From: Nostoc sp. PCC 7107
GTDB taxonomy: Bacteria; Cyanobacteriota; Cyanobacteriia; Cyanobacteriales; Nostocaceae
Direction of reading: 5' to 3'
Assembly (NCBI RefSeq): GCF_000316625.1
Contig: NC_019676.1
Span: 979,001 to 1,043,000, forward strand
Length of the DNA stretch: 64,000 nucleotides
In this document: positions 1-64,000 of the stretch, piece after piece
Layout of the letters: every line of letters starts with the position of its first letter
Position numbering within the stretch: position 1 is the first letter of the stretch
The notes under the pieces: generated by a model
Databases searched by the model: none
What the model was told of the DNA's origin: nothing
The model's input: only the letters and a program-made list of their open reading frames with translations
Translations under genes and position numbers: made by a program

Positions 1-167
1 ATTTTAATACCGATGATATTTTAGAAGCCGCCAGCCAAATCATCCCCTTGGCGCGAACTGCTGTAGAACAAATTCAAAAACTGCAAGAATGGGCTGCGGC
101 CGGGAGAGCGCGTCTAGCCTCAAAACACAGTCCATTAAGCGACCGCATTCACCGACAATTGCAGTAA
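1..167 (+). CDS. C-terminal end of an unrecognised protein (5' truncated by window)
   Basis: An open frame runs from base 3 to a TAA at 165-167 and has no start inside the window. The roughly 54 visible residues are helical and charged (motifs AASQIIPLARTAVEQIQ and LQEWAAAGRARLAS, ending RIHRQLQ). I do not recognise the family. The codon pattern and the clean stop just before a repeat-filled spacer suggest the genuine 3' end of a gene transcribed toward the SH3-domain gene. Nothing more can be said without the upstream sequence. Confidence 0.6.
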   Translation, partial: FNTDDILEAASQIIPLARTAVEQIQKLQEWAAAGRARLASKHSPLSDRIHRQLQ

Positions 168-224
168 TTAGTTTAGGGTCAATAGTCCATTGTCCAAAAG
201 GATGAAGCCTAAACAATACAATTT

Positions 225-308
225 CATACTTCATCCTTTATACTTCGTACTTCACTATTGACTATTGACCATTGACCGTTGACCATTGACTATTGACTAT
301 TGACTATT
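225..308. repeat. STRR: 12 consecutive heptanucleotide units
   Basis: Twelve 7-base units follow in strict phase with no interruption. They begin with variants of CATACTT, pass through CACTATT, and end as GACTATT/GACCATT/GACCGTT variants. This is the short tandemly repeated repetitive type known from heterocyst-forming cyanobacteria. The array fills the spacer before the SH3-domain gene and contains the TTG at 300 that could be taken as its start. Confidence 0.9.
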
Positions 309-317
309 AAACTAACT

Positions 318-791
318 ATGCTTTCTGGTTTACTAAAGTTAATCCTAGGTTTCGTCTTAGCGATCGCTGTTTTATTAGGTACAGGTCTGACAGTGGCGCT
401 TTATTTTGTTAACCAAACTGCGATACCGCCGAATAAACCTATTTTTGCCAACGACAATCCCTCTTTAAAAAACCAAGCAACTAAAGAAGCCAAAGACGAA
501 TCTACGCTGACACCTGAATCTGAGTCAACGCCAACACCCACACCAACGCCAACACCCACACCCACTAAACAGTTACCACCTGGAGCTTATCAAGGACGTG
601 TTACTTGGTCTGAAGGATTAAGTTTACGTGCAGAACCAAATCAGGAGGCGGAAAAATTAGGGGGAGTGACTTTCAATCAAAAAATCACAGTTTTAGAAGA
701 AAACCCAGATAAAACTTGGGTAAAGATTCGTCCAGAAGGTGGCGAACAAGAAGGTTGGGTAAAAATTGGCAATATTGAACGTGTCAACTGA
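318..791 (+). CDS. membrane-anchored SH3-domain protein
   Basis: I chose the ATG at 318 because the upstream in-frame TTG at 300 lies inside the heptamer repeat. The product of about 157 residues has an N-terminal hydrophobic segment (LLKLILGFVLAIAVLLG...) acting as signal anchor, then a polar region, then a Thr-Pro run, and a C-terminal bacterial SH3-like domain with the motifs GLSLRAEPNQEAEKLGG and GWVKIGNI. Such domains typically bind peptidoglycan or protein ligands in the periplasm. The Thr-Pro run is a probable flexible spacer. No clear Shine-Dalgarno precedes the start. The specific function is unknown. Confidence 0.75.
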   Translation: MLSGLLKLILGFVLAIAVLLGTGLTVALYFVNQTAIPPNKPIFANDNPSLKNQATKEAKDESTLTPESESTPTPTPTPTPTPTKQLPPGAYQGRVTWSEGLSLRAEPNQEAEKLGGVTFNQKITVLEENPDKTWVKIRPEGGEQEGWVKIGNIERVN

Positions 792-880
792 AGTCTACAA
801 CCTATTCCTTTCTCCCTAAACTTCATATTTTTTTAGCAAAAGCCACAATTACTGCCAGCCAAAAGTGGTATATTTTTATA

Positions 881-896
881 TACACTAATTAGTGTA
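881..896. promoter_or_regulatory. perfect 16-bp palindrome in the 792-1093 spacer
   Basis: TACACTAATTAGTGTA is perfectly self-complementary and sits in an AT-rich spacer about 200 bp upstream of the cell-wall-binding protein gene. Its length and symmetry fit a dimeric regulator site, but no regulator can be named. I see nothing else in this roughly 300-bp spacer. Confidence 0.4.
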
Positions 897-1093
897 ATTA
901 GCAGTAAAAAAATTATAATCTCTACTTACTTTTAACCCAAATTCATTAAGATAAAAATTTTAGTCTCTTACCGAAAAATCTTTTGCCCGTTGTGATGTAA
1001 ACAAATAGCACAACCCATAAAAGTCGATAACAAGTCAGTTAAAAAACTCTTTTACTCAGGGAATTGTCATCAGCCAACAACTTGGTAAAAATC

Positions 1094-2608
1094 ATGGAAG
1101 CCATTGGTTATCTTTATGTCGCCTCAGCCTACGAAGCATCAGAAAACATTGAGATTGTACCGATAAAATGGGAATTTAAATTTTTGCATTGGCCTAAACT
1201 GTCTAGCCCAGTTGCCATGCGTCTTTTATCTTTAGCACTGACTATAAGTATTTTAAATTTAGCTGACCAAACTTTAGCACTCCAGCAAGCAGGTAGTCGC
1301 GGCACAGCCGTCACCAATATTCAGAAGTGTTTAAAAAATTTAGGTTATTTTAATGGCCCGCTAACTGGTAGGTTTGCAAGTTTAACTCAGCAAGCAGTTA
1401 TTGGTTTTCAAAAAGCTAAAGGACTAGCTGTTGATGGAATGGTTGGTGCTAAAACTCAACAAGCTTTACAACAATCATGCCAAAGTCAAATCAAGCCTGA
1501 AAGTAGCAATGGCCAATTGCGATTTGGTAATAAAGGTCAAGCTGTTTCCCAATTACAACAAAATTTGCGCCAGTTGGGCTATTTTAATGGCCCCAAAACT
1601 GGCTATTTTGGTTCACAAACTCGCCAAGCACTCATCCGATTTCAGCAAGCTGCTCAAATTCCCACTAACGGAGTTGTTGATAGTCGCACAGCCCAAGCGC
1701 TACAAAGTAATTTAAGTGTAGGTGGTGAATATCCCCTCCTCTCGGAAGGTAGCAATGGCCCAGGGGTGACAAAATTACAACAACGTTTGCGGGATTTAGG
1801 TTACTTCAAGATGAATCCCACTGGAAATTTTAGAAGCGTCACGAAAAATGCCGTAATTGCATTTCAACGCCAAGCAGGCTTACCAGCAACTGGGGTTGCT
1901 AATGCCCAAACTTGGGATGCACTCTATAATTCTGGTCAGGTACCAGGTAGCAATAATTCTGCGAGTCAGCAAGTCAGAGATGTACAACAATTACTACAAG
2001 ATTTAGGATACTACAATGGTACTCCTACTGGTACTGTCGGCACACTGACACGAGATGCGATCGCCCAATTTCAACGAGACAAGGGACTCCCAGCCGATGG
2101 GATTGTTGATGCCCAGCTTGTGAAAGCCGTGCGTCAAGCTTGGGAAGCGAGATATTCTAATCAACCCACCAGAACGGTTCTCGCAATGGGTGCAAAAGGC
2201 AATAATGTCAAGGCAGTTCAAGAGCGTTTATCGCAATTAGGTTACTTTAATCGATCTTTGGATGGCATTTTTGGTGAATATACTAAAAATTCCGTTTTAG
2301 AATTCCAAAAAGATTATCGCTTAAATCCCACTGGCAAAGTAGATGGGCAAACTTGGCAAGTATTAGGCTTTGATAATTCTGTGGCTACAAATCGTCCTGT
2401 GAGTAATCGTTATTATGTAGCAGCAGTGCCGATGCAAAATAGCGATACCCTTGACAAAGTGCGGCGCTTTGTCCCCAATGCTTTCCCAGATATGTCTATG
2501 CCAGGAAATTATGTGAATGCTGGGGCATTTAGCGATCGCTCCGTTGCTGAAAATCTCACGAAAATGTTACGCTCCAAAGGACTAAACGCCAAAGTGCAGT
2601 TTATTTAG
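1094..2608 (+). CDS. peptidoglycan-binding protein with five PG_binding_1 repeats and SPOR-like end
   Basis: The ATG at 1094 is preferred over the TTG at 1064. The product has about 504 residues. After a polar N-terminus and a hydrophobic segment (MRLLSLALTISILNLA), five repeats of about 60-75 residues follow, each with the PG_binding_1 signature (variants of LQxxLxxLGYFNG...TGxFG..T..AV..FQ...GL...G..D..T..AL). The last 70 residues (YYVAAVP..., then YVNAGAFSDRSVAENLTKML and AKVQF) resemble a SPOR fold, which binds denuded glycan strands. The family knowledge points to cell-wall binding in the periplasm. No catalytic domain is visible, so it is probably an anchor or scaffold rather than a hydrolase. 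Confidence 0.85.
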   Translation: MEAIGYLYVASAYEASENIEIVPIKWEFKFLHWPKLSSPVAMRLLSLALTISILNLADQTLALQQAGSRGTAVTNIQKCLKNLGYFNGPLTGRFASLTQQAVIGFQKAKGLAVDGMVGAKTQQALQQSCQSQIKPESSNGQLRFGNKGQAVSQLQQNLRQLGYFNGPKTGYFGSQTRQALIRFQQAAQIPTNGVVDSRTAQALQSNLSVGGEYPLLSEGSNGPGVTKLQQRLRDLGYFKMNPTGNFRSVTKNAVIAFQRQAGLPATGVANAQTWDALYNSGQVPGSNNSASQQVRDVQQLLQDLGYYNGTPTGTVGTLTRDAIAQFQRDKGLPADGIVDAQLVKAVRQAWEARYSNQPTRTVLAMGAKGNNVKAVQERLSQLGYFNRSLDGIFGEYTKNSVLEFQKDYRLNPTGKVDGQTWQVLGFDNSVATNRPVSNRYYVAAVPMQNSDTLDKVRRFVPNAFPDMSMPGNYVNAGAFSDRSVAENLTKMLRSKGLNAKVQFI

Positions 2609-2657
2609 CATTTCGATACTGTAGATATAGATTGCCATATCAAACCCAAATAAGAGA

Positions 2658-2855
2658 ATGCCAGATTCAGCATTTATTATCTTTATTGTTTTTGGCTTTG
2701 TTTGGGTAGCGATGGGCGCAATTGCCATCATCGCCCTATTCAAGTCGGAAGGCCAACAAATTCGCTTTGATAAATGGGGATTGCTCGTAACTATCCCGAT
2801 TATCATCCCAATTGTGATTGTGTTGTTATACCAGGTAATTAGACCATTAATTTAG
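2658..2855 (+). CDS. small two-helix membrane protein
   Basis: This 65-residue protein has two long hydrophobic segments (about 5-28 and 42-62) separated by a short polar loop with GQQIRFDKWG. The frame starts about 50 bases after the preceding gene and may be co-transcribed with it. Its TAG stop lies inside the perfect hairpin that ends the transcription unit. I do not recognise a named family. The combination of two clean helices, spacing and terminator supports a real gene. Confidence 0.65.
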   Translation: MPDSAFIIFIVFGFVWVAMGAIAIIALFKSEGQQIRFDKWGLLVTIPIIIPIVIVLLYQVIRPLI

Positions 2856-2880
2856 AGACGTTACACTGCAACGTCTCTAA
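2852..2880. terminator. bidirectional hairpin between convergent genes
   Basis: An 11-bp perfect stem (TTAGAGACGTT at 2852-2862 with AACGTCTCTAA at 2870-2880) closes a 7-base loop. It lies between the small membrane protein gene and the convergent rnj gene and overlaps the former's stop codon. A hairpin with the same TAGAGACG core lies at 63682-63713, so this is probably one member of an interspersed palindromic family used as a terminator. Confidence 0.7.
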
Positions 2881-2899
2881 ATTATCTACTCAGCACTCC

Positions 2900-4669
2900 T
2901 TAAGATGCAACTTGTGCCGCTGTCCGAGTTCGCCGCCTTCTACCATCCGCAACTTTTACAGGTGGTTCATCAGGAATTTGCATCAACAAGGTAACAGTTG
3001 GTTGACATTGTAATTCCCGACGAATTGAACGGGCTAATTCTCGTTCTAGAGTTCCTTGCAATCCACCCCAGTCGATTTCTGGTTGTTCACCTTCTAGAGA
3101 GGCAAATTCTGACCAACGCACGCCCAGGATTTCTTCAATGCGCTGCTGTACCCATTTTTGGATCAGCGATCGCTCAACGCTGGTAACAACACCACGCAAG
3201 TGAATTTCTGGCTTGGCCATCAGTTTACCAGTCCAATCAATCGCCGCAGCAATAGTTACAATCCCTTCTTCTGCCATACGTTGCCGTTCTTGCAGCACCT
3301 TGGCACTGACCATCCCAGAACTAGAAGTATCCACCAGTTCTATCCCCGCCTGCACTTTACCAGCCGCACGGATGGAATTTTCTGTCAGTTCGACAATATC
3401 CCCATTCTGGATAATCACCATATTTTCGGCGGGGATACCCATGCTTTGGGCAGTTTCGGAGTGTTTAACTAACATCCGATGTTCACCGTGAACGGGCAAA
3501 AAGAACTTGGGACGAGTTAAAGCAATCATCAACTTTTGGTCTTCTTGACAGCCGTGACCAGAAACGTGAATTCCCTTATCTCGTCCGTAGACCACTTTCG
3601 CACCCTGAATCATCAACTTATCAATGGTGTTGACAACTGCGATCGTATTGCCAGGAATAGGGTTGGCAGAGAAGACAACAGTATCGCCTTCCCTGATTTT
3701 GATATGGGGGTGTTCTTGGTTAGCAATCCGGGTCATTGCCGCCATTGTCTCGCCTTGAGAACCTGTGGTGAGAATCAACACATTTTCGCCCGGCAGATTG
3801 CGAACTGTATGCAGTGGTTGCAGTAAGTTATCTTCACACTTGACATAACCCAAATTACGGGCATGGGCAATCAAATTCAGCATGGAACGCCCAACAACTG
3901 TTACCACACGATTGTGTTTCTGCGCCAGTTGCAAAATCATGTTGATGCGATGCACCGAAGAGGCGAAGGTAGTGACAAACAATCGTCCAGTGGCTTGACT
4001 AAATACCCGATCCAAATTTGGATATACCGAACGTTCCGAAGGGGTGAATCCGGGGACTTCTGAGTTGGTGGAATCACTCAGCAAGCACAGCACACCTTTT
4101 TCACCATGTTCTGCTAAACGCTGCACGTCAAATTTTTCCCCATCAACTGGGGTGTGGTCAAATTTAAAATCCCCTGTGTGAATCACGACACCCAGAGGAG
4201 TATGAATAGCAACGGTAAAACTATCAGCGATGGAATGGGTATTACGAATGTACTCAACAAAGAAATGTTCGCCAATCCTGACTAAATCACGGGGCAGAAC
4301 TGAACGCAACTCGGTGCGATCGCGTACTCCTGCTTCTTCTAATTTTCCTTCCAGCATGGCCATTGCCAGCCTTGGCCCGTAAATTACCGGAATTTCAAAT
4401 TGCTTGAGGTGGAAAGCAATACCACCGATATGGTCTTCATGACCGTGAGTAACGACCATTCCTTTAATTTTGTGCCGGTTTTCCCTAAGATAACTAGTAT
4501 CGGGAAGAACAATGTTTACTCCGTGCATTGCTTCTGTAGGGAAGGCTAAACCCGCATCTAATAAGATGATTTCATCATCGTATTCAAAAACGCAGGTATT
4601 TTTGCCAATTTCATGTAAACCGCCCAAAGGAATAATTTTTAGGGCGGAGTTAGCTTCGTTTTTAGCCAT
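2900..4669 (-). CDS. rnj: ribonuclease J
   Basis: This 589-residue protein is a metallo-beta-lactamase/beta-CASP ribonuclease. The zinc-binding motif HGHEDHIGG is at about residues 75-83, beta-CASP motifs follow (GDFKFDHTP, SDSTNSEVPG, TTGSQGE), and a C-terminal domain completes the usual length. Family knowledge: RNase J has 5'-3' exonuclease and endonuclease activity and is central to cyanobacterial mRNA turnover. I chose the ATG at 4669 because an AAGGAGA Shine-Dalgarno lies just upstream and the homologous start MAKNE... is conserved; a longer in-frame start at 4720 has no such support. It is the third gene of asd-dapA-rnj, a neighbourhood also known for dapA and RNase J genes in Bacillus. 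Confidence 0.96.
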   Translation of the reverse strand: MAKNEANSALKIIPLGGLHEIGKNTCVFEYDDEIILLDAGLAFPTEAMHGVNIVLPDTSYLRENRHKIKGMVVTHGHEDHIGGIAFHLKQFEIPVIYGPRLAMAMLEGKLEEAGVRDRTELRSVLPRDLVRIGEHFFVEYIRNTHSIADSFTVAIHTPLGVVIHTGDFKFDHTPVDGEKFDVQRLAEHGEKGVLCLLSDSTNSEVPGFTPSERSVYPNLDRVFSQATGRLFVTTFASSVHRINMILQLAQKHNRVVTVVGRSMLNLIAHARNLGYVKCEDNLLQPLHTVRNLPGENVLILTTGSQGETMAAMTRIANQEHPHIKIREGDTVVFSANPIPGNTIAVVNTIDKLMIQGAKVVYGRDKGIHVSGHGCQEDQKLMIALTRPKFFLPVHGEHRMLVKHSETAQSMGIPAENMVIIQNGDIVELTENSIRAAGKVQAGIELVDTSSSGMVSAKVLQERQRMAEEGIVTIAAAIDWTGKLMAKPEIHLRGVVTSVERSLIQKWVQQRIEEILGVRWSEFASLEGEQPEIDWGGLQGTLERELARSIRRELQCQPTVTLLMQIPDEPPVKVADGRRRRTRTAAQVAS

Positions 4670-4899
4670 TTTCTCCTTGGTTAGATTGTTGTTTAGTGTT
4701 AATAGATTGAAGGTTAGCAAGCTTGTATTAAAGACAACACTGGCTTTCTCTCGGAAAGCAGTTAAATTTCGTTTAGATTTTCAACTGTTTGTTCAATAAA
4801 ATTTTTTTAGCAGCGATAGCACCCTTTTATAAAGTGCCTCTTCAAAATCTGCCCATTATTCGTATACACATTTACGGCAATTTGCCAACCATACACTGC

Positions 4900-5784
4900 C
4901 TAAATTAAATTTAGTTTCTGAAGCAACGCCTCTAGTTTTTGGCTAACTTCTGAGTCAGCATCACATAGCGGCAGACGTGTTGAACCAACCTCCCAACCTT
5001 GAAGTTTAAGTGCTTGTTTAATGGGAATGGGATTTGTAGTGATAAATAAAGCTTTAAATAACGGGAAGAGTTGAAGATGAATATCTCTGGCCTCTGCAAT
5101 TTTTCCCGCACTAAAAGCTTGAATCATCTGCTGTAGTTGGTTGCCTACCAGATGAGAAGCCACACTGACTATCCCTGTTGCCCCCAGCGCTAACAAGGGC
5201 AGTGTGAGGGAATCATCTCCAGCGTAAATCTTAAATTCTTGTGATGTCAAGCGACGGATTTCACTTGCCTGATCTAAATTACCACTGGCTTCTTTGATTC
5301 CAACAATATTATCAATTTCTGCTAATTTGGCAACTGTTTCAGGACTGAGATTCTGTCCGGTACGACCAGGAACATTGTATAACAACACCGGGATATCAGG
5401 ACAAGCTTGGGCAATTGCCTGAAAATGCTGATACAGACCAGCTTGTGGCGGTTTATTGTAATAGGGTACAACTTGTAATGTACCGTGTACTCCTATTTTA
5501 GCTGCCTTTTGAGTAGCCGCGATCGCTTCTTTGGTGGAATTGGAACCACACCCTGCTATCACTTTGGCTTTGCCGGACACGGACTGCAAGACTTCTAAAA
5601 ATAACTGGTATTCCTCTTCCCAAGTTAGAGTTGGGGATTCTCCTGTTGTACCGCATATCACCAACGTATCCGTTCCGTTGTTAGTTAGATGCGCCGCTAG
5701 TTCTGCCGCTAAACCATAGTTAACACTACCGTCTGCTTTGAACGGCGTGATCATAGCGGTTAAAACTCTACCAAAATCTCCCAC
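4900..5784 (-). CDS. dapA: 4-hydroxy-tetrahydrodipicolinate synthase
   Basis: This 294-residue class I aldolase condenses pyruvate with aspartate semialdehyde at the branch point to lysine and diaminopimelate. Visible signatures are GTTGES at about 45-50, YNVPGRTG with the catalytic Tyr at about 136, and IKEASG with the Schiff-base Lys at about 164. The start is GTG at 5784, with AGGAG about 10 bases upstream in CAGGAGTAAAAAGAGG. It follows asd by 138 bp and precedes rnj by about 230 bp on the same strand, so substrate and product genes are adjacent. Confidence 0.97.
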
Positions 5785-5922
5785 CCTCTTTTTACTCCTG
5801 ATTACCTGTTTGGTTTTTTCTGTTGGTGGTTTTCTATAATGTAATAGCTTATTTGCTAATTACTTTCAAGAGTGATGCGCTCATTTGTTTTTTGCCATTA
5901 ATGTTTGGCTGATGACGCGAAA

Positions 5923-6966
5923 CTACTGAGAGATGTATGCTTGTGCTGACTTGAGAAGATTTTTTTCCACTAATAATTCAGCAATTTGGACTGCATTCAA
6001 CGCTGCGCCTTTGCGAATTTGATCACCACAAAGCCATAGTTCTAAACCGCAAGGATGAGAAATATCTTGACGAATCCTACCCACCAAAACTTCATCCCGT
6101 CCAGTTGCTTCTATGGGCATCGGAAAATGATTTGCCCGCCAATCTTCTACCAATTTCACCCCAGGAGAGTGGCTTAAAATTTCTCTAGCAGTATCTGGAC
6201 TAAATGGACTAGCAAATTCTAAGTTAATTGCTTCTGAATGGGCTCGGAGTACGGGAACCCGTACACAAGTTGCACTAATTCTAATTTCCTGTGTACCAAA
6301 AATCTTCCGCGTTTCATTTACCATTTTCATTTCTTCCTCACAATACCCAAAATCATTCATGGGTGTGTTATGAGGAAATAAATTAAATGCTAATGGGTAG
6401 GGTAATACTTCCGCTACTGGTTCCTGTCCTTGAAGAATAGCAGCAGCTTGAGTTTTGACTTCTGCCATTGCTTTGGCACCAGCACCACTAGCTGATTGGT
6501 ATGTGGCAGCAATAATTCGTTGGATTGGTTTTACTTGATGCAATGGCCAAATTGCCACTGCCAGCAAAATTGTCGTGCAGTTGGGATTGGCGATAATACC
6601 TTGATGAGAGGCTGCGGCTTGGGGGTTAACTTCTGGTACAACTAACGGAACTTCTGGATTCATCCGAAAAGCACTGGAGTTATCGATAACCACTGCTCCT
6701 TTTGCTACTGCCACCGGAGCCCATTTTTTTGATGTGGAACCGCCAGCGCTGGCCAATACCAAATCTACATTTTCTAAAGCGCGATCGCTAACTGGTTCTA
6801 CTACTAAATTCTCTCCTTTAAATTTAAGAGATCGCCCTACACTGCGCTCAGATGCCAGTAATTTTAATTCCGAAATCGGAAAATTTCGCCTTTCTAATAA
6901 TTCCAGCAACTCTGTTCCGACAGCACCAGTCGCACCCAAAATAGCTACACGATATGTATTAGACAA
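5923..6966 (-). CDS. asd: aspartate-semialdehyde dehydrogenase
   Basis: This 347-residue enzyme reduces aspartyl phosphate to aspartate semialdehyde with NADPH, supplying lysine, methionine and threonine synthesis. It shows the Rossmann motif GATGAVGTEL near the N-terminus and the catalytic cysteine in NPNCTT at about residue 130. The start is a TTG at 6966: AAGGAGGAG lies 8 bases upstream and there is no in-frame ATG at the expected N-terminus (SNTYRVAILG). It is the first gene of the asd-dapA-rnj group. Confidence 0.97.
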   Translation of the reverse strand: MSNTYRVAILGATGAVGTELLELLERRNFPISELKLLASERSVGRSLKFKGENLVVEPVSDRALENVDLVLASAGGSTSKKWAPVAVAKGAVVIDNSSAFRMNPEVPLVVPEVNPQAAASHQGIIANPNCTTILLAVAIWPLHQVKPIQRIIAATYQSASGAGAKAMAEVKTQAAAILQGQEPVAEVLPYPLAFNLFPHNTPMNDFGYCEEEMKMVNETRKIFGTQEIRISATCVRVPVLRAHSEAINLEFASPFSPDTAREILSHSPGVKLVEDWRANHFPMPIEATGRDEVLVGRIRQDISHPCGLELWLCGDQIRKGAALNAVQIAELLVEKNLLKSAQAYISQ

Positions 6967-7584
6967 ATGAACTCCTCCTTATAATTTAAGAGGTAATGAG
7001 TAATGTTTTGAAATTGGAATTTTATGCAAATAGCAGTAGCAGATTTTGAATATTCTTTTGATTTTATTCCAACTTTTTAATCACAGTAGGTTAATTTTTG
7101 AGTTACATATCTTAATAAATAATTTAGCAATTACAATTTCTTATAATTATTCAGTAAGTTTTCTACCAATTAAAAAAGTATATATTATTGTACAACAAAT
7201 TACTGCTCAGAGAAAAACGTTCAGCAACTGCTGCTCAAACATTATTGATGATGAAACAATTATTTTGCCCAAAAGCTTGACTTGGACTTAGGCAGGTAAT
7301 CAATGTACTATGATCCGAGATAGCATCAAGCCAGGACATTAAACCACCGAGCTATGCGGTAAGCATTATAGTTAAACTTGGACTTGTCAGGCAAGAGACC
7401 TCGCAAATAATAAGGGTGTATAGATAAATTTATTGTGGTAAAGTGCCAAGTCTTTGGCCATTGGCAGTAAACTGGATCTCTACTGAAGGCACCTGCCATT
7501 TCCACCTAGAGATATCAAACCACATAAGCGTTCAATAGTCGCTTGTGTGTACTTGGAGTTAAAAATACCAAATAGAGACGAAGC
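6967..7584. other. divergent asd/tig intergenic region
   Basis: About 620 bp of AT-rich sequence separates the divergently transcribed asd and tig genes and must contain both promoters. An 81-codon frame at 7046-7291 begins at TTG without a ribosome-binding site and looks fortuitous. The half nearer tig (about 7290-7560) is less AT-rich and could hold a long tig leader, but I cannot name a structured RNA in it. Confidence 0.5.
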
Positions 7585-9000
7585 ATGAAAGTTACCCAGG
7601 AGAAACTTCCCGCCAGCCAGATAGGGCTGGAAATAGAGATTGCACCAGAAATCACTCAGCAAACTTACGATCAAGTTATTAAAAACTTATCCAGTACTGC
7701 AAATATTCCTGGGTTTCGTAAAGGTAAAGTGCCTCGGCAAATATTGCTTCAGCGCTTAGGCATAACTCGCATTAAGGCAGCAGCCCTAGAAGAATTAATT
7801 CAAAATGGTATAGAGCAAGCAGTCAAACAAGAAGATATCCAAGCAATTGGTCAGCCGCAATTGCGTTCTTCGTTTGAGGACTTGATCAGTAATTATGAAC
7901 CGGGGAAACCCTTTACTTTCTCAGCTGCTGTTGATGTCGAACCAGAAATAAATCTCACCCAATACACTGGTTTACAAGCCCAAGCGGAGGAAGTTAAATA
8001 CGACCCAACACAGGTAGATAGCGTTTTGGAAAAAGAACGCCAACAAATGGCAACTTTGATTCCTGTGGAAGGAAGAGCAGCCCAAATTGGTGATGTTGCT
8101 GTTGTAGATTTTAAAGGTGTGATAGCCAAAGCTGAAGGCGAAGACCCTGATGCCGAACCAACACCAATTCCAGGTGGTGATGCTGCTGATTTTCAAGTGG
8201 AGTTAGAGGAAGATAAATTTATTCCAGGTTTTGTTACAGGCATAATAGGCATGAATCCTGGCGAAACCAAGGAAATTTCAGCCCAGTTTCCAGATCCTTA
8301 CGTTAACCAAGAGTTGGCTGGCAAACCAGCAATTTTTACAGTTACTCTCAAAGAACTAAAGGAAAAAGAACTGCCAGAACTGGACGATGACTTTGCCCAA
8401 GAAGTCAGCGACTTTGAAACCTTAGAGGAACTGCGGAAGTCTCTAGAAGAACGCTATCAAAAAGAAGCTGACGACAAAACTAAAACCAACAAACAAGAAG
8501 CATTGTTGGCAGAATTACTCAAGTATGTAGAAATTGACTTGCCTGGAACCTTAGTTGACCAAGAAGTCGATGCTATGCTGACACAAACAGCCATGCGCCT
8601 ATCGCAGCAGGGCTTGGATGTGAGAAAGCTGTTTACTCAAGATATTCTGCCACAATTGCGGGAGCGATCGCGCGGCGAGGCAATTGAACGCCTAAAACGT
8701 TCTCTAGCCTTACGAGAAATCGGCAAACGCGAGTCTCTCATTGTCACACCAGAAGAACTGCAAGCCAGAGTCACAGAACTTTTAGATCAGTATTCTGAGG
8801 AAGAGGTTGACGAAGATAAACTGAGTTCTATGGTGGAAAACGAACTGCTGAGTGAAAAAATTATCAATTGGCTTTTAGATAACTCATCAGTTGAGCTAGT
8901 ACCAGAAGGAACCTTGAGCGCCAAGGAAGAAGAAGCAACTGCACCAGAGACTGAGGCAAGTAGCAGCGACTCTACGGCAGAATCAGAAGCAGAGGTTTAG
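7585..9000 (+). CDS. tig: trigger factor, ribosome-associated chaperone
   Basis: This 471-residue protein has the trigger factor arrangement: an N-terminal ribosome-binding domain with the GFRKGKVPR signature at about 43-51, a middle FKBP-type peptidyl-prolyl isomerase domain (about 165-250, VVDFKGVIAKAEG through FTVTLKELKEKELPELDDDFAQ), and a helical C-terminal chaperone domain. The C-terminal tail is acidic and Ser/Thr/Glu rich. It heads tig-clpP-clpX, which couples nascent-chain folding to ATP-dependent proteolysis. The ATG at 7585 matches the family N-terminus MKVTQEKLPASQ. Confidence 0.97.
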   Translation: MKVTQEKLPASQIGLEIEIAPEITQQTYDQVIKNLSSTANIPGFRKGKVPRQILLQRLGITRIKAAALEELIQNGIEQAVKQEDIQAIGQPQLRSSFEDLISNYEPGKPFTFSAAVDVEPEINLTQYTGLQAQAEEVKYDPTQVDSVLEKERQQMATLIPVEGRAAQIGDVAVVDFKGVIAKAEGEDPDAEPTPIPGGDAADFQVELEEDKFIPGFVTGIIGMNPGETKEISAQFPDPYVNQELAGKPAIFTVTLKELKEKELPELDDDFAQEVSDFETLEELRKSLEERYQKEADDKTKTNKQEALLAELLKYVEIDLPGTLVDQEVDAMLTQTAMRLSQQGLDVRKLFTQDILPQLRERSRGEAIERLKRSLALREIGKRESLIVTPEELQARVTELLDQYSEEEVDEDKLSSMVENELLSEKIINWLLDNSSVELVPEGTLSAKEEEATAPETEASSSDSTAESEAEV

Positions 9001-9488
9001 GGGTATAAGGGTGCAGGGGTGTAGAGTTGCAAGAGTAATAGGAAACATATTACTCAGCAACGCCACTTGCGACAACGGAGCAAACCTCCCTTCAGGTTCA
9101 CAGTCGCCTGCGGAGGGTTTCCCTCCAGCAGCGCTGATTCACCGCAAAGCAGTGGCTCCTCAGCACTTTCCTTCGGCAATCTCTACTTTTGCGCGATCGC
9201 CAGACATCTGTTCGTGGATTAAGCTAGGGTAGGAAGTGCCTTGTTTGAGTATGAACAATTATTACTCAGCACTCAATCATCAAGATTTAATGGAGGCATT
9301 AATATTGCTGGAATATTAAAAGTAAAATCCTATATTTTCTCATGACCAGAACTTAAGACTGTGTTACACGAGAAAAATCTGGATGAGGCATAATAGTTAA
9401 CACATAGCTCAAATTAAAATCTCATCCGTTAAAAAAAGCAGCGATCGCTGCCTTAAACTAAGTCCTACTAATCGTTAGATGTTCTCCT
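9001..9488. repeat. tig-clpP spacer with interspersed repeat-like sequence
   Basis: From about 9060 to 9235 the spacer is GC-richer than its surroundings. It carries short palindromic blocks (for example GCGGAGGGTTTCCCTCCAGC at 9110-9129) typical of dispersed repetitive sequence in Nostoc-type genomes. A 73-codon frame at 9011-9232 through it is not protein-like. The final 250 bp before clpP is AT-rich, contains a HIP1 site near 9441, and probably holds the clpP promoter. Confidence 0.5.
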
Positions 9489-10187
9489 ATGCTTTTATCG
9501 CAGTCAGGAAATTACCCCATCATCAGTTCCAGCCATTTAGCTATTAACTCTCATCTAAATGGCCCCAACAGCATTGTGCCAACTGTGGTAGAGCAGTCTG
9601 GTATGGGAGAAAGAGCTTTTGACATCTACTCCCGTCTGCTGCGAGAGCGGATTATCTTTTTGGGAACTGCCATTGATGATACCGTTGCCAATTCAATTGT
9701 CGCTCAGTTGCTGTTCTTAGACTCAGAAGACGCAGAAAAAGACATTCAATTGTACATTAATTCTCCTGGTGGCTCCGTCTACGCAGGAATGGCAATTTAT
9801 GATACGATCCAACAAATCCGTCCCAATGTTGTTACTATCTGTTTTGGATTAGCCGCAAGTATGGGGGCATTTTTGTTAGCAGCAGGAACCGCAGGTAAGC
9901 GGATGTCTTTACCTGATTCGCGGATTATGATCCATCAACCACTAGGTGGCGCTCAAGGTCAAGCTATTGATATAGAAATTCAAGCCAGAGAGATTCTTTA
10001 TATCAAGGGTCAGTTGAATCAGTTATTGGCTCATCATACGGGTCAACCTCTAGAGAGATTAGAAGCAGATACAGACCGTGACTTTTTCATGTCGGCAGAA
10101 GAAGCCAAAAACTACGGTTTGATTGATCAGGTCATCTCCCGACAAAATCTTCCCACAGCTGGGGAAAACGTCACCATTCTGAAATAA
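9489..10187 (+). CDS. clpP: ATP-dependent Clp protease proteolytic subunit
   Basis: This 232-residue serine peptidase has the catalytic triad Ser124 (GLAASMGAF), His149 (MIHQPLGG) and Asp198 ([13 protein letters not shown]). It carries an N-terminal extension of about 35 residues before the conserved [19 protein letters not shown] segment, as is common in cyanobacterial paralogues; this is presumably processed or flexible. A later GTG at 9576 would remove it but has no ribosome-binding site. It lies 9 bp upstream of clpX, so the pair is almost certainly co-transcribed and the proteins form the ClpXP complex. Confidence 0.96.
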
Positions 10188-10196
10188 GAGGCTGGT

Positions 10197-11537
10197 ATGT
10201 CTAAGTACGACTCCCATTTAAAATGTTCGTTTTGTGGCAAGTCTCAAGAGCAGGTGCGTAAGTTGATCGCAGGGCCAGGAGTATACATCTGCGACGAATG
10301 CGTTGACTTGTGTAATGAAATACTAGATGAGGAGTTACTGGACACCAACGGTGTAGCGCCACAACCAGCACCTAAGTCTGAAGCACCTCAAAAACGCCGT
10401 AATCGTTCTGCTAATCTCTCATTTAATCAAATACCCAAACCAAGAGAAATTAAAAAGTATCTTGACGAACATGTCATTGGCCAAGAAGAAGCCAAAAAAG
10501 TTTTATCAGTCGCAGTTTACAATCATTATAAACGGCTGGCAATCTTACAGTCTAAAGGCAATGGCAAAAACGGGGGAGATGACTCAGTAGAACTGCAAAA
10601 GTCAAACATTTTGTTAATTGGCCCGACTGGTTGCGGCAAAACACTATTAGCCCAAACCCTAGCTAAAATTTTGGATGTACCCTTTGCTGTAGCTGATGCT
10701 ACCACATTAACAGAAGCAGGTTATGTCGGCGAAGATGTGGAAAATATTTTGCTGCGACTGTTGCAAGTGGCAGATTTAGATGTAGAAGAAGCGCAACGTG
10801 GGATTATCTACATCGACGAGATTGACAAAATTGCCCGCAAAAGTGAAAACCCATCAATCACACGAGATGTTTCTGGTGAAGGCGTGCAGCAAGCTTTACT
10901 GAAAATGCTAGAAGGCACGATCGCCAACGTACCACCACAAGGGGGACGTAAACATCCGTATCAAGACTGCATCCAAATCGATACCAGTAATATTCTATTT
11001 GTCTGTGGCGGTGCTTTCGTTGGCTTAGAAAAAGTTGTAGAGCAAAGAGCCGGGAAAAAGTCAATCGGTTTTGTACAACCAGGGGAAGGCCAATCAAAAG
11101 AAAAACGCGCCGCCGATGTGTTGCACAATCTGGAACCAGATGATTTGGTAAAATTTGGGATGATTCCAGAGTTTATTGGACGGATACCAATGGTGGCGGT
11201 GGTTGATCCTCTAGATGAAGAAGCACTAATGGCGATTCTGACTCAACCACGCAGTGCTTTGGTGAAACAGTACCAAAAACTGCTGAAGATGGATAATGTT
11301 CAATTAGATTTTAAACAAGATGCTCTACGAGCGATCGCTCAAGAAGCCTACCGCCGCAAAACGGGTGCAAGAGCATTGCGAGGCATTGTAGAAGAACTCA
11401 TGTTAGATGTAATGTACGAATTACCATCCCGCAAAGATGTGACTCGCTGTACAGTCACAAGGGAAATGGTAGAAAAACGTTCTACCGCCGAACTTATAGT
11501 ACATCCATCCTCATTACCCAAACCTGAATCAGCGTAA
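10197..11537 (+). CDS. clpX: ATP-dependent Clp protease ATP-binding subunit ClpX
   Basis: This 446-residue AAA+ unfoldase begins with the C4 zinc-binding domain (Cys10, 13, 32, 35). Walker A is GPTGCGKT at about 142-149 and Walker B is [10 protein letters not shown], followed by sensor and arginine-finger regions. The ClpP-docking loop region (IGFVQPGEG) is present. It recognises substrates and threads them into ClpP. It starts 9 bp after clpP, and its stop is followed directly by a heptamer repeat at 11538. Confidence 0.97.
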
Positions 11538-11594
11538 TAGTCATTAGTCATTCGTCATTAGTCCATTGACTTTTAACTTTTAACTTTTGACTTT
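11538..11594. repeat. STRR: eight heptamer-like units
   Basis: Units TAGTCAT, TAGTCAT, TCGTCAT, TAGTCCA, TTGACTT, TTAACTT, TTAACTT and TTGACTT follow in phase directly after the clpX stop and end 6 bases before the next start codon. The units belong to the same broad sequence group as those at 225-308. Confidence 0.85.
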
Positions 11595-11600
11595 GAAAAA

Positions 11601-12521
11601 ATGCCTTACATCAATGTGCGTGGTGTTGACCATTACTACGAGTGGGTGAAACAATCATCTACTGCTTTGACGAAACCCGTGATGGTATTCATTCACGGTT
11701 GGGCTGGTTCAGCTAGGTACTGGAGGAGTACGGCAAATGCTTTATCAGAACAATTTGATTGTTTACTTTATGATATGCGCGGTTTTGGGCGTTCTGCTGG
11801 GAAACCGACTCTAGTTCCAGCCAGTGAGTCTGTTGCTACTTCTGAGTCTAGTCCAGAAACATCAGCCGCAATTCAAGAGTTAACTTATGAATTGGAAGAA
11901 TACGCTGATGATTTAGCGGTACTTTTAGATAAGTTGCATCTTGGGCGTGTTTATATCAATGCTCATTCAATGGGTGCGTCTGTTGCAACTTTATTTTTTA
12001 ACCGCTATCCTCAACGGATAGAAAAAGGGATTCTAACTTGTAGTGGAATTTTTGAATACGATGAAAAAGCCTTTACTGCCTTTCATAAATTTGGTGGTTA
12101 TGTAGTTAAATTCCGTCCCAAGTGGTTAGGTAAAATTCCATTTATTGATCGGATGTTTATGGCGAGATTCCTACATCGTTCTATCCCCAAATCTGAACGT
12201 CAGGCTTTTTTACAAGATTTTCTCGAAGCAGATTATGATACTGCTTTAGGTACAATTTTTACTTCGGTTAGCAAGGCACAATCTGAATTAATGCCACAAG
12301 AATTTGCTAAGTTAACTATGCCAACGCTGTTAGTTGCGGGTGAATATGACCAGATTATTCCCGCCGTAATGGGAAGACAAGCCGCAGCAATGAATGACAA
12401 AATTGAATTTGCGCTAATTCCTAATACAGCACATTTCCCCATGTTGGAAGATGTGCCGACTTACTTGCAACGGGTACGAGAGTTTTTGCAAATTACTGCG
12501 CCAGAAGTGAAAGTGAATTGA
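11601..12521 (+). CDS. alpha/beta hydrolase
   Basis: This 306-residue alpha/beta-hydrolase-fold protein has the oxyanion-hole motif HGWAG at about 32-36, the nucleophile elbow AHSMGAS with Ser123, the acid in GEYDQIIP at about Asp250, and the catalytic His278 in NTAHFPM. A Ser/Thr/Glu-rich insertion (about 74-92) precedes the elbow. No signal peptide is seen, so it is probably cytosolic. The substrate cannot be deduced; esterase and lactonase-like members share these motifs. Its promoter region consists of a heptamer repeat. Confidence 0.85.
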   Translation: MPYINVRGVDHYYEWVKQSSTALTKPVMVFIHGWAGSARYWRSTANALSEQFDCLLYDMRGFGRSAGKPTLVPASESVATSESSPETSAAIQELTYELEEYADDLAVLLDKLHLGRVYINAHSMGASVATLFFNRYPQRIEKGILTCSGIFEYDEKAFTAFHKFGGYVVKFRPKWLGKIPFIDRMFMARFLHRSIPKSERQAFLQDFLEADYDTALGTIFTSVSKAQSELMPQEFAKLTMPTLLVAGEYDQIIPAVMGRQAAAMNDKIEFALIPNTAHFPMLEDVPTYLQRVREFLQITAPEVKVN

Positions 12522-12557
12522 TTTTTGATATTGCAACATCTCACTTCTATCTGTGGG

Positions 12558-13541
12558 TTAATTTAAACCTAGTTCTCGTTTTAGTAAGTTAATTGAATTT
12601 AGTCCTATGTAATTTTCTACCTTAATTAATTTAGGTGGTCGAATAATATCTTCCGCAGCAGCTTGTACCGCCATTTGTACTGCTCGAAAACTAGCAACAT
12701 CACTGATAATAAATTCAGCCCGCTTCACAATTGCTTGAAGTTTATAAGCATCTTTTGGTTGCGCTGTCATCACGAGTAGTTCATCTCCGCGTAAACCGTG
12801 GAGGATAACTTCAGCAGCACGGGCAATGCCTGTACTCAGGCTGACTATGCCTATACAATGATCTTTTGCCAGGTTTTTGACTAGATTCAGTTCTTTACTG
12901 TAGTCATAGATATCGAGAGGGATAACTCTGACAGCTTTGGGTGCAGCAATTTGTTCGACTTCACCAATAAAATAGCGGCTGGTAACAACTGTAGCCGAGT
13001 TAGTTTTATCCAAAACAGCCGCTAATTCTTCCATTCTGATTAACTGAATGGGTATTTTCAGAGATTGCTCTAATTCATACACCATCAATTCCCCAGCACC
13101 GAGGTCTTGAGAAGGGACTGCAACCAGTACCTGGGCGCTACAACGCAAACGCCAATCCATTTCGGCTAAAAATAGCTCACGCGCTTGGCTGAGGGAACAG
13201 CCTTGGGCAAGGAGTTGGTCAAGAGCTTGCTGGACAACTTTATATGCTTCAGGGTGTGCTTGGAGAATGGGTGATTGCAATTTGCTACCGCCCTCATGAC
13301 CTTGAGCGCGGACATAAATTCCTGAACCAGCAAGACTTTCTACTAAGCCTTCATCTTCTAGCTGGCGATAAACTTTGCTAATTGTATTACGGTGTAATCC
13401 AGTTTGCATTGCTAATGCCCGTGTGCTAGGCAATTTGTAAGCAGGTGGATATTGCCGAGATGCGATCGCAAACCTGATTTGATTAAATAACTGAGTAGAG
13501 GCGGGAATTTCACTGTCTGGCTGAATACGAAATTGAATCAT
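12558..13541 (-). CDS. GntR-family transcriptional regulator
   Basis: This protein of about 327 residues has an N-terminal winged helix (LFNQIRFAIASRQYPPAYKLPSTR followed by HRNTISKVYRQLEDEGLV), the GntR/YtrA-type DNA-binding domain. Its long C-terminal region lacks an aminotransferase signature, so it is not MocR. I chose the ATG at 13541 because AGGAG lies about 9 bases upstream; the longer start at 13568 is unsupported. It converges on the hydrolase gene and its target is unknown. Confidence 0.85.
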   Translation of the reverse strand: MIQFRIQPDSEIPASTQLFNQIRFAIASRQYPPAYKLPSTRALAMQTGLHRNTISKVYRQLEDEGLVESLAGSGIYVRAQGHEGGSKLQSPILQAHPEAYKVVQQALDQLLAQGCSLSQARELFLAEMDWRLRCSAQVLVAVPSQDLGAGELMVYELEQSLKIPIQLIRMEELAAVLDKTNSATVVTSRYFIGEVEQIAAPKAVRVIPLDIYDYSKELNLVKNLAKDHCIGIVSLSTGIARAAEVILHGLRGDELLVMTAQPKDAYKLQAIVKRAEFIISDVASFRAVQMAVQAAAEDIIRPPKLIKVENYIGLNSINLLKRELGLN

Positions 13542-13679
13542 TACCAAAACTCCTAAATCAAGTAACAATCAGCAACCTGCTACATTTGCTACTTGTCGTA
13601 TTTTTTATTTGTAACACTCAACAAGTAAGATCCGATACAGGTCAAGTATAAAGCCATCTCATCTGGGTTTGGGTAATAT

Positions 13680-15278
13680 CTATATATCTAAACCAACCAC
13701 CGTTAATTCAGGCGGATGTTCTAGCGTAAATTGATAATATATTTCTCGTCGCTCTTGAGGTAAAACGCTTAACTTCCATTCTAAAATTCCCATTTCCCCT
13801 AGTTGAATTTGCGGTTGGATGCGGGTAAGGCGAATTTTTATTTGTTCGTCGCGGCTAACAGGTAATTGTTCTGTAATCTTTAAATTAATTTCTTGATTCA
13901 GTAAGTTAGTAATTAATAATCGATAAGCGTAAGTAGTTCGACGTTGATTCACAATCATCTTTTTATCTACTTGGCGCTCAACTAAATTCCGTTCAATTTT
14001 GATACCTTCATCAATGCCTAAGTTCAAGATAAATTCTTGTCCAGGGGCTATGTTTTCTAATTTAGTTCCACCCACAAAAACATCATCTCGAAAAATATTG
14101 GCTTTCCCTGGTAATAAAGTTGCACCATCAGAACTATTTTTTACATGAGCTTGTAAGTAAGCAAAGCTTACCAAACGTGGCATTACCACATAATCAAAAG
14201 TACAGGGATAATCATCATGAAAAATTGTTGTTTTATGGGGTGCGCCATCACTAGGAACATTCCCACCGCCATTGAGTTTAAAAGTAACTACGCTTCCTTC
14301 TTTGGAGATTGCTCCTCCTATATTTTCTGCTGCAACAAGAGCATCACTAGCTAAATCCTCCTCATCTTGTGAAAACAATGAATCAGCCGCAGGCATAGCC
14401 GCTATGCTAGGCAGTGATGGACGGGGTAAGGCTCGTCGTCGGACTGTAAGTTGACGTAGGGTATCAATATACCAAGGTTCTAGTTTTGGTGGCAGCGTAC
14501 CCAATCCTGGTTTAGCCGTTGAGAGAGTAAGAGATACATCTAACCAGTCTTCGCCAGTATTTTGGATGATTTCTGCTAGGTAGCTTAATTTTACTGTTTG
14601 ATTTGTGCTATCTACTCGCAAATCATAAAGGGGAGTCCAACTAGCATGATTGACAATGTAGGATACTTCTAACTCAAACTCGCCTGCACCAGCAACTTCT
14701 ATACCGACAACCAAGCTAAAACTTTCTTGGGGATGGGGTGTTTGAATATTGTGCAATGTGGCGTGGAGTGCCTGTAGTTGCTTGTCTAGTTCCTGTTGTT
14801 GGCTATGGTAATCTCCAGATGCGATCGCATATTCGCTATATTGGCTACCCAAAAAGTTCAAAAAATCCAAGGTTTCGCTGAGGCTGAGATTTTTGCGAGA
14901 CAAGCTTTGAGCAAATGGTTCTTCTGTTTTTTCTCGCAAGCCTTCAAGAAATTTCGCCTGTAAAGCTAAAGCATCTATTTGCGCTTGCAGATGGCGTTTT
15001 TCTGCTTCTATTTGTTGAATTTGACGGTTTAAATGTGCTACTCGTTCGGCAATCGGTTCGGTGGTGTAGATGCGATCGCTACTAACTCCCAACAAGCCTA
15101 CTCCAACACTACCTGTCCCACCCACTCTCACAGAATCAGTTTCTAGAGTCACTGGCAGTGAATGAATGACTAATTCTCTTTCTACCCCTGTTAAAGAAAT
15201 TACACCTCGTCGTGTAACTAGGGCTTGATCGCTGTATACCGTCACAGCTACTACCTGAGTGGGAACTGTTTTTCTCAT
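13680..15278 (-). CDS. MuiA-family protein (DUF4140/DUF4139)
   Basis: The product of about 532 residues starts with a DUF4140-like beta domain (VVAVTVYSDQALVTRRGVI). A coiled-coil segment follows at about 70-180 (RVAHLNRQIQQIEAEKRHLQ), then a DUF4139 beta-rich C-terminal domain with SYIVNHASWTPLYDLRV. Proteins of this type are annotated as mucoidy inhibitor A-like; their biochemical role is not established. The ATG at 15278 is chosen by homology to the N-terminus RKTVPTQ; a GTG at 15302 is possible and neither has a strong Shine-Dalgarno. It lies downstream of the LysR gene on the same strand. Confidence 0.85.
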   Translation of the reverse strand: MRKTVPTQVVAVTVYSDQALVTRRGVISLTGVERELVIHSLPVTLETDSVRVGGTGSVGVGLLGVSSDRIYTTEPIAERVAHLNRQIQQIEAEKRHLQAQIDALALQAKFLEGLREKTEEPFAQSLSRKNLSLSETLDFLNFLGSQYSEYAIASGDYHSQQQELDKQLQALHATLHNIQTPHPQESFSLVVGIEVAGAGEFELEVSYIVNHASWTPLYDLRVDSTNQTVKLSYLAEIIQNTGEDWLDVSLTLSTAKPGLGTLPPKLEPWYIDTLRQLTVRRRALPRPSLPSIAAMPAADSLFSQDEEDLASDALVAAENIGGAISKEGSVVTFKLNGGGNVPSDGAPHKTTIFHDDYPCTFDYVVMPRLVSFAYLQAHVKNSSDGATLLPGKANIFRDDVFVGGTKLENIAPGQEFILNLGIDEGIKIERNLVERQVDKKMIVNQRRTTYAYRLLITNLLNQEINLKITEQLPVSRDEQIKIRLTRIQPQIQLGEMGILEWKLSVLPQERREIYYQFTLEHPPELTVVGLDI

Positions 15279-15397
15279 AGAAGGAGTTTCCGGGTGTATC
15301 ACTGCCAGCTTTCCCCAATATCAAATGAATCTGCTGGTTAATTTTGTCATGGTTCAGATGCTTCAATCTAAACAAGTTGAAGCTGAGATTTCAAAAC

Positions 15398-16327
15398 TCA
15401 ATCAACAGTGCTATAAACAGGAATTTCAGTCTGCTCCACAAAAGTCTTGGCAGCATCCAGCAAATACTCATAATAAGTACGAGCTACAATTGATAACTGT
15501 TTACCTGCCGGATAAACCATGTACCAAGCTCGTTTAATCGGGAAGTGCTGCACATCCAAAATGCTGAACTCTGAGGCATCTGAGAGCAAAGTATGACGAG
15601 ATAATACAGAAATCCCTAAACCTCCAGCGATCGCTTGCTTAATGGCTTCGTTACTCCCCAATTCCAGCTTAACGTTCACTTTTATCTCGTGTTCTTCTAA
15701 CAGATTCTGCACAGCGCGGCGAGTTCCTGAACCTGGTTCTCGCATAATAAAAGGCTGATTATTTAACTCTTGAATGGGGATATTTTTCTCCTTTGCTAGG
15801 GGATGATTTACTGGAGCAAAAACTACCAAAGGGTTATCTAAAAACGGTTCACAATTAACATCTAAATGCTCTGGAACCTGACTCATAATATACAAGTCAT
15901 CCAGATTCTGCGTCATCCGCTCAATAATTTTCTCGTGATTTGTTACTTGCAAGGAAATATCAATTCCTGGGTAACGCTGGCAAAACGGACCTAATAACCG
16001 CGGGATGAAATACTTGGCTGTGGTAATAACTGCTAAACGTAATTGCCCTTGTTTTAAGCCTTTTAAATCAGCAACTTTCATCTCAAACTGGGCGATAGTT
16101 TCAAAAATTTGCCGACAAGTAGCAAAAAGTTCTCTACCTGCTTCAGTCAAATACAAGCGTTTCCCAACCTGCTCAAATAATGGTAAACCCACAGATTTTG
16201 TTAATTGCTTGATTTGCATGGAAACTGTAGGTTGGGTAAGAAACAATTCCTCCGCAGCACGAGTAAAGCTACCATGCCGAGCCGCCGCCTCAAATACCTT
16301 CAACTGGTGTAGCGTCGCTTGGTTCAA
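15398..16327 (-). CDS. cmpR: LysR-type regulator, CmpR/CcmR (CbbR) class
   Basis: This 309-residue LTTR has an N-terminal winged helix (LHQLKVFEAAARHGSFTRAA and LTQPTVSMQIKQLTKSVG) and a CbbR-like effector domain (GQLRLAVITTAKYFIPRLLG, EPGSGTRR). Family knowledge: CbbR/CmpR/NdhR regulators sense metabolites of carbon fixation and control inorganic-carbon uptake genes. The start is TTG at 16327 with AGAGGAG 8 bases upstream. Location directly downstream of the ccm operon supports the CmpR/CcmR assignment, but the exact paralogue is inference. Confidence 0.8.
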   Translation of the reverse strand: MNQATLHQLKVFEAAARHGSFTRAAEELFLTQPTVSMQIKQLTKSVGLPLFEQVGKRLYLTEAGRELFATCRQIFETIAQFEMKVADLKGLKQGQLRLAVITTAKYFIPRLLGPFCQRYPGIDISLQVTNHEKIIERMTQNLDDLYIMSQVPEHLDVNCEPFLDNPLVVFAPVNHPLAKEKNIPIQELNNQPFIMREPGSGTRRAVQNLLEEHEIKVNVKLELGSNEAIKQAIAGGLGISVLSRHTLLSDASEFSILDVQHFPIKRAWYMVYPAGKQLSIVARTYYEYLLDAAKTFVEQTEIPVYSTVD

Positions 16328-16537
16328 AGGTGATTCTCCTCTAATAGCGATCTTATAGATATAAAACTAGTATCACGGAACACCTGCAAATCATGGCGTA
16401 TCGCTCATACGAAGTTATGAGTTTTAGTATAGATAAAAATCTATGTTCGCTATTAAAAGAAAGATATTTGATTTATAGTCCGTAAAAGTTATGATCAAAA
16501 TAACAAGCGAAGCGTAAGATGCCTTCCAACCAAAGAT

Positions 16538-16616
16538 GAATGCTGAATACTGAATACTGAGGATAATTTTCCCACAATTCATCACTCAAAATTCGTAATT
16601 CATCATTCATCATTCC
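16538..16616. repeat. short heptamer runs in the ccmO-cmpR spacer
   Basis: The spacer between ccmO and the LysR gene contains TGAATGC TGAATAC TGAATAC near 16538-16558. An AT-rich run of ATTCATC/ATTCGTA-like units follows at 16577-16616, extending over the ccmO stop region. These are short, degenerate relatives of the STRRs elsewhere in the window. Confidence 0.5.
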
Positions 16617-17397
16617 ATAATTCTTCTGTAACTTTTGCCGGTAACTTAGCTAAATCAGGCAATTGGAGTATCTCTAACTCAGCGACTTGCTCCTTAATAT
16701 TCACGGGCATCTTAATCGGTTGCCGTTCTTCTATCCAACAACTGGCAACAGGTAAGGTTTGTTCTAATTCATCTAATGGCCGAGGAATCACCATTACAGC
16801 ATTCAATTCACCAATCCGTTCTGCTTCATACATTCCAGCTTCCACTGCTACTGCGACATTAGCCACAGAGCCACGAATAATGGCTGTACATAACCCCGCA
16901 CCAATTTTTTCATAGGCTGCTAACTGCACATCAGCTGATTTCAACATGGCATCACAAGCTCCTACCATCGCTGGAAATCCCCGCGTTTCCACGAGTCCAA
17001 TAGCGAGGTTACTCAAACGGCTATAACTGCCTTCTTCCATATATTTACTTAATCTATTAGTAATGGGCAGCACTACATCCAGATTAGGAAAAGGGCGAGG
17101 AATCACCAAACTAGAAACCAATTGACCAAACTGTTCAGCAGTTTGGACACCTGACTCAACTGCTAAACGTACATCAGCGATGCCACCTCGAACAATTGCG
17201 GTACAGTGACCGCTACCAATTTTTTCATATCCAACGAGGTGAACCCCAGCAGATTTCAACATCATATCAGCAGTTCCAACGATTGCCGGAAAGCTGAGGG
17301 TAGATACTAAACCCAAGGCAGTATCCTTGAAGTTATCTCTGTCTCGGCGACGCGATGTCCGAACAGTGCTAAGGGACTGTTGATTATATGTGTCCAT
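16603..17397 (-). CDS. ccmO: carboxysome shell protein CcmO (tandem BMC domains)
   Basis: This 264-residue protein contains two bacterial-microcompartment domains in tandem (about 25-105 and 120-205), each with the LVSTLSFPAIVGTADMMLKSA and ...CDAMLKSA type helix and the IVRGGIADV/IIRGSVANV strand. The double-BMC arrangement is diagnostic of CcmO, a trimeric shell component required for beta-carboxysome assembly. The ATG at 17397 has GGAG 8 bases upstream. It is the last gene of the ccmK2-K1-L-M-N-O operon. Confidence 0.95.
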   Translation of the reverse strand: MDTYNQQSLSTVRTSRRRDRDNFKDTALGLVSTLSFPAIVGTADMMLKSAGVHLVGYEKIGSGHCTAIVRGGIADVRLAVESGVQTAEQFGQLVSSLVIPRPFPNLDVVLPITNRLSKYMEEGSYSRLSNLAIGLVETRGFPAMVGACDAMLKSADVQLAAYEKIGAGLCTAIIRGSVANVAVAVEAGMYEAERIGELNAVMVIPRPLDELEQTLPVASCWIEERQPIKMPVNIKEQVAELEILQLPDLAKLPAKVTEELWNDE

Positions 17398-17600
17398 GTG
17401 GATTCTCCAGGATACTCACAGTCAATAATGTAGATGCCCTTTTGCCAGCTTTCCCGTACTCCAGAGGAAAACCCGCAGGTTTGGGTAGGCTAAAGGTCGA
17501 AAGCGAAAGGCTGAAGAATAAAGCATAAAGGATGAAATAATTTTTCTCATCCCTCATAATTCATAACTTCATACTTTAGAGGACAACTTACAATTAACAC

Positions 17601-18347
17601 TTATTCGGGTGGTTCGTCAGACTTAGGATTGTTCAAGGATTGCCTATGGGGAAATAATGTCGTTAATAGCCTGTGAATACTCCCTTGCCCATAAATTTGA
17701 GTTCCAAAAATATCCGCAGATTCAGAGTTATCCGCACTAATTTCTGATGAACCAGCAGCAGTTTCATCTTTCTCAGGCGGTGGCGGTTGAGCAGAGGGTG
17801 TGGGCGAAGGTTGGGGAATTGAAATAGACTGGTCGGTTAACTCCAAGAAAGCAGAAGCAGAAAGATTAGTTGAGGAAATAGAAATAGGTTTTTCCTGACT
17901 TCCCGCAAAATTATTTTCCTCTGGTTGTTGCTCTTGGATATTAGGAGAAACAGTGTTATTCGTGGGTGGCTCTTGTGTTTGAGGCAGACTAATCTGACGA
18001 CTAGTATCTCCTAACACTGAGCTTGGTGGTACTACTCTTCCTGGTTCTACAGAACAATTAAAAACTGTTGTTGCTGCACCAATACAAGCATTAGTACCAA
18101 TTTTGCCTGCTCCCACCATCAAAAAACCAGCCCCCAAGTTAGCACCTGCTTCTACTTCCAGGGTTCCTTCATTGACTTGGAGAATTGACCCCATACCAAT
18201 ACAGACACCAGAGCCAATAATGATTTTACTGTTGGTAGCTGCTTGAAGTATCACACCAGGTGCTAACACCGCACTGGGATGAATAGTCACATCGCCACTA
18301 ATGTAAGGCTCAAAGTTATTGTGGAGGCGCAGTGGCGGCACAGACAT
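17601..18347 (-). CDS. ccmN: carboxysome assembly protein CcmN
   Basis: This 248-residue protein has an N-terminal left-handed beta-helix of hexapeptide repeats (about 15-105, for example SGVCIGMGSILQVNEG) that binds CcmM. A long Pro/Ser/Gln-rich linker (about 110-215) follows. The C-terminal amphipathic encapsulation peptide (IYGQGSIHRLLTTLFPHRQS) docks onto CcmK shell proteins. All three CcmN hallmarks are present. It sits between ccmM and ccmO. Confidence 0.95.
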   Translation of the reverse strand: MSVPPLRLHNNFEPYISGDVTIHPSAVLAPGVILQAATNSKIIIGSGVCIGMGSILQVNEGTLEVEAGANLGAGFLMVGAGKIGTNACIGAATTVFNCSVEPGRVVPPSSVLGDTSRQISLPQTQEPPTNNTVSPNIQEQQPEENNFAGSQEKPISISSTNLSASAFLELTDQSISIPQPSPTPSAQPPPPEKDETAAGSSEISADNSESADIFGTQIYGQGSIHRLLTTLFPHRQSLNNPKSDEPPE

Positions 18348-18675
18348 GGAAAATTAAACCTCGGAAGAAAGCAGTGCTGAGGAGCAACTGCATTGGGCAG
18401 CTTTGCCGACTTGTGGCAAGTGGAGTTGCTGAGTTCTGAGTACAGATAGAAGTACTGCAACTCGGAAGTGGCTCTTTGTTTTGGCGTTTTAGCAAGTAGC
18501 ATCGCTGAAGAAAAATTTGTTTCCCCAACTTGAGTTTAGGTTTAGATAACTAAGATTTCATGCTTGTAGAAACACAATTAATCATGTCTTTACTTAGCAC
18601 GCTGCTCAACGCCTCGCTACTACTCTAAGCACAGCTATGCCCGCAGGGCTTTACAGCACTTTCAACTCAGCACTA
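18348..18675. other. ccmM-ccmN spacer with degenerate repeat sequence
   Basis: This 328-bp spacer inside the ccm operon is unusually long. It contains fragments such as GCAGTGCTGAGGAGCA and AGCACGCTGCTCAACGCCTC that resemble dispersed Nostoc repeat sequence. Two overlapping frames of about 70 codons show no protein character. It may reflect insertion and decay of repetitive DNA in the operon, and could affect ccmN-ccmO read-through. Confidence 0.45.
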
Positions 18676-20343
18676 CTATGGACGTTGAATAATTGTTTCC
18701 AACACTCGACGCTTGGCTTTCGGGTCAATACCAATCAACCGCACGTACTCACCAGGATATTCAGACAGAGATGCTTCCAAAGCTGCGATCGCATCTCTTT
18801 CCGATCTGGCCTCAATTTGTCCACAGCTTGCCCAAGAACCAGTCCGGAAACGTCTTTGGTCTACGTGTTCAGCACTGATTTTATAACCACTTGCCAACAA
18901 TTGCCGTAGCTGGTCTACAACTTCTGTATTTAACCTATTGCTGATCGTCGTTGCCGTTGTCGAGCTAACACTACTTGAACTAGCATAAGATTTCTGACCA
19001 TTAGAGACCACTACGGGGCCATTAGGTCTTTGAATAATGCTTTCTAATACCCGACGTTTGGCTTTTGGGTCAATACCAATTAAGCGGACATATTCGCCTT
19101 GATGGCTTTCAAGACATTCTTCTAAAGCTGCTACAACTTCATTAGTCGAAGTAGCTTCTATGGGCTGACAACTAGCCCAAGAACCAGTCCGAAAACGGCG
19201 CTCATCTACGTGTTCAGACCCAATTTTGTAACCACCTGCTAACAATTGGCGGATTTGGTCTACAGTTTCAGCGCTAATTGAACCAATACCAGCACCCTTA
19301 CTATTACCATTGCCATTGCCATTACCGTTATAGCTACTAGTACCTGCACTCACAGGTGCTTTAAAGCTAGTGGCTGCTTTTACCACACCATCTGGGCGTT
19401 GAATAATTGTCTCTAATACCCGACGTTTACCTTTAGGATCAATCCCAAATAAACGCACGTACTCACCACTGTGGTCTGCTAGACAGCTTTCTAACGCTGA
19501 TAAAGCTTCATTCACAGATCTTGCTTCAATGGGCTGACAACTAGTCCAAGAACCAGTGCGGAACCGTCTTTGGTCTACGTGTTCCGTGCCAATCTTATAA
19601 CCTTGCTCTAAAAGATAGCGCACCTGATCTACTGTTTCTGCACCCAAGCTATTGCTTGCCACTTCACTACTCCTTTCCAACTCTAAGACAGTAACACCAT
19701 TACCTGTATAAGATTTAGCTAATTCATCCCGGATGGGTGCAATACATTTGCTATCCGCAGCACAGCGATAACCAGCCCGCAATGCTTGATTAATCCCCAC
19801 TACATGATGGGCAAATTGCTCATCTTGATCTTGCACATCTGGCAGACGGTCAGCTTGCTGCTGGCTTGTGATTATCGCTCCCGAAGGTACATATTTACCG
19901 GGGGGAATTTCTACATCTTGAATTAAAGCGTGCATCATTACAATGCAGCCCTTACCCACTCTGGCATTAAATACCGTAGAGCGAAAGCCAATAAAGCAAT
20001 TATCCCCTACATAAGCTGGGCCATGAATCAGAGCCATGTGGGTTAGGGAAGCATTATTACCAACCCAGACCGAGTATTCTTCGCCATCATCACCTACTAC
20101 TCGGCCTTGCTCTAAACCATGAATCACTACACCATCTTGTATATTGGTCTTTTCACCGATATAAAAGGGTGTACCTTCATCCGCTCTAATCGAAGTCCCC
20201 GGAGCAACGATTACATTTGCACCTATCCGCACATCACCAATAATGTTGGAGAAAGAATGTACGAATGAGGTTTCGTGGATTTCTGGCTCAGCTAAACCTT
20301 TTGACCACGGGGTTGGGGGTGCCGCCGTGCTGCTGACTGCCAT
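18676..20343 (-). CDS. ccmM: carboxysome scaffold CcmM (gamma-carbonic anhydrase plus three SSU-like domains)
   Basis: This 555-residue protein begins with a left-handed beta-helix gamma-carbonic-anhydrase domain (about 20-205) that keeps the metal-binding histidines His75, His102 and His107 and the Cys194/Cys200 pair that forms the activating disulphide in active homologues, so catalysis is likely. Three Rubisco small-subunit-like domains follow (about 238-316, 360-438 and 477-555), each with HVD(Q/E)RRFRTGSW and GIDPK(A/G)KRRVLE, joined by Ser/Gly/Asn linkers. It condenses Rubisco into the procarboxysome and recruits CcmN. The ATG at 20343 has AGGAGGA upstream. Confidence 0.97.
19660..19676 (-). 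promoter_or_regulatory. internal ribosome-binding site and GTG start for short-form CcmM
   Basis: Inside ccmM, AAAGGAG (19676-19670 on the minus strand) lies 7 bases before an in-frame GTG at codon 228 (19662-19660), immediately ahead of the first SSU-like domain. Translation from here would give about 328 residues with three SSU-like domains and no carbonic anhydrase domain, matching the size of the known short CcmM (CcmM35). The placement and consensus are seen directly; use in this organism is inferred. Confidence 0.8.
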
Positions 20344-20377
20344 CGCGAGATTCCTCCTGAATTAAGCTTTTTGTAAA

Positions 20378-20492
20378 TAGTCAATAGTCTGTAGTCAATA
20401 GTCCATAGTTTACTGACCTTTAAGTGTCAGTTGCTTTAAGCTGGAAAAAACGCCCAACCTCTTGCTCCTCTTGACTGTTGACTGTTGACTAT
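20378..20492. repeat. STRR runs between ccmM and ccmL
   Basis: Variants of TAGTCAA/TAGTCTG/TAGTCCA run from about 20378 to 20415, and a second run of TTGACTG/TTGACTA-type units lies near 20468-20492, reaching the end of ccmL. As at other loci, the array is confined to intergenic sequence and touches a coding end. Confidence 0.7.
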
Positions 20493-20791
20493 CTATATTG
20501 GTCTTTTTTACTGTAAATAAGGCGATCTTGAACATGAATGGTATCAATTATCGCCACCACCGCTGCATCTAAAGGGCGTTGTTCGTTGCCAAGAATTTGA
20601 CGAGCGGCACTACCACAACTGACCAGCACCCACTCATCTACTCCTGCTCCCACCGTGTCCGCTGCTACTTCGTATTGTGGCAAGATGTTTCCTTCTTCAT
20701 CCACTAATTGCAACAGCAGTAGTTTGACACCTCTAAGACTTGGTTCTTTTTGAGTGCTAACTACTGTGCCACGCACTTTGGCAATTTGCAT
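20489..20791 (-). CDS. ccmL: carboxysome vertex protein CcmL
   Basis: This 100-residue protein matches the pentameric EutN/CcmL family (MQIAKVRGTVVSTQKEPSL, LLLLQLVDEEG, VAADTVGAGVDEWVLVSCGSAAR). The pentamer caps the twelve vertices of the icosahedral shell. It starts 6 bp after the ccmK1 stop, consistent with tight co-expression of vertex and facet proteins. Confidence 0.97.
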   Translation of the reverse strand: MQIAKVRGTVVSTQKEPSLRGVKLLLLQLVDEEGNILPQYEVAADTVGAGVDEWVLVSCGSAARQILGNEQRPLDAAVVAIIDTIHVQDRLIYSKKDQYR

Positions 20792-20797
20792 TATGTG

Positions 20798-21145
20798 TTA
20801 TGGTCTTCTGCCGCCGAAAGGACGAATTGCATTGACATTTTCCCGGAATTGTTCTACGTCTTCCGTATAACGAATTGGCAGCACGTATTCCAAGTTTTCA
20901 TGGGGACGGGCAATGATGTGAGTAGAAAGTACTTGTCCACCATTTACACGCTTGACTGATTCAACACCTGCTGCTACAGAAGCTTGGACTTCGGAAACGT
21001 CACCCCGGACAATTACGGTGACACGACCACTACCGATTTTTTCGTAACCTACTAAGGTTACACGAGCGGCTTTCACCATCGCGTCAGCAGCTTCTACTAC
21101 TGCTGGAAAGCCAAGGGTTTCTACCATTCCCACTGCAATTGACAT
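20798..21145 (-). CDS. ccmK1: carboxysome shell protein CcmK1
   Basis: This 115-residue single BMC-domain protein ([38 protein letters not shown]) forms hexameric facet tiles. The second gene in the operon and a C-terminal extension ([14 protein letters not shown]) relative to the upstream paralogue mirror the K2-K1 order of other cyanobacteria, which is why I call it K1. The pore-loop residues KIGSG are intact. Confidence 0.92.
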
Positions 21146-21234
21146 TAGTTGTAATCCCTAATTAAATTTTATCAAACAAAACAAAAGCGCAGATCAAGCA
21201 AGCAACCCCGTCAGTCACTTTATCTTCTCAGCTT

Positions 21235-21543
21235 TTAAGTGCGAAACTGTTCCACAGCTTCTGTGTAACGAATCGGCAATACGTATTCCAAGTTTTCATG
21301 GGGACGCGCAATGATGTGAGTGGAAAGCACTTCACCACCATTTACTCTTCTTGCCGCTTCAATTCCAGCTGCAACTGAGGCTTGCACTTCGGAAACATCT
21401 CCCCGCACAATTACGGTGACACGAGCGCTACCAATTTTTTCATATCCTACCAAAGTTACACGGGCAGCTTTCACCATCGCATCAGCAGCTTCTACTACTG
21501 CTGGAAAGCCCTTAGTCTCAATCATTCCAACTGCAATTGGCAT
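21235..21543 (-). CDS. ccmK2: carboxysome shell protein CcmK2
   Basis: This 102-residue BMC hexamer protein is highly similar to the next gene but lacks its C-terminal extension; its pore loop reads KIGSA instead of KIGSG. It is the first gene of the ccm operon, faces ndhF across the divergent spacer, and has TAGGAG 9 bases upstream of its ATG. The two paralogues presumably form mixed shell layers. Confidence 0.92.
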
Positions 21544-21840
21544 CGCAGAAACTCCTAAAAATTTAATCCAATCAGTACTGTGGTTTGAAAATTTTGACGG
21601 GGAAGCTCATCTTGAGCTAAAAGACACTTCCAAAATAAGCATAGGAAAGGTTGGCTCCCCTGGCAATATAAATTAGTATAATAGTTTATAATAAAAAAGT
21701 TTTAAAAAACTTAATTGTTCGTCATACCAGGTTTCTGCTCTCTTTAAGTCCACTGATTACAAGAGCAGACCCTTATGCTTTATAATTCCTTCATTACATA
21801 TACAAAACCCTGTTCGTAGCCAAGACTAATTCGGTCTGGT

Positions 21841-21896
21841 GAGGAAGATAAAATTACTGTATGTTTTACAGTTTATATCTTTCCTCTATTTTGTAT
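21841..21896. other. 56-base imperfect hairpin in the ccmK2-ndhF4 spacer
   Basis: GAGGAAGATA at 21841 pairs with TATCTTTCCTC ending at 21896 with one bulge, and an inner perfect stem ACTGTA/TACAGT closes the loop TGTTT. A stem of roughly 20 bp in an otherwise AT-rich divergent spacer suggests a leader structure, terminator or small RNA. No poly-U tract follows directly, so simple termination is uncertain. Confidence 0.4.
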
Positions 21897-21924
21897 TAAC
21901 CTAATAGGAATATATAAAAAGCTT

Positions 21925-21943
21925 ATAGCTTTTTCAAAGCTAT
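21925..21943. promoter_or_regulatory. perfect inverted repeat, candidate LysR-type operator
   Basis: ATAGCTTTTTCAAAGCTAT has perfect 8-bp arms around 3 bases and lies between ccmK2 and ndhF4. The symmetry is of the size bound by LysR-type dimers, and the window encodes a CmpR/CcmR-like regulator. Binding is inference. Confidence 0.45.
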
Positions 21944-22050
21944 CTTATAAAATTCTCTGCTAAGAAGTAGAAATAGAAGTTTACAAATTGAGCATGATTT
22001 CAATTAAAGGTGGAGAATTTGAATATGTAAAATAAGTTTATTGGTTTAAA

Positions 22051-22080
22051 TATATTCCAGAATATTCCAGAGTGTTCCAG
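22051..22080. repeat. three 10-bp direct repeats upstream of ndhF4
   Basis: TATATTCCAG, AATATTCCAG and AGTGTTCCAG are exactly contiguous, placing TTCCAG once per helical turn about 130 bp upstream of the ndhF4 start. Helically phased repeats are typical of cooperative regulator sites. The rest of the 667-bp spacer is AT-rich and shows no gene. Confidence 0.5.
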
Positions 22081-22210
22081 TCACAAATACTCATGTAAAA
22101 CCTCGCCGAAGAATAATTTAACAAATATTTCCAGTAAAAAAAATTTAGTAAACAATTGTTTTTCAAAGGGCTAAAAAATCAAGGCAGAGTTGTAAAGGTA
22201 AGCAAATTAA

Positions 22211-24067
22211 ATGAATGAGTTTCTATTTTCAACAAGTTGGTGTGTGCCTTTGTATAGTTTAATGGGCGCACTGTTAACTTTGCCCTGGGGGATGGGAATA
22301 ATCAGAAAGACAGGCCCCAGACCAGCGGCATATTTAAACTTGTTGACCACTGTTTTGGCTTTTGCTCATAGCTTATTTGTCTTTAAAGATGTTTGGGACA
22401 GAGAACCAGAAAATTTACTGGTTAGCTGGTTTCAAGCCGCGAATTTAAACTTATCTTTTTCATTAGAACTCTCACCTGTGAGTTTTGGGGCGACAGTTTT
22501 AATCACAGGATTAAGTTTGTTGGCGCAAATTTACGCTTTAGGCTATTTAGAGAAAGACTGGTCACTGGCAAGATTTTTTGCACTACTTGGGTTTTTTGAA
22601 GCGGCACTGAGTGGTTTAGCAATTAGTGACTCTTTATTTCTCAGTTATGCCTTGTTAGAAGTTCTCACCCTTTCTACCTATTTGTTAGTAGGGTTTTGGT
22701 ACGCTCAACCTTTGGTAGTAACAGCAGCACGGGATGCTTTTTTAACCAAGCGGGTGGGCGACTTGTTATTGCTGATGTCTGTGGTGACGCTTTCCAGTTG
22801 GGCAGGTAGCTTAAATTTTTCTGATTTGTATGAGTGGGCGCAAACAGCAAACCTCAGCCCGATGGCATCAACTTTACTTGGTTTGGGCTTAATTGCTGGG
22901 CCAGCAGGTAAGTGCGCTCAGTTTCCCTTGCACTTGTGGTTAGATGAAGCAATGGAAGGGCCTAACCCCGCTTCAGTGATGCGAAATTCGCTGGTGGTAG
23001 CTGGTGGTGCTTATTTACTATACAAACTGCAACCGATTTTAGCTTTATCACCAGTGGCATTGAATGCGTTAATCGTCATGGGTTCAGTGACGGCGGTGGG
23101 TGCGACCTTAGTATCATTGGCACAAATTGATATTAAGCGATCGCTTTCTCATTCTACAAGTGCATATATGGGACTAGTGTTTTTGGCAGTTGGTATGCAG
23201 CAAGGGGGTGTAGCTGTAATGTTGCTGTTGACTCATGCGATCGCCAAAGCATTATTATTTATGAGTTCCGGTTCGGTTATTTACACCACTAGTACTCAAG
23301 ATTTAACAGAAATGGGCGGTTTATGGTCGCGGATGCCTGCTACTACTACCGCCTTTGTTGTCGGTTCGGCAGGGATGATTACATTGCTACCCCTGGGAAG
23401 CTTTTGGGCAATGCTGTCATGGGCTGATGGTTTGGTAGCAATTAGCCCTTGGGTAATTGGCATTTTAGTGATAGTTAATGGCTTGACAGCCTTAAACTTG
23501 ACAAGAGTCTTCCGATTAATATTTTGGGGTACACCGCAACAAAAAACCCGTCGTTCCCCAGAAGTTGGCTGGCAAATGGCATTTCCAATGGTGACATTGA
23601 CGATACTGACCTTACTGTTACCCCTGATGCTTCAGCAATGGTACTTACTACCAGATAAAAATAGTATTAACTGGTACGTGGTAGGAATGTTATTGACCTC
23701 TACGGTATTAGGAGTCGGTATAGGTTCCACAATGTACCTCCATAAAGCTTGGTCAAGATCGAGAATTTTGGTGTGGCGATTTTTACAGGACTTGTTGGGC
23801 TACGATTTTTACATAGACCGCATCTATCGATTGACAGTAGTTGGGGCAGTAGCATTGCTGTCTAGGATATCGGCTTGGAGCGATCGCTATCTAGTTGATG
23901 GCCTAGTAAACTTGGTGGGAATTTTCACAATTCTCGGCGGACAAAGTTTAAGGTACAGCATTTCTGGCCAGTCCCAAGGCTATATGTTGACCATCCTCGT
24001 AGTTATTAGCCTTTTCGGCTTCTTTATTAGCTGGTCATTAGGACTGCTCAATAACTTGCATTTTTAA
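22211..24067 (+). CDS. ndhF4: NDH-1 subunit NdhF4 (CO2-uptake NDH-1MS' complex)
   Basis: This 618-residue polytopic protein of the NuoL/NdhF family has the conserved proton-channel signatures (LSLLAQIYALGYLEKDW, HLWLDEAMEGPNPASVMRNS, HSTSAYMGLVF). It is paired with ndhD and a CupB-like gene, the arrangement of the NDH-1MS' complex that couples cyclic electron flow to CO2 hydration at the thylakoid. I assign F4 rather than F3 because the third gene resembles ChpX/CupB; that is inference from context. Confidence 0.9.
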   Translation: MNEFLFSTSWCVPLYSLMGALLTLPWGMGIIRKTGPRPAAYLNLLTTVLAFAHSLFVFKDVWDREPENLLVSWFQAANLNLSFSLELSPVSFGATVLITGLSLLAQIYALGYLEKDWSLARFFALLGFFEAALSGLAISDSLFLSYALLEVLTLSTYLLVGFWYAQPLVVTAARDAFLTKRVGDLLLLMSVVTLSSWAGSLNFSDLYEWAQTANLSPMASTLLGLGLIAGPAGKCAQFPLHLWLDEAMEGPNPASVMRNSLVVAGGAYLLYKLQPILALSPVALNALIVMGSVTAVGATLVSLAQIDIKRSLSHSTSAYMGLVFLAVGMQQGGVAVMLLLTHAIAKALLFMSSGSVIYTTSTQDLTEMGGLWSRMPATTTAFVVGSAGMITLLPLGSFWAMLSWADGLVAISPWVIGILVIVNGLTALNLTRVFRLIFWGTPQQKTRRSPEVGWQMAFPMVTLTILTLLLPLMLQQWYLLPDKNSINWYVVGMLLTSTVLGVGIGSTMYLHKAWSRSRILVWRFLQDLLGYDFYIDRIYRLTVVGAVALLSRISAWSDRYLVDGLVNLVGIFTILGGQSLRYSISGQSQGYMLTILVVISLFGFFISWSLGLLNNLHF

Positions 24068-24105
24068 CAGTGCTGATTGAATCAATTTTGGATTTTAAAT
24101 TTGGG

Positions 24106-24130
24106 GTGCTTCGACAAGCTCAGTACAAGT
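24106..24130. repeat. dispersed repeat fragment
   Basis: The 148-bp ndhF4-ndhD4 spacer contains TGCTTCGACAAGCTCAGTAC, a motif resembling dispersed repeats in Nostoc-type genomes. No second copy is seen in this window, so the assignment rests on recognition only. Confidence 0.35.
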
Positions 24131-24215
24131 TTTGGATGAGAAAGACTTGTAATCTCAAATTGATAATCCGAACTCTAAAATTCTTCTGTACCTACTCCCT
24201 AATTCTCTCTAAACT

Positions 24216-25709
24216 ATGTTGAGTGCATTGATTTTGCTGCCATTGTTAGGCGCAACTATTATCGGTTTTTGGCCTACTGTGATTGATGGGAAACTATCCC
24301 GTAGTATGGCTTTTGTCTTTGCTGGTATGACTTTCTTGTGGTCAATCTTTCTAGCAATTCAATTCGACCCAGGAAAAATTACTCAACAATTTAGTGAGTT
24401 TATACCTTGGGTAGATGCTCTAGGCTTAAGTTATAACCTCGGAGTAGATGGTTTATCTTTACCCTTGCTGGTTTTAAATGGACTATTGACTTGTATTGCC
24501 ATCTCCAGTAGTGATATTTCCCTACAACGTCCGAGACTATATTACTCACTTATCCTCCTGTTAAGCACTGGAGTCACAGGAGCCTTTCTAGCACAGGATT
24601 TACTCTTATTTTTCCTGTTTTATGAACTAGAACTAATACCCCTATACCTACTCATTGCTATTTGGGGTGGTGTAAAACGAGGTTACGCAGCAACAAAGTT
24701 TTTGATTTACACAGCCACATCGGGAATTTTGCTGTTGGCAAGTTTCCTCGGTATGGTTTGGCTGAGTGGCGGTTCTAACTTTGCCTTAGCAAACTTGAAT
24801 GCTGCATCCTTGCCATTAGGAACTCAACTGTTATTACTAGCCGGTATTTTGGTTGGTTTTGGGATTAAAATACCCTTGGTTCCCTTCCACACTTGGTTGC
24901 CCGATGCCCACGTTGAAGCCTCTACACCCATTTCTGTATTGTTAGCTGGTGTGCTATTGAAATTGGGGACTTACGGCTTACTGCGGTTTGGGATGAACTT
25001 GTTACCCAATGCGTGGAGTTATGCAGCACCTTGGTTAGCAACTTGGGCAGTAGTAAGTGTGCTTTATGGCGCATCCTGCGCGATCGCGCAAACTGACATG
25101 AAAAAGATGGTAGCCTATAGTTCAGTTGGACACATGGGCTATGTACTATTGGCCGCCGCCGCCGCTACACCATTAAGTGTGTTAGGCGCTGTGATGCAAA
25201 TGATTAGCCACGGCTTAATTTCCGCCTTACTGTTTTTGTTGGTAGGAGTAGTATATAAAAAAGCTGGTAGCCGGGATTTAGAAGTTATTCGCGGATTATT
25301 AAATCCCGAACGCGGAATGCCCGTTATTGGTAGCTTGATGGTCTTGGGAGTAATGGCCAGCGCAGGTATACCAGGAATGGTAGGTTTTATTTCCGAATTT
25401 GTGATTTTTAGCGGCAGTTTTGTGGTATTTCCGGTGCAAACTCTACTATCTATGCTAGGAACTGGCTTAACTGCGGTTTATTTCTTAATTTTGATGAATC
25501 GCGCTTTTTTTGGGCGCTTATCTGCACAAGTAGTTAATTTACCACGAGTCTATTGGAGCGATCGCCTGCCGTCGGTAGTCTTAGCTGTATTGATTGTAAT
25601 TTTCGGCATTCAACCTACTTGGTTATCTCGTTGGACTGAACCAACAATCACCGCCATGATGAGTGTAGATAAAGTAGTGGCAACAGTCTCTGTAGAAAAG
25701 TCAAAGTAA
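24216..25709 (+). CDS. ndhD4: NDH-1 subunit NdhD4 (CO2-uptake NDH-1MS' complex)
   Basis: This 497-residue polytopic NuoM/NdhD-family subunit has the antiporter-like signatures FFLFYELELIPLYLLIAIWGG, VPFHTWLPDAHVEAST and MKKMVAYSSVGHMG. With NdhF4 and the Cup protein it forms the membrane arm variant dedicated to CO2 uptake. It follows ndhF4 by about 150 bp and precedes the cup gene by 60 bp on the same strand. Confidence 0.92.
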   Translation: MLSALILLPLLGATIIGFWPTVIDGKLSRSMAFVFAGMTFLWSIFLAIQFDPGKITQQFSEFIPWVDALGLSYNLGVDGLSLPLLVLNGLLTCIAISSSDISLQRPRLYYSLILLLSTGVTGAFLAQDLLLFFLFYELELIPLYLLIAIWGGVKRGYAATKFLIYTATSGILLLASFLGMVWLSGGSNFALANLNAASLPLGTQLLLLAGILVGFGIKIPLVPFHTWLPDAHVEASTPISVLLAGVLLKLGTYGLLRFGMNLLPNAWSYAAPWLATWAVVSVLYGASCAIAQTDMKKMVAYSSVGHMGYVLLAAAAATPLSVLGAVMQMISHGLISALLFLLVGVVYKKAGSRDLEVIRGLLNPERGMPVIGSLMVLGVMASAGIPGMVGFISEFVIFSGSFVVFPVQTLLSMLGTGLTAVYFLILMNRAFFGRLSAQVVNLPRVYWSDRLPSVVLAVLIVIFGIQPTWLSRWTEPTITAMMSVDKVVATVSVEKSK

Positions 25710-25769
25710 AAAGTAAAATTTTTTCCTTTTGCCTTTTTATTTCCTCATTCCCAATTTGGAGAACTGGTA

Positions 25770-26900
25770 ATGGTAACTATTAGAAGTAAACCTGGCTTAC
25801 ATCCTTTAGCTGAGTACGTAGAACGATTACAAACAGGTGGAACATTATTACCTGATAGTCCAGAAAATGTTTTAGAAGTAGTTGGTATTCTCAAAAGCTA
25901 TGGTGTAGTTTTAGATGCCTACTCCAAAAATCTCATCTACATTGCTGACCATCAATTTTTAAGATTTTTTCCTTTTTTTAAATACTTTAACGACGAATTC
26001 TCTTTTCAAAAATTACTCCGTCACTGGTGGCACGATCGCATCAATTACGAATATGCAGAATATTGCATGAAAGCTATGATGTGGCATGGTGGCGGTGGCT
26101 TAGATGCTTATTTAGATACCAAAGAATTTCAAGAACGAGCAAAAGCAGTTATCACCGCCAAATTTAAGAATAATCCTTTTATTTTGGGATTAAACCAATT
26201 ATTCCCCGAATTTTTAACTGAACAATTGCGCGTTTCAGCTTATTACAGTGGTTTAGGTCAATTCTGGCGAGTGATGGCTGATATTTTCTTAACCTTATCA
26301 GACCGTTATGACCAAGGCGAAATCAAATCAATTCCCCAAGTTGTAGATTACATTAAAGCAGGCTTAGTAGCAGATGCTATGAAGCCGATAACCTACTCTG
26401 TCAAAATCCAAGATAAAGTCTACGAAATTATTCCCAAAAAGACTGGTTTAACATTTTTAGCAGATACAGCAGTGCCTTATGTCGAGGCTGTTTTCTTCCG
26501 GGGAACTCCTTTTCATGGCACAGTTTCTTACAATGCCCAAGCCTATCAAATTTCCCCCGATCAAGGTCGATTCCAATATGGTGCATTGTATGCTGATCCT
26601 TTACCCATTGGCGGTGCTGGTATTCCGCCTACATTACTCATGCAGGATATGCGCCACTATTTGCCAGAATATTTGCACGCTATTTATCGGCGTGGTTTAC
26701 GGGGTGAAGATGACTTGCGGGTACAAATTTGTATAAGTTTCCAAAAGTCAATGTTTTGCGTGACTACAGCCGCAATTTTAGGATTGATGCCTTATTCTTT
26801 AGAGACTCAAGATCCATCTGAACAAAATGCTAATCGAGTGTATTTGGAAAAATGGATGGATAGATTTACAACCTCACGCTTAAGTGATGTCAATAGCTAG
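25770..26900 (+). CDS. cupB: CO2 hydration protein CupB/ChpX
   Basis: This 376-residue soluble protein matches the CO2 hydration family (ChpX/ChpY). Seen here are a His-rich segment HWWHDRINYEYAEYCMKAMMW and conserved YSGLGQFWRVMADIFL and GALYADPLPIGGAG. Family knowledge: CupB binds the NDH-1MS' complex and carries a zinc site catalysing vectorial CO2 to bicarbonate conversion. The length and adjacency to ndhF/ndhD favour CupB over the longer CupA. ATG at 25770 with GGAG about 8 bases upstream. Confidence 0.9.
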   Translation: MVTIRSKPGLHPLAEYVERLQTGGTLLPDSPENVLEVVGILKSYGVVLDAYSKNLIYIADHQFLRFFPFFKYFNDEFSFQKLLRHWWHDRINYEYAEYCMKAMMWHGGGGLDAYLDTKEFQERAKAVITAKFKNNPFILGLNQLFPEFLTEQLRVSAYYSGLGQFWRVMADIFLTLSDRYDQGEIKSIPQVVDYIKAGLVADAMKPITYSVKIQDKVYEIIPKKTGLTFLADTAVPYVEAVFFRGTPFHGTVSYNAQAYQISPDQGRFQYGALYADPLPIGGAGIPPTLLMQDMRHYLPEYLHAIYRRGLRGEDDLRVQICISFQKSMFCVTTAAILGLMPYSLETQDPSEQNANRVYLEKWMDRFTTSRLSDVNS

Positions 26901-27004
26901 AGTGCTGAGTAAAAAATGCTAGTACGCTAAGGTGTGAATAAAGCACCAAATACAAACTGCTTTCAAGCTAACTGTAAGGATTTCTGGATTTCACACTTCA
27001 TCCT

Positions 27005-27313
27005 TCAACCAACACATCTGGTAGTCTCAATTTCCATAGCATCAGAAATAAAACAAACTCCGCCAAACTTATTTAGAGTTTTCCGGATATTTGATTCTAC
27101 CAATGGCAATTTTTCGGGGGCAAAAAAGGCAATGATATAAACATTGTCGAGCATTGTCATAGCTAAATCATGAGTGACTTTGCCTCTTGTACCTTTACCA
27201 GCAACATCTTTGACAACTGAATGTCCAGCTACGCCTGATTTTTCTAAAGACTCTAAAATTTTACCGAGTTCGACATAGTTAGCAAATATTTCGATCCGTT
27301 TGACAGCCTGCAT
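27005..27313 (-). CDS. sbtB: SbtB-type PII-like regulator of SbtA (no C-terminal redox loop)
   Basis: This 102-residue PII-like protein lies 4 bp downstream of sbtA and matches SbtB (MQAVKRIEIFANYVELGKIL, KGTRGKVTHDLA). SbtB proteins bind adenine nucleotides including cAMP and gate SbtA. Canonical SbtB ends in a Cys-Gly-Pro-x-Gly-Cys loop; here the chain ends ETTRCVG with a single cysteine, so the disulphide-forming loop is absent. The T-loop region also appears short. Confidence 0.85.
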   Translation of the reverse strand: MQAVKRIEIFANYVELGKILESLEKSGVAGHSVVKDVAGKGTRGKVTHDLAMTMLDNVYIIAFFAPEKLPLVESNIRKTLNKFGGVCFISDAMEIETTRCVG

Positions 27314-27317
27314 TGTC

Positions 27318-28289
27318 TTATCTCCAAAATAGATTAATGCCGTATAGATATAGCGGTATACCTACAATGATATTAAAAGGGAAAGTCACAGCTAAAGCAG
27401 TTGAAATGTACAGACTAGGATTAGCTTCTGGGACAGTTAGACGCATAGCTGCTGGTACAGCAATGTAGGAAGCACTGGCACATAGCACCGAGAACAATAG
27501 ACTATCTCCTTTTGGCATTCCGATCGCTTTCGCAATTAATAAAGCTATGCCGGCATTTAAAATAGGTACTAGTATCGCAAACAGAATCAGGAAAATACCT
27601 GCTTTTTGCAAATCTCTGATTCTTTTCGCCGCCACCAGTCCCATATCTAACAAAAAGAACGTCAGCACACCGTAAAACAAATCTTGGGTAAAGGGTTTTA
27701 AAGTTTGCCAGCCATGTTCTCCAGTCAAAAGACCCATGACGAGGCTACCCACGAGCAAAAATACAGAACTATTAAGGAAAGCTTCTTGTAATACTTCTGG
27801 CCAATTGAATTCGCGATCGCTTTCATCGACAGTGAAAACGTTAACCAATATTAAACCTACAACAATTGCTGGTGATTCCATCAAGGCCAAGGCTGCAACC
27901 ATAAACCCATCAAAAGCCATTCCCAGTTGAGTCAGGAAAGAACTGGCAGTGATAAATGTTACCGCACTAATGGAGCCATAAGTAGCAGCGATCGCCGCAG
28001 AATTATAAGTATCTAACTTAATTCTGAGAATAAAAAATGTATAAACCGGGACAATACAAGCCATCAATATTGCAGCGAAAAGGGTGAGAATAACTGCTTG
28101 ATTAACACCACTTTTGACCAGTTCTACACCACCTTTAAACCCAATCGCAAACAGTAAATATAAAGATAATAGCTTAGGGATAGGCGCTGGGATTTCTAAA
28201 TCTGTTTTGACGAACACCGCTAACATTCCCAGAAAGAAAGCCAATATGGGTGGATTTAAGATGTTAGATATAATGAGACTGACATCCAT
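27318..28289 (-). CDS. sbtA: SbtA-family sodium-dependent bicarbonate transporter
   Basis: This protein of about 323 residues is polytopic with roughly ten hydrophobic segments in two inverted halves. Signatures include FAIGFKGGVELVKSG, AATYGSISAVTFITASSF and SASYIAVPAAMRLTVPEANPS. It matches the DUF897/SbtA family, high-affinity Na+/HCO3- symporters of the plasma membrane, but lacks the long cytoplasmic loop of the Synechocystis prototype. The ATG at 28289 (MDVSLIISNILNPP) has GGTGGA upstream; the longer start at 28424 adds an unrelated polar leader. It is followed by sbtB. Confidence 0.88.
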   Translation of the reverse strand: MDVSLIISNILNPPILAFFLGMLAVFVKTDLEIPAPIPKLLSLYLLFAIGFKGGVELVKSGVNQAVILTLFAAILMACIVPVYTFFILRIKLDTYNSAAIAATYGSISAVTFITASSFLTQLGMAFDGFMVAALALMESPAIVVGLILVNVFTVDESDREFNWPEVLQEAFLNSSVFLLVGSLVMGLLTGEHGWQTLKPFTQDLFYGVLTFFLLDMGLVAAKRIRDLQKAGIFLILFAILVPILNAGIALLIAKAIGMPKGDSLLFSVLCASASYIAVPAAMRLTVPEANPSLYISTALAVTFPFNIIVGIPLYLYGINLFWR

Positions 28290-28603
28290 AATTCCACCAT
28301 GCCTCCAAAAATTAGCTAAATACTCATAAATCAGTTTAGGGTAATATCGCACACATCTAAAATTCTTTTGATGTATCAGATGCGATCGCTTTGTAATTGA
28401 CAAAGTACTTGATCTATGAACCAATCAAGACTGCGAACCCAAATCGCAGCCTGAGCAATTTTTCCCACGAGGTAAAGATATTTCCACCGCCAGAAGGAAG
28501 CAGATTACTAAATTTAGAGCTATAGGCACAAAAGCCTAAATTCCAGCTATCTTTGGGGCGGACTCAGTTTATACACTTTTTTGGCTGACAAATATATAAT
28601 TAG

Positions 28604-28621
28604 TGCAAGCAAGCACTTGCA
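28604..28621. promoter_or_regulatory. palindrome TGCAAG-N6-CTTGCA upstream of TetR remnant and RND pump
   Basis: TGCAAGCAAGCACTTGCA contains nested inverted repeats (TGCAAG/CTTGCA and GCAAG-CA-CTTGC). It lies at the first base of the ATG that would begin a decayed TetR gene and about 300 bp upstream of the efflux operon. TetR regulators commonly bind such palindromes over their own promoters, so this may be the surviving operator. Confidence 0.5.
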
Positions 28622-28767
28622 TGAATCATTAAAATTTAGTATTAAAGTACAGAAAAACTCGTGCAGGGTGGATCAAAGCGACAACTGAGGTATTGGCAAA
28701 TGCAGGTTTAACAAAAACTACCGCCGATAAATTTGCTCGTATTACTGGGGTAAATCAGGTAACTTGA
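28621..28767 (+). pseudogene. remnant of a TetR/AcrR-family regulator N-terminus
   Basis: In the frame of an ATG at 28621 the codons read MNH, a TAA, then NLVLKYRKTRAGWIKATT, EVLANAGLTKTTADKFARI, TGVNQVT and a TGA at 28765. This follows the TetR helix-turn-helix consensus (K-x-A-x-x-x-F/L-A-x-x-G-L-x-x-T-T-x-x-x-I-A-x-x-x-G-V) and stops where the recognition helix should continue. The regulatory domain is missing. Proximity to an RND pump operon fits a lost local repressor. The remaining spacer 28290-28927 shows no other gene. Confidence 0.6.
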
Positions 28768-28927
28768 TATTGCCAGCCCCAGAGTTTAATCAAATAGGCG
28801 CTTGAAAAGTAGAAACCTTGGCTGATCAAGATTCCTACACAAGCTCGGTTTATCAGTGTCTTACCAAGCATCCCTATATTTCAGCCAAGTTGCCTAAAGT
28901 TTAAGTCTATAAAATGAGAAAACAAAA

Positions 28928-30499
28928 ATGTCCCAGTCTGAGTTCCCTGATTCACAGTTTCCGGTTGAAATAGAACAGCCTGCTGCTACCGACTCTAATC
29001 AGGCTAAACCAAAGGATTCTTCAGCAGACCCAAAACCCATCTCAATACTCCATAAAAAGCGGCCTTGGCCAGTGATTTTAGGCGTAGTCTTGTTAATTGC
29101 AGGTATTGGTATTGGTTGGCGATGGTGGCAAACTAGCCAGGCGAGTAATGCACCCGCTGGGGCTGGAGCAGCAGCTGGACAACCGATGGGAATTCCTGTA
29201 AAGTTAGCCACGGTTGAGAATGCAACTATTCAGCAAACTTCAGAATTTGTTGGGACTTTAGATGCACCACGTTCAGTCACACTCAAACCAGAGATTGATG
29301 GACGCATTACAGAGATTTTATATAAAGAAGGCGATCGCATTTCCCAAGGACAAGTAGTCATTCGTTTGCAAAGTGATGATGCTCAAGCGCAATTACTTCA
29401 AGCCAAAGCCTCACTTGAACAAGCACAAGCGCGTTTAGCAGAACTGAAAGCAGGTACACGTTCTGAAGAAATTGCCCAAGCCAGAGCGCAGTTAGTTCAA
29501 GCCCAAGCGCGGTTACGAGATGCTCAAACAGGTTCAAGTCCCGAAGAAATGGCGCAAGCCGAAGCCCAAATTGATGCCGCTAAATCTGACTTAGAACTAG
29601 CTAAGTCACGCGCTGTACGCTACGGAAACTTACAAAAACAAGGGGCTATTTCGGAAGATCAGATGGAAGGCTATCTGAAAGAACAACGTAGCGCCGCAGC
29701 CGCATTAGTTGTCGCCCAAAAACGCTTAGATCAACTCAGCAAAGGGAGAAATTCCAATATCAATGAATTAGAAGCGGCCGCTGAACAACAAAGACAAAAC
29801 GTCAGACAACTAGAAAACGGCCCTCGACAAGAAGAAATCGCCCAAGCGCGATCGCAAGTTACCCAAGCAGCAGCTCAAGTCAAAGCCGCCCAAGTGCAAC
29901 TGCAATATACTAATGTCCGCGCTCCATTTACGGGAGTGGTTGGCGATATTCCCGTCAGAGTTGGAGAATTTGTCAGCAAAGCAGATAATCTCACCACTTT
30001 GACCAGAAATGACTCCTTGGAATTGAACATCTCTGTATCACTCAATGAAAGCCAGCAATTGCGTATTGGCTTACCTGTACAAATGCTGGATGCCCAAGGT
30101 CAACCCACCGCCACAGGTAAAATCAGTTTCATTTCGCCCAATGCCAATTCTAATTCGCAAACTGTTTTAGCTAAGGCCGTTTTTGGTAATGGCAACAGAC
30201 AATTAGTCAATCGTCAGTTAGTCCAAACTAAAATCATTTGGGATGAACGCCCCGGAATTTTAGTGCCGGTGACAGCAGTATCACGTTTGGGTGGAGAAAC
30301 ATTTGTCTTTGTGGCGCAAGCACCAGAAAATCCCAAACCAGGAGCGCCTTCATTAGTAGCTTTGCAAAAACCAATCAAGTTAGGAGCAATTGAGGGTAGT
30401 AATTACCAAGTATTAGAAGGGCTAAAAGCAGGAGAGAAAATCGTAGTTTCCGGTATTCTCAACCTAACTAACGGCGCACCGATAATTCCCTCTCCCTAA
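28928..30499 (+). CDS. RND efflux periplasmic adaptor (membrane fusion protein)
   Basis: This 523-residue AcrA/MexA-type adaptor has an N-terminal membrane anchor (about 41-60), a lipoyl half-motif (GRITEILYKEGDRISQGQVVI), and a long coiled-coil hairpin rich in Ala/Gln/Glu with repeats of AQARAQL. The second lipoyl half (VRAPFTGVVGDIPVRVGEFV) and the beta-barrel and membrane-proximal domains follow. The hairpin has several internal near-repeats and is longer than in AcrA. It links the inner-membrane pump to an outer-membrane channel not encoded here. The permease starts 58 bp downstream. Confidence 0.92.
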   Translation: MSQSEFPDSQFPVEIEQPAATDSNQAKPKDSSADPKPISILHKKRPWPVILGVVLLIAGIGIGWRWWQTSQASNAPAGAGAAAGQPMGIPVKLATVENATIQQTSEFVGTLDAPRSVTLKPEIDGRITEILYKEGDRISQGQVVIRLQSDDAQAQLLQAKASLEQAQARLAELKAGTRSEEIAQARAQLVQAQARLRDAQTGSSPEEMAQAEAQIDAAKSDLELAKSRAVRYGNLQKQGAISEDQMEGYLKEQRSAAAALVVAQKRLDQLSKGRNSNINELEAAAEQQRQNVRQLENGPRQEEIAQARSQVTQAAAQVKAAQVQLQYTNVRAPFTGVVGDIPVRVGEFVSKADNLTTLTRNDSLELNISVSLNESQQLRIGLPVQMLDAQGQPTATGKISFISPNANSNSQTVLAKAVFGNGNRQLVNRQLVQTKIIWDERPGILVPVTAVSRLGGETFVFVAQAPENPKPGAPSLVALQKPIKLGAIEGSNYQVLEGLKAGEKIVVSGILNLTNGAPIIPSP

Positions 30500-30528
30500 A
30501 AAAATCTGAAGGATAAAGGGGAAAATTT

Positions 30529-30549
30529 CATACTTCATACTTCATACTT
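30529..30549. repeat. STRR: three CATACTT units before the RND permease
   Basis: Three exact CATACTT heptamers fill the spacer between adaptor and permease, ending 8 bases before the permease ATG. The unit is identical to the first unit of the array at 225. It lies where a ribosome-binding site would be expected, and none is evident. Confidence 0.8.
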
Positions 30550-30557
30550 CCTAATTT

Positions 30558-33500
30558 ATGTTTGTTGATTTCTTCATCAAGCGACCAGTCTTTTCTACAG
30601 TCTGCGCGATCATTATCTTACTGGTGGGATTAATTAGTATTCCCACACTACCCATCGCCCAGTTTCCCGATATTAGTCCTAACCAAATCAACGTTACTGC
30701 CAACTACAGTGGAGCGAGTGCTGAAGTAGTAGAAAGTGGCATTACTAATATCTTAGAAAGACAAATTAATGGTGTTGAAGGTCTGAGATATATGACCTCC
30801 AGCAGCAGCAATGATGGTACCAGTAGTATTACAGTTACCTTCGATGCCTCACGTAATAAAGATTTGTCTGCTGTTGACGTACAAAATCGTGTTTCCATTG
30901 CCCAGGCACAATTACCAGATGTAGTGCAGCGTACAGGAGTTAGAGTCAGCAAGCAATCTAACAATATTCTCTTAGGAATTGGTTTATATACCGACAATAA
31001 AGAATATGACAACACATTTTTGAGCAACTATGCTGACCTGTACGTAGCAGATGCGCTCAAAAGGGTCAAAGGCGTAGGTGATGTCCGCATTTTTGGTGAA
31101 CGCCGCTATGCTATGCGCCTGTGGTTAGATCCCAGTCGATTAGCAACGAGGGGATTGACCACAGAAGATGTCACCACAGCACTAGCACAACAAAACTTGC
31201 AAATTGGTGCGGGGAGAATTGGTCAAGAACCAGCCCCCAAAGGACAACAATATCAAATTGATGTACGTGCGGCCAGCCGATTGACAGAACCAAAAGAATT
31301 TGCAGAAATTGTCATTAAATCAGAAGATGATGGAACTTTAGTCAAACTTAAAGATATCGGTCGAGCCGAATTAGGAGCAGAAAATTACAATACATTTCTG
31401 CGATATCGGGCTAAGGATGCTGTCGGCTTGGGTATTTATCAAGTTCCTGGGAGTAATGCCTTAGATGTCGCCAAGGGAGTGAAAGCAGCGCTCGCCGCAC
31501 TGGCCCCAAGTTTTCCACCGGGGATGAAATATCAAGTAGCTTTTGACACAACTATGTTTGTGGAAGAGTCTTTGGCAGAAGTAATCAAGACTCTATTTGA
31601 AGCTGTGGTTTTGGTGGTCATCGTTATTTTTCTATTCTTGCAAGACTGGCGAACGACGCTGATTCCGGCGCTCACAATTCCTCTAGCATTGGTGGGGACA
31701 TTTGCCTTCGTCAAAGTGTTTAACTTCTCGATTAATAGTTTGACCTTATTTGGTTTGACTTTGGCATCGGGGATGGTGGTAGATGATGCGATCGTTGTAG
31801 TTGAGCAAATCAGCCGTTTTATTCAAGATAAAGGCATAAATCCCCGCCGCGCCGCCAGTGAATCAATGGCGGAATTATTTGGTGCAGTCATCGCTACTTC
31901 TTTGGTGTTGATGGCAGTGTTTGTCCCAGTGGCATTTTTTCCAGGAACCACAGGTGCATTGTATCGGCAATTTGCCTTAACCATCGCCTTCTCTATTGTT
32001 ATTTCGACTTTTTTAGCTTTGACCCTCACACCTTCGTTATGTGCTTTGCTTCTGCGACAAGGGCAAAGACCGACAGGTTGGATCGGCTGGATTTTTGACC
32101 AGATTAACAGATTTTTAGACTGGATAACGCAGGGATATCAGCGATCGCTCAGTTTCCTCACCAAAATTAAAAGTGTCATTATTGGTCTATTTATCGTCTC
32201 TTTGGGCATGACTGCGTGGTTGTATACTAGTGTACCTACCGCCTTCCTCCCCGAAGAAGATCAAGGCTATTTCATCACAATTATCCAAGGGCCACAAGGG
32301 GTGTCGCTGCAATACACCAGCGATGTTATGTCCAAAGTGGAAAAAGAAATTCTGCAAATTCCCGAAGTTGTTGGCACCTTTGCGGTTGGCGGCTTCGGCT
32401 TCAGTGGTAGTACTGCCAATAGCGGTATTATCTTTACCACATTAAAGCCTTGGGGAGAGCGTGAAAAACCAGATCAGACAGTAAAAGCCCTCATCGGTAA
32501 ATTACAAGGCAAATTTTTTGCCATTCCCGAAGCGAGAATCTTTGCTGTCAATCCTCCTGCGATTCAAGGGCTAGGTAACTTTGGAGGTTTTACCTTTCAA
32601 CTCCAAGACCGCAGAGGTAATGGCGGCTTAGACAACCTAGTTCAAACAATGGGTCAATTGCTAGGTCGTGCTAATCAAACCCCCGGATTACAAGCTGTGT
32701 TTACTACCTTTGCAGCTAACACACCCCAATTACTCGTAGAAGTAGACCGCAACAAAACCAATGCACTGCAAGTGAATGTAGATGATATATTTACCACCCT
32801 GCAAACTGCTTTAGGGTCACAATATGTCAACGATTTCAACCTCCAGCAGCGTAACTATCGGGTATATGTCCAAGCAGATGAACAGTTTCGCTCTAACCCC
32901 CAAGATATCGGGCAATTATATGTTCGTTCTCGCAAGAATGAAATAATTCCTTTGAGTAACTTGGTGAAAATTACTCCTACCACAGGAGCGCAAACAATTA
33001 ACCACTACAATCTATTTCGCTCCATCGAAATCAATGGTTCCGCAGCACCAGGCTCTAGTTCGGGAGACGCTATCCAAAAAATGGAACAGGTAGCTCAACA
33101 AGTTCTACCAGCCAGTTACGGTTACGAATGGTCAGGTACAGCCTTAGAAGAACTAGAATCTGGTGGTTTAGCACCCGTGATTTTTGGCTTAGGATTAGTT
33201 TTTGTCTTCTTAGTTCTAGCAGCCCAATATGAAAATTACATTGACCCTTTAATTATCATGCTTTCAGTGCCTTTAGCGATTTTTGGCGCACTGTTAGCCC
33301 AGTCAATGCGGGGTTTTGCTAACGATGTTTACTGTCAAATTGGTCTAGTCATGTTGATTGGTTTGGCTAGTAAAAATGCGATTTTGATTGTGGAATTTGC
33401 TAACCAGTTGCGAGAACAAGGACTATCGATTACCAAAGCCGTCATTGAAGCTTCTCAAGAACGCTTACGCCCAATTTTAATGACTGCTTTTTCCACGCTT

Positions 33501-33692
33501 TTGGGGATTTTTCCCTTGGCCGTGGCGACTGGTGCAGGTGCAGGAAGCCGTCAATCTTTGGGGACAGCAGTATTTGGTGGGATGTTAATTGCCACATTCT
33601 TAAGTTTGTTTGTCGTACCCATTTTGTACATCGTGATTAAATCCTTCACAGAACGATTGATGAAGTCAAATCCAGAAGAAACAATGCACTGA
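30558..33692 (+). CDS. RND multidrug efflux permease (HAE1 family)
   Basis: This 1044-residue protein has the AcrB/MexB length and layout: twelve membrane helices and two large periplasmic loops. The N-terminus FFIKRPVFSTVCAIII is typical. The proton-relay aspartates are in GMVVDDAIVVVE, and the C-terminal half carries GLASKNAILIVEFAN and SRQSLGTAVFGGM. It is a proton-driven exporter of lipophilic compounds; substrates cannot be predicted. It forms an operon with the adaptor; no TolC homologue is in the window. Confidence 0.95.
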   Translation: MFVDFFIKRPVFSTVCAIIILLVGLISIPTLPIAQFPDISPNQINVTANYSGASAEVVESGITNILERQINGVEGLRYMTSSSSNDGTSSITVTFDASRNKDLSAVDVQNRVSIAQAQLPDVVQRTGVRVSKQSNNILLGIGLYTDNKEYDNTFLSNYADLYVADALKRVKGVGDVRIFGERRYAMRLWLDPSRLATRGLTTEDVTTALAQQNLQIGAGRIGQEPAPKGQQYQIDVRAASRLTEPKEFAEIVIKSEDDGTLVKLKDIGRAELGAENYNTFLRYRAKDAVGLGIYQVPGSNALDVAKGVKAALAALAPSFPPGMKYQVAFDTTMFVEESLAEVIKTLFEAVVLVVIVIFLFLQDWRTTLIPALTIPLALVGTFAFVKVFNFSINSLTLFGLTLASGMVVDDAIVVVEQISRFIQDKGINPRRAASESMAELFGAVIATSLVLMAVFVPVAFFPGTTGALYRQFALTIAFSIVISTFLALTLTPSLCALLLRQGQRPTGWIGWIFDQINRFLDWITQGYQRSLSFLTKIKSVIIGLFIVSLGMTAWLYTSVPTAFLPEEDQGYFITIIQGPQGVSLQYTSDVMSKVEKEILQIPEVVGTFAVGGFGFSGSTANSGIIFTTLKPWGEREKPDQTVKALIGKLQGKFFAIPEARIFAVNPPAIQGLGNFGGFTFQLQDRRGNGGLDNLVQTMGQLLGRANQTPGLQAVFTTFAANTPQLLVEVDRNKTNALQVNVDDIFTTLQTALGSQYVNDFNLQQRNYRVYVQADEQFRSNPQDIGQLYVRSRKNEIIPLSNLVKITPTTGAQTINHYNLFRSIEINGSAAPGSSSGDAIQKMEQVAQQVLPASYGYEWSGTALEELESGGLAPVIFGLGLVFVFLVLAAQYENYIDPLIIMLSVPLAIFGALLAQSMRGFANDVYCQIGLVMLIGLASKNAILIVEFANQLREQGLSITKAVIEASQERLRPILMTAFSTLLGIFPLAVATGAGAGSRQSLGTAVFGGMLIATFLSLFVVPILYIVIKSFTERLMKSNPEETMH

Positions 33693-33706
33693 TGCAGTTA
33701 TGTATA

Positions 33707-33729
33707 GGGGGATTTAGCCAAAATCCCCT
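33707..33729 (+). terminator. hairpin after the RND operon
   Basis: GGGGATTT (33708-33715) pairs perfectly with AAATCCCC (33721-33728) around the loop AGCCA, 15 bases after the permease stop. Position and stem strength support termination; the downstream sequence is only moderately T-rich. Confidence 0.55.
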
Positions 33730-33923
33730 TAGCAAAATTAATGTAAATAGTTCCTGTGAGATATGTTGTATTACTCCTCAATAGTGATAATGTTTTCACA
33801 GGTAAAACTACTCATACCAATTGAAAAGATTATGGCAGATGGATTGAGAGAAATTAGATGCAGATAACAATTATCAATCCAAAGTCCAAAGTGGTATGGG
33901 ATGTGTAGCAGAGGTACTTGCTG

Positions 33924-36596
33924 ATGTCTCACATCTGTTGGCGGTTACATTTGGGAGCAGTTTTAGCTGTTGGTGGAGCTTTCGTTACGACTTCAATCGA
34001 GAGTAGTCTAGCCCAGAGTATCACCGTGGATGGAACTTTAGGAAGCACACAGACGATCAATGGGCCAAACTACACAATTCCTCAGTCAGTAGGTCAAACT
34101 GTTGGTAGTAACTTGTTTCACAGTTTTGGTCGTTTTAGTTTAAATACAAGTGAAAGCGCAGTTTTTCAAAGTGCTGGGGAGATCAGAAATATTCTTTCTC
34201 GTGTTACTGGTGGTTTACCATCCAGAATTGACGGTTTAATTCGCACAGACAGTAACAATGTCAATTTGTTCTTGATTAATCCTAGTGGTATTGTGTTTGG
34301 CCCGAATGCCCGATTGGATGTCGGCGGAAGCACCAGAGGTTCTTTTATCGCCACTACAGCAGATGCAATTGTTTGGGGAAATAACAGCCAATTTAGTGCT
34401 ACTAACCCTGGAGGAGTTAATAGCTTACTGACAATTGTCGGCGACCCTAGTGGGTTTTTATTCAATAGACCACCACAAGCCATAGCGGTTAACGGTAGTG
34501 AACTAAGCGTTGATCAAAGTCAAAGTTTGTTATTGCTAGGCGGTAAGATTAACTTAAATAACAGCTTGTTAGAAGTAGATTCATCAGTTGGTGGTCAAAT
34601 AGAACTCGGCTCTGTTGGCGCACCAGGAAAAGTAGGAATCACTACTCAGGGAAATATTCTCAACCTGGATTTTCCTCGAAATTTAGTACGAGCAGATGTG
34701 TCTCTTCGCAATAACGCTCAGGTGAATGTTTTCGCAGAGGTTGGCGGTAGCATTAACGTTAATACCCACAACTTAAATCTAGAGGGTGGAAGTCATATAC
34801 AAGTTGCCATACCCGAAGGATCGGGAGATATTAATAGCCGCACTGGGGATATAAATGTCAATGCTACAGGTAATATACATCTGCAACAGCGGAGTATGAT
34901 TTCTACAGCAGTAGCCATAAATGCTACTGGCAATGCTGGCAATATCAATATCGTTACTAACTCACTACTAGCAGCCGATGGCTCACAAGTCAATGCCAGT
35001 TCTTTTGGGATAGGTGATGGTGGAAGTATTTCAATTACAGCGGGTGATGCTGTCGCCTTTGATGGGGTGGCGAGCGATGGCTTAATTAGCTCGGCAATTA
35101 GTTATATTGATGCTGGAGCAGAAGGTAACGGTGGTATCGTCACTATTAACGCGCGATCGCTCACTTTAACCAACGGTGGTCAAGTTAGCGCCAGTGTACG
35201 TTCCGCTACCAATACCTTACCAGGCGGTCAGGGTAATGCTGGTAATGTGAATGTTAATGTGCGTGATGCCATCATAATTAACGATGCTAATAGTGGTGTA
35301 CTCAGCCTCTTAGGTGTCGGTGCGGTGGGCAGGGGTGGTAATATCGAAATTAATACAGGCTCATTGACAGTTACCAATGGTGGACAAGTCAACGCTAGTT
35401 CTTTTGGGATAGGTGATGGTGGAAATATCTCAATTACAGCGGGTGATACTGTCGCCTTTGATGGTGTGGCGAGTAATGGTTTAATTAGCTCGGCAATTAG
35501 TTATATTGATGCCGGCGCAGAAGGTAACGGTGGTATCGTCACTATTAACGCGCGATCGCTCACTTTAACCAACGGTGGCCAAGTTAGTGCCAGTGTACGT
35601 TCTGCTACCGATAGCTTACCAGGCGGTCGGGGTAATGCGGGCAACGTCAATATCAATGTAAGTGATACAACTACTATCACTGGCCGAAGTGCTAACGCTA
35701 CTAATAGCGGCATTTTAAGTCTTGTTGGTGTAGGCGCAGTGGGCAATGGTGGCAATGTAAATTTAGACACCGAAAATTTAACACTCCGAGATAATGCGGA
35801 ATTAACTGTCAGTAACCGCGGTATAGGTAACGCTGGCAACATTAGAGCTAATGCTGGCAACATCGTGTTAGATAATCAAGGACAAATCACGGCAACTTCA
35901 TTATCAGGCCAAGGTGGAAATATCTCCTTACAAGTTAGGGATATTTTATTACTCCGCCGCAATAGCTTTATCTCCCACATCTCCGGAACCCCAGAAGCTG
36001 GCGGAACAGGGGGCAATTTTTTGGCTAATGCTGGTTTTATCGTCGCTGTCCCATCTGAAAATAGCGACATTATTACTAATGCTTTTAACGGTAGTGGCGG
36101 AAATATTATCATCAATGCTCAAAACATTTTTGGTTTGCAGTTTCAACCCCAATTAACATTAGGGAGTGACATTGTAGCAACGGGAACTGTCACCTTAAAC
36201 ACACCAAATATCGACCCGGTTCAAAGTTTGGCTTATCTACCTACAACTGTAGATGCCCCAGAACCCATCGGACAAAGTTGTCGTAATAATCAAACAGGGA
36301 GTCAATTTAATGTGACTGGACGTGGTGGTTTACCTGGCAGTCCAGATGAAAGCTTGAGTGGTGATGTGGTGTGGTCTGATACTCGTTTAACTGTCGCGGC
36401 TAAACCACAACATAATCCCACAATTCCTGGAACACAGAAACAGTCAAATATTGCGGATCATCTGGCAATTGTACCTGCTACTGGTTGGGTACGCGATCGC
36501 CAAGGCAAAGTTACTCTCGTTGCTCACTCCCCTAATATTTCTAACTCTAATGTGGGGTATCTTGGTACTCACTGCCAAATACCCCAACCTGACTAA
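33924..36596 (+). CDS. secreted haemagglutination-activity (two-partner-secretion type) beta-helix protein
   Basis: The protein has about 890 residues. A signal peptide (ending near SSLAQS) is followed by the TPS/haemagglutination activity domain (about 30-150; QTINGPNYTIPQSVGQTV, LFLINPSGIVFGPNARLDVG), then a long Gly/Asn/Thr-rich beta-helix and a C-terminal region with SLAYLPTTVDAPEPIGQSC. Family knowledge: such proteins are exported through a TpsB pore, which is not in the window. The ATG at 33924 has GAGG 9 bases upstream; earlier TTG/CTG codons are less likely. It contains a 133-residue internal duplication. Probably a surface adhesin. Confidence 0.88.
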   Translation: MSHICWRLHLGAVLAVGGAFVTTSIESSLAQSITVDGTLGSTQTINGPNYTIPQSVGQTVGSNLFHSFGRFSLNTSESAVFQSAGEIRNILSRVTGGLPSRIDGLIRTDSNNVNLFLINPSGIVFGPNARLDVGGSTRGSFIATTADAIVWGNNSQFSATNPGGVNSLLTIVGDPSGFLFNRPPQAIAVNGSELSVDQSQSLLLLGGKINLNNSLLEVDSSVGGQIELGSVGAPGKVGITTQGNILNLDFPRNLVRADVSLRNNAQVNVFAEVGGSINVNTHNLNLEGGSHIQVAIPEGSGDINSRTGDINVNATGNIHLQQRSMISTAVAINATGNAGNINIVTNSLLAADGSQVNASSFGIGDGGSISITAGDAVAFDGVASDGLISSAISYIDAGAEGNGGIVTINARSLTLTNGGQVSASVRSATNTLPGGQGNAGNVNVNVRDAIIINDANSGVLSLLGVGAVGRGGNIEINTGSLTVTNGGQVNASSFGIGDGGNISITAGDTVAFDGVASNGLISSAISYIDAGAEGNGGIVTINARSLTLTNGGQVSASVRSATDSLPGGRGNAGNVNINVSDTTTITGRSANATNSGILSLVGVGAVGNGGNVNLDTENLTLRDNAELTVSNRGIGNAGNIRANAGNIVLDNQGQITATSLSGQGGNISLQVRDILLLRRNSFISHISGTPEAGGTGGNFLANAGFIVAVPSENSDIITNAFNGSGGNIIINAQNIFGLQFQPQLTLGSDIVATGTVTLNTPNIDPVQSLAYLPTTVDAPEPIGQSCRNNQTGSQFNVTGRGGLPGSPDESLSGDVVWSDTRLTVAAKPQHNPTIPGTQKQSNIADHLAIVPATGWVRDRQGKVTLVAHSPNISNSNVGYLGTHCQIPQPD
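34989..35740 (+). repeat. 399-bp tandem duplication inside the haemagglutinin gene
   Basis: The segment starting GTCAATGCCAGTTCTTTTGG at 34989 recurs at 35388, a period of 399 bp (133 codons), with near-identity over about 250 bp (NASSFGIGDGG... to ...NGGQVSASVRSAT) and divergence afterwards. The frame is preserved. The strong DNA identity argues for a recent duplication or gene conversion of beta-helix coils. Confidence 0.85.
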
Positions 36597-36841
36597 CGAC
36601 TACCAGCAATAACTAGTCGTTCAGGAAGCCCCCCATCTAATATAAATTCTGCTCGCACCTGATACGCAGACATCTGATTCATTGATGTTTCTGAGGCTGC
36701 TTGATGAATTTGGTTGGCTGGAGTGTTTATGGCTAAAGTTGATTCTGTATAAAGGTTTTGCTCAGGTACAGAGTAACCAAAAGCTATTAGTCCAGATGCC
36801 AGAGAGGAGGCCATTAACTTGGAGTACAATTGTGTTGTCAT
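36593..36841 (-). CDS. small secreted or anchored protein of unknown function
   Basis: This 82-residue protein starts at the ATG at 36841 with GAGGAGG about 6 bases upstream, which makes the start convincing. The N-terminus (MTTQLYSKLMASSLASGLIAFGYS) is signal-like. The mature part is polar, ending LPERLVIAGSR. Its TAG stop overlaps the stop of the convergent haemagglutinin gene by four bases. No family is recognised. Confidence 0.6.
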   Translation of the reverse strand: MTTQLYSKLMASSLASGLIAFGYSVPEQNLYTESTLAINTPANQIHQAASETSMNQMSAYQVRAEFILDGGLPERLVIAGSR

Positions 36842-37075
36842 AGTATCCTCCTCAGATGAATAATGCTGACATACAGCCACAATTGTTAATAGGTAGAATA
36901 TTCTGTAAGTATGCACATCTGATGGAAAATACTCAGCACTCTGCCATCAAGCAAAAACCCTGGTTTCATGAAGAAACTAGGGTTCTGAATTTAATGTCAC
37001 TAAAAAATTTAGACTCTTTGCCAGACATGGGTTTAGATAATTATTTCTGACCCTGTCTCCTGCTATAATGGTTCC

Positions 37076-37837
37076 CTATTGAGGTGTGGTCACTTCTGAA
37101 GTGTGATTGATTGGTTGCAATACATTTTGTCCCTGGATTAATGGTGCTTGAGCGACTTCTGTCTCTAATTTTACGCCGTCTGTGGTTAATAAACTTACCC
37201 AATCGGCTTTGAGCGCTGAATCTTGAGGGCGAGAATAGCGTAACTGCGCCAAAGTATCAAGAGCATCTTGCCAAATACCAGCCTCAGCATACAAATTCAA
37301 GCGTTCTTGAGGAGAAGCGTTTGCTAACTTACTCATCAATTGTGGATTATCAATGCGTTGGATAGTTCCTTGAACTAACTTATCCAAAGAACGGTCTTGA
37401 GTATTGCAAATAATGGAAAAGTTCCATCTATATTTTTGACCTTTAGCCAGAGTGTTATCTGGTAGACTAACTCCAACTACACCAGTATTACCACTAGGTT
37501 TGTATTTTTGCTTGTAAACTTCTTGTTCATTTTCATCTTGCACCACTAATTCTACTTCTGGTGCTTTATTTTCAGGGATATAAAAATATAAGCTAGGATT
37601 CGCTATAGTTGTTAACCCAATATTTGATATCGGCACAATAGCAGTCAGAAACTGATTCTTGGCGACACAATTTATCCCGCGGGAACCGCCTGGAACTCTT
37701 CTACCAGGGCCTTTTCCTAAATTTGGTAAATTAATCTTGACTTCTGCTTGTACTGGCACTATGGAACTTAAGATGGTCAATCCTACAATTGCAGAGATTG
37801 CTGTAGACAAAAATTTTCTTGGTAAAAGGTTGTTCAT
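37076..37837 (-). CDS. DUF928 protein, copy 3 of the array
   Basis: This 253-residue protein has a signal peptide (cleavage near PVQAEV), a short RRVPGG motif, and a DUF928 domain (LTAIVPISNIGLTTIANPS, ELVVQDENEQEVYKQKYKPS, YRWNFSIICN). An alpha-helical C-terminal part follows (NLYAEAGIWQDALDTLAQLR). DUF928 is common in cyanobacteria and its function is unknown. It is the most downstream of three tandem paralogues and carries the conserved pair of cysteines (INC and IIC). Confidence 0.85.
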   Translation of the reverse strand: MNNLLPRKFLSTAISAIVGLTILSSIVPVQAEVKINLPNLGKGPGRRVPGGSRGINCVAKNQFLTAIVPISNIGLTTIANPSLYFYIPENKAPEVELVVQDENEQEVYKQKYKPSGNTGVVGVSLPDNTLAKGQKYRWNFSIICNTQDRSLDKLVQGTIQRIDNPQLMSKLANASPQERLNLYAEAGIWQDALDTLAQLRYSRPQDSALKADWVSLLTTDGVKLETEVAQAPLIQGQNVLQPINHTSEVTTPQ

Positions 37838-37863
37838 AATGAGATGTAATTCTAGGCTAGAGT

Positions 37864-38790
37864 TTAAAATTTATGCTTGTTTTTAGGTGGTAATACTTCT
37901 GGGGAAGGAATTAAAGGCTGCTGCACGATTTGCTGATTCAAGCGGACATCTGGTGTAGTTAACAATTCTTCCCAATCAGATACTATTTCGGGATTATGAG
38001 GAAACAAGTAGCGTCTTTGTGCCACAGTAGCAAGAGCATCATGCCAAATACCTGCTGCTGCATACAACCCTGTACGCTCTTGTCTAGTTGCTTGTTGTAA
38101 TTTTTTTACCAGTTGTAACTCTGGCAGCACGCGTTGTATCAAACCAGCTACAACCTTATTTTGAGACTTGTCTGTAGGATTACATATTACAGATAATTTC
38201 CATTTGTATTGTTTGTTTACTGCTAAAGAATTCACAGGCAGGCGTATGCTAATTATGCCAGCTTTGTTGTTAGGTTTATATTTCTGTATGTAAACCTCTT
38301 GCTCAGTTTCATTTTGAACAACTAGCTCTAATTCTGGTGCAGAAGTTTGGGGAACATAAAAAAATAAGGCAGGATTTGACAGGGTAGTTAATCCTAATTG
38401 GGATTCGGGAATTAAAGCTGTTAACGGTATTTTTCCTGACAAACATTGATTAGGAACTGGTACAGATGCTCCATTACGGTCTTGATTTGGCGGAATTGTC
38501 CTTTGAATAGGAGGAATAACAATGTTACCACCGTTACCACCAAAACCACGAGTAGGCGGTGCTACTGGTGGTGCTGGTTGTGTTTGGAGGATGTCTACAT
38601 TTATCTCACCTCCAGACGGTGGTTCATACGCACGTGTTCCCGCTGGGATCAATCTCCGTGGGCTACCAAGAACCGGAGGGACAAATATAATTTTTTCTCT
38701 GGCTACTGCGGTATTTACGGGTAAAACACTAGTAATACCAACAGTTGTAGCTAAGATTATCCCGATTGTTTGTAGTTTTGGAGAGATCAT
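37864..38790 (-). CDS. DUF928 protein, copy 2 of the array
   Basis: This 308-residue paralogue carries a signal peptide, then an extra Pro/Gly-rich region (about 40-110, TQPAPPVAPPTRGFGGNGGN) absent from its neighbours. The DUF928 core follows (LTALIPESQLGLTTLSNPAL, QEVYIQKYKPNNKAGI, KWKLSVICNPTD) and the same helical tail (YAAAGIWHDALATVAQRRY). It starts 31 bp after copy 1 and is probably co-transcribed with it. Confidence 0.85.
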   Translation of the reverse strand: MISPKLQTIGIILATTVGITSVLPVNTAVAREKIIFVPPVLGSPRRLIPAGTRAYEPPSGGEINVDILQTQPAPPVAPPTRGFGGNGGNIVIPPIQRTIPPNQDRNGASVPVPNQCLSGKIPLTALIPESQLGLTTLSNPALFFYVPQTSAPELELVVQNETEQEVYIQKYKPNNKAGIISIRLPVNSLAVNKQYKWKLSVICNPTDKSQNKVVAGLIQRVLPELQLVKKLQQATRQERTGLYAAAGIWHDALATVAQRRYLFPHNPEIVSDWEELLTTPDVRLNQQIVQQPLIPSPEVLPPKNKHKF

Positions 38791-38821
38791 CTGCTTGATT
38801 TCTGCTATGGGGAAATGTTGC

Positions 38822-39634
38822 TCAATTATTTAACAACAGTTTTGGAGCTTCTTTTTCGGGAATTAAAGGTTTTTGTGCTAATTGTTTATCAAACTCCACT
38901 CCGGGTGCTGTTAACAATGCTTCCCAATCAGCTTTGAGTGTTAAATCATGAGGACGCGCGTATCTCAATTTTGCTAAAGTATCAAGGGCATCATGCCAGA
39001 TTCCTGCATCTGCGTAGAGTAGCACACGCTCTTGAGGGGTGGCTTGTGCTAGTTTACTCATAAGTAAAGAATTTTCCAAACGTTGGATAGTTCCTTGGAC
39101 AAGTTTATCTAAAGAAGGGTCGTTGGGATTACATTTGATTGAGAAAGTCCACCTATATTTTTGATTTACAGCTATGGTGTCCGGTGGTAGATGTATTCCT
39201 ATTACTCCTGCTGTGGTATTTGGCTGATACTTCTGTTGGTAAACAGTTTGTCCATCTCGATTATCATTTTGAATGACTAATTCTAGATTGGTAGCGGCAT
39301 TTTGGGGAATAAAGAAATATAAGGTGGGATTCCCCACTGTGGTTAATCCCAGGTTTGACTGAGGAATTAAGGCTGTGAGAATTTGATCTTTGGCTATACA
39401 AGTTCCCCCGCGTGTAGCTGCTGGTACTCTTCGATTAGGACTTCCTAAAGATGGTGGTAGGCGTAATCTCACGCGAGTACCAGACTGGACTGTTCTTTTC
39501 GGCTTCCCTAGAGTAGTTGGTAGAGCTTCTGTTTCTGGCTGGGCGATCGCAATGTTAGTAGGAGAGAGGACAGTAAACTCAAAAATAGCTGTGAGGAATA
39601 TTAGCCAGATTTTTTGTGGCATCGCGGCGAGCAT
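38822..39634 (-). CDS. DUF928 protein, copy 1 of the array
   Basis: This 270-residue paralogue has a signal peptide (cleavage near NIAIAQ), two SGTR/GSPNRRVP motifs, and the DUF928 core (LTALIPQSNLGLTTVGNPTL, YQQKYQPNTTAGVIG, YRWTFSIKCNPNDPS), then the tail YADAGIWHDALDTLAKLRYA. It is the first gene of the array. An internal Met at 39622 is an alternative start. No Shine-Dalgarno is strong at either. Probably periplasmic or surface-associated. Confidence 0.85.
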   Translation of the reverse strand: MLAAMPQKIWLIFLTAIFEFTVLSPTNIAIAQPETEALPTTLGKPKRTVQSGTRVRLRLPPSLGSPNRRVPAATRGGTCIAKDQILTALIPQSNLGLTTVGNPTLYFFIPQNAATNLELVIQNDNRDGQTVYQQKYQPNTTAGVIGIHLPPDTIAVNQKYRWTFSIKCNPNDPSLDKLVQGTIQRLENSLLMSKLAQATPQERVLLYADAGIWHDALDTLAKLRYARPHDLTLKADWEALLTAPGVEFDKQLAQKPLIPEKEAPKLLLNN

Positions 39635-39674
39635 TAAATATACTCCTACTATTGCGGAATTTTCATAAATTTAA

Positions 39675-40412
39675 CTATATTCCACCAAACCACTCATAAC
39701 CTTGGTCAACCCAATAACCTTTTTGACTGCGGAGATTACTCGTTAATGTAATGCGAGTTACCCATTTAGATTGTTTATAGCCAAGCTTAATAGGGGAGGC
39801 TAGACGTAATGGCGCTCCATTGTCTGCCGGTAAAGGTTGGCCATTTTTTTGATAAGCCAGTAGAGTTTGGGGGTGCATGACGGAGGCGATATCCCAGCTT
39901 TCATAGTATGGGATACCAGTATCATCCATATCAGCAGACTGAAAGTAGGCGTAGCGGACTTGAGATTTTGGTTGTACTAGATTCAGTAAATCTTGTAAGC
40001 GGACTCCTCCCCACTGTACAATCGCTGCCCAACCTTCAACGCACACATGACGGATTACCATTGATTTTAGAGGTAATTTTTGGATGTCTGCCATACTTAA
40101 TTGCATTGGCTGATTGACTTCACCATCAATAATCAAGCGAAATTTTTCGAGATCAATTTGCGGAGTACTATTACCATTAACAAGTAAGGCCTGTGGTTCA
40201 ATTGCACTGACAGGAAACTCTGGGACTGGTGTCTGCGGTTTGAGTAATAATTCGCCAATTTTTAGGTTTAGCGGCTCAGTGAGGCTACCGACTTGCTCTG
40301 ACAACAGGTTAGTACCACAACTGCTCAGAAGTAAACCCATACTGGAGATTCCCGATAGTTGCAGCAATCGACGGCGTGTCAATAGATGGCGCGGTGCTGT
40401 GAATTCTTTCAT
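39675..40412 (-). CDS. molybdopterin-dependent oxidoreductase (sulphite oxidase/MsrP-like)
   Basis: This 245-residue protein starts with a twin-arginine-type leader (TRRRLLQLSG) and a lipobox ending at Cys32 (LLLSSC). The oxidoreductase molybdopterin domain follows, with the molybdenum-ligating cysteine in RHVCVEGWAAIVQW at about Cys124 and PLRLASPIKLGYKQSKWV near the C-terminus. It lies 10 bp after a cytochrome b gene, its likely membrane electron partner, as in MsrP-MsrQ or related sulphite/sulphoxide systems. The substrate is not determined. Confidence 0.88.
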   Translation of the reverse strand: MKEFTAPRHLLTRRRLLQLSGISSMGLLLSSCGTNLLSEQVGSLTEPLNLKIGELLLKPQTPVPEFPVSAIEPQALLVNGNSTPQIDLEKFRLIIDGEVNQPMQLSMADIQKLPLKSMVIRHVCVEGWAAIVQWGGVRLQDLLNLVQPKSQVRYAYFQSADMDDTGIPYYESWDIASVMHPQTLLAYQKNGQPLPADNGAPLRLASPIKLGYKQSKWVTRITLTSNLRSQKGYWVDQGYEWFGGI

Positions 40413-40422
40413 ACCACCTCTT

Positions 40423-41031
40423 CTAAGTAAACATTGATTTAATCAGACGATAACCGCCGACTTTCTGAGATAACAGAAAATGAGCGATGACAAATACTAC
40501 AATTATGGGGACGCTAACAAAGTGAACTACGCGTAAGATTTGCCAATTAACAAATAAGCCCGATAACCAATGTAGTTGGGCTGGTTTGTACATTGCTAAC
40601 CCAGAGGCGATCGCCAGGATCAATACTGGGACAATTCCTGTATAAATTAACCGATGCCAAGCATAGTTTTTTCGTTTTGGATTCTGCCCTTTTTGTAAAA
40701 CTTGCAAGTCACCTTGGGAAACAAACCGCTTTTCCCAGCGCTTTGTGAAAAATATATAAACACCATACGCTAACAAGTTCAGCGCAAACAACCACATTGC
40801 GGCAAAGTGCCAGTTGCGTCCCCCGCCTAACCATCCTCCTAGTAAGAATGTCCGAGGAAATGTCCAAGCACCCCGTCCACCAAACACAGGGTTAGCGTTG
40901 TAGATTTGCAATCCACTGCCAATCATCACAATCAAACTAATGATATTGATGCCGTGAAATATTTTGGCAGACAACTCTTGTTTCGGCCCCACCGGAGGTT
41001 TGCTACGTTTGCCAGCTTTAGAAGAAGCCAT
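40423..41031 (-). CDS. cytochrome b/b6-type membrane subunit
   Basis: This 202-residue protein has four hydrophobic segments with candidate haem-ligating histidines (AKIFHGINIIS, GGRNWHFAAMWLFALNL, YAWHRLIYTG, VVHFVSVPIIVVFVIAHFLL). That is the layout of cytochrome b561/Ni-Fe-hydrogenase cytochrome b proteins. Its gene immediately precedes the molybdopterin oxidoreductase, so it probably exchanges electrons between the quinone pool and that enzyme. Confidence 0.85.
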   Translation of the reverse strand: MASSKAGKRSKPPVGPKQELSAKIFHGINIISLIVMIGSGLQIYNANPVFGGRGAWTFPRTFLLGGWLGGGRNWHFAAMWLFALNLLAYGVYIFFTKRWEKRFVSQGDLQVLQKGQNPKRKNYAWHRLIYTGIVPVLILAIASGLAMYKPAQLHWLSGLFVNWQILRVVHFVSVPIIVVFVIAHFLLSQKVGGYRLIKSMFT

Positions 41032-41227
41032 AGAAAATCCTAATTTTTGTATTCAAACCTAACATGGATCAGGTGTTCTACTGCCTTATTGAATAACGGA
41101 TACCTAATACTTATATCAGGTTTATTTCTCGACTTTATGCTTTTTTTGAATTGGTAATAGAATGATTACAAAAGTATTTATCTATTACCAATTAATATTC
41201 ATTACCAATAATTAACCAGCCTAGAGA

Positions 41228-41725
41228 TTATTTGCTGAAGGCAGCATAACCAAAGGTAGCATTAAATTTGCGACACCAAATTGCCGCACTGGCGAAATCT
41301 GCAATCTTGATATTATCTGGGATTGCATAGCGTTGAGTCCCAGAGGTTTTTTGCAAGCGTCCTAAACTTGCATAATCTTTTTCAGTGATGCCGTAAATTT
41401 GCGGTTTGTCTTGGCGGTGTAAAATCACAAACAAGTCTGGCCCGCTGTCTGTTTTGAAGTTTTGATCCAATACTAAAAAGCTTTTACCATTCTCAGTAAT
41501 AATACTGGCACTACCTTTAGTTACGTGTTCTCCTTTGACAAAACTACCAAATTTGATGACTGTTTCTGTGGATGACGCTGAAGTTGTGGGGGATGCAGTC
41601 TCAGCAACTTGAACGTTCTGTACACCTTGGCTAGAAGACTTTTCCGTAGGCTGTGTAGCAATCTCTTTTGTACAACTAACGATCGCCAAAGCTGTCAAAC
41701 TCAAAATTATTAATTTCCCTTGCAT
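41228..41725 (-). CDS. DM13-domain lipoprotein
   Basis: This 165-residue protein has a lipoprotein signal (LSLTALAIVSC), a Ser/Thr-rich linker and a C-terminal DM13 domain (about 60-165) with GSFVKGEHVTKGSASI, DSGPDLFVILH and AAIWCRKFNATFGYAAF. DM13 domains carry a near-invariant cysteine and are proposed to take part in extracellular redox reactions. It is flanked by cytochrome b and CcdA genes, consistent with a periplasmic redox role. Confidence 0.85.
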   Translation of the reverse strand: MQGKLIILSLTALAIVSCTKEIATQPTEKSSSQGVQNVQVAETASPTTSASSTETVIKFGSFVKGEHVTKGSASIITENGKSFLVLDQNFKTDSGPDLFVILHRQDKPQIYGITEKDYASLGRLQKTSGTQRYAIPDNIKIADFASAAIWCRKFNATFGYAAFSK

Positions 41726-41934
41726 GGCTCAAAAGCCTCCAATTCAGGTATCTCTATTGATTTGTTGCGCTTGTTGATTACCACAATTCGTGTTAGCACA
41801 TTCAGGATAATTACTGTCATGATTGCAACTTACCATGAAGTTACTATTAACTACACTGAAAGTATTGAAAAACCCTGAAAATTTAGCAAGAATTTATAAA
41901 ATACCTCACAAATTGGATCTGGTTGTTGGAGAAT

Positions 41935-42624
41935 TTACAGTGGAAGCCTGGGAAACATAGGAGCTAACCACAATTGAATTTGCACATCCCAGCCCAGAAG
42001 AATGGCGATCGCGGATGCGGCTACTAAAACCCCGCCCACTCTATGTAACATTTCACTTTGAGAACGCAAACCCAACAAGGTTTTACTGGCATAACGCCCA
42101 GCATAAGCGATCGCGAGTAACGGTAACGCGGCTCCCACACCAAAAGCCAATAACAGGATGAATGTCCCCCAAATTTCATGTTTGCTGGCTGCCAAAATTA
42201 AAATGCTCCCCAGTACAGGCCCAGCACAAGGAGTCCACAACAAACCAAGCTGAGTTCCTAACCAAAATTCTCCAGTTAATCCTACCCCTGTGGTTCTTTT
42301 GATTCTGCCTAATTGCAAATAACTCAGTAGCAGATAACTCCACTTAGGAAAGATAGATAGCAAACCCAAGAATAACAGAATAAATATACCCACATAACGC
42401 AAAGTATTGGCCAGATTAGCTAACCAACTGCTGGCAATTCCTAGCAAACTACCTGCTGTGGCAAATCCAGCTACTAAACCAGCTACTAAAGCCACCGGGC
42501 CGTAACGATGGGTAGAAAGCGATCGCCCCACTAAAACAGGTAAAACAGGCAAAACACAAGGTGACAGTACAGTTAAAGTCCCTGCCAAAATTGCTAATCC
42601 GGCTGATAGGGAAGTGATTGCCAT
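41935..42624 (-). CDS. ccdA: CcdA-like thiol-disulphide electron transporter
   Basis: This 229-residue, six-helix membrane protein has the paired conserved cysteines of CcdA (SPCVLPVLPVLVG and WTPCAGPVLGS). CcdA moves reducing equivalents from cytosolic thioredoxin to periplasmic thiol proteins, for cytochrome c maturation among other uses. It starts 6 bp after the upstream thioredoxin-like lipoprotein gene, which is its probable partner. Confidence 0.92.
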   Translation of the reverse strand: MAITSLSAGLAILAGTLTVLSPCVLPVLPVLVGRSLSTHRYGPVALVAGLVAGFATAGSLLGIASSWLANLANTLRYVGIFILLFLGLLSIFPKWSYLLLSYLQLGRIKRTTGVGLTGEFWLGTQLGLLWTPCAGPVLGSILILAASKHEIWGTFILLLAFGVGAALPLLAIAYAGRYASKTLLGLRSQSEMLHRVGGVLVAASAIAILLGWDVQIQLWLAPMFPRLPL

Positions 42625-42630
42625 CTTGAC

Positions 42631-43239
42631 CTATCCTAAAAGCTGACGAATCATCTGTTCTGTGTCTGAATAAGCACCTTCACCAATGTGGTCGTAGCGA
42701 ATCACGCCTTGGCGGTCTGCTAAAAACAAATGCGGCCAGTATTCGTTTTTGTAAGCGTTCCAAGTTTTGAATTCGTTATCGATCGGCACTGGATAGGTAA
42801 TTTTGTGCTTTTGCAAAGCTTGTTTGACATTGTTGACCACTTTTTCATAAGCAAATTCTGGTGTGTGAACACCTACAACTTTGAGTCCTTTATCTGCATA
42901 CTCTTGATGCCAACGGGTAACGTATGGCAGGGTACGCTGACAATTAATACAAGCAAATGTCCAAAATTGAATTAATACCACGCTCCCTTTGAGGTCAGCC
43001 GTTGTTAAAGGTGAGGAGTTGAGCCACTGGGAAATCCCTTGGAATTCGGGGAGCAGTTGTGTGTTAGCTGGTACCGCAGCGACACTTTGAGTAGGAACGT
43101 TACTAGGCGTAGGCGCAACAGCACTGGGAACTGAGATTTTTTGAGAACAACCAGAGGCGATCGCCACTCCACCTGCTCCTAATGCTCCTAACCCCAGATA
43201 GGTCAGAAGTCGGCGGCGCTTGAGGAAATATTTATCCAT
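42631..43239 (-). CDS. TlpA-like thioredoxin-fold lipoprotein
   Basis: The protein of about 202 residues starts at ATG 43239. The leader has KRRRLLTYLGLGALGAGG and a lipobox ending at Cys31 (IASGC), so it may be Tat-exported and lipid-anchored. The thioredoxin-fold domain (about 62-200) has the active-site pair Cys97-Ile-Asn-Cys100 in WTFACINCQRT. It belongs to the AhpC/TSA-redoxin group. A longer frame upstream to 43395 has no support as coding sequence. Confidence 0.9.
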   Translation of the reverse strand: MDKYFLKRRRLLTYLGLGALGAGGVAIASGCSQKISVPSAVAPTPSNVPTQSVAAVPANTQLLPEFQGISQWLNSSPLTTADLKGSVVLIQFWTFACINCQRTLPYVTRWHQEYADKGLKVVGVHTPEFAYEKVVNNVKQALQKHKITYPVPIDNEFKTWNAYKNEYWPHLFLADRQGVIRYDHIGEGAYSDTEQMIRQLLG

Positions 43240-43569
43240 AAAGCAATTGTTGTAGTTATGAAGATTAATCGAAATGCTTTTGAGTTTCGGATGATGGCGG
43301 AGATACCGAAACGACTTTTCGGAGAAATGGGTGCGTTGTGTACGCACCCATAAATTACTTTGGTAATTTTTACCTGTTTTGAGAAATAGTCCCAAGCTTG
43401 GAACTCATACAGGATAAAACTTGACCAACTTTTACCTCAACAGTTTTCAAGAACAGTTACAAAAAGTTTTTTGAGCAATTCTTGTATAAACAAGTGGCTT
43501 CAGGATACAAACTTTTTTATTTGGGTAAAAACTGCCTTTTTAGTCAATGTATCCTAAGTAACCTAACTA
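43240..43569. other. intergenic region, nothing recognised
   Basis: About 330 bp between the thioredoxin-like gene and the MxKDx-repeat lipoprotein. Part of it (43330-43350) is a short palindrome-like GTGCGTTGTGTACGCACCC. The rest is AT-rich. I see no gene or convincing RNA. Confidence 0.4.
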
Positions 43570-43848
43570 TTAGGGTGTTGTAGTTGGTGCAGGAGTAGTA
43601 CCTTCTTTCTTCATCGCGTCGCCTTTCTTCATTGCGTCGCCTTCTTTCTTCATTGCGCCTTCATTCTTCATAGCGCCGCCTTCATTCTTCATAGCGCCGC
43701 CTTCATTTTTCATAGCGCCACCGCTATCATTAGCAGGAGAAGCAGTAGGTGTACCAGAAGCGCCAGGATTCTCACCACCTGAGCAAGCAACTAAGCTTCC
43801 CATTAAAGCAAGACTTGCAACCACACCAACAAATTTTAACTTCATCAT
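43570..43848 (-). CDS. pentapeptide MxKDx-type repeat lipoprotein
   Basis: The protein of about 92 residues starts at the MMKLKFVG methionines (43848/43845). A lipoprotein signal ends at LMGSLVAC, followed by a Gly/Ser/Thr/Pro linker. Seven near-tandem units of the AMKNEGG/AMKKEGD type (Met-Lys-Asn/Lys-Glu/Gly) follow, and the tail is TTPAPTTTP. It resembles the Met-x-Lys-Asp-x pentapeptide-repeat family, small secreted proteins of unknown function with possible metal or redox roles because of the Met/acidic pattern. Confidence 0.75.
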   Translation of the reverse strand: MMKLKFVGVVASLALMGSLVACSGGENPGASGTPTASPANDSGGAMKNEGGAMKNEGGAMKNEGAMKKEGDAMKKGDAMKKEGTTPAPTTTP

Positions 43849-44122
43849 CTTTCGGAACCCCTTAAAAGTCTCACTAAAGAAATAGACGAGGATCATCCTG
43901 TATAATCATACGGATGAAGCCAGATTTTGATAACAAATTAACTTTTTTTTAAAATTACTTTGCGAAAATTAATTTTACTTAACAATCTGACTTCATCTCC
44001 GATTGGGATATGTCTATGTAATTAGTACACTGTTATCTTTGGGCATTACGCAAAAAGTCAAGAATTCAACATAAATGTTTGTTGTGGAAATTGGGTGTAA
44101 GTACTTATAGGTTTGGAAAAGT

Positions 44123-44314
44123 TTATAAATCGGTCTTGATTTTGATTTTACCGACGGCTCTACCAACTTTTTCCCATGTTCTAGCTGTTTCTGCGTCTTG
44201 CCAATTAGTTCTCAAATGTTCAGCCTTTTCGTAACAGACCTGCGAAAGTATACTAAGCACACCAGATAAACTCATATTCTCGATCATTATCTCTATGTCG
44301 CTTTTGTCGTACAT
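44123..44314 (-). CDS. small conserved cyanobacterial protein
   Basis: This 63-residue protein starts at ATG 44314 with GGAG about 9 bases upstream. The sequence LSGVLSILSQVCYEKAEHLR and WQDAETARTWEKVGRAVGKI resembles small hypothetical proteins common in Nostoc-type genomes. It is helical, has no membrane segment, and its role is unknown. Confidence 0.65.
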   Translation of the reverse strand: MYDKSDIEIMIENMSLSGVLSILSQVCYEKAEHLRTNWQDAETARTWEKVGRAVGKIKIKTDL

Positions 44315-44561
44315 TTTTACAACTCCGAAGCAAAATTTTGTGAAAAAGCTTTGATATAAGTCATCATCTATCAAATTTGGTAGCGATGATACCTGGAATT
44401 GGGCTATCTCGTCATGCAGCAATAGAATGACTTAAAAATTACCTTGGGGATAGCCGGATATATGTCTGATGGTCAGAAGCCAGGAATCAGGTGGGTGAAA
44501 ACAACGATACATTCCCTACTAGATTTTTCTGGTAAAAATAATGCGTGTGATTCTCATGGAA

Positions 44562-44683
44562 TTTTAGATTTTAGATTTTAAATTTTGGATTGAAGATTCA
44601 AAATTCAAAATTTAAACAGGTGACAGGTTCCTCTGACTTTAGGTATATGGTCAATCTAAAATCTAAAATCTAGAATCCGAAAT
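44562..44683. repeat. inverted pair of heptamer arrays reaching the end of trhO
   Basis: TTTTAGA/TTTTAAA/TTTTGGA-type heptamers (44562-44590) are mirrored by AATCTAA, AATCTAA, AATCTAG, AATCCGA (44653-44680) in inverted orientation, able to form a long AU-rich hairpin. The second array overlaps the last codons of trhO. The spacer 44315-44662 has no other feature. Confidence 0.7.
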
Positions 44684-45583
44684 CGTGTGACTGGCTTGCT
44701 GGAGTTGATATTGTCGCCACTTTTCTTGCTGACGGACTCGTTTCTCTTCAGTCAGTTGAGCGAAACAGTAGGGACAAGAAATTCCTGCTTCATAATGAGG
44801 AGAAGCTTTATCTGATTCAGCAATTGGGTGTCCACAACAAAAGCACAACTCATGACTACCTGCTGCTAATCCATGACGAACAGCTACCCGTTCATCAAAG
44901 ACAAAACATTCGCCTTCCCATAAGCTTTCTGCGGCGGGAATTTCGGCTAAATATTTGAGAATACCGCCTTTGAGGTGATAAACTTCAGTAAATCCTTGAG
45001 ATAGCATAAAAGATGAAGCTTTTTCGCAGCGAATTCCACCAGTACAAAATAAAGCAACTTTTTTATGCTGATTGGGGTTGAGGTGATGCTGCACATATTC
45101 CGGGAACTCCCGAAAAGAATTTGTGTGCGGGTTATTAGCTCGTTGAAAAGTCCCAATTCTGACTTCATACTCATTGCGAGTATCAATCACCGTAACTTCT
45201 GGGTCAGAAATTAAATCATTCCATTCTGCTGGAGTGACATAAATACCCACTTGCTGATTTGGGTCAACTTCCGGTAAACCCAAAGTCACAATTTCTGACT
45301 TCAATCGTACCTTCATCCGTTCAAAAGGCGGTGTCTGAGCGTAAGATTCTTTGGATTCTAAATCCGCTAAACAGCGATCGCTACGTAGATAAGCAAAAAC
45401 AGCATCAATGCTTTGACGCGAACCCGCAATTGTGCCGTTAATACCTTCGGCTGCTAACAAAATTGTCCCTTTAATATCTTGTGCTAGACAGTAAGACAGC
45501 AAGGGTTCTTGTTTTTCGGCAAAGTCGGGCAAACTGACAAATTTATAAAATGTGGCGACAATCTGGGTATTTTCTTGGTTCAT
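44663..45583 (-). CDS. trhO: tRNA uridine(34) hydroxylase TrhO (rhodanese family)
   Basis: This 306-residue protein has an N-terminal acylphosphatase-like domain ([16 protein letters not shown]) and a rhodanese domain with catalytic Cys180 in [12 protein letters not shown]. The C-terminal Cys-rich region ([14 protein letters not shown]) is probably a zinc site. Family knowledge: TrhO hydroxylates U34 of certain tRNAs. Its last residues SDSRF and the stop are encoded in a heptamer repeat. Confidence 0.92.
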
Positions 45584-45655
45584 CCCTTTAGTAATGGAAC
45601 AATCTTCCTGTACAATTTTTAGAGTAGCTAAATTTGACTACCTTTTTAATTTTAC

Positions 45656-45728
45656 GGGGGTTTAGCTCAGTTGGTAGAGCGCCTGCTTTGCAAGCAGGAT
45701 GTCAGCGGTTCGAGTCCGCTAACCTCCA
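45656..45728 (+). tRNA. tRNA-Ala (anticodon TGC)
   Basis: This 73-base cloverleaf has acceptor GGGGGTT pairing with AACCTCC, D-arm TAGCTCAGTTGGTAGAGC, anticodon stem CCTGC/GCAGG around loop TTTGCAA (anticodon TGC), T-arm GCGGTTCGAGTCCGC and discriminator A. The CCA end is not encoded. It lies between trhO and the LD-carboxypeptidase gene on the opposite strand. Confidence 0.98.
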
Positions 45729-45758
45729 TTAAGGTTGATAAATGCGTAATTTGTAGAT

Positions 45759-46682
45759 TTAGGCAGTAGGTGAGCAAGGGAGCAGGGTAGGAATATCTAA
45801 TATTCCCTGATCGCCGTCTAAAATGACTTGTACCCCTACTGGTAAGGCCGCATTTTGTTCACCGTGACCAAAGGGTAAATCAGATACAATTGGAATTCCT
45901 AAATCACACAAGCGATCGCGCAAAACTTCTTCCACACTAAAACTAGGTACGTTGGCGGGAGGTTCACAACGAGTAAAACCACCTAAAACTATCCCGCGCA
46001 CGTTTGGTAATACGCCACTTAACCGCCACTGGGTCAGCATCCGGTCAATACGATACGGTGCTTCTGTGACATCTTCAAAAGCTAAAATCACATCCTCAAA
46101 ATTAGGTTGTAACGGTGTACCTAAAAGATGAGTAGCTACTGTCAAATTCCCAGGAAGCAAAATTCCAGTTGCAATTCCACCACCCCAACCACAACCTTTC
46201 AGCGGGTCTACCTGCTTTCCTTCTACCCAATTTAATAGTCTTTCTCTAGACCAATCCGGCTCATTGGCAAATGTAGTCAAAACAGGAGCGTGAATGCTAG
46301 AAATTCCCACATTGAAGAGACTCCACAACAAAGCTGTGATATCAGAAAACCCAATGAGCCACTTTGGTGCTGTGGAGTTTTTATGCCAATCCCAACTTTC
46401 TAAAATGCGGGTGCTGCCAAAACCGCCTCTAGCGCAGAGAATACCACGGCAATCAGGGTCGTGCCAAGCCGTGGCTAATTGATGGCGGCGAATTTCGTCT
46501 TTGTCAGCTAAATAGCCCCAGCTTTGGTCAATATTAGGGCTGATTTCCACACGATAACCGCGCGATCGCCAAATTTCTATACTCCGTTCAAAAGCATCAA
46601 ATTCTCGTAAAGCACCACTAGGCGCAATCACGCGCAGTAAATCTCCAGGTTTTAGGGGTGCAGGTAAAATAGTTGATTTCAT
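45759..46682 (-). CDS. LD-carboxypeptidase (S66 family)
   Basis: The product has about 307 residues starting MKSTILPAPLKPGD. The S66 signatures are present: ARGGFGSTR, the nucleophile in GFSDITALLW at about Ser113, the acidic motif FEDVTEAPYRIDRM at about 202-215, and His273 in PFGHGEQ. The family removes the terminal D-Ala from tetrapeptide stems of peptidoglycan or cleaves microcin-like conjugates. No signal peptide, so it is cytosolic murein recycling by analogy. A longer start at 46784 lacks support. Confidence 0.9.
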   Translation of the reverse strand: MKSTILPAPLKPGDLLRVIAPSGALREFDAFERSIEIWRSRGYRVEISPNIDQSWGYLADKDEIRRHQLATAWHDPDCRGILCARGGFGSTRILESWDWHKNSTAPKWLIGFSDITALLWSLFNVGISSIHAPVLTTFANEPDWSRERLLNWVEGKQVDPLKGCGWGGGIATGILLPGNLTVATHLLGTPLQPNFEDVILAFEDVTEAPYRIDRMLTQWRLSGVLPNVRGIVLGGFTRCEPPANVPSFSVEEVLRDRLCDLGIPIVSDLPFGHGEQNAALPVGVQVILDGDQGILDIPTLLPCSPTA

Positions 46683-46820
46683 CAATAGATTTTTTAGGAG
46701 ACAGAATTCCAGAATCAGCAAAAATCCAACTATATACTGTAGTTGCTGCGATGTACACTCATACAATTTGTGGTGTCGCAACATTAGATAAATGGTAGAT
46801 TCAGGTGTATTTAGTATGGC

Positions 46821-46834
46821 AGTGCGATCGCACT
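46821..46834. promoter_or_regulatory. 14-bp palindrome around a HIP1-like core
   Basis: AGTGCGATCGCACT is a perfect palindrome containing the GCGATCGC octamer. The spacer 46683-46999 separates divergent LD-carboxypeptidase and histidine kinase genes. HIP1 is dispersed genome-wide, so the extended symmetry may be coincidental. Nothing else is seen. Confidence 0.3.
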
Positions 46835-46999
46835 AGTAGACGAAATAAAATTCCTATGCCCAAATTAAAAATTTCTAATTCAGTTTTGGGAAGACTAAGG
46901 ATGATAACACTGCCTTTTTTCATACCTGACTTTGCAACTATGGTTCAGGGCGAAAATTGGAAATAGAAATATAACTTAAAAAGGCAAAGGATTGATATT

Positions 47000-48385
47000 A
47001 TGCTTGCTACGCATAGTATGACAAATGCTAATGAGCTTAACCTGCGATTAGAGTCAACTTTGCAAGAATTACCTATGTGGGAAGTTCAGGTTGAGTTAGA
47101 TTGTCCAGGCGGTGAGTTAATTAAACTTTTTAGTCAGCAACCGTTACTTCCAGGAATTATTTTAAATAAAGACCAGTGTCTTATCGGCATGATTTCGCGG
47201 CAAAAGTTTTTTGAAAATATGAGCCGTCCTTATAGCTTTGGATTATTCTTTCGCAGATCAATTGAGAGTTTATATAACTTTATCCAAACAGATTTATTGA
47301 TAATTCCTGGAGAAATAACTATTGTAGAAGCAACTCAAACAGCGTTAAAAAGAGAATTAAATCTAGCCTATGAGCCAATTTTAGTAGAAACTCAATCAGG
47401 AAAATATGGGCTAATTGATTTCCATCAATTACTATTAGCTTACTCTCAGATTTATGCCTTAACTTTGAATCATTTACAGATTGTAGAACAACAATCAAAA
47501 ACTGCTAAAGCCGGATTTCAAGATTTGCAAAGTAATTATACTCGCTTAGTACAAAATGAAAAAATGGCAGCATTGGGACAATTAGTTGCTGGGATTGCCC
47601 ATGAAATCAATAATCCTGTCAACTTTATTGCTGGAAACTTAGTTCATGCTATTAATTACACTCAAGATTTACTAGAGCTAATTGATTTATATCAACAACA
47701 TTATCCAACTCCAGAAGAACCAATTAAAAATCAAATTTCGGCATTTGATTTAGATTATGTGACTGAAGATTTTCATAATTTGTTAGCATCAATGAAAATA
47801 GGGTGTGATCGCATTCAGCAAATAGTCCAATCCTTACGAAATTTTTCTCGTCTTGATGAAGCTGAGAAAAAAATAGTTGATATTCATGAAGGTATTGATA
47901 GTACACTGCTTATTTTAGGCAGTCGCCTGCAAGAAGAAATTAATGGTGTAAGAATCAGTATCGTTAAAGAGTATGGCAATATTCCAGCAATTGAATGTTA
48001 CGCTGGGCTAATAAATCAGGTTTTTATGAAAATCTTGACAAATGCTATTGATGCTTTAGAAGAATCAATGATTAAAAATCAAGAATTAAATCCCCATAAC
48101 GCTGGATTATTTAATGATCCAGTAATTAAGATTCGGACTGAAATTACTAGTAACAATCAAGTAAATATTTGCATTGCTGATAATGGGATAGGCATTCCAG
48201 AGGATATCCAAAAATATTTATTTGACCCTTTTTTTACTACTAAACCAGTCGGTAAGGGTACAGGATTAGGATTATCGATTAGCTATCAAATTATTGTAGA
48301 AAAACATGGCGGACAATTACAGTGCTTATCTACTGTAGGAAAAGGAACTGAATTAATTATTCAAATTCCTGTAAGACTCTCATAA
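47000..48385 (+). CDS. sensor histidine kinase with CBS-like input
   Basis: This 461-residue protein has no transmembrane helices. The N-terminal region (about 20-160) resembles a pair of CBS-like modules ([20 protein letters not shown] and [20 protein letters not shown]). A short coiled coil precedes the HisKA box [17 protein letters not shown] with His201. The HATPase domain shows the N box ([10 protein letters not shown]), G1 (DNGIGIPE), F box (FDPFFTTK) and G2 (GTGLGLSI). No receiver or output is adjacent, so the cognate regulator is unknown. Confidence 0.88.
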
Positions 48386-48579
48386 TATTGTGTTCCCTTT
48401 TAGTAGCCAAATAATAGATGAGTGCATTTTGAAAAGGTGAATGTCAGTAGTTGTAGCTTTTTTACTTTAAACTTCCACTACGCTTGCAAATTTTAATCAA
48501 ATCATGGCAGTATAACTCTGCACCTCTTAATCCAGGTGCAAATTGAGTATCAGCAATATTTATTGTCACCAAAAATTTT

Positions 48580-49035
48580 ATGAGCAAAAGATTGAAAGTT
48601 AGCCTTATCTTGCTTGCAGCTTTAGGAAGTTTTGCCTCGCCATTAATTGCTAGAGCTAATTTTGAGGGTAATCTCAACGTAGAAATTGACGGCTTAAAAA
48701 ACACACAAGGACAAGTCTGCGCCAGTATATTTGCTACTAGTCAAGGATTTCCTGCCAATCGCGATCGCGTATTACAAAGACAATGTACTAAAATCACTGA
48801 CACATCTGTAAAACTGACCTTTAAGAACTTAAAAGCAGGTAACTATGCCGTTGCTGTGATGCACGATGAAAATGACGACTTCATGGTTAATCGTAGTGAC
48901 CTAGGTTTTCCTCTCGAAGGCTTTGGATTTTCTCAAAATCCAGAAATTGTTGACCGTGCGCCCAAATTTGAAGAGGCTGCTATTCTAGTTGCAGGTGCGA
49001 ATACAGACATTAAAATTCAGCTGAAATATTTATAA
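48580..49035 (+). CDS. DUF2141 secreted protein
   Basis: This 151-residue protein has a signal peptide (cleavage near LIARA) and a DUF2141 beta-sandwich-like domain with GLKNTQGQVCASIFAT, LKAGNYAVAVMHDENDD and PLEGFGFSQNP. DUF2141 proteins are periplasmic or secreted with no assigned activity. The MHDENDD acidic stretch could bind a cation. The gene converges on the PG-binding/HEAT gene with only 6 bp between stops. Confidence 0.85.
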   Translation: MSKRLKVSLILLAALGSFASPLIARANFEGNLNVEIDGLKNTQGQVCASIFATSQGFPANRDRVLQRQCTKITDTSVKLTFKNLKAGNYAVAVMHDENDDFMVNRSDLGFPLEGFGFSQNPEIVDRAPKFEEAAILVAGANTDIKIQLKYL

Positions 49036-49041
49036 GGCCGA

Positions 49042-50193
49042 TTAACCTGGATCTTTGTGAATATCCTCTGGTAGATTTGGTTGAACTGCTAAGTTACGCA
49101 TTCTTTTTATCTGAGTTAAAGCATACTTCGCTGTTGCCTGTACTTCTGCATCTGGGTCTTCGAGTGCGTGGCCTAACATTTGACTCATTTGTGCCATCAT
49201 ATCGTAGACACGAGTCAAGTCACGGATAGCATTTTGCCTGACTTGAGGACTATCATCTTGCAAGGAAATAGCCAAAGCACGGTTAATTGGCTTGAGGGCG
49301 CGGGTGCTGATTTCTGACAAAGCTGCCAAAATTAAGCTACGTTGTTGGGAATCAGCATCAATCATTAAGTCAACTAAAGGTTGAATTGCACGAGAATCAC
49401 CTTGTTGTCCTAAATCCCAAATCGCTTTACGCCGCCTGGTCGGGTCATTACTGTGTAAATCTTTAATTAATTCATCAACAATATTGAGTTTAGCTAGGCG
49501 AGAAGTTTTTTCTAGTGGTACAACTGTTGTTGGTAGTGGTGATGTTGGTGTCGTAGTTTCTGGACTAATTGATGTGCTGTTTAATTCTGGTAACGGTGAT
49601 TGAATTTGGTCTTCAGCAGCTGGACTCAATGCGGGAAGTAGAGAATCTGGAGACTGTTTTGCTTGCTTGACCTGGCGAAACCTTTTTAATAAAAACAGAA
49701 GTGCGCCAATACTGCCAAAAATTCCTATTCCTAGTAATGACCACCAAACAAAGTCTTTTTGTTTAGGCTTGGTTGTAGCCGCAGATGAAGTATCTGGGCT
49801 AGGTGATACCACAATGGGCGAGGTCGCCAACTGATTTTTTGAGAGAATAGCAGCTTGTACACTCACCTGCGTGGTCTGGTCAGCAATGCCATCTGTTCTT
49901 TTTAAAGCCTTGGTTTTTTGAAATTGAGATACAGCAATTTGGGTAGTGGAACCATACTTTCCATCTACTACCCCCTTGTAGAACCCTAAATCTTGCAATT
50001 GGGACTGTAATTTTCGTACTTCCAGCCCTTGACTACCCAGTTTCAGAACAGCCTGCTGAGTGGGCTGTTGAGAATTGGTTTGGGCAATTGTTAGGTACTT
50101 AGGGTGAGATGTGGCTGTACTTGGGTGATTGGGGTAAAAACCCAGACAACTAAAACAAATGAATATCAGGATAGAGGAAGGACATAGCCTCAT
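49042..50193 (-). CDS. transmembrane protein joining a PG-binding domain to HEAT repeats
   Basis: The product has about 383 residues starting MRLCPSS. After a signal sequence, a PG_binding_1 repeat (LGSQGLEVRKLQSQLQDLG, TTQIAVSQFQ) is followed by a linker and a membrane helix (VWWSLLGIGIFGSIGALLFLL). A Ser/Pro/Thr-rich linker and four to five HEAT-like repeats (DPTRRRKAIWDLGQQGDSRA, DSPQVRQNAIRDLTRV) complete it. The orientation implied is wall-binding outside and HEAT repeats in the cytosol. An earlier start at 50241 is possible. Confidence 0.8.
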   Translation of the reverse strand: MRLCPSSILIFICFSCLGFYPNHPSTATSHPKYLTIAQTNSQQPTQQAVLKLGSQGLEVRKLQSQLQDLGFYKGVVDGKYGSTTQIAVSQFQKTKALKRTDGIADQTTQVSVQAAILSKNQLATSPIVVSPSPDTSSAATTKPKQKDFVWWSLLGIGIFGSIGALLFLLKRFRQVKQAKQSPDSLLPALSPAAEDQIQSPLPELNSTSISPETTTPTSPLPTTVVPLEKTSRLAKLNIVDELIKDLHSNDPTRRRKAIWDLGQQGDSRAIQPLVDLMIDADSQQRSLILAALSEISTRALKPINRALAISLQDDSPQVRQNAIRDLTRVYDMMAQMSQMLGHALEDPDAEVQATAKYALTQIKRMRNLAVQPNLPEDIHKDPG

Positions 50194-50330
50194 ATTACAA
50201 GCTTCAGCCTGAACGTGATTTTGAAATGATCCATACCACAATAGCTTCTCTTATGTCTAAATGTTAACTATGGTTAATGGCCATTTGTGATGATTTATTC
50301 TTCCCCTGATATCCTGCCCTTCTATACTAA

Positions 50331-51401
50331 TTAAGGTAAAAGTTCGGTCTCCGATTCTCTGACTTGTATAGACAGGGAATTGAGCTTTTTCGCTGATGTT
50401 TCTAATACTTGTGGCTGCTGTGTGGCAGTTTTTTCGGGAACCATAAGTGTTTGGTTCTGTCCAGCTAAGTTATCACGCTGATTGATGAGATAGATGCTGA
50501 TTAATGTCAGACAAACGCCTATCCACTGCAAAGGACTGAGAATTTCTGAGAGAAAGAGGTTGCCAAAGAGGAGAGCAAATACTGGTGTGAGGAAGGTTAA
50601 GGAACTAAGACTAGTCAAACTACCACTAGAAGCAAAATAGAAAAATAAACCATAAGCGATCGCACTCCCAAATACTGTGGCATATCCCAAAGCCACCCAA
50701 TCAGATGCAGCAATATTTTGCCATTGCTGAGATTCTCTCAATGCAGACACTCCCCATAAAGGCAAACCACCAATAATCATGTGCCATCCGGTAGCGCTTA
50801 CAGGGTCAGCATGGCGCGTCACAAATCTAATCAAAACTGTTCCTACAGCCATCGACAGCGCCGCTAACAGCATTAACCATTCACCACTAGCAAATAAATC
50901 TTGCCAGTTACCCATTGTGATATTTCCTTGTGTACCCAGCCAATGAAATATCAACTCATCTGGTAAGCCAATTAAGCTAATACCTGTCACGCCTAAACCC
51001 AGTCCTAACCAGCCCCAAAAACCAATGTGTTCCTGAAAAAGCCACAAAGATAGCAAAGCCACTGCTAAAGGTTGGGAGTCAATCATCACTGATCCTAATC
51101 CGGCAGTGGTTCTGACTAAACCTTCTGCTAAAAAGCCTTGAAATAATGTCCCATCTATCAAGGCAAATAAGGTAATCCATAACCATGCTTTCCAACCTTG
51201 TGGTTGGGGTCTACCCATAAGTGCGGCGAAAACCAAAATTAACACTCCCGCTGGTAGCAAGCGCACACCCGCCATGAATAGTGGTGTGGTGTGGGGGATA
51301 ACTCCTTTCATAGCGACCATTGCTGTTCCCCAAAGGAAAAAGGGAGCAATTAGCAATAAGGGAGCGAAGGGTAGTCGAGATGCACTGAGTTTCAGTTGCA
51401 T
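50331..51401 (-). CDS. EamA-type drug/metabolite transporter
   Basis: This protein of about 356 residues has ten hydrophobic segments in two EamA halves (FFLWGTAMVAMKGVIPHTTP; ALGYATVFGSAIAYGLFFYF; LTFLTPVFALLFGNLFLSE). It is a DMT-superfamily permease; the substrate is not predictable. The C-terminal cytosolic tail is about 45 residues and polar. Start chosen at ATG 51401. Confidence 0.85.
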   Translation of the reverse strand: MQLKLSASRLPFAPLLLIAPFFLWGTAMVAMKGVIPHTTPLFMAGVRLLPAGVLILVFAALMGRPQPQGWKAWLWITLFALIDGTLFQGFLAEGLVRTTAGLGSVMIDSQPLAVALLSLWLFQEHIGFWGWLGLGLGVTGISLIGLPDELIFHWLGTQGNITMGNWQDLFASGEWLMLLAALSMAVGTVLIRFVTRHADPVSATGWHMIIGGLPLWGVSALRESQQWQNIAASDWVALGYATVFGSAIAYGLFFYFASSGSLTSLSSLTFLTPVFALLFGNLFLSEILSPLQWIGVCLTLISIYLINQRDNLAGQNQTLMVPEKTATQQPQVLETSAKKLNSLSIQVRESETELLP

Positions 51402-51539
51402 GAGTTTGCTGAGACCTTTATGACACAAGAGCAGAGATTGCTTTAACCAATTCTACCCAATTGTGACTTTTTATGAAGGAAATAATACTTAATTAGGAGT
51501 GCTGAGTGTTTTTCCACTCAACACCCATCTCAATTTGGC

Positions 51540-51725
51540 TTACTCTTTTGGCTTACCTTTGGATTTGTGAGAACCAAAGCTATAGACCATTGCTATTTTT
51601 ACGAGGTCGAAATAGGCAGAATGATTATCTTTATTGACTATTGCTAAAGATATCGAACCTGCGACTAAAATGACTAAAATTGGTGAGAGTGTTTCCCCAG
51701 TGATGCCATTGTTGTTATCTGACAT
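51540..51725 (-). CDS. small membrane protein with strong RBS
   Basis: This 61-residue protein starts at ATG 51725 with AGGAGGT about 8 bases upstream. One hydrophobic segment (about 14-30, LSPILVILVAGSISLAIV) is followed by a polar, Lys-rich C-terminus (HKSKGKPKE). No family is recognised. The excellent ribosome-binding site makes it a convincing gene. It follows the next gene by about 80 bp. Confidence 0.7.
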   Translation of the reverse strand: MSDNNNGITGETLSPILVILVAGSISLAIVNKDNHSAYFDLVKIAMVYSFGSHKSKGKPKE

Positions 51726-51806
51726 GATATGACCTCCTGTAAAGTGATGCCTTTGGCTAAGAAATCAGCCAAAGGCAATATGTAAAACAGCACCGTGAAC
51801 TGTGAA

Positions 51807-52112
51807 TTAACGCCAGGACTCGAAAATCATGGCGATCGCAAATAAGCAAAACAACGAGGCTGCAACCCGTGCAAACCAGACCCAAACATCGAAAGATAGC
51901 AGGCTGTTGGCAATTGCGATCGCACCGAAAATATGAAAAACTACAAAAGCGATCGCCAAACCAACCAAAGTCCACATAAAAAACTTCAATCCTCTAGCCG
52001 TCAATATTAAAAGGGGATTTCGCTTGTCTTCGTGATGAGTTTTCATAGTTTTCTTCCTGTCTTTAGATGGGAGTTGAACAAGAGACCTTTCATCCTGTTT
52101 GTTGTTGCTCAT
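51807..52112 (-). CDS. small two-helix membrane protein with strong RBS
   Basis: This 101-residue protein starts at ATG 52112 with AAGGAGG about 7 bases upstream, favouring it over a longer frame from 52157. A polar, charged N-terminus (SNNKQDERSLVQLPSKDRKK) precedes two hydrophobic segments (about 45-65 and 75-97). I do not recognise the family. Adjacent to a similar small gene, so the two may act together at the membrane. Confidence 0.75.
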   Translation of the reverse strand: MSNNKQDERSLVQLPSKDRKKTMKTHHEDKRNPLLILTARGLKFFMWTLVGLAIAFVVFHIFGAIAIANSLLSFDVWVWFARVAASLFCLFAIAMIFESWR

Positions 52113-52300
52113 AGAATTTCCTCCTTGATAGAAAAACCTAAGCAAAAAGCCGGACATGTAATTTTTGTTACATTGCCCGGCTTGTAAACTTCTTATTTAT
52201 CAAAAGCCGAAATCTCAGATGATTAATATTGAGTTTTTCTGATTACCTCACCAAGCTGCCAGTCTTCTTGAACTTGTGATAGCTATGGCGATGGAGTTGA

Positions 52301-52705
52301 TTATTTTTGGTTATGAGACTGTCTATAAGCTATCCATGCTTCGATGATTTCTTCGTATAGTTTATGGATTTCTTGTAGTTGCTTTTGATTCACATGGTGG
52401 CGGTGGCTCATGTGACTTCTCAAGTTGACAATCGTCTCGTGGTTGGCTTTTTTGCTGGTGATCATTAACTCGCCATGTTGAGTTTCCGATAAAGTCTCGA
52501 TCAGCATAATGTTTATGTGAGAAAAGACAAGTGGTAACTCAACTTCACACCATTGTTTTGGCTTAAGTACAATTTCTGGGCTACCTCTTTCTTGCAGTTT
52601 GAATATAGAAGAAGAAGTGTCTGGGGATTGTTCTCCTATTTTCAAGATAGTTTTGATTGAATTAGAGCCTCTAATAAAGTCTGGCAGTCCTGAGAAGCTG
52701 GTCAT
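52301..52705 (-). CDS. hypothetical protein, 134 residues
   Basis: The frame starts at ATG 52705 with a G-rich AGGGGGC 11-12 bases upstream. The sequence is polar, with a possible beta-rich middle (IVLKPKQWCEVELPLVFSHI) and a basic, His-rich helical end (MSHRHHVNQKQLQEIHKLYE). No family is recognised. It is the first of three small minus-strand genes that end the region before the STAND gene. Confidence 0.6.
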   Translation of the reverse strand: MTSFSGLPDFIRGSNSIKTILKIGEQSPDTSSSIFKLQERGSPEIVLKPKQWCEVELPLVFSHINIMLIETLSETQHGELMITSKKANHETIVNLRSHMSHRHHVNQKQLQEIHKLYEEIIEAWIAYRQSHNQK

Positions 52706-52748
52706 TTTAGTTGCCCCCTGATGTTAGCTGTAAAGTTGGGACTTATCT

Positions 52749-52784
52749 GTTATCTCACATATACTCCTCTGTGTATAAGATAAC
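52749..52784. promoter_or_regulatory. inverted repeat upstream of the small-gene cluster
   Basis: GTTATCT (52749-52755) pairs with AGATAAC (52778-52784), and inner TATAC/GTATA add further pairing. It lies about 45 bp upstream of the 134-residue gene and within the divergent spacer 52706-53142, which is very AT-rich and otherwise empty. Confidence 0.4.
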
Positions 52785-53142
52785 CACATCTCTATTAAAA
52801 AAGCAAGCGTTTAGAAGGAGTATTTCTTTAAAAAATGTCTGTTTATGTAAATTTAATGTATATTTTTCCTTATATACCTCTCACGTATATATAAAAAGCT
52901 ATACTAAACGTAGGTTTTCATACAAAAAATCTTAATAAAAAGCAGACAATATTTTATTCTAAAAAATAAAAATATCGTCTACATTCATAGAAACTGAAAT
53001 AGCGTAGTTACCAACTAGTAATACAATTGTGTGGTAACAGAAATTCTGTAATGACAGATTCTTTTTAGACTTGACAGTTGTGTTATAAGAAAATATTCTC
53101 ACATACTGATAAGTCAAATATATTGTGTGGAGCTTAGATGAG

Positions 53143-54588
53143 ATGAACAGCGCAGCAGATATGCCTCTGCTTCCCGATGATTTCATTACAGGAGTTGCGA
53201 ATAAACATAATGTAACGAAAACTGAGCTAGAGGCATTATTATTAGCACTAAAAGATTATTCTGGTGCAGAAATTGCCGAAAAACTGGCTATTTCTCAAGC
53301 AGCAGTGAGAAAAAGATTAGGGGAAAGTTACCGCAAACTAGGTATAGAAGGCAGCGGTAATAAAAAAATTTATAACTTAAAACAGAAACTATCTGCTCAG
53401 TATCAAGGTATTCAAGAAAATTTTACCGCACCCAAAGAAGATTGGGGTGAAGCAGTTGATGTAGATGGTTTTCGCGGGCGAGAGACAGACATTAAAGATT
53501 TAGAAGAATGGATAGTTGGTAATGATCAGGATTCTGTACGGTGTCGGTTAGTAGCAATTTTAGGTATGGGTGGAATTGGTAAGACTGTGATCGCCGCCAA
53601 AGTTGCCAAAGGAATCCAGCCACAATTTGATTATCTGATTTGGCGATCGCTCCGCAACGCACCACCATTATCAGAAATACTCAACCAACTTTTGCGATTT
53701 TTACCTAATGATGCTGAAGATTATTTAACAGTTAGTGAAAATAACAAAATACTTTTACTGATTGATATTTTGCGAAAACATAGATGCCTGATCATTCTAG
53801 ATAATGTTGAATCAGTGCTACGCAGTGGTAAAGGCAAAACTCAAGAATGGGCTGGCGAATATGAATCTGGGTATGAAAACTATGGCTACTTTTTTAAAAA
53901 AGTAGCGGAAGCATTACATGAAAGTTGTTTATTAATAACTAGTCGAGAAAAACCCAAAGAAGTAGCTGCACTAGAAGGTAAAAATCTTCCAGTGAAAGTT
54001 TTACAGTTATCTAGTCTTAATTTAGAAGAAGCTAGAGAAATTCTGCTGGATAAAGGATGTCAATGTACTGATGAACAATTAGAAGAACTGGTCAAAAGAT
54101 ATTCTGGTAATCCTTTAGCCTTGAAAATAGTTGGTACCACAGTTTATGACTTATTTAGCAATAACATTACAGAATTTTTAAGAGAAATTCAGGGAGAAAA
54201 TGCTGTTTACGGTGATATTCGGTCACTTCTAGATACACAATTTAATCGCTTGTCAGAGCTAGAAAAACAAGTGATGTATCGGTTGGCAATTCATCGGGAA
54301 TATCTTTCTCTGGCACAGCTAAAAAATGATTTAAGAACTACAGAAGTAGAGCCAAAAATACTAGAAGTTATCGAGTCATTATTAAGGCGATCTCTAATTG
54401 AAAAAGAAGCCAAAACCAGCAAGTTTCGGCAGCAATCTGTAGTGATGGAATATGTGAATGAAAGCTACCTCGAAAAGGTAACTCATGAATTTAGCGAAAA
54501 AAAAAACTGGAGTTTGTCCATGCCCACCCTTTGTTACAAGCGCGATCGCTTGATCACATCCGCCAAATACAAGAACGACTTATCTTAG
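53143..54588 (+). CDS. NB-ARC/WD40 STAND protein, N-terminal part (frame ends after A-run)
   Basis: From ATG 53143 the frame encodes an N-terminal helix-turn-helix (KDYSGAEIAEKLAISQAAVR) and an NB-ARC NTPase with Walker A GMGGIGKT at about 141-148, Walker B CLIILDNVES and GNPLALKIVG. A winged-helix-like part follows. At the A-run 54497-54506 the frame is lost and the last 27 codons read unrelated sequence to a stop at 54588. The continuation lies in the -1 frame. STAND NTPases of this type act as signalling switches, and some are defence sensors. Confidence 0.85.
   Translation: MNSAADMPLLPDDFITGVANKHNVTKTELEALLLALKDYSGAEIAEKLAISQAAVRKRLGESYRKLGIEGSGNKKIYNLKQKLSAQYQGIQENFTAPKEDWGEAVDVDGFRGRETDIKDLEEWIVGNDQDSVRCRLVAILGMGGIGKTVIAAKVAKGIQPQFDYLIWRSLRNAPPLSEILNQLLRFLPNDAEDYLTVSENNKILLLIDILRKHRCLIILDNVESVLRSGKGKTQEWAGEYESGYENYGYFFKKVAEALHESCLLITSREKPKEVAALEGKNLPVKVLQLSSLNLEEAREILLDKGCQCTDEQLEELVKRYSGNPLALKIVGTTVYDLFSNNITEFLREIQGENAVYGDIRSLLDTQFNRLSELEKQVMYRLAIHREYLSLAQLKNDLRTTEVEPKILEVIESLLRRSLIEKEAKTSKFRQQSVVMEYVNESYLEKVTHEFSEKKNWSLSMPTLCYKRDRLITSAKYKNDLS
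54497..54506 (+). other. A10 slippery run joining the two parts of the STAND gene
   Basis: Ten consecutive A follow GCG in TTTAGCGAAAA. Upstream the reading frame is E-F-S-E-K-K; one extra A (or a -1 slip) gives K-L-E-F-V-H-A-H-P-L-L-Q, the natural lead into the WD40 half. Options are transcriptional slippage, -1 translational frameshifting, a true frameshift mutation, or a sequencing error. Confidence 0.75.
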
Positions 54589-56768
54589 AACCCGTGAAAC
54601 AAAAGCTGATCAAAGCTTTTGGCACAAAAACAGAACTCGAAGCTTATTTACGACGAATGCTGAGAACTTTACAGCAGGATTCGCCTTCAACTCCAGGTTA
54701 TGCAGCTGGTAACATAATCAATCTACTGCGACAACTCCAAATAGATAAATCCCAGCCAGATTCACACATTGATTTGAGTGGATGTGATTTTTCGGGACTG
54801 ACTATCTGGCAAGCATATCTCAAAGATGCCAATTTACAAGACACCAGCTTTGCCAATGCTGATTTAAAGAGTTCTGTATTCACAGAAACGATGTCTAGTA
54901 TCGTTTCTGTGAGATTTAGTCCTGATGGCAAATTTTTTGCCACAGGTTTAATCACCGGAGAAATTAGATTATGGCGGACTGCTGATACTAAACAAATTCG
55001 CATTTATCAAGGTCATACTGCTTGGGTTTGGGCTTTTGCCTTTAGCCCAGACAGTACAATCCTGGCCAGCGGTAGTGCTGACTACACAATTAAACTCTGG
55101 GACGTGCAAACAGGTGAATGTCTGCAAACCTTCACAAAACATAAAAATAAAGTTTATTCAGTAGCTTTCAGTCCTGATGGTTCTTTATTAGCCAGTGCTG
55201 GGGAAGACAAAACTATAAAAGTTTGGGATATTGCGACAGGGGTTTGTCAGCAGACACTTTCAGAACATGATGGTTGGGTGTGGACTGTGACTTTTCAACC
55301 AACCCCAACCACTAAAAACAATCTTTTACTTGCTAGTGGTAGCGCTGACAGCAAAATTAAGCTGTGGGATATCAATACAGGTAAATGTTTGAAAACTTGG
55401 AATGGTCATAGTCGTGATGTTCATTCAGTAGCTTTCAGTCCTGATGGGCGAACCCTAGCCAGTGGTAGCAGAGACCTCACCCTCAAACTTTGGGATGTAA
55501 ATACAGGTAAATGTCGGCAAACTTGGGAGGGACATAGTAAAAAAATTTATTCGGTACGATTTAGTCCCGATGGGCAAATCTTAGCTAGTTGTGGAGAAGA
55601 TAGAACGATTAAACTCTGGGATATCGCCCAGGGTAAATGCTTGAAGACCTTGCAGGGTCATTATAGTCAAGTGTGGGCGATCGCTTTCAGCCCTGACAGT
55701 CGCACTTTAATCAGTTGTAGTGACGACCAAACAGCCAGACTGTGGGATGTGAATACAGGCAACTGTCTCAATGTATTACAAGGTTATACCCGCGATGTCT
55801 ATTCCGTAGCCTTTAGTCCCAATAGTCAAATTCTAGCGAGTGGACGGGATGACCACAGTATTAACCTGTGGAACTTACAAACATTAGAATGCCATCCTCT
55901 CACAGAACATCAAGGGCGGATTCGTTCTGTCGCCTTTCATCCCAATGGGCAAATCCTCGCCAGCGGTAGTGCTGACAATACAATTAAAATCTGGGATATC
56001 ACAGACATTCGCCATAGCAAATGTACTCAAACCTTGACTGGACACGGTAACTGGGTTTGGACAGTTGCTTTTAGTCCAGATGGGCAAACTCTAGTCAGTA
56101 GTAGCGAAGACCGCAGCATTCGCATCTGGGATATTTCTAGTGGTGAGTGTGTGAGAAAAATCAAAGAACATAGCCATTGGGTGTGGACAGTAGCCTTTCA
56201 TCCTGATGGCAATACTCTGGCAAGTGGTAGCGCTGACAGTCAAATTAAACTTTGGAATGTCGCCAGTGGCGAATGTCTCCAAACCTTCACAGAACATCAA
56301 GACATGATTTGGTCAGTCGCCTTTAGTCCTGATGGGAAACTTTTAGCCAGTGGTAGCGAAGACAAAAGCGTGAAGTTATGGAATCTTCGCACAGGCGAAT
56401 GTATTCACACCTTAACAGGGCATGATCAACAAGTCTACTCAGTGGCATTTAGTCCCAATGGTCAGATTTTAGCTAGTGCTGGCGCTGATACCACTGTGAT
56501 GCTATGGCAAGTAAATACAGGTGAGTTTCTCGAAACCTTGAAATTAGGACATACAGCAGCGATTCGTTCCTTAGCTTTTACTCCCGATGGTAAGTTATTG
56601 GCGAGTGGCGGCGAAGACGAAAAAATTCAACTATGGGATGTGCAGACTTGTCGAAGAGTGCGATCGCTTAAACCAGATCGTCTATATGAACGTATGGATA
56701 TTAGCAATATCACAGGCTTAACTGATGCTGAAAAAGCTTCTTTAAAAATGTTAGGGGCTGTTGATTAA
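54507..56768 (+). CDS. NB-ARC/WD40 STAND protein, C-terminal WD40 part (-1 frame)
   Basis: Reading on in the -1 frame from the A-run gives about 753 residues. A helical region (HIRQIQERLILEPVKQKLI) is followed by a short pentapeptide-like module (DLSGCDFSGLTIWQAYLKDA) and 14 WD40 repeats, enough for two seven-bladed propellers, then a C-terminal ...NITGLTDAEKASLKMLGAV motif common at the end of Nostoc WD40 proteins. Joined to the N-terminal part the protein would be about 1,208 residues. The first Met in this frame (54531) lies inside the expected sequence, so independent translation is less likely. Confidence 0.85.
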   Translation: MEFVHAHPLLQARSLDHIRQIQERLILEPVKQKLIKAFGTKTELEAYLRRMLRTLQQDSPSTPGYAAGNIINLLRQLQIDKSQPDSHIDLSGCDFSGLTIWQAYLKDANLQDTSFANADLKSSVFTETMSSIVSVRFSPDGKFFATGLITGEIRLWRTADTKQIRIYQGHTAWVWAFAFSPDSTILASGSADYTIKLWDVQTGECLQTFTKHKNKVYSVAFSPDGSLLASAGEDKTIKVWDIATGVCQQTLSEHDGWVWTVTFQPTPTTKNNLLLASGSADSKIKLWDINTGKCLKTWNGHSRDVHSVAFSPDGRTLASGSRDLTLKLWDVNTGKCRQTWEGHSKKIYSVRFSPDGQILASCGEDRTIKLWDIAQGKCLKTLQGHYSQVWAIAFSPDSRTLISCSDDQTARLWDVNTGNCLNVLQGYTRDVYSVAFSPNSQILASGRDDHSINLWNLQTLECHPLTEHQGRIRSVAFHPNGQILASGSADNTIKIWDITDIRHSKCTQTLTGHGNWVWTVAFSPDGQTLVSSSEDRSIRIWDISSGECVRKIKEHSHWVWTVAFHPDGNTLASGSADSQIKLWNVASGECLQTFTEHQDMIWSVAFSPDGKLLASGSEDKSVKLWNLRTGECIHTLTGHDQQVYSVAFSPNGQILASAGADTTVMLWQVNTGEFLETLKLGHTAAIRSLAFTPDGKLLASGGEDEKIQLWDVQTCRRVRSLKPDRLYERMDISNITGLTDAEKASLKMLGAVD

Positions 56769-56984
56769 AGTTCTCAACTTTCCGGTAGTAGGCTGATCAA
56801 AAATGAATACATTAATGATGAAAATTTGTATCTTAAATCATTCTGAAGAGATATGAATGCAAGCACATCATTTTGTTTTCCTGTTCATTTATAAGGATGA
56901 TTGGTATTTTTATTTTAAAAAATACCAATTATCTGCCAGGGCATCACACCATCAAAAAATATTAATCTTAGGTGTGTAATCGTC

Positions 56985-58634
56985 GTGTTATTATCTCAAA
57001 CTAAAAGTAAACAAACATCCACTCAGATTAATTCCATAAAAATTGTTTTAATTGGAGAATTTCTGAAACACAGAAGCTTTAATGGTGCAAATAAAGCCTT
57101 GCCAGTTTTAGCTTCTAGTTTATTTAATGCTGGGTTTAGGCAAGTTTTACAACTAGATTTGGAACGTCTGGATTTGAGTATTGATGATGTTTTAAAGGAA
57201 ATTAGAGATGCGGATTTAATTATCTTTGCTGGTTGTCTCACAACTCAATGGCCAGAAATTGACAATCACAGTAGCAAAATTTTTTCCCAACTTCAAAAAT
57301 ATGGCAGAAAAAATGTACCAATTTTAGTTGGTGGTTATGCAACTAAAAGCGTTGAAGATATTGCCCGCATTACACCGTGGATTACAGCTTTTTGTGATGG
57401 TGAAGGCGAAGAATCAATTATAGAAATTGCTCATGCCGTTGCTAGAGGAACTTTCTATGAAGAGATGCAACATTTGCCTGGGTTGTGTTTTATCACTGAT
57501 GATGGGAAATTTCATCGGACTATTGCAACCAGAGTTAATAACTTTGATGATATTGACCAAAACTTGGGTTTAGTTCATGTACCAAAAGTACATGATATGG
57601 ATATTTTTAAAACTTCAGATGGTAGACAATTAAAAACCGCCCAAATATTTACTCAACGAGGCTGTCCTTGGGGATGTGGTTTTTGTAATAAAAGTAGTGA
57701 AAGTAATAGTGTTATTAGGTTAAGTGAAGCATCTTTTCGCAGACAATTACAACAACTAAAAAAACATGGTTATGAAGCAATTTATTTAGATGTTGATACT
57801 TTTACTGTGCATGAGCAAGCAGCCAAACGTGAAGCCGAAATTCTTAAAGAAGAAGGATTTATTTGGGGTTCTAATACACGCATCGATAAAATTAACTATG
57901 AACAGATGCGTTATTTAGTAGAACATAATTGTGTATATCTGTTTTTTGGGGTTGAGCATACCTTACCAGAAGTTTCATTAGCTAACCACAAATTTAACGG
58001 TTCTTTTGCTAGTCAAATTAAGCAAGCATTTGATTATCCAGCTAAGATTGCCAGAGTTTTTCAAGATATGAATCAAGCTGGATTACCCAGTAGTTATTTT
58101 TTGATTTTAGGCTTACCAAAAGCCAAACTCAATGCTGATAAAACAGAGATTATCAGTTACGAACCGACAACTTTTGCTGATGATATCCAAGCAATTCACT
58201 TTGGGATTGAAAAGTGTAACCCAGATTTTTTAAATTTCAATGTGCTGCGATTTATGCCTGGGAGTATGGCTGCTGATACAGTTGGTGATTTCAGCTACAC
58301 TTGTGTGCGCCCATCAGGAAAACAGCCAATTACTGCTGGATACTTTTTACCACGAGCCGTCAATTATTATGGCTATCCTCAGTTTCAAGAACATGGTGTG
58401 TATCGATTGTGTGAATCGGTGAGTAGATATCAACCGATTACAACAGCGATGAATCCCCAACGGGTTTACGATACCATCTGCTACGCCATACGGTTGATTA
58501 ATGCCAAGATTGATGCAGGTGGTAAAGCGACAAAATTGTTTATTGATCGAGATTTAATAGCTTTAGGTTTAGTCAGTCAAGATGTACAGGGAAAATATGC
58601 GATCGCACCTTTAGAAGACTTTGCCAAAATTTGA
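56985..58634 (+). CDS. radical SAM protein with B12-binding-like N-terminal domain
   Basis: This 549-residue protein starts at a GTG. The N-terminal domain (about 15-155) has the Rossmann-like layout of B12-binding domains (VLIGEF..., DLIIFAGC, VPILVGGYATKS) but no DxHxxG cobalt-ligating motif. The radical SAM domain has Cys227, 231 and 234 (RGCPWGCGFCNKSSE). A C-terminal region of about 130 residues follows. The substrate is unknown, and no obvious partner is adjacent. I cannot place it in a named subfamily. Confidence 0.82.
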   Translation: MLLSQTKSKQTSTQINSIKIVLIGEFLKHRSFNGANKALPVLASSLFNAGFRQVLQLDLERLDLSIDDVLKEIRDADLIIFAGCLTTQWPEIDNHSSKIFSQLQKYGRKNVPILVGGYATKSVEDIARITPWITAFCDGEGEESIIEIAHAVARGTFYEEMQHLPGLCFITDDGKFHRTIATRVNNFDDIDQNLGLVHVPKVHDMDIFKTSDGRQLKTAQIFTQRGCPWGCGFCNKSSESNSVIRLSEASFRRQLQQLKKHGYEAIYLDVDTFTVHEQAAKREAEILKEEGFIWGSNTRIDKINYEQMRYLVEHNCVYLFFGVEHTLPEVSLANHKFNGSFASQIKQAFDYPAKIARVFQDMNQAGLPSSYFLILGLPKAKLNADKTEIISYEPTTFADDIQAIHFGIEKCNPDFLNFNVLRFMPGSMAADTVGDFSYTCVRPSGKQPITAGYFLPRAVNYYGYPQFQEHGVYRLCESVSRYQPITTAMNPQRVYDTICYAIRLINAKIDAGGKATKLFIDRDLIALGLVSQDVQGKYAIAPLEDFAKI

Positions 58635-58651
58635 ATTTTAGCGCATTTCGA

Positions 58652-58684
58652 CTTCTCCCCAAGGGAGACGCTACGCGAACGCTC
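58652..58684. repeat. dispersed repeat GGGAGACGCTACGCGAACG
   Basis: CCCCAAGGGAGACGCTACGC at 58657-58676 plus GAACGCT matches a motif I recognise as highly repeated in Nostoc-type genomes. It follows the radical SAM gene and precedes the IS630 insertion. No second copy is in this window. Confidence 0.5.
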
Positions 58685-58704
58685 AATGCTCAATAGATAC
58701 GTAG

Positions 58705-58719
58705 GGTGTGTTACGGCTA
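58705..58719. repeat. left arm of a palindromic repeat split by the IS630 element
   Basis: GGTGTGTTACGGCTA matches, with one mismatch, the reverse complement of TAGCCGTAACGCACC at 59904-59918 on the far side of the insertion sequence. Removing the element brings the arms together as one hairpin. Confidence 0.65.
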
Positions 58720-58786
58720 TACAAGGATTTGAGAACTTATACCAATTCAAAAAATGTTTGCGACAGATAAGGCATTGAGGATGAAG

Positions 58787-59323
58787 TCATAACCAGTCAA
58801 AGAAGCAGCAATTTGAGGAGTGAGGAGAGCTAGGAGTTGAGCAACCTTGGTTTGCAGATGCTCGCCTGTTATCAAATAGCTCCCATTTCAAGTCTTGCTT
58901 GAGATATTCCCAAACGCGCTCTATGGGATTGAGTTCAGGAGAATGAGCAGGCTGGAACAAAAGAACAATATTCTCTGGAATTTGTAAACGTTTAGCTTGA
59001 TGAAATAAGCCGTTATCAACTTGGAGAATGTTAAGTGATTTGGGATAACAGGCAGCGAACTCGTTCAAAAATTGTTGGTAGCATTCGGTATCAACATGAG
59101 AAAACTGCCAAAATAAACTTTCCCCAGTAAGTGGTTCAACTGCTCCATATAGCCAGAACGCTTTAAATTGCCACTGCCAATCACCAATAGGCTTAACTCC
59201 GGGAAGAGTAATTTTACGTCCTTCAATGGTTTTGAGTCCAAATCGACTCTCATCTTGTACAAAATAACGAATATTTTCGTACTGAGGCAAGATAATGGCA
59301 CTGTATTGAGCAATTAATTGCAA
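58787..59323 (-). CDS. IS630 transposase, C-terminal DDE part
   Basis: The frame encodes a DDE domain with all three acidic residues: YFVQDESRFG, LQVDNGLFHQ and NPIERVWEYLK. It is reached from the upstream frame by one extra A in the run at 59336-59343, reading on as LGDDLQLIAQY. Joined product about 345 residues. All catalytic residues are present, so the element may be functional if slippage occurs. Confidence 0.85.
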   Translation of the reverse strand: MQLIAQYSAIILPQYENIRYFVQDESRFGLKTIEGRKITLPGVKPIGDWQWQFKAFWLYGAVEPLTGESLFWQFSHVDTECYQQFLNEFAACYPKSLNILQVDNGLFHQAKRLQIPENIVLLFQPAHSPELNPIERVWEYLKQDLKWELFDNRRASANQGCSTPSSPHSSNCCFFDWL

Positions 59324-59823
59324 GTCATCACCGAGTTTTTTTTAAAAGACTCTAGTTTTTCTTCGTCCTGTTTTCGGTTACGCGGACGTGGGACTTTCAG
59401 CTTGGCTTTGAGCCTGTAACGTGCCAGATGATGTACAGTTGCGTACTCAGCTTGCACACCCAAGGTTTTTTCTAACCAATGTTGTATTTGTGTGTACCGT
59501 TGAAACCCACCTTCTGGTTGTTCGAGTTGTTTTTTCAAACTCGATACAGCCCAATCTGGTATTGCTCTTTTTCGACCTGAACTCGTTCCAAATTCAACAA
59601 CCGCCTCAATTCCTCCTTCTCGATAATCTGCCAACCATCGATGTACTGTAGCTCGATGTTTTCCCAAGATTTTAGCAATCTCACTTACACTCATTTCTTG
59701 CCCTTTAATCAGATATAGGGCTTGTATACGTTCTTTGCTCCGAGACTGTTTTTGATGTTTGAGCAACTTCTCTAGTTCCTCGACACTTTCTTCTATCTCG
59801 ATTTGTGTTACCCCTACCATCAC
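59314..59823 (-). CDS. IS630 transposase, N-terminal helix-turn-helix part
   Basis: The 169-codon frame encodes two helix-turn-helix segments (MSVSEIAKILGKHRATVHRW and WAVSSLKKQLEQPEGGFQRY) and a basic linker. It ends EEKLESFKKNSVMTCN at an A8 run; the last residues after KK are off-frame. The overlap with the DDE frame is a few bases, the usual geometry of programmed -1 frameshifting in IS630 elements. Confidence 0.85.
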   Translation of the reverse strand: MMVGVTQIEIEESVEELEKLLKHQKQSRSKERIQALYLIKGQEMSVSEIAKILGKHRATVHRWLADYREGGIEAVVEFGTSSGRKRAIPDWAVSSLKKQLEQPEGGFQRYTQIQHWLEKTLGVQAEYATVHHLARYRLKAKLKVPRPRNRKQDEEKLESFKKNSVMTCN

Positions 59824-59904
59824 ATACCCTGAATGCTACTTCTGTCTATTTTTACCATTTGTCGCATTCTTTTTTCAAATTGGTATTAGGAAAGTGAATT
59901 AATT

Positions 59905-59941
59905 AGCCGTAACGCACCATATTTCTCAGTGCGTTACGGCT
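59905..59941. repeat. perfect hairpin with GTGCGTTACGGCT arms
   Basis: AGCCGTAACGCAC (59905-59917) pairs perfectly with GTGCGTTACGGCT (59929-59941) around an 11-base loop. It lies between the two IS elements and is also the right-hand arm of the repeat interrupted by copy A. Confidence 0.75.
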
Positions 59942-60039
59942 TACGCTTAACACATGCGAAGAATTTATTTATATAGCTGTAGCCAATAAGATTAGGACAT
60001 AAACTATGAAGTATTCCTAGTATTGCGATTCAAACTCAG

Positions 60040-60426
60040 ATGGCTAAACCCTATAGTGATGATTTCCGGCAAAAGGTGATGCAAGCAATTGAGTTGGACG
60101 GTCTCAAAAAGAGTGAGGCGAGCCAATTGTTCAATATCAGTCGCAATACGATTAACTTGTGGTGTCAAAGAAAAGCCCAAACGGGTGATATCAAGGTCAA
60201 ATCGAGGCAGGAATGCCAAAGGGGTGGCAAAATCGATGATTGGGAGAAGTTTCGCGCATTTGTCAAAGCAAATGGTGATAAAACTCAAGTCCAAATGGTA
60301 GAGTTATGGGAAGGAGAGATTAGTCAACGCACGATTTCACGGGCATTGCAGAAAATTGGACACACCCGTAAAAAAAAACATATGGCTACTGTCAACGAGA
60401 TGAAGCCAAACGAGCAACCTTTCTAG
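60040..60426 (+). CDS. IS630 transposase (copy B), N-terminal part
   Basis: The 128-codon frame has a helix-turn-helix (FRQKVMQAIELDGLKKSEAS, QLFNISRNTINLWCQRK) and a second DNA-binding segment (VQMVELWEGEISQRTISRAL). After HTRKKK at the A9 run 60370-60378 the frame reads HMATVNEMKPNEQPF to a stop. One extra A leads into T-Y-G-Y-C-Q-R-D and the DDE half. Confidence 0.85.
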   Translation: MAKPYSDDFRQKVMQAIELDGLKKSEASQLFNISRNTINLWCQRKAQTGDIKVKSRQECQRGGKIDDWEKFRAFVKANGDKTQVQMVELWEGEISQRTISRALQKIGHTRKKKHMATVNEMKPNEQPF

Positions 60427-60917
60427 CACAACTGAAGAACCCAAAAGCACCACACTTGGTTTATGTCGATGAATCGGGAATGGATGAACGAGATAACTAC
60501 GGCTATGGGTACTCACCAACAGGGGAACGATTTTACGACCTCAAATCCGGTCGGCGACAGGGACGCATTAACATGATTGCTGGGTATCGGGATAATCAAT
60601 TGATTGCCCCATTTACAGTCGAGGGGGCGTGTAACCGCACAGTGTTTGAAACCTGGCTAGAAACATGTTTGATTCCGGTTTTGCGTCCCGGTGAGTGGGT
60701 AATTGTGGATAATGCGACGTTTCATCATGGTGGTCGAATTGCCCAACTCATACATGATGCAGGCTGTGAACTTGTTTATTTACCTCCCTATTCACCAGAC
60801 CTTAATCGTATTGAGAAGTGTTGGGCATGGTTAAAAAGTAGGATTCGCAAACAATTACACAATTGTGATCATTTACGTGATGCTATCGAATTCGTTCTCA
60901 AGCACGCAGCGTCCTAA
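60379..60917 (+). CDS. IS630 transposase (copy B), C-terminal DDE part
   Basis: In the frame reached after the A9 run the product continues about 178 residues with the DDE residues in YVDESGMDER, VIVDNATFHH and NRIEKCWAWLK, close to ISY100-like transposases. The first Met in this frame is at 60456, mid-domain. The full joined protein is about 292 residues. Confidence 0.85.
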
Positions 60918-60975
60918 TAAAACTGGCTATAGCTATAACTAGTACAGATTGGCATAAATAAACATCACTATTCCT

Positions 60976-61003
60976 TCTTTTTACTTTTTACTTTTTACTT
61001 TTG
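60976..61003. repeat. STRR: ACTTTTT units beside IS copy B
   Basis: TTCTTTTT followed by ACTTTTT, ACTTTTT and ACTTTTG heptamers lies between the IS and the protease stop. Confidence 0.6.
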
Positions 61004-61021
61004 CCTTGTTATACTAACCCC

Positions 61022-61966
61022 TTATTTCTTTCCAAATAATCTATCTAAAAAGGAGATATTTACAGCTAAATTAATTAAACCTTTCCCACTTCTTCTATCG
61101 ACAATTTCCGCATTATTTAAAGCCACAATATAAGGCTCACCCTCAATAGAGGCAATAATCGGGCCACCAGATGAACCACCCGCCGTATCGCAATCATGTA
61201 ATAAGATATTTGACTGCTCATCAACAATACTGCAACCAGCTTGAAAACCCGCAGTCCATCCCTGGCCTGCTGTTAAACCCCAAAACTTTTCCGTCTCTAC
61301 TTGGGGATAATCACCAGAATACCCGACAAAAAAGAATCTTTTCTCATTCCGAATTAACGTTTTAGCAGGCAGAGACTTCCAACCTAGATAACCATATTTA
61401 CGTCCCAGTGGTCGATCAATTTTTACAACAGCCCAATCATTAGCGTTAGAATTTTTATCTTGAAAGTGAGTACCTGCTAGATACTGCACAGCATAAGCTT
61501 TATCTTTATATTGACCATCAACTACATTGGGTAGAAAAGCAACTCGGCTGGCAACCTCGCCAGTTTTGGGGTCAACTACACAGTGAGCATTAGTTAATAC
61601 GATATCCTCATCAATCAAAGTTCCTGTGCAGGTGTAAGTTTGCGAATTTGATTCACCGACAATTCGACCAACAGTAGACCAAGGATAATTATTACTTAAC
61701 ATCGGTAGGCGATCGTCCCGCCCTATCGTCCCCCGTGTCCCTTTTTTAATAGGTTTATTTGACTCCTCAAGTTTTTCTGGCTTGAATGGTGTGCCGCTAT
61801 GTTGTAATTCTAATTGACCCGCTTTTTTTAACGTTGGAGCTGCTGTTGTTTCTGGTGGTTTTTGCACCTGTGCTTCTACAGAAACCCAAACACCCAAACT
61901 CATCACACAAATAACACCAGAAATCAATAATGCAGAATTTTTTTGAGAAATCAATCTGTTATTCAT
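61022..61966 (-). CDS. secreted trypsin-like (S1/V8-type) serine protease
   Basis: This 314-residue protein has a signal-anchor (SALLISGVICVMSLGVWVSV), a linker of about 60 residues, and a chymotrypsin-fold domain with His128 (LTNAHC), Asp177 (NDWAVVKI) and Ser266 (GGSSGGP). An intact triad implies activity. The polar segment before the domain may be a propeptide. Likely periplasmic or secreted; substrate unknown. Confidence 0.9.
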   Translation of the reverse strand: MNNRLISQKNSALLISGVICVMSLGVWVSVEAQVQKPPETTAAPTLKKAGQLELQHSGTPFKPEKLEESNKPIKKGTRGTIGRDDRLPMLSNNYPWSTVGRIVGESNSQTYTCTGTLIDEDIVLTNAHCVVDPKTGEVASRVAFLPNVVDGQYKDKAYAVQYLAGTHFQDKNSNANDWAVVKIDRPLGRKYGYLGWKSLPAKTLIRNEKRFFFVGYSGDYPQVETEKFWGLTAGQGWTAGFQAGCSIVDEQSNILLHDCDTAGGSSGGPIIASIEGEPYIVALNNAEIVDRRSGKGLINLAVNISFLDRLFGKK

Positions 61967-62160
61967 TGATCAGCCTCTTTACTTTGTAGACAAAAATACC
62001 ATTCTTCGATGAAAATCAGCTTAATTAAATGCCATTAAATCAATACTTAGCACCAATACTCTGCGTAACTCTGCAGTATCCTCCACCTGCCTTTGCGTTT
62101 AAAAACACAAAAAACCCTTCAAATTCCGGAATTATCTCTGCCCATCAGAATTGGGATAAT

Positions 62161-63654
62161 TTACAAATTCCAGTTGCGGCGGAAATGAAAGAAGCCTTCT
62201 AATCTATCTTGCACGTCTGGATGATTATTTAATCTTTGCTGATATTCTTGGGCAGTTTGGGTAAGAATTTCGGAAAAATTGGAATAAATAGGCGATAAAT
62301 TAGCTAAATCTTTGACTTTTATTTTTTGGTTGATAGCTAACGCAATTAAATTGATTAATTCTCCTGCACTTTGACCTAAGATAGTTGCACCTAAAATTTC
62401 GCCATTACGTAACACAATTAATTTGCAAATACCTGTGGTTTCGCTGTTAATTTGTGCTGCTGTTAAAGATTTAAAATATTGCCGTAAAACTAAAAATTTA
62501 TCATCACGAAATTGTTGTTTTGTTTGCGTCTCAGTTAACCCGACTTGCGCTAACATGGGGTTAGTAAATATTCCCCAAGGTATGTATTGATAATTGACAT
62601 CTAATCTAGGGAAAAATAGGGTATTATTTAGAGCAATTCTCGCTTCATAATTAGCGATGTTAATGAAGTCATAGCCACCAATCACATCGCCACAAGCGTA
62701 AATCCGTTTGTTAGTAGTTTGCAATTTATTATTAACTACCAAGCGATGCTGATACCATTTGACACCAACTGCCGCTAAATTTAAAGACTCAAAATTTGGT
62801 TTTTGTGCTGTTGCTACTAAAATTTCATCAGTTTCAATTGCTTTATCTCCAGCTTGAATCCATTTTTTATCATCAATTTGTTTGACTTGTGTAACGGCAG
62901 TTTGAGTCAGAATGCGTACACCATCAACTTCTAATTGTGCCTGAAGAATTTGAGCAATTTCTGGGTCAATATTTGGCAGAATATGAGGATGTTTAATAAC
63001 TAATGTGACAGCGCAACCCAAACGAGCTAAAGTTTGCGCTATTTCTAGACTTTGCGGAACACCACCAAGAATTACCCAATTTTGGGGTAGTGTGTTTTTT
63101 TTCAGAGACTGCCAAATATTATTTAAGGTCGTATAACCTGTAGCTGCTAAACCTTCAATATTGGGAACAGCTGGACGAGAACCACTGGCTAGTAAATAGG
63201 TGCGTCCTCGTAACAGGCGGCAGACTGGATGATGGGAAGTGTTGGCTGATGTTTCTTCATTTTCATAAATGGCAAATGCTAAATGGGGTGAAGATTGAAA
63301 TTCACCTTTGCCAAAAATTACATCTACTCCCAGTGCGGCTAGTGTCGCTGGAGAATTTAGTTCTTGGATATTGGCAGCAACGGCGTTAGCATATAGCATT
63401 GCCTCTTGCCAAGCAACAGATATGTGGCATTTTTCGGCGATGTCAGCATAGTTAGTATGAATACCACAGCTATCTGCTTGATTGAGAGACTGTAAGCGGT
63501 TGGCAATTTCGCTGAGAGTGTGATGATAAATAAATCCATAATTTATTTGTGGTTCTACTAAAGCGACTTTAGCGTGCCATTTAGTTGCAGCTAAAGCAGC
63601 ATAGCGTCCGGCAAGACTGCCGCCAATAATCACGACATCATAATCAATTGTCAT
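62161..63654 (-). CDS. FAD-dependent oxidoreductase related to lipoamide dehydrogenase, lacking the redox cysteines
   Basis: This 497-residue class I pyridine nucleotide-disulphide oxidoreductase fold has the FAD-binding motif DYDVVIIGGSLAGRYAALAA, a second Rossmann motif WVILGGVPQSLEIAQTLA, the FAD motif RIYACGDVIGG and a C-terminal dimerisation domain. The CxxxxC position after the first helix reads NYGFIYHHTLSEIANRL with no cysteine, and the C-terminal His-Glu pair region is altered. It cannot act as a disulphide reductase; another NAD(P)H-linked reaction is possible. Confidence 0.85.
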   Translation of the reverse strand: MTIDYDVVIIGGSLAGRYAALAATKWHAKVALVEPQINYGFIYHHTLSEIANRLQSLNQADSCGIHTNYADIAEKCHISVAWQEAMLYANAVAANIQELNSPATLAALGVDVIFGKGEFQSSPHLAFAIYENEETSANTSHHPVCRLLRGRTYLLASGSRPAVPNIEGLAATGYTTLNNIWQSLKKNTLPQNWVILGGVPQSLEIAQTLARLGCAVTLVIKHPHILPNIDPEIAQILQAQLEVDGVRILTQTAVTQVKQIDDKKWIQAGDKAIETDEILVATAQKPNFESLNLAAVGVKWYQHRLVVNNKLQTTNKRIYACGDVIGGYDFINIANYEARIALNNTLFFPRLDVNYQYIPWGIFTNPMLAQVGLTETQTKQQFRDDKFLVLRQYFKSLTAAQINSETTGICKLIVLRNGEILGATILGQSAGELINLIALAINQKIKVKDLANLSPIYSNFSEILTQTAQEYQQRLNNHPDVQDRLEGFFHFRRNWNL

Positions 63655-63681
63655 TAGTCAATGGTCAGTAATTATTATTTA

Positions 63682-63713
63682 TTGTAGAGACGCTAATTAT
63701 TTCGTCTCTACAA
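63682..63713. terminator. perfect hairpin between flavoprotein and CobD-like gene
   Basis: TTGTAGAGACG (63682-63692) pairs perfectly with CGTCTCTACAA (63703-63713) around 10 bases. It shares the TAGAGACG core with 2852-2880 and probably terminates the CobD-like gene on the minus strand, just past its stop. Confidence 0.65.
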
Positions 63714-63731
63714 AGGCAAGATAATTCGGAA

Positions 63732-64000
63732 TTACGAATTATCAAGTAATGTTTGAAGCGCTGTTAATAAGCGCTGGTTGTCAGACACAGAACGCACAGC
63801 TACACGGAAAAAGCGATCGCCTAATTCTTTAAAGCTCAGGCAATCTCGAATTAAAATTTGATGGTGTTGGAGTAATTGTTGCTGTAACTGCGAACTAGAT
63901 TGTTGTGATGCCACTAGTAAAAAGTTCGCAGCACTGGTGTGAGGTTGCAATCCCGGAATGGCAGCTAAACCTTGAAACAGTTGGTTTCGGGTTGGTGGTA
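63732..64000 (-). CDS. C-terminus of a CobD/HisC-like aminotransferase-fold protein (partial)
   Basis: The frame is open to the right edge of the window. The visible part (LFQGLAAIPGLQPHTSAANF, QILIRDCLSF, GDRFFRVAVRS) matches the C-terminal domain of L-threonine-O-3-phosphate decarboxylase CobD and histidinol-phosphate aminotransferase. CobD makes the aminopropanol linker of cobalamin. The lysine that binds PLP lies beyond the window, so CobD versus HisC cannot be decided. Confidence 0.75.
   Translation of the reverse strand, partial: PPTRNQLFQGLAAIPGLQPHTSAANFLLVASQQSSSQLQQQLLQHHQILIRDCLSFKELGDRFFRVAVRSVSDNQRLLTALQTLLDNS

Follow-up and report, generated by a model that had tools for sequence, protein, structure and literature searches.

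The 64,000-nucleotide stretch of Nostoc sp. PCC 7107 DNA analysed here (the window) raises the question of how a gene for a STAND protein is decoded when its homologous reading, followed directly in the sequence, shifts into the −1 frame at ten consecutive A residues (A10), and whether two nearby IS630-type elements, IS A and IS B, share the cause of that break (Table 1). A first-pass annotation had reported frame breaks in all three, at A10, at A8 on the minus strand and at A9, and each proved to be real and correctly placed. We propose, with a probability of roughly 0.7, that the STAND gene is functional and that its decoding involves slippage at a conserved A10 run.

Table 1. Features of the STAND gene and its surroundings, in window coordinates
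Feature	Position	Strand	Content or remark	Source
STAND gene, zero-frame part	53143..54588	+	HTH-like N-terminus and NB-ARC, short non-conserved tail after the run, stop	ORF list, Pfam
A10 run of STAND gene (putatively slippery)	54497-54506	+	zero frame GAA AAA AAA AAC	
STAND gene, −1 frame part	54507..56768	+	linker, pentapeptide-like stretch (by eye), WD40 repeats	ORF list, Pfam
Putative B12-binding radical SAM gene	56985..58634	+	downstream neighbour of STAND gene	NCBIfam B12/rSAM models, all below cut-off
IS A (IS630 type) orfB	58787..59323	-	DDE_3	ORF list, Pfam
IS A orfA	59314..59823	-	HTH	ORF list, Pfam
A8 run of IS A	59336-59343	-	reads T8 on forward strand	
IS B (IS630 type) orfA	60040..60426	+	HTH_Tnp_IS630	ORF list, Pfam
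A9 run of IS B	60370-60378	+		forward-strand sequence
IS B orfB	60456..60917	+	DDE_3; frame open back into run	ORF list, Pfam

The zero-frame half of the STAND gene encodes an NB-ARC domain (Pfam E 9.6e-19, 68.1 bits against a cut-off of 23.5) behind an N-terminus at which the HTH-type Pfam models Sigma70_r4_2 and GerE score marginally under their cut-offs. The P-loop GMGGIGKT in the protein alignment places the product among the NB-ARC-class STAND NTPases, and the PDB sequence matches of this half are plant NLRs (MLA13, RPP13-like 4, and Sr35/CNL9) together with AfsR. A GTG at 53125 is an alternative start. The −1 frame half carries WD40 repeats in 13 stretches (Pfam), which form the predicted C-terminal repeat sensor. 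Against the PADLOC anti-phage defence models, the NB-ARC half gave no match and the WD40 half matched a single model, HEAT-ARM_XIII (E 1.3e-54, five stretches); this match is taken as repeat similarity, which leaves the protein outside the defence STAND proteins known to PADLOC. An AlphaFold model of the hinge in an intact plasmid orthologue was poor (mean pLDDT 53.6) and was left unused. Whereas the N-terminus of Apaf-1 is a CARD, that of the STAND protein is the HTH-like region, and the STAND frame break falls between the NB-ARC region and the WD40 part. The layout otherwise recalls Apaf-1, in which NB-ARC is followed by WD40 (PMC7159879), with NB-ARC in the middle of the STAND protein and WD40 at its C-terminal end.

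A search of 217 genomes of the family, with the hinge itself as query, returned 26 matching genomes at E ≤ 1e-20, a count that depends on this cut-off; seven more genomes matched in a separate search only. Exact G-A10 with the identical single frame break is present in 13 of the 26, which span six genera and comprise the window's own genome as well as Nostoc sp. LEGE 06077, N. paludosum FACHB-159, N. spongiaeforme FACHB-130 and Dolichospermum sp. LEGE 00240, among others; with 98% similarity between two of the loci (L060 and L147), not all 13 count as independent. The halves of these split genes are otherwise open, giving one frame break per ~3.65-kb gene, at the run, and the radical SAM gene is next downstream on the same strand in 13/13. 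The first-pass annotation had looked to orthologues for a decision, counting against its proposal any single-frame versions of the protein that lack a run, should slipped transcripts also be missing: such orthologues do exist, in 7 of the 26 genomes and in seven more distant ones, and 13 genomes keep both A10 and the two halves that it separates. A hinge run of at least A8 occurs in 19 of the 26 (13 A10 split, three A10 in frame, two A9 in frame and one A8 in frame), or in 19/33 when the seven more distant matches, none of which has a run, are added.

An A/T run of about nine or more at the frame junction is expected of slippage, and the split genes have A10 in 13/13, with no A9 or A11. The whole 6.33-Mb genome holds only six A10 runs on both strands together, which, with the recurrence of the same A10 split in 13 genomes, indicates that the STAND run exceeds chance. 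A/T runs of at least nine number 18 across 26 STAND-family genes (95 kb) and without exception sit at the hinge, and outside it there are only six A/T runs of at least eight, each of length eight; this count, like the trees, covers what remained after three of 29 rows had been dropped (L088 and L093, which read in one frame and lack a run, because the motif did not match; L094, incomplete match). Among 36 classified A9 and A10 runs of the genome (30 of its 54 A9 runs and all six A10, from a total of 60), the STAND gene alone is clearly split outside an IS, and four IS B copies show the split pattern. Conservation of the A residues alone is weak evidence for slippage, because the split loci likewise retain, in 13/13, an in-frame A7 at 53362 and, of 34 invariant Lys columns, 19 use AAA in every row; on account of that A7, an argument from nucleotide conservation by itself was rejected. 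Other A7 runs are kept in 6/13 (at 55539) and 3/13 (at 57758), and 12 of 3766 11-base windows are invariant in the codon alignment, where part of the run is masked by a two-row gap.

Both halves of the STAND gene are under purifying selection, as judged from substitution rates among the split genes, with a mean dN/dS of 0.158 upstream and 0.148 in the −1 frame half downstream (78 pairs, mean dS 0.66). Codons 1–50 after the run are constrained (dN/dS 0.19, 77 pairs) and contain no ATG, GTG or TTG common to more than 6/13, and therefore a fusion product is implied. Because the zero-frame tail after the run varies in length (9 residues in 9/13, 25–27 in 4/13) and in sequence, selection on the end of the short product itself is not apparent, which weighs against the slippage reading. 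The 13 split genes, with a four-fold-site tree length of 3.4, belong to a 15-row clade supported at 100/100 in both half-trees; its two in-frame members, one of which has A8 at the hinge (L103/L148), are placed within the clade or unresolved in it. Conservation of run length and of both frames among homologues has been used as a criterion for slippage genes (PMC1088944), and this is the pattern seen here, with 2/15 clade members lacking the split; that these two do without it was counted against the slippage reading. All complete outer orthologues examined read in one frame, which suggests that the full-length protein is probably ancestral, and since the more distant orthologues use one frame without a run, the slippage that we infer is a derived trait of one clade and is not required by the protein.

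Transcriptional slippage is our preferred mechanism for the frame break. Zero-frame decoding would give a truncated HTH-NB-ARC protein ending 9 to 27 residues past the run, and RNA polymerase slipping on A10 would add an A to a fraction of transcripts, from which the full-length HTH-NB-ARC-WD40 receptor would be made. Sensor-less and sensor-bearing forms would coexist in the cell, the run setting their ratio, and we infer a role for the short form as well as the transcriptional nature of the slippage. Insertions during transcription are described as mostly of one nucleotide and as rising exponentially with run length (PMC5574713), behaviour that fits a run in which one more A would restore the frame. 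Slippage by the E. coli RNA polymerase is reported to occur less easily on A runs than on T runs (PMC6260861), which counts against a transcriptional reading of the STAND A10; we found no published slippage measurement for a cyanobacterial RNA polymerase.

Programmed −1 ribosomal frameshifting at A_AAA_AAC/U, rather than transcriptional slippage, could also yield the full-length protein. The zero-frame run ends in A_AAA_AAC, or in A_AAA_AAT (N. paludosum, NMS9), in 13/13 split loci, conforming to X_XXY_YYZ, and one IS provides a proven precedent with A_AAA_AAC and no established stimulator (PMC4066793). However, such a seven-base site needs no A10, yet A10 is present in every split locus; no conserved Shine-Dalgarno-like stretch is seen upstream of the run by eye, and A-site codons without a purine are disfavoured (PMC4066793). 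A downstream stimulatory structure, common but not obligatory at such sites, was not found either: the seven of 13 loci that were folded show no structure 3′ of the run beyond that of shuffles (z −0.9 to +0.9 in 7/7), and no stable or covarying RNA structure was detected at the hinge in a DNA alignment of 10/13 loci, in which the L084 row is offset and overlaps in part only (consensus fold −2.2 kcal/mol). A pseudoknot or stem as ribosomal stimulator was rejected on these foldings, and we regard the ribosomal explanation as doubtful.

The constraint on both halves would also fit gene fission, each half then being translated separately and the WD40 part using its own start codon, and start-type codons are indeed found in the second half at codon 51 in 11/13 (seven ATG, four TTG), at 129 in 11/13 (ATG) and at 135 in 12/13 (GTG). 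The constrained codons 1–50 nevertheless precede those starts and offer no widely shared start of their own, AGGA, GGAG and GAGG are absent from the 15 bases before codon 51 in 13/13, no start codon is present in all 13, and a long A-run would be unneeded after fission; an independent start of the WD40 half is thus unlikely. Additional internal initiation is possible, since start-type codons are common at codons 51, 129 and 135. Phase variation, in which DNA replication slippage toggles the run, within a population, between lengths that are in frame and out of frame, has a slim chance of being correct: homopolymers of such length are likely to be hypermutable (PMC1088944) and one clade member (L103/L148) is in frame with A8, but a switching locus should show both states, and the split assemblies, one per species, are A10 in 13/13. 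Although poly-A is prone to sequencing error, an error in assembly or base calling, or a pseudogene in decay, is very unlikely, because the run, at identical length, the split, selection on both halves (dN/dS ~0.15 over that tree length) and clade membership are shared by 13 separate genome assemblies, with no further stop or frameshift.

The first-pass annotation was therefore right that the STAND break is no assembly error, but the single mechanism that it proposed for all three genes need not apply, because most relatives of IS A (14 of 18 readable) carry A7 instead of A8 at that position whereas the split STAND genes are uniformly A10. Its claim that one extra A restores the frame in every case holds for the STAND gene and for IS A, of which all nine genomic copies have A8, and fails for some copies of IS B (five A9 and two A8 among seven). 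Both elements have an HTH orfA and a DDE_3 orfB overlapping in the −1 frame, the organization of IS630. Frameshifting in IS630 elements, to which the annotation had appealed, was already known (PMC5009743), and a 2005 paper described Nostoc IS elements whose sole difference lay in poly(A) length (PMC1088944); the two nearby elements would use their family's known programmed shift independently of the STAND gene. Neither element was found in the 12 other split loci (8–11 kb each), apart from a 34-base IS A match in L056, because of which the nearness of the three A-run sites looks like coincidence. That an IS insertion had caused the STAND break was rejected for the same reason, and a common cause argued from closeness was rejected given the nine and seven copies of the elements in the genome. 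The IS630 breaks are ordinary, known biology; the STAND gene is the finding.

Citrobacter rodentium tssM1 undergoes ~20–25% transcriptional slippage at A11, with both proteins measured and both forms needed (PMC4256274). The STAND gene resembles it in that poly(A) shortly upstream of a stop interrupts a functional gene and yields short and full-length proteins (predicted for STAND), and differs in the protein encoded, in the retention of the run across many species, and in that its slippage is a prediction from sequence. For Y. pseudotuberculosis tssM3, slippage is reported to give a shorter protein (PMC4256274), as would be expected of slippage in the in-frame A9/A10 STAND orthologues. IS elements with transcriptional slippage, including those of Nostoc PCC 7120, carry 8–10 A at the orfA/orfB junction (PMC1088944). 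Copies of those elements are identical except for run length, as is the case with IS B, which may be the same element; unlike these mobile elements, the STAND gene lies outside any IS. Thermus dnaX and Shigella mxiE/spa are cellular genes with slippery runs and two products (PMC1088944, PMC5009743, PMC4256274), but the templated A9 of dnaX is in frame, its slippage leads to the shorter product, and the proteins differ from STAND. Buchnera and Blochmannia, like the STAND host, have poly(A) genes with broken frames, for which 12–50% corrected transcripts are reported (PMC5009743); their genomes are AT-rich and reduced, in contrast to the 6.33-Mb STAND host with its six A10 runs.

Because runs of at least A8 occupy the hinge in 19/26 but are rare elsewhere in these genes, we tentatively suggest that the hinge joining the NB-ARC switch to the WD40 sensor may be an evolved ratio device, in which a slippery poly(A) is kept in either phase. 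With the same reserve, every cell might make both sensor-less and full-length receptor, and phase flips between lineages might swap the majority form. If slippage decoding is correct, a bacterial NLR-like receptor would set its ratio of sensor-less to full-length forms by polymerase slippage, selected in many free-living species, and cyanobacteria would have a conserved cellular case of slippage decoding that is neither IS nor endosymbiont; the function of sensor-less STAND proteins would then become directly testable. Genes split like the STAND gene may figure in annotations as pseudogenes or as a pair of genes.

The three A-runs that the first-pass annotation placed in the STAND gene (A10) and in two IS630-type elements, IS A (A8) and IS B (A9), are all present in the sequence. 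According to the open reading frames and Pfam matches, a single frame of the STAND gene covers the HTH-like region and NB-ARC as far as the run, and from there on the WD40 part occupies the −1 frame; the HTH models score slightly under the Pfam cut-offs. The closest named relatives at this gene are from Nostoc. A second, in-frame run in the HTH-like region (A7, encoding Asn-Lys-Lys-Ile) is retained in all 13 split orthologues described below.

Features of the STAND locus and neighboring IS630-type elements
Feature	Position	Strand	Remark
STAND gene, HTH-like and NB-ARC half	53143–54588	+	
A7 run	53362–53368		in frame
A10 run	54497–54506		hinge between NB-ARC and WD40 halves
STAND gene, WD40 half	54507–56768		−1 frame
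B12-binding radical SAM gene	56985–58634		directly downstream of STAND gene; BchE and other B12/radical SAM models, all below cut-off
A8 run, IS A	59336–59343	−	
A9 run, IS B	60370–60378	+	

The orthologue comparison that the first-pass annotation called for reveals that the A-run is kept. In an initial comparison with 100 relatives, five of the ten genomes from the same genus showed an A10 split like that of the window, and a scan of named genomes yielded further examples. Searching 217 family genomes with the hinge (E ≤ 1e-20) matched 26, of which 13, from six genera and including the window's own, have exactly A10 and a split gene; in every one the base before the run is G and the base after it is C or T. 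The gene is in frame with A10 at the hinge in G045, G248, and G167, with A9 in G254 and G244, and with A8 in G103. The run is absent and the gene occupies one frame in the remaining seven, among them a Sphaerospermopsis conjugative plasmid. The run was found in none of seven more genomes matched only in the 100-relative comparison. The G045 orthologue (L104/L085), from another genus, has A10 at the hinge yet reads in a single frame.

The 6.33-Mb single-contig genome contains six A10 runs, including that at the STAND hinge; four of the other five lie in frame within a longer open frame (two of these in IS-like genes), and the last is outside any frame of 60 codons. In a 95-kb set of 26 STAND orthologues, which partly overlaps the 26 hinge-matched genomes and leaves out three run-less ones, a run of at least eight occurs at the hinge in 19, and the same sequences hold six runs of at least eight elsewhere, each of length 8. 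Conservation of the A's, taken alone, is a weak argument; the preservation of the frame break is the decisive point against chance.

Both halves are under purifying selection. Ten split loci have an upstream frame of 473–492 codons and a downstream frame of 755–759 with no other breaks, and three later ones (L145–L147) have one open frame to the run, then one of 752–754 codons. Mean dN/dS is 0.158 upstream versus 0.148 downstream (78 pairs; mean dS ∼0.66), and is 0.19 for codons 1–50 past the run (77 pairs). Within those 50 codons no ATG, GTG, or TTG is common to more than six of the 13 split loci; the only start-type codons common to 11 or 12 are at codons 51, 129, and 135. The constraint ahead of codon 51 finds its best explanation in translation across the run as a fusion. 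Past the run, the zero-frame tail extends for 9 residues at nine split loci and for 25–27 at four.

In the trees of both halves, a 15-member clade with 100/100 support contains all 13 split genes. Within it, both trees give G103 as the sister of the Dolichospermum pair, and the plasmid copy lacks a resolved position in one and lies beside the G103/Dolichospermum group in the other. The split and in-frame states require three changes on the tree, such as a single gain of the split with two later losses; under that history two lineages returned to one frame, so the full-length protein would be the most important product. The in-frame A8 gene of G103 (L103/L148) offers a natural control for expression comparison. 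The B12-binding radical SAM gene lies downstream at 13/13 split loci, at both in-frame clade members, and at 7/14 other loci, and its retention supports the orthology of the STAND loci and hints at a functional pairing; the two genes also occur together on the conjugative Sphaerospermopsis plasmid (L059).

A slip at A10 that adds one A would join the WD40 frame and give a full-length receptor. As candidate mechanisms, transcriptional slippage stands well ahead of ribosomal shifting. The run exceeds the nine A's or T's at which selection against slippage appears in a large share of genomes (PMC1088944). Transcriptional insertions at A/T runs in E. coli and Buchnera are described as mostly single and as rising exponentially with length (PMC5574713), which fits a run that needs one more A to restore the frame; pointing the other way, A runs are reported to induce less slippage of E. 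coli RNA polymerase than T runs do (PMC6260861). Ribosomal shifting could use an A_AAA_AAC/U heptamer that coincides with the run, but the A-site shift of such a heptamer is described as less readily tolerated in bacteria (PMC4066793), and no RNA structure was found at the hinge in a consensus fold of 10 of the 13 split loci or single folds of seven.

The short product of zero-frame reading would retain the HTH-like region and NB-ARC without the WD40 part. By analogy with other STAND proteins, removal of the sensor would either free the switch or create a dominant partner. Slippage decoding as such is already known. The nearest tested case is Citrobacter tssM1 (A11), where both forms are reported to be needed and the short one to be 3–4 times more abundant; in Yersinia tssM3 slippage is described as yielding the shorter form instead (PMC4256274). 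Both phases likewise occur in the STAND family. We found no conserved slippage described for STAND/NLR-like genes from free-living cyanobacteria in the open-licence literature, outside which most subscription journals lie, and the main text of the GeneTack survey mentions neither Nostoc, Anabaena, WD-40, nor NB-ARC (PMC3711429).

Frame breaks at A-runs in IS630 elements are already known biology, in agreement with the first-pass annotation: Baranov et al. describe Nostoc PCC 7120 IS elements that are distinguished solely by how long their poly(A) run is (8 to 10), and propose transcriptional slippage for them (PMC1088944). All nine genomic copies of IS A have A8, with no differences across the 281 bases compared, and IS B occurs seven times, with A9 in five copies and A8 in two. 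Of a related element (77%) there is a single copy with A10, which stays in frame at the run, and a single copy with A8. Among 19 IS A relatives fetched from the family, 18 were readable at the run (A7 in 14, A8 in three from a single genome, and an interrupted run in one), and the −1 overlap is still present in most. A third IS630-like element apparently differs in run length between genome copies (A9 in L134, A10 in L051), the A10 copy being in frame across the run with a stop beyond.
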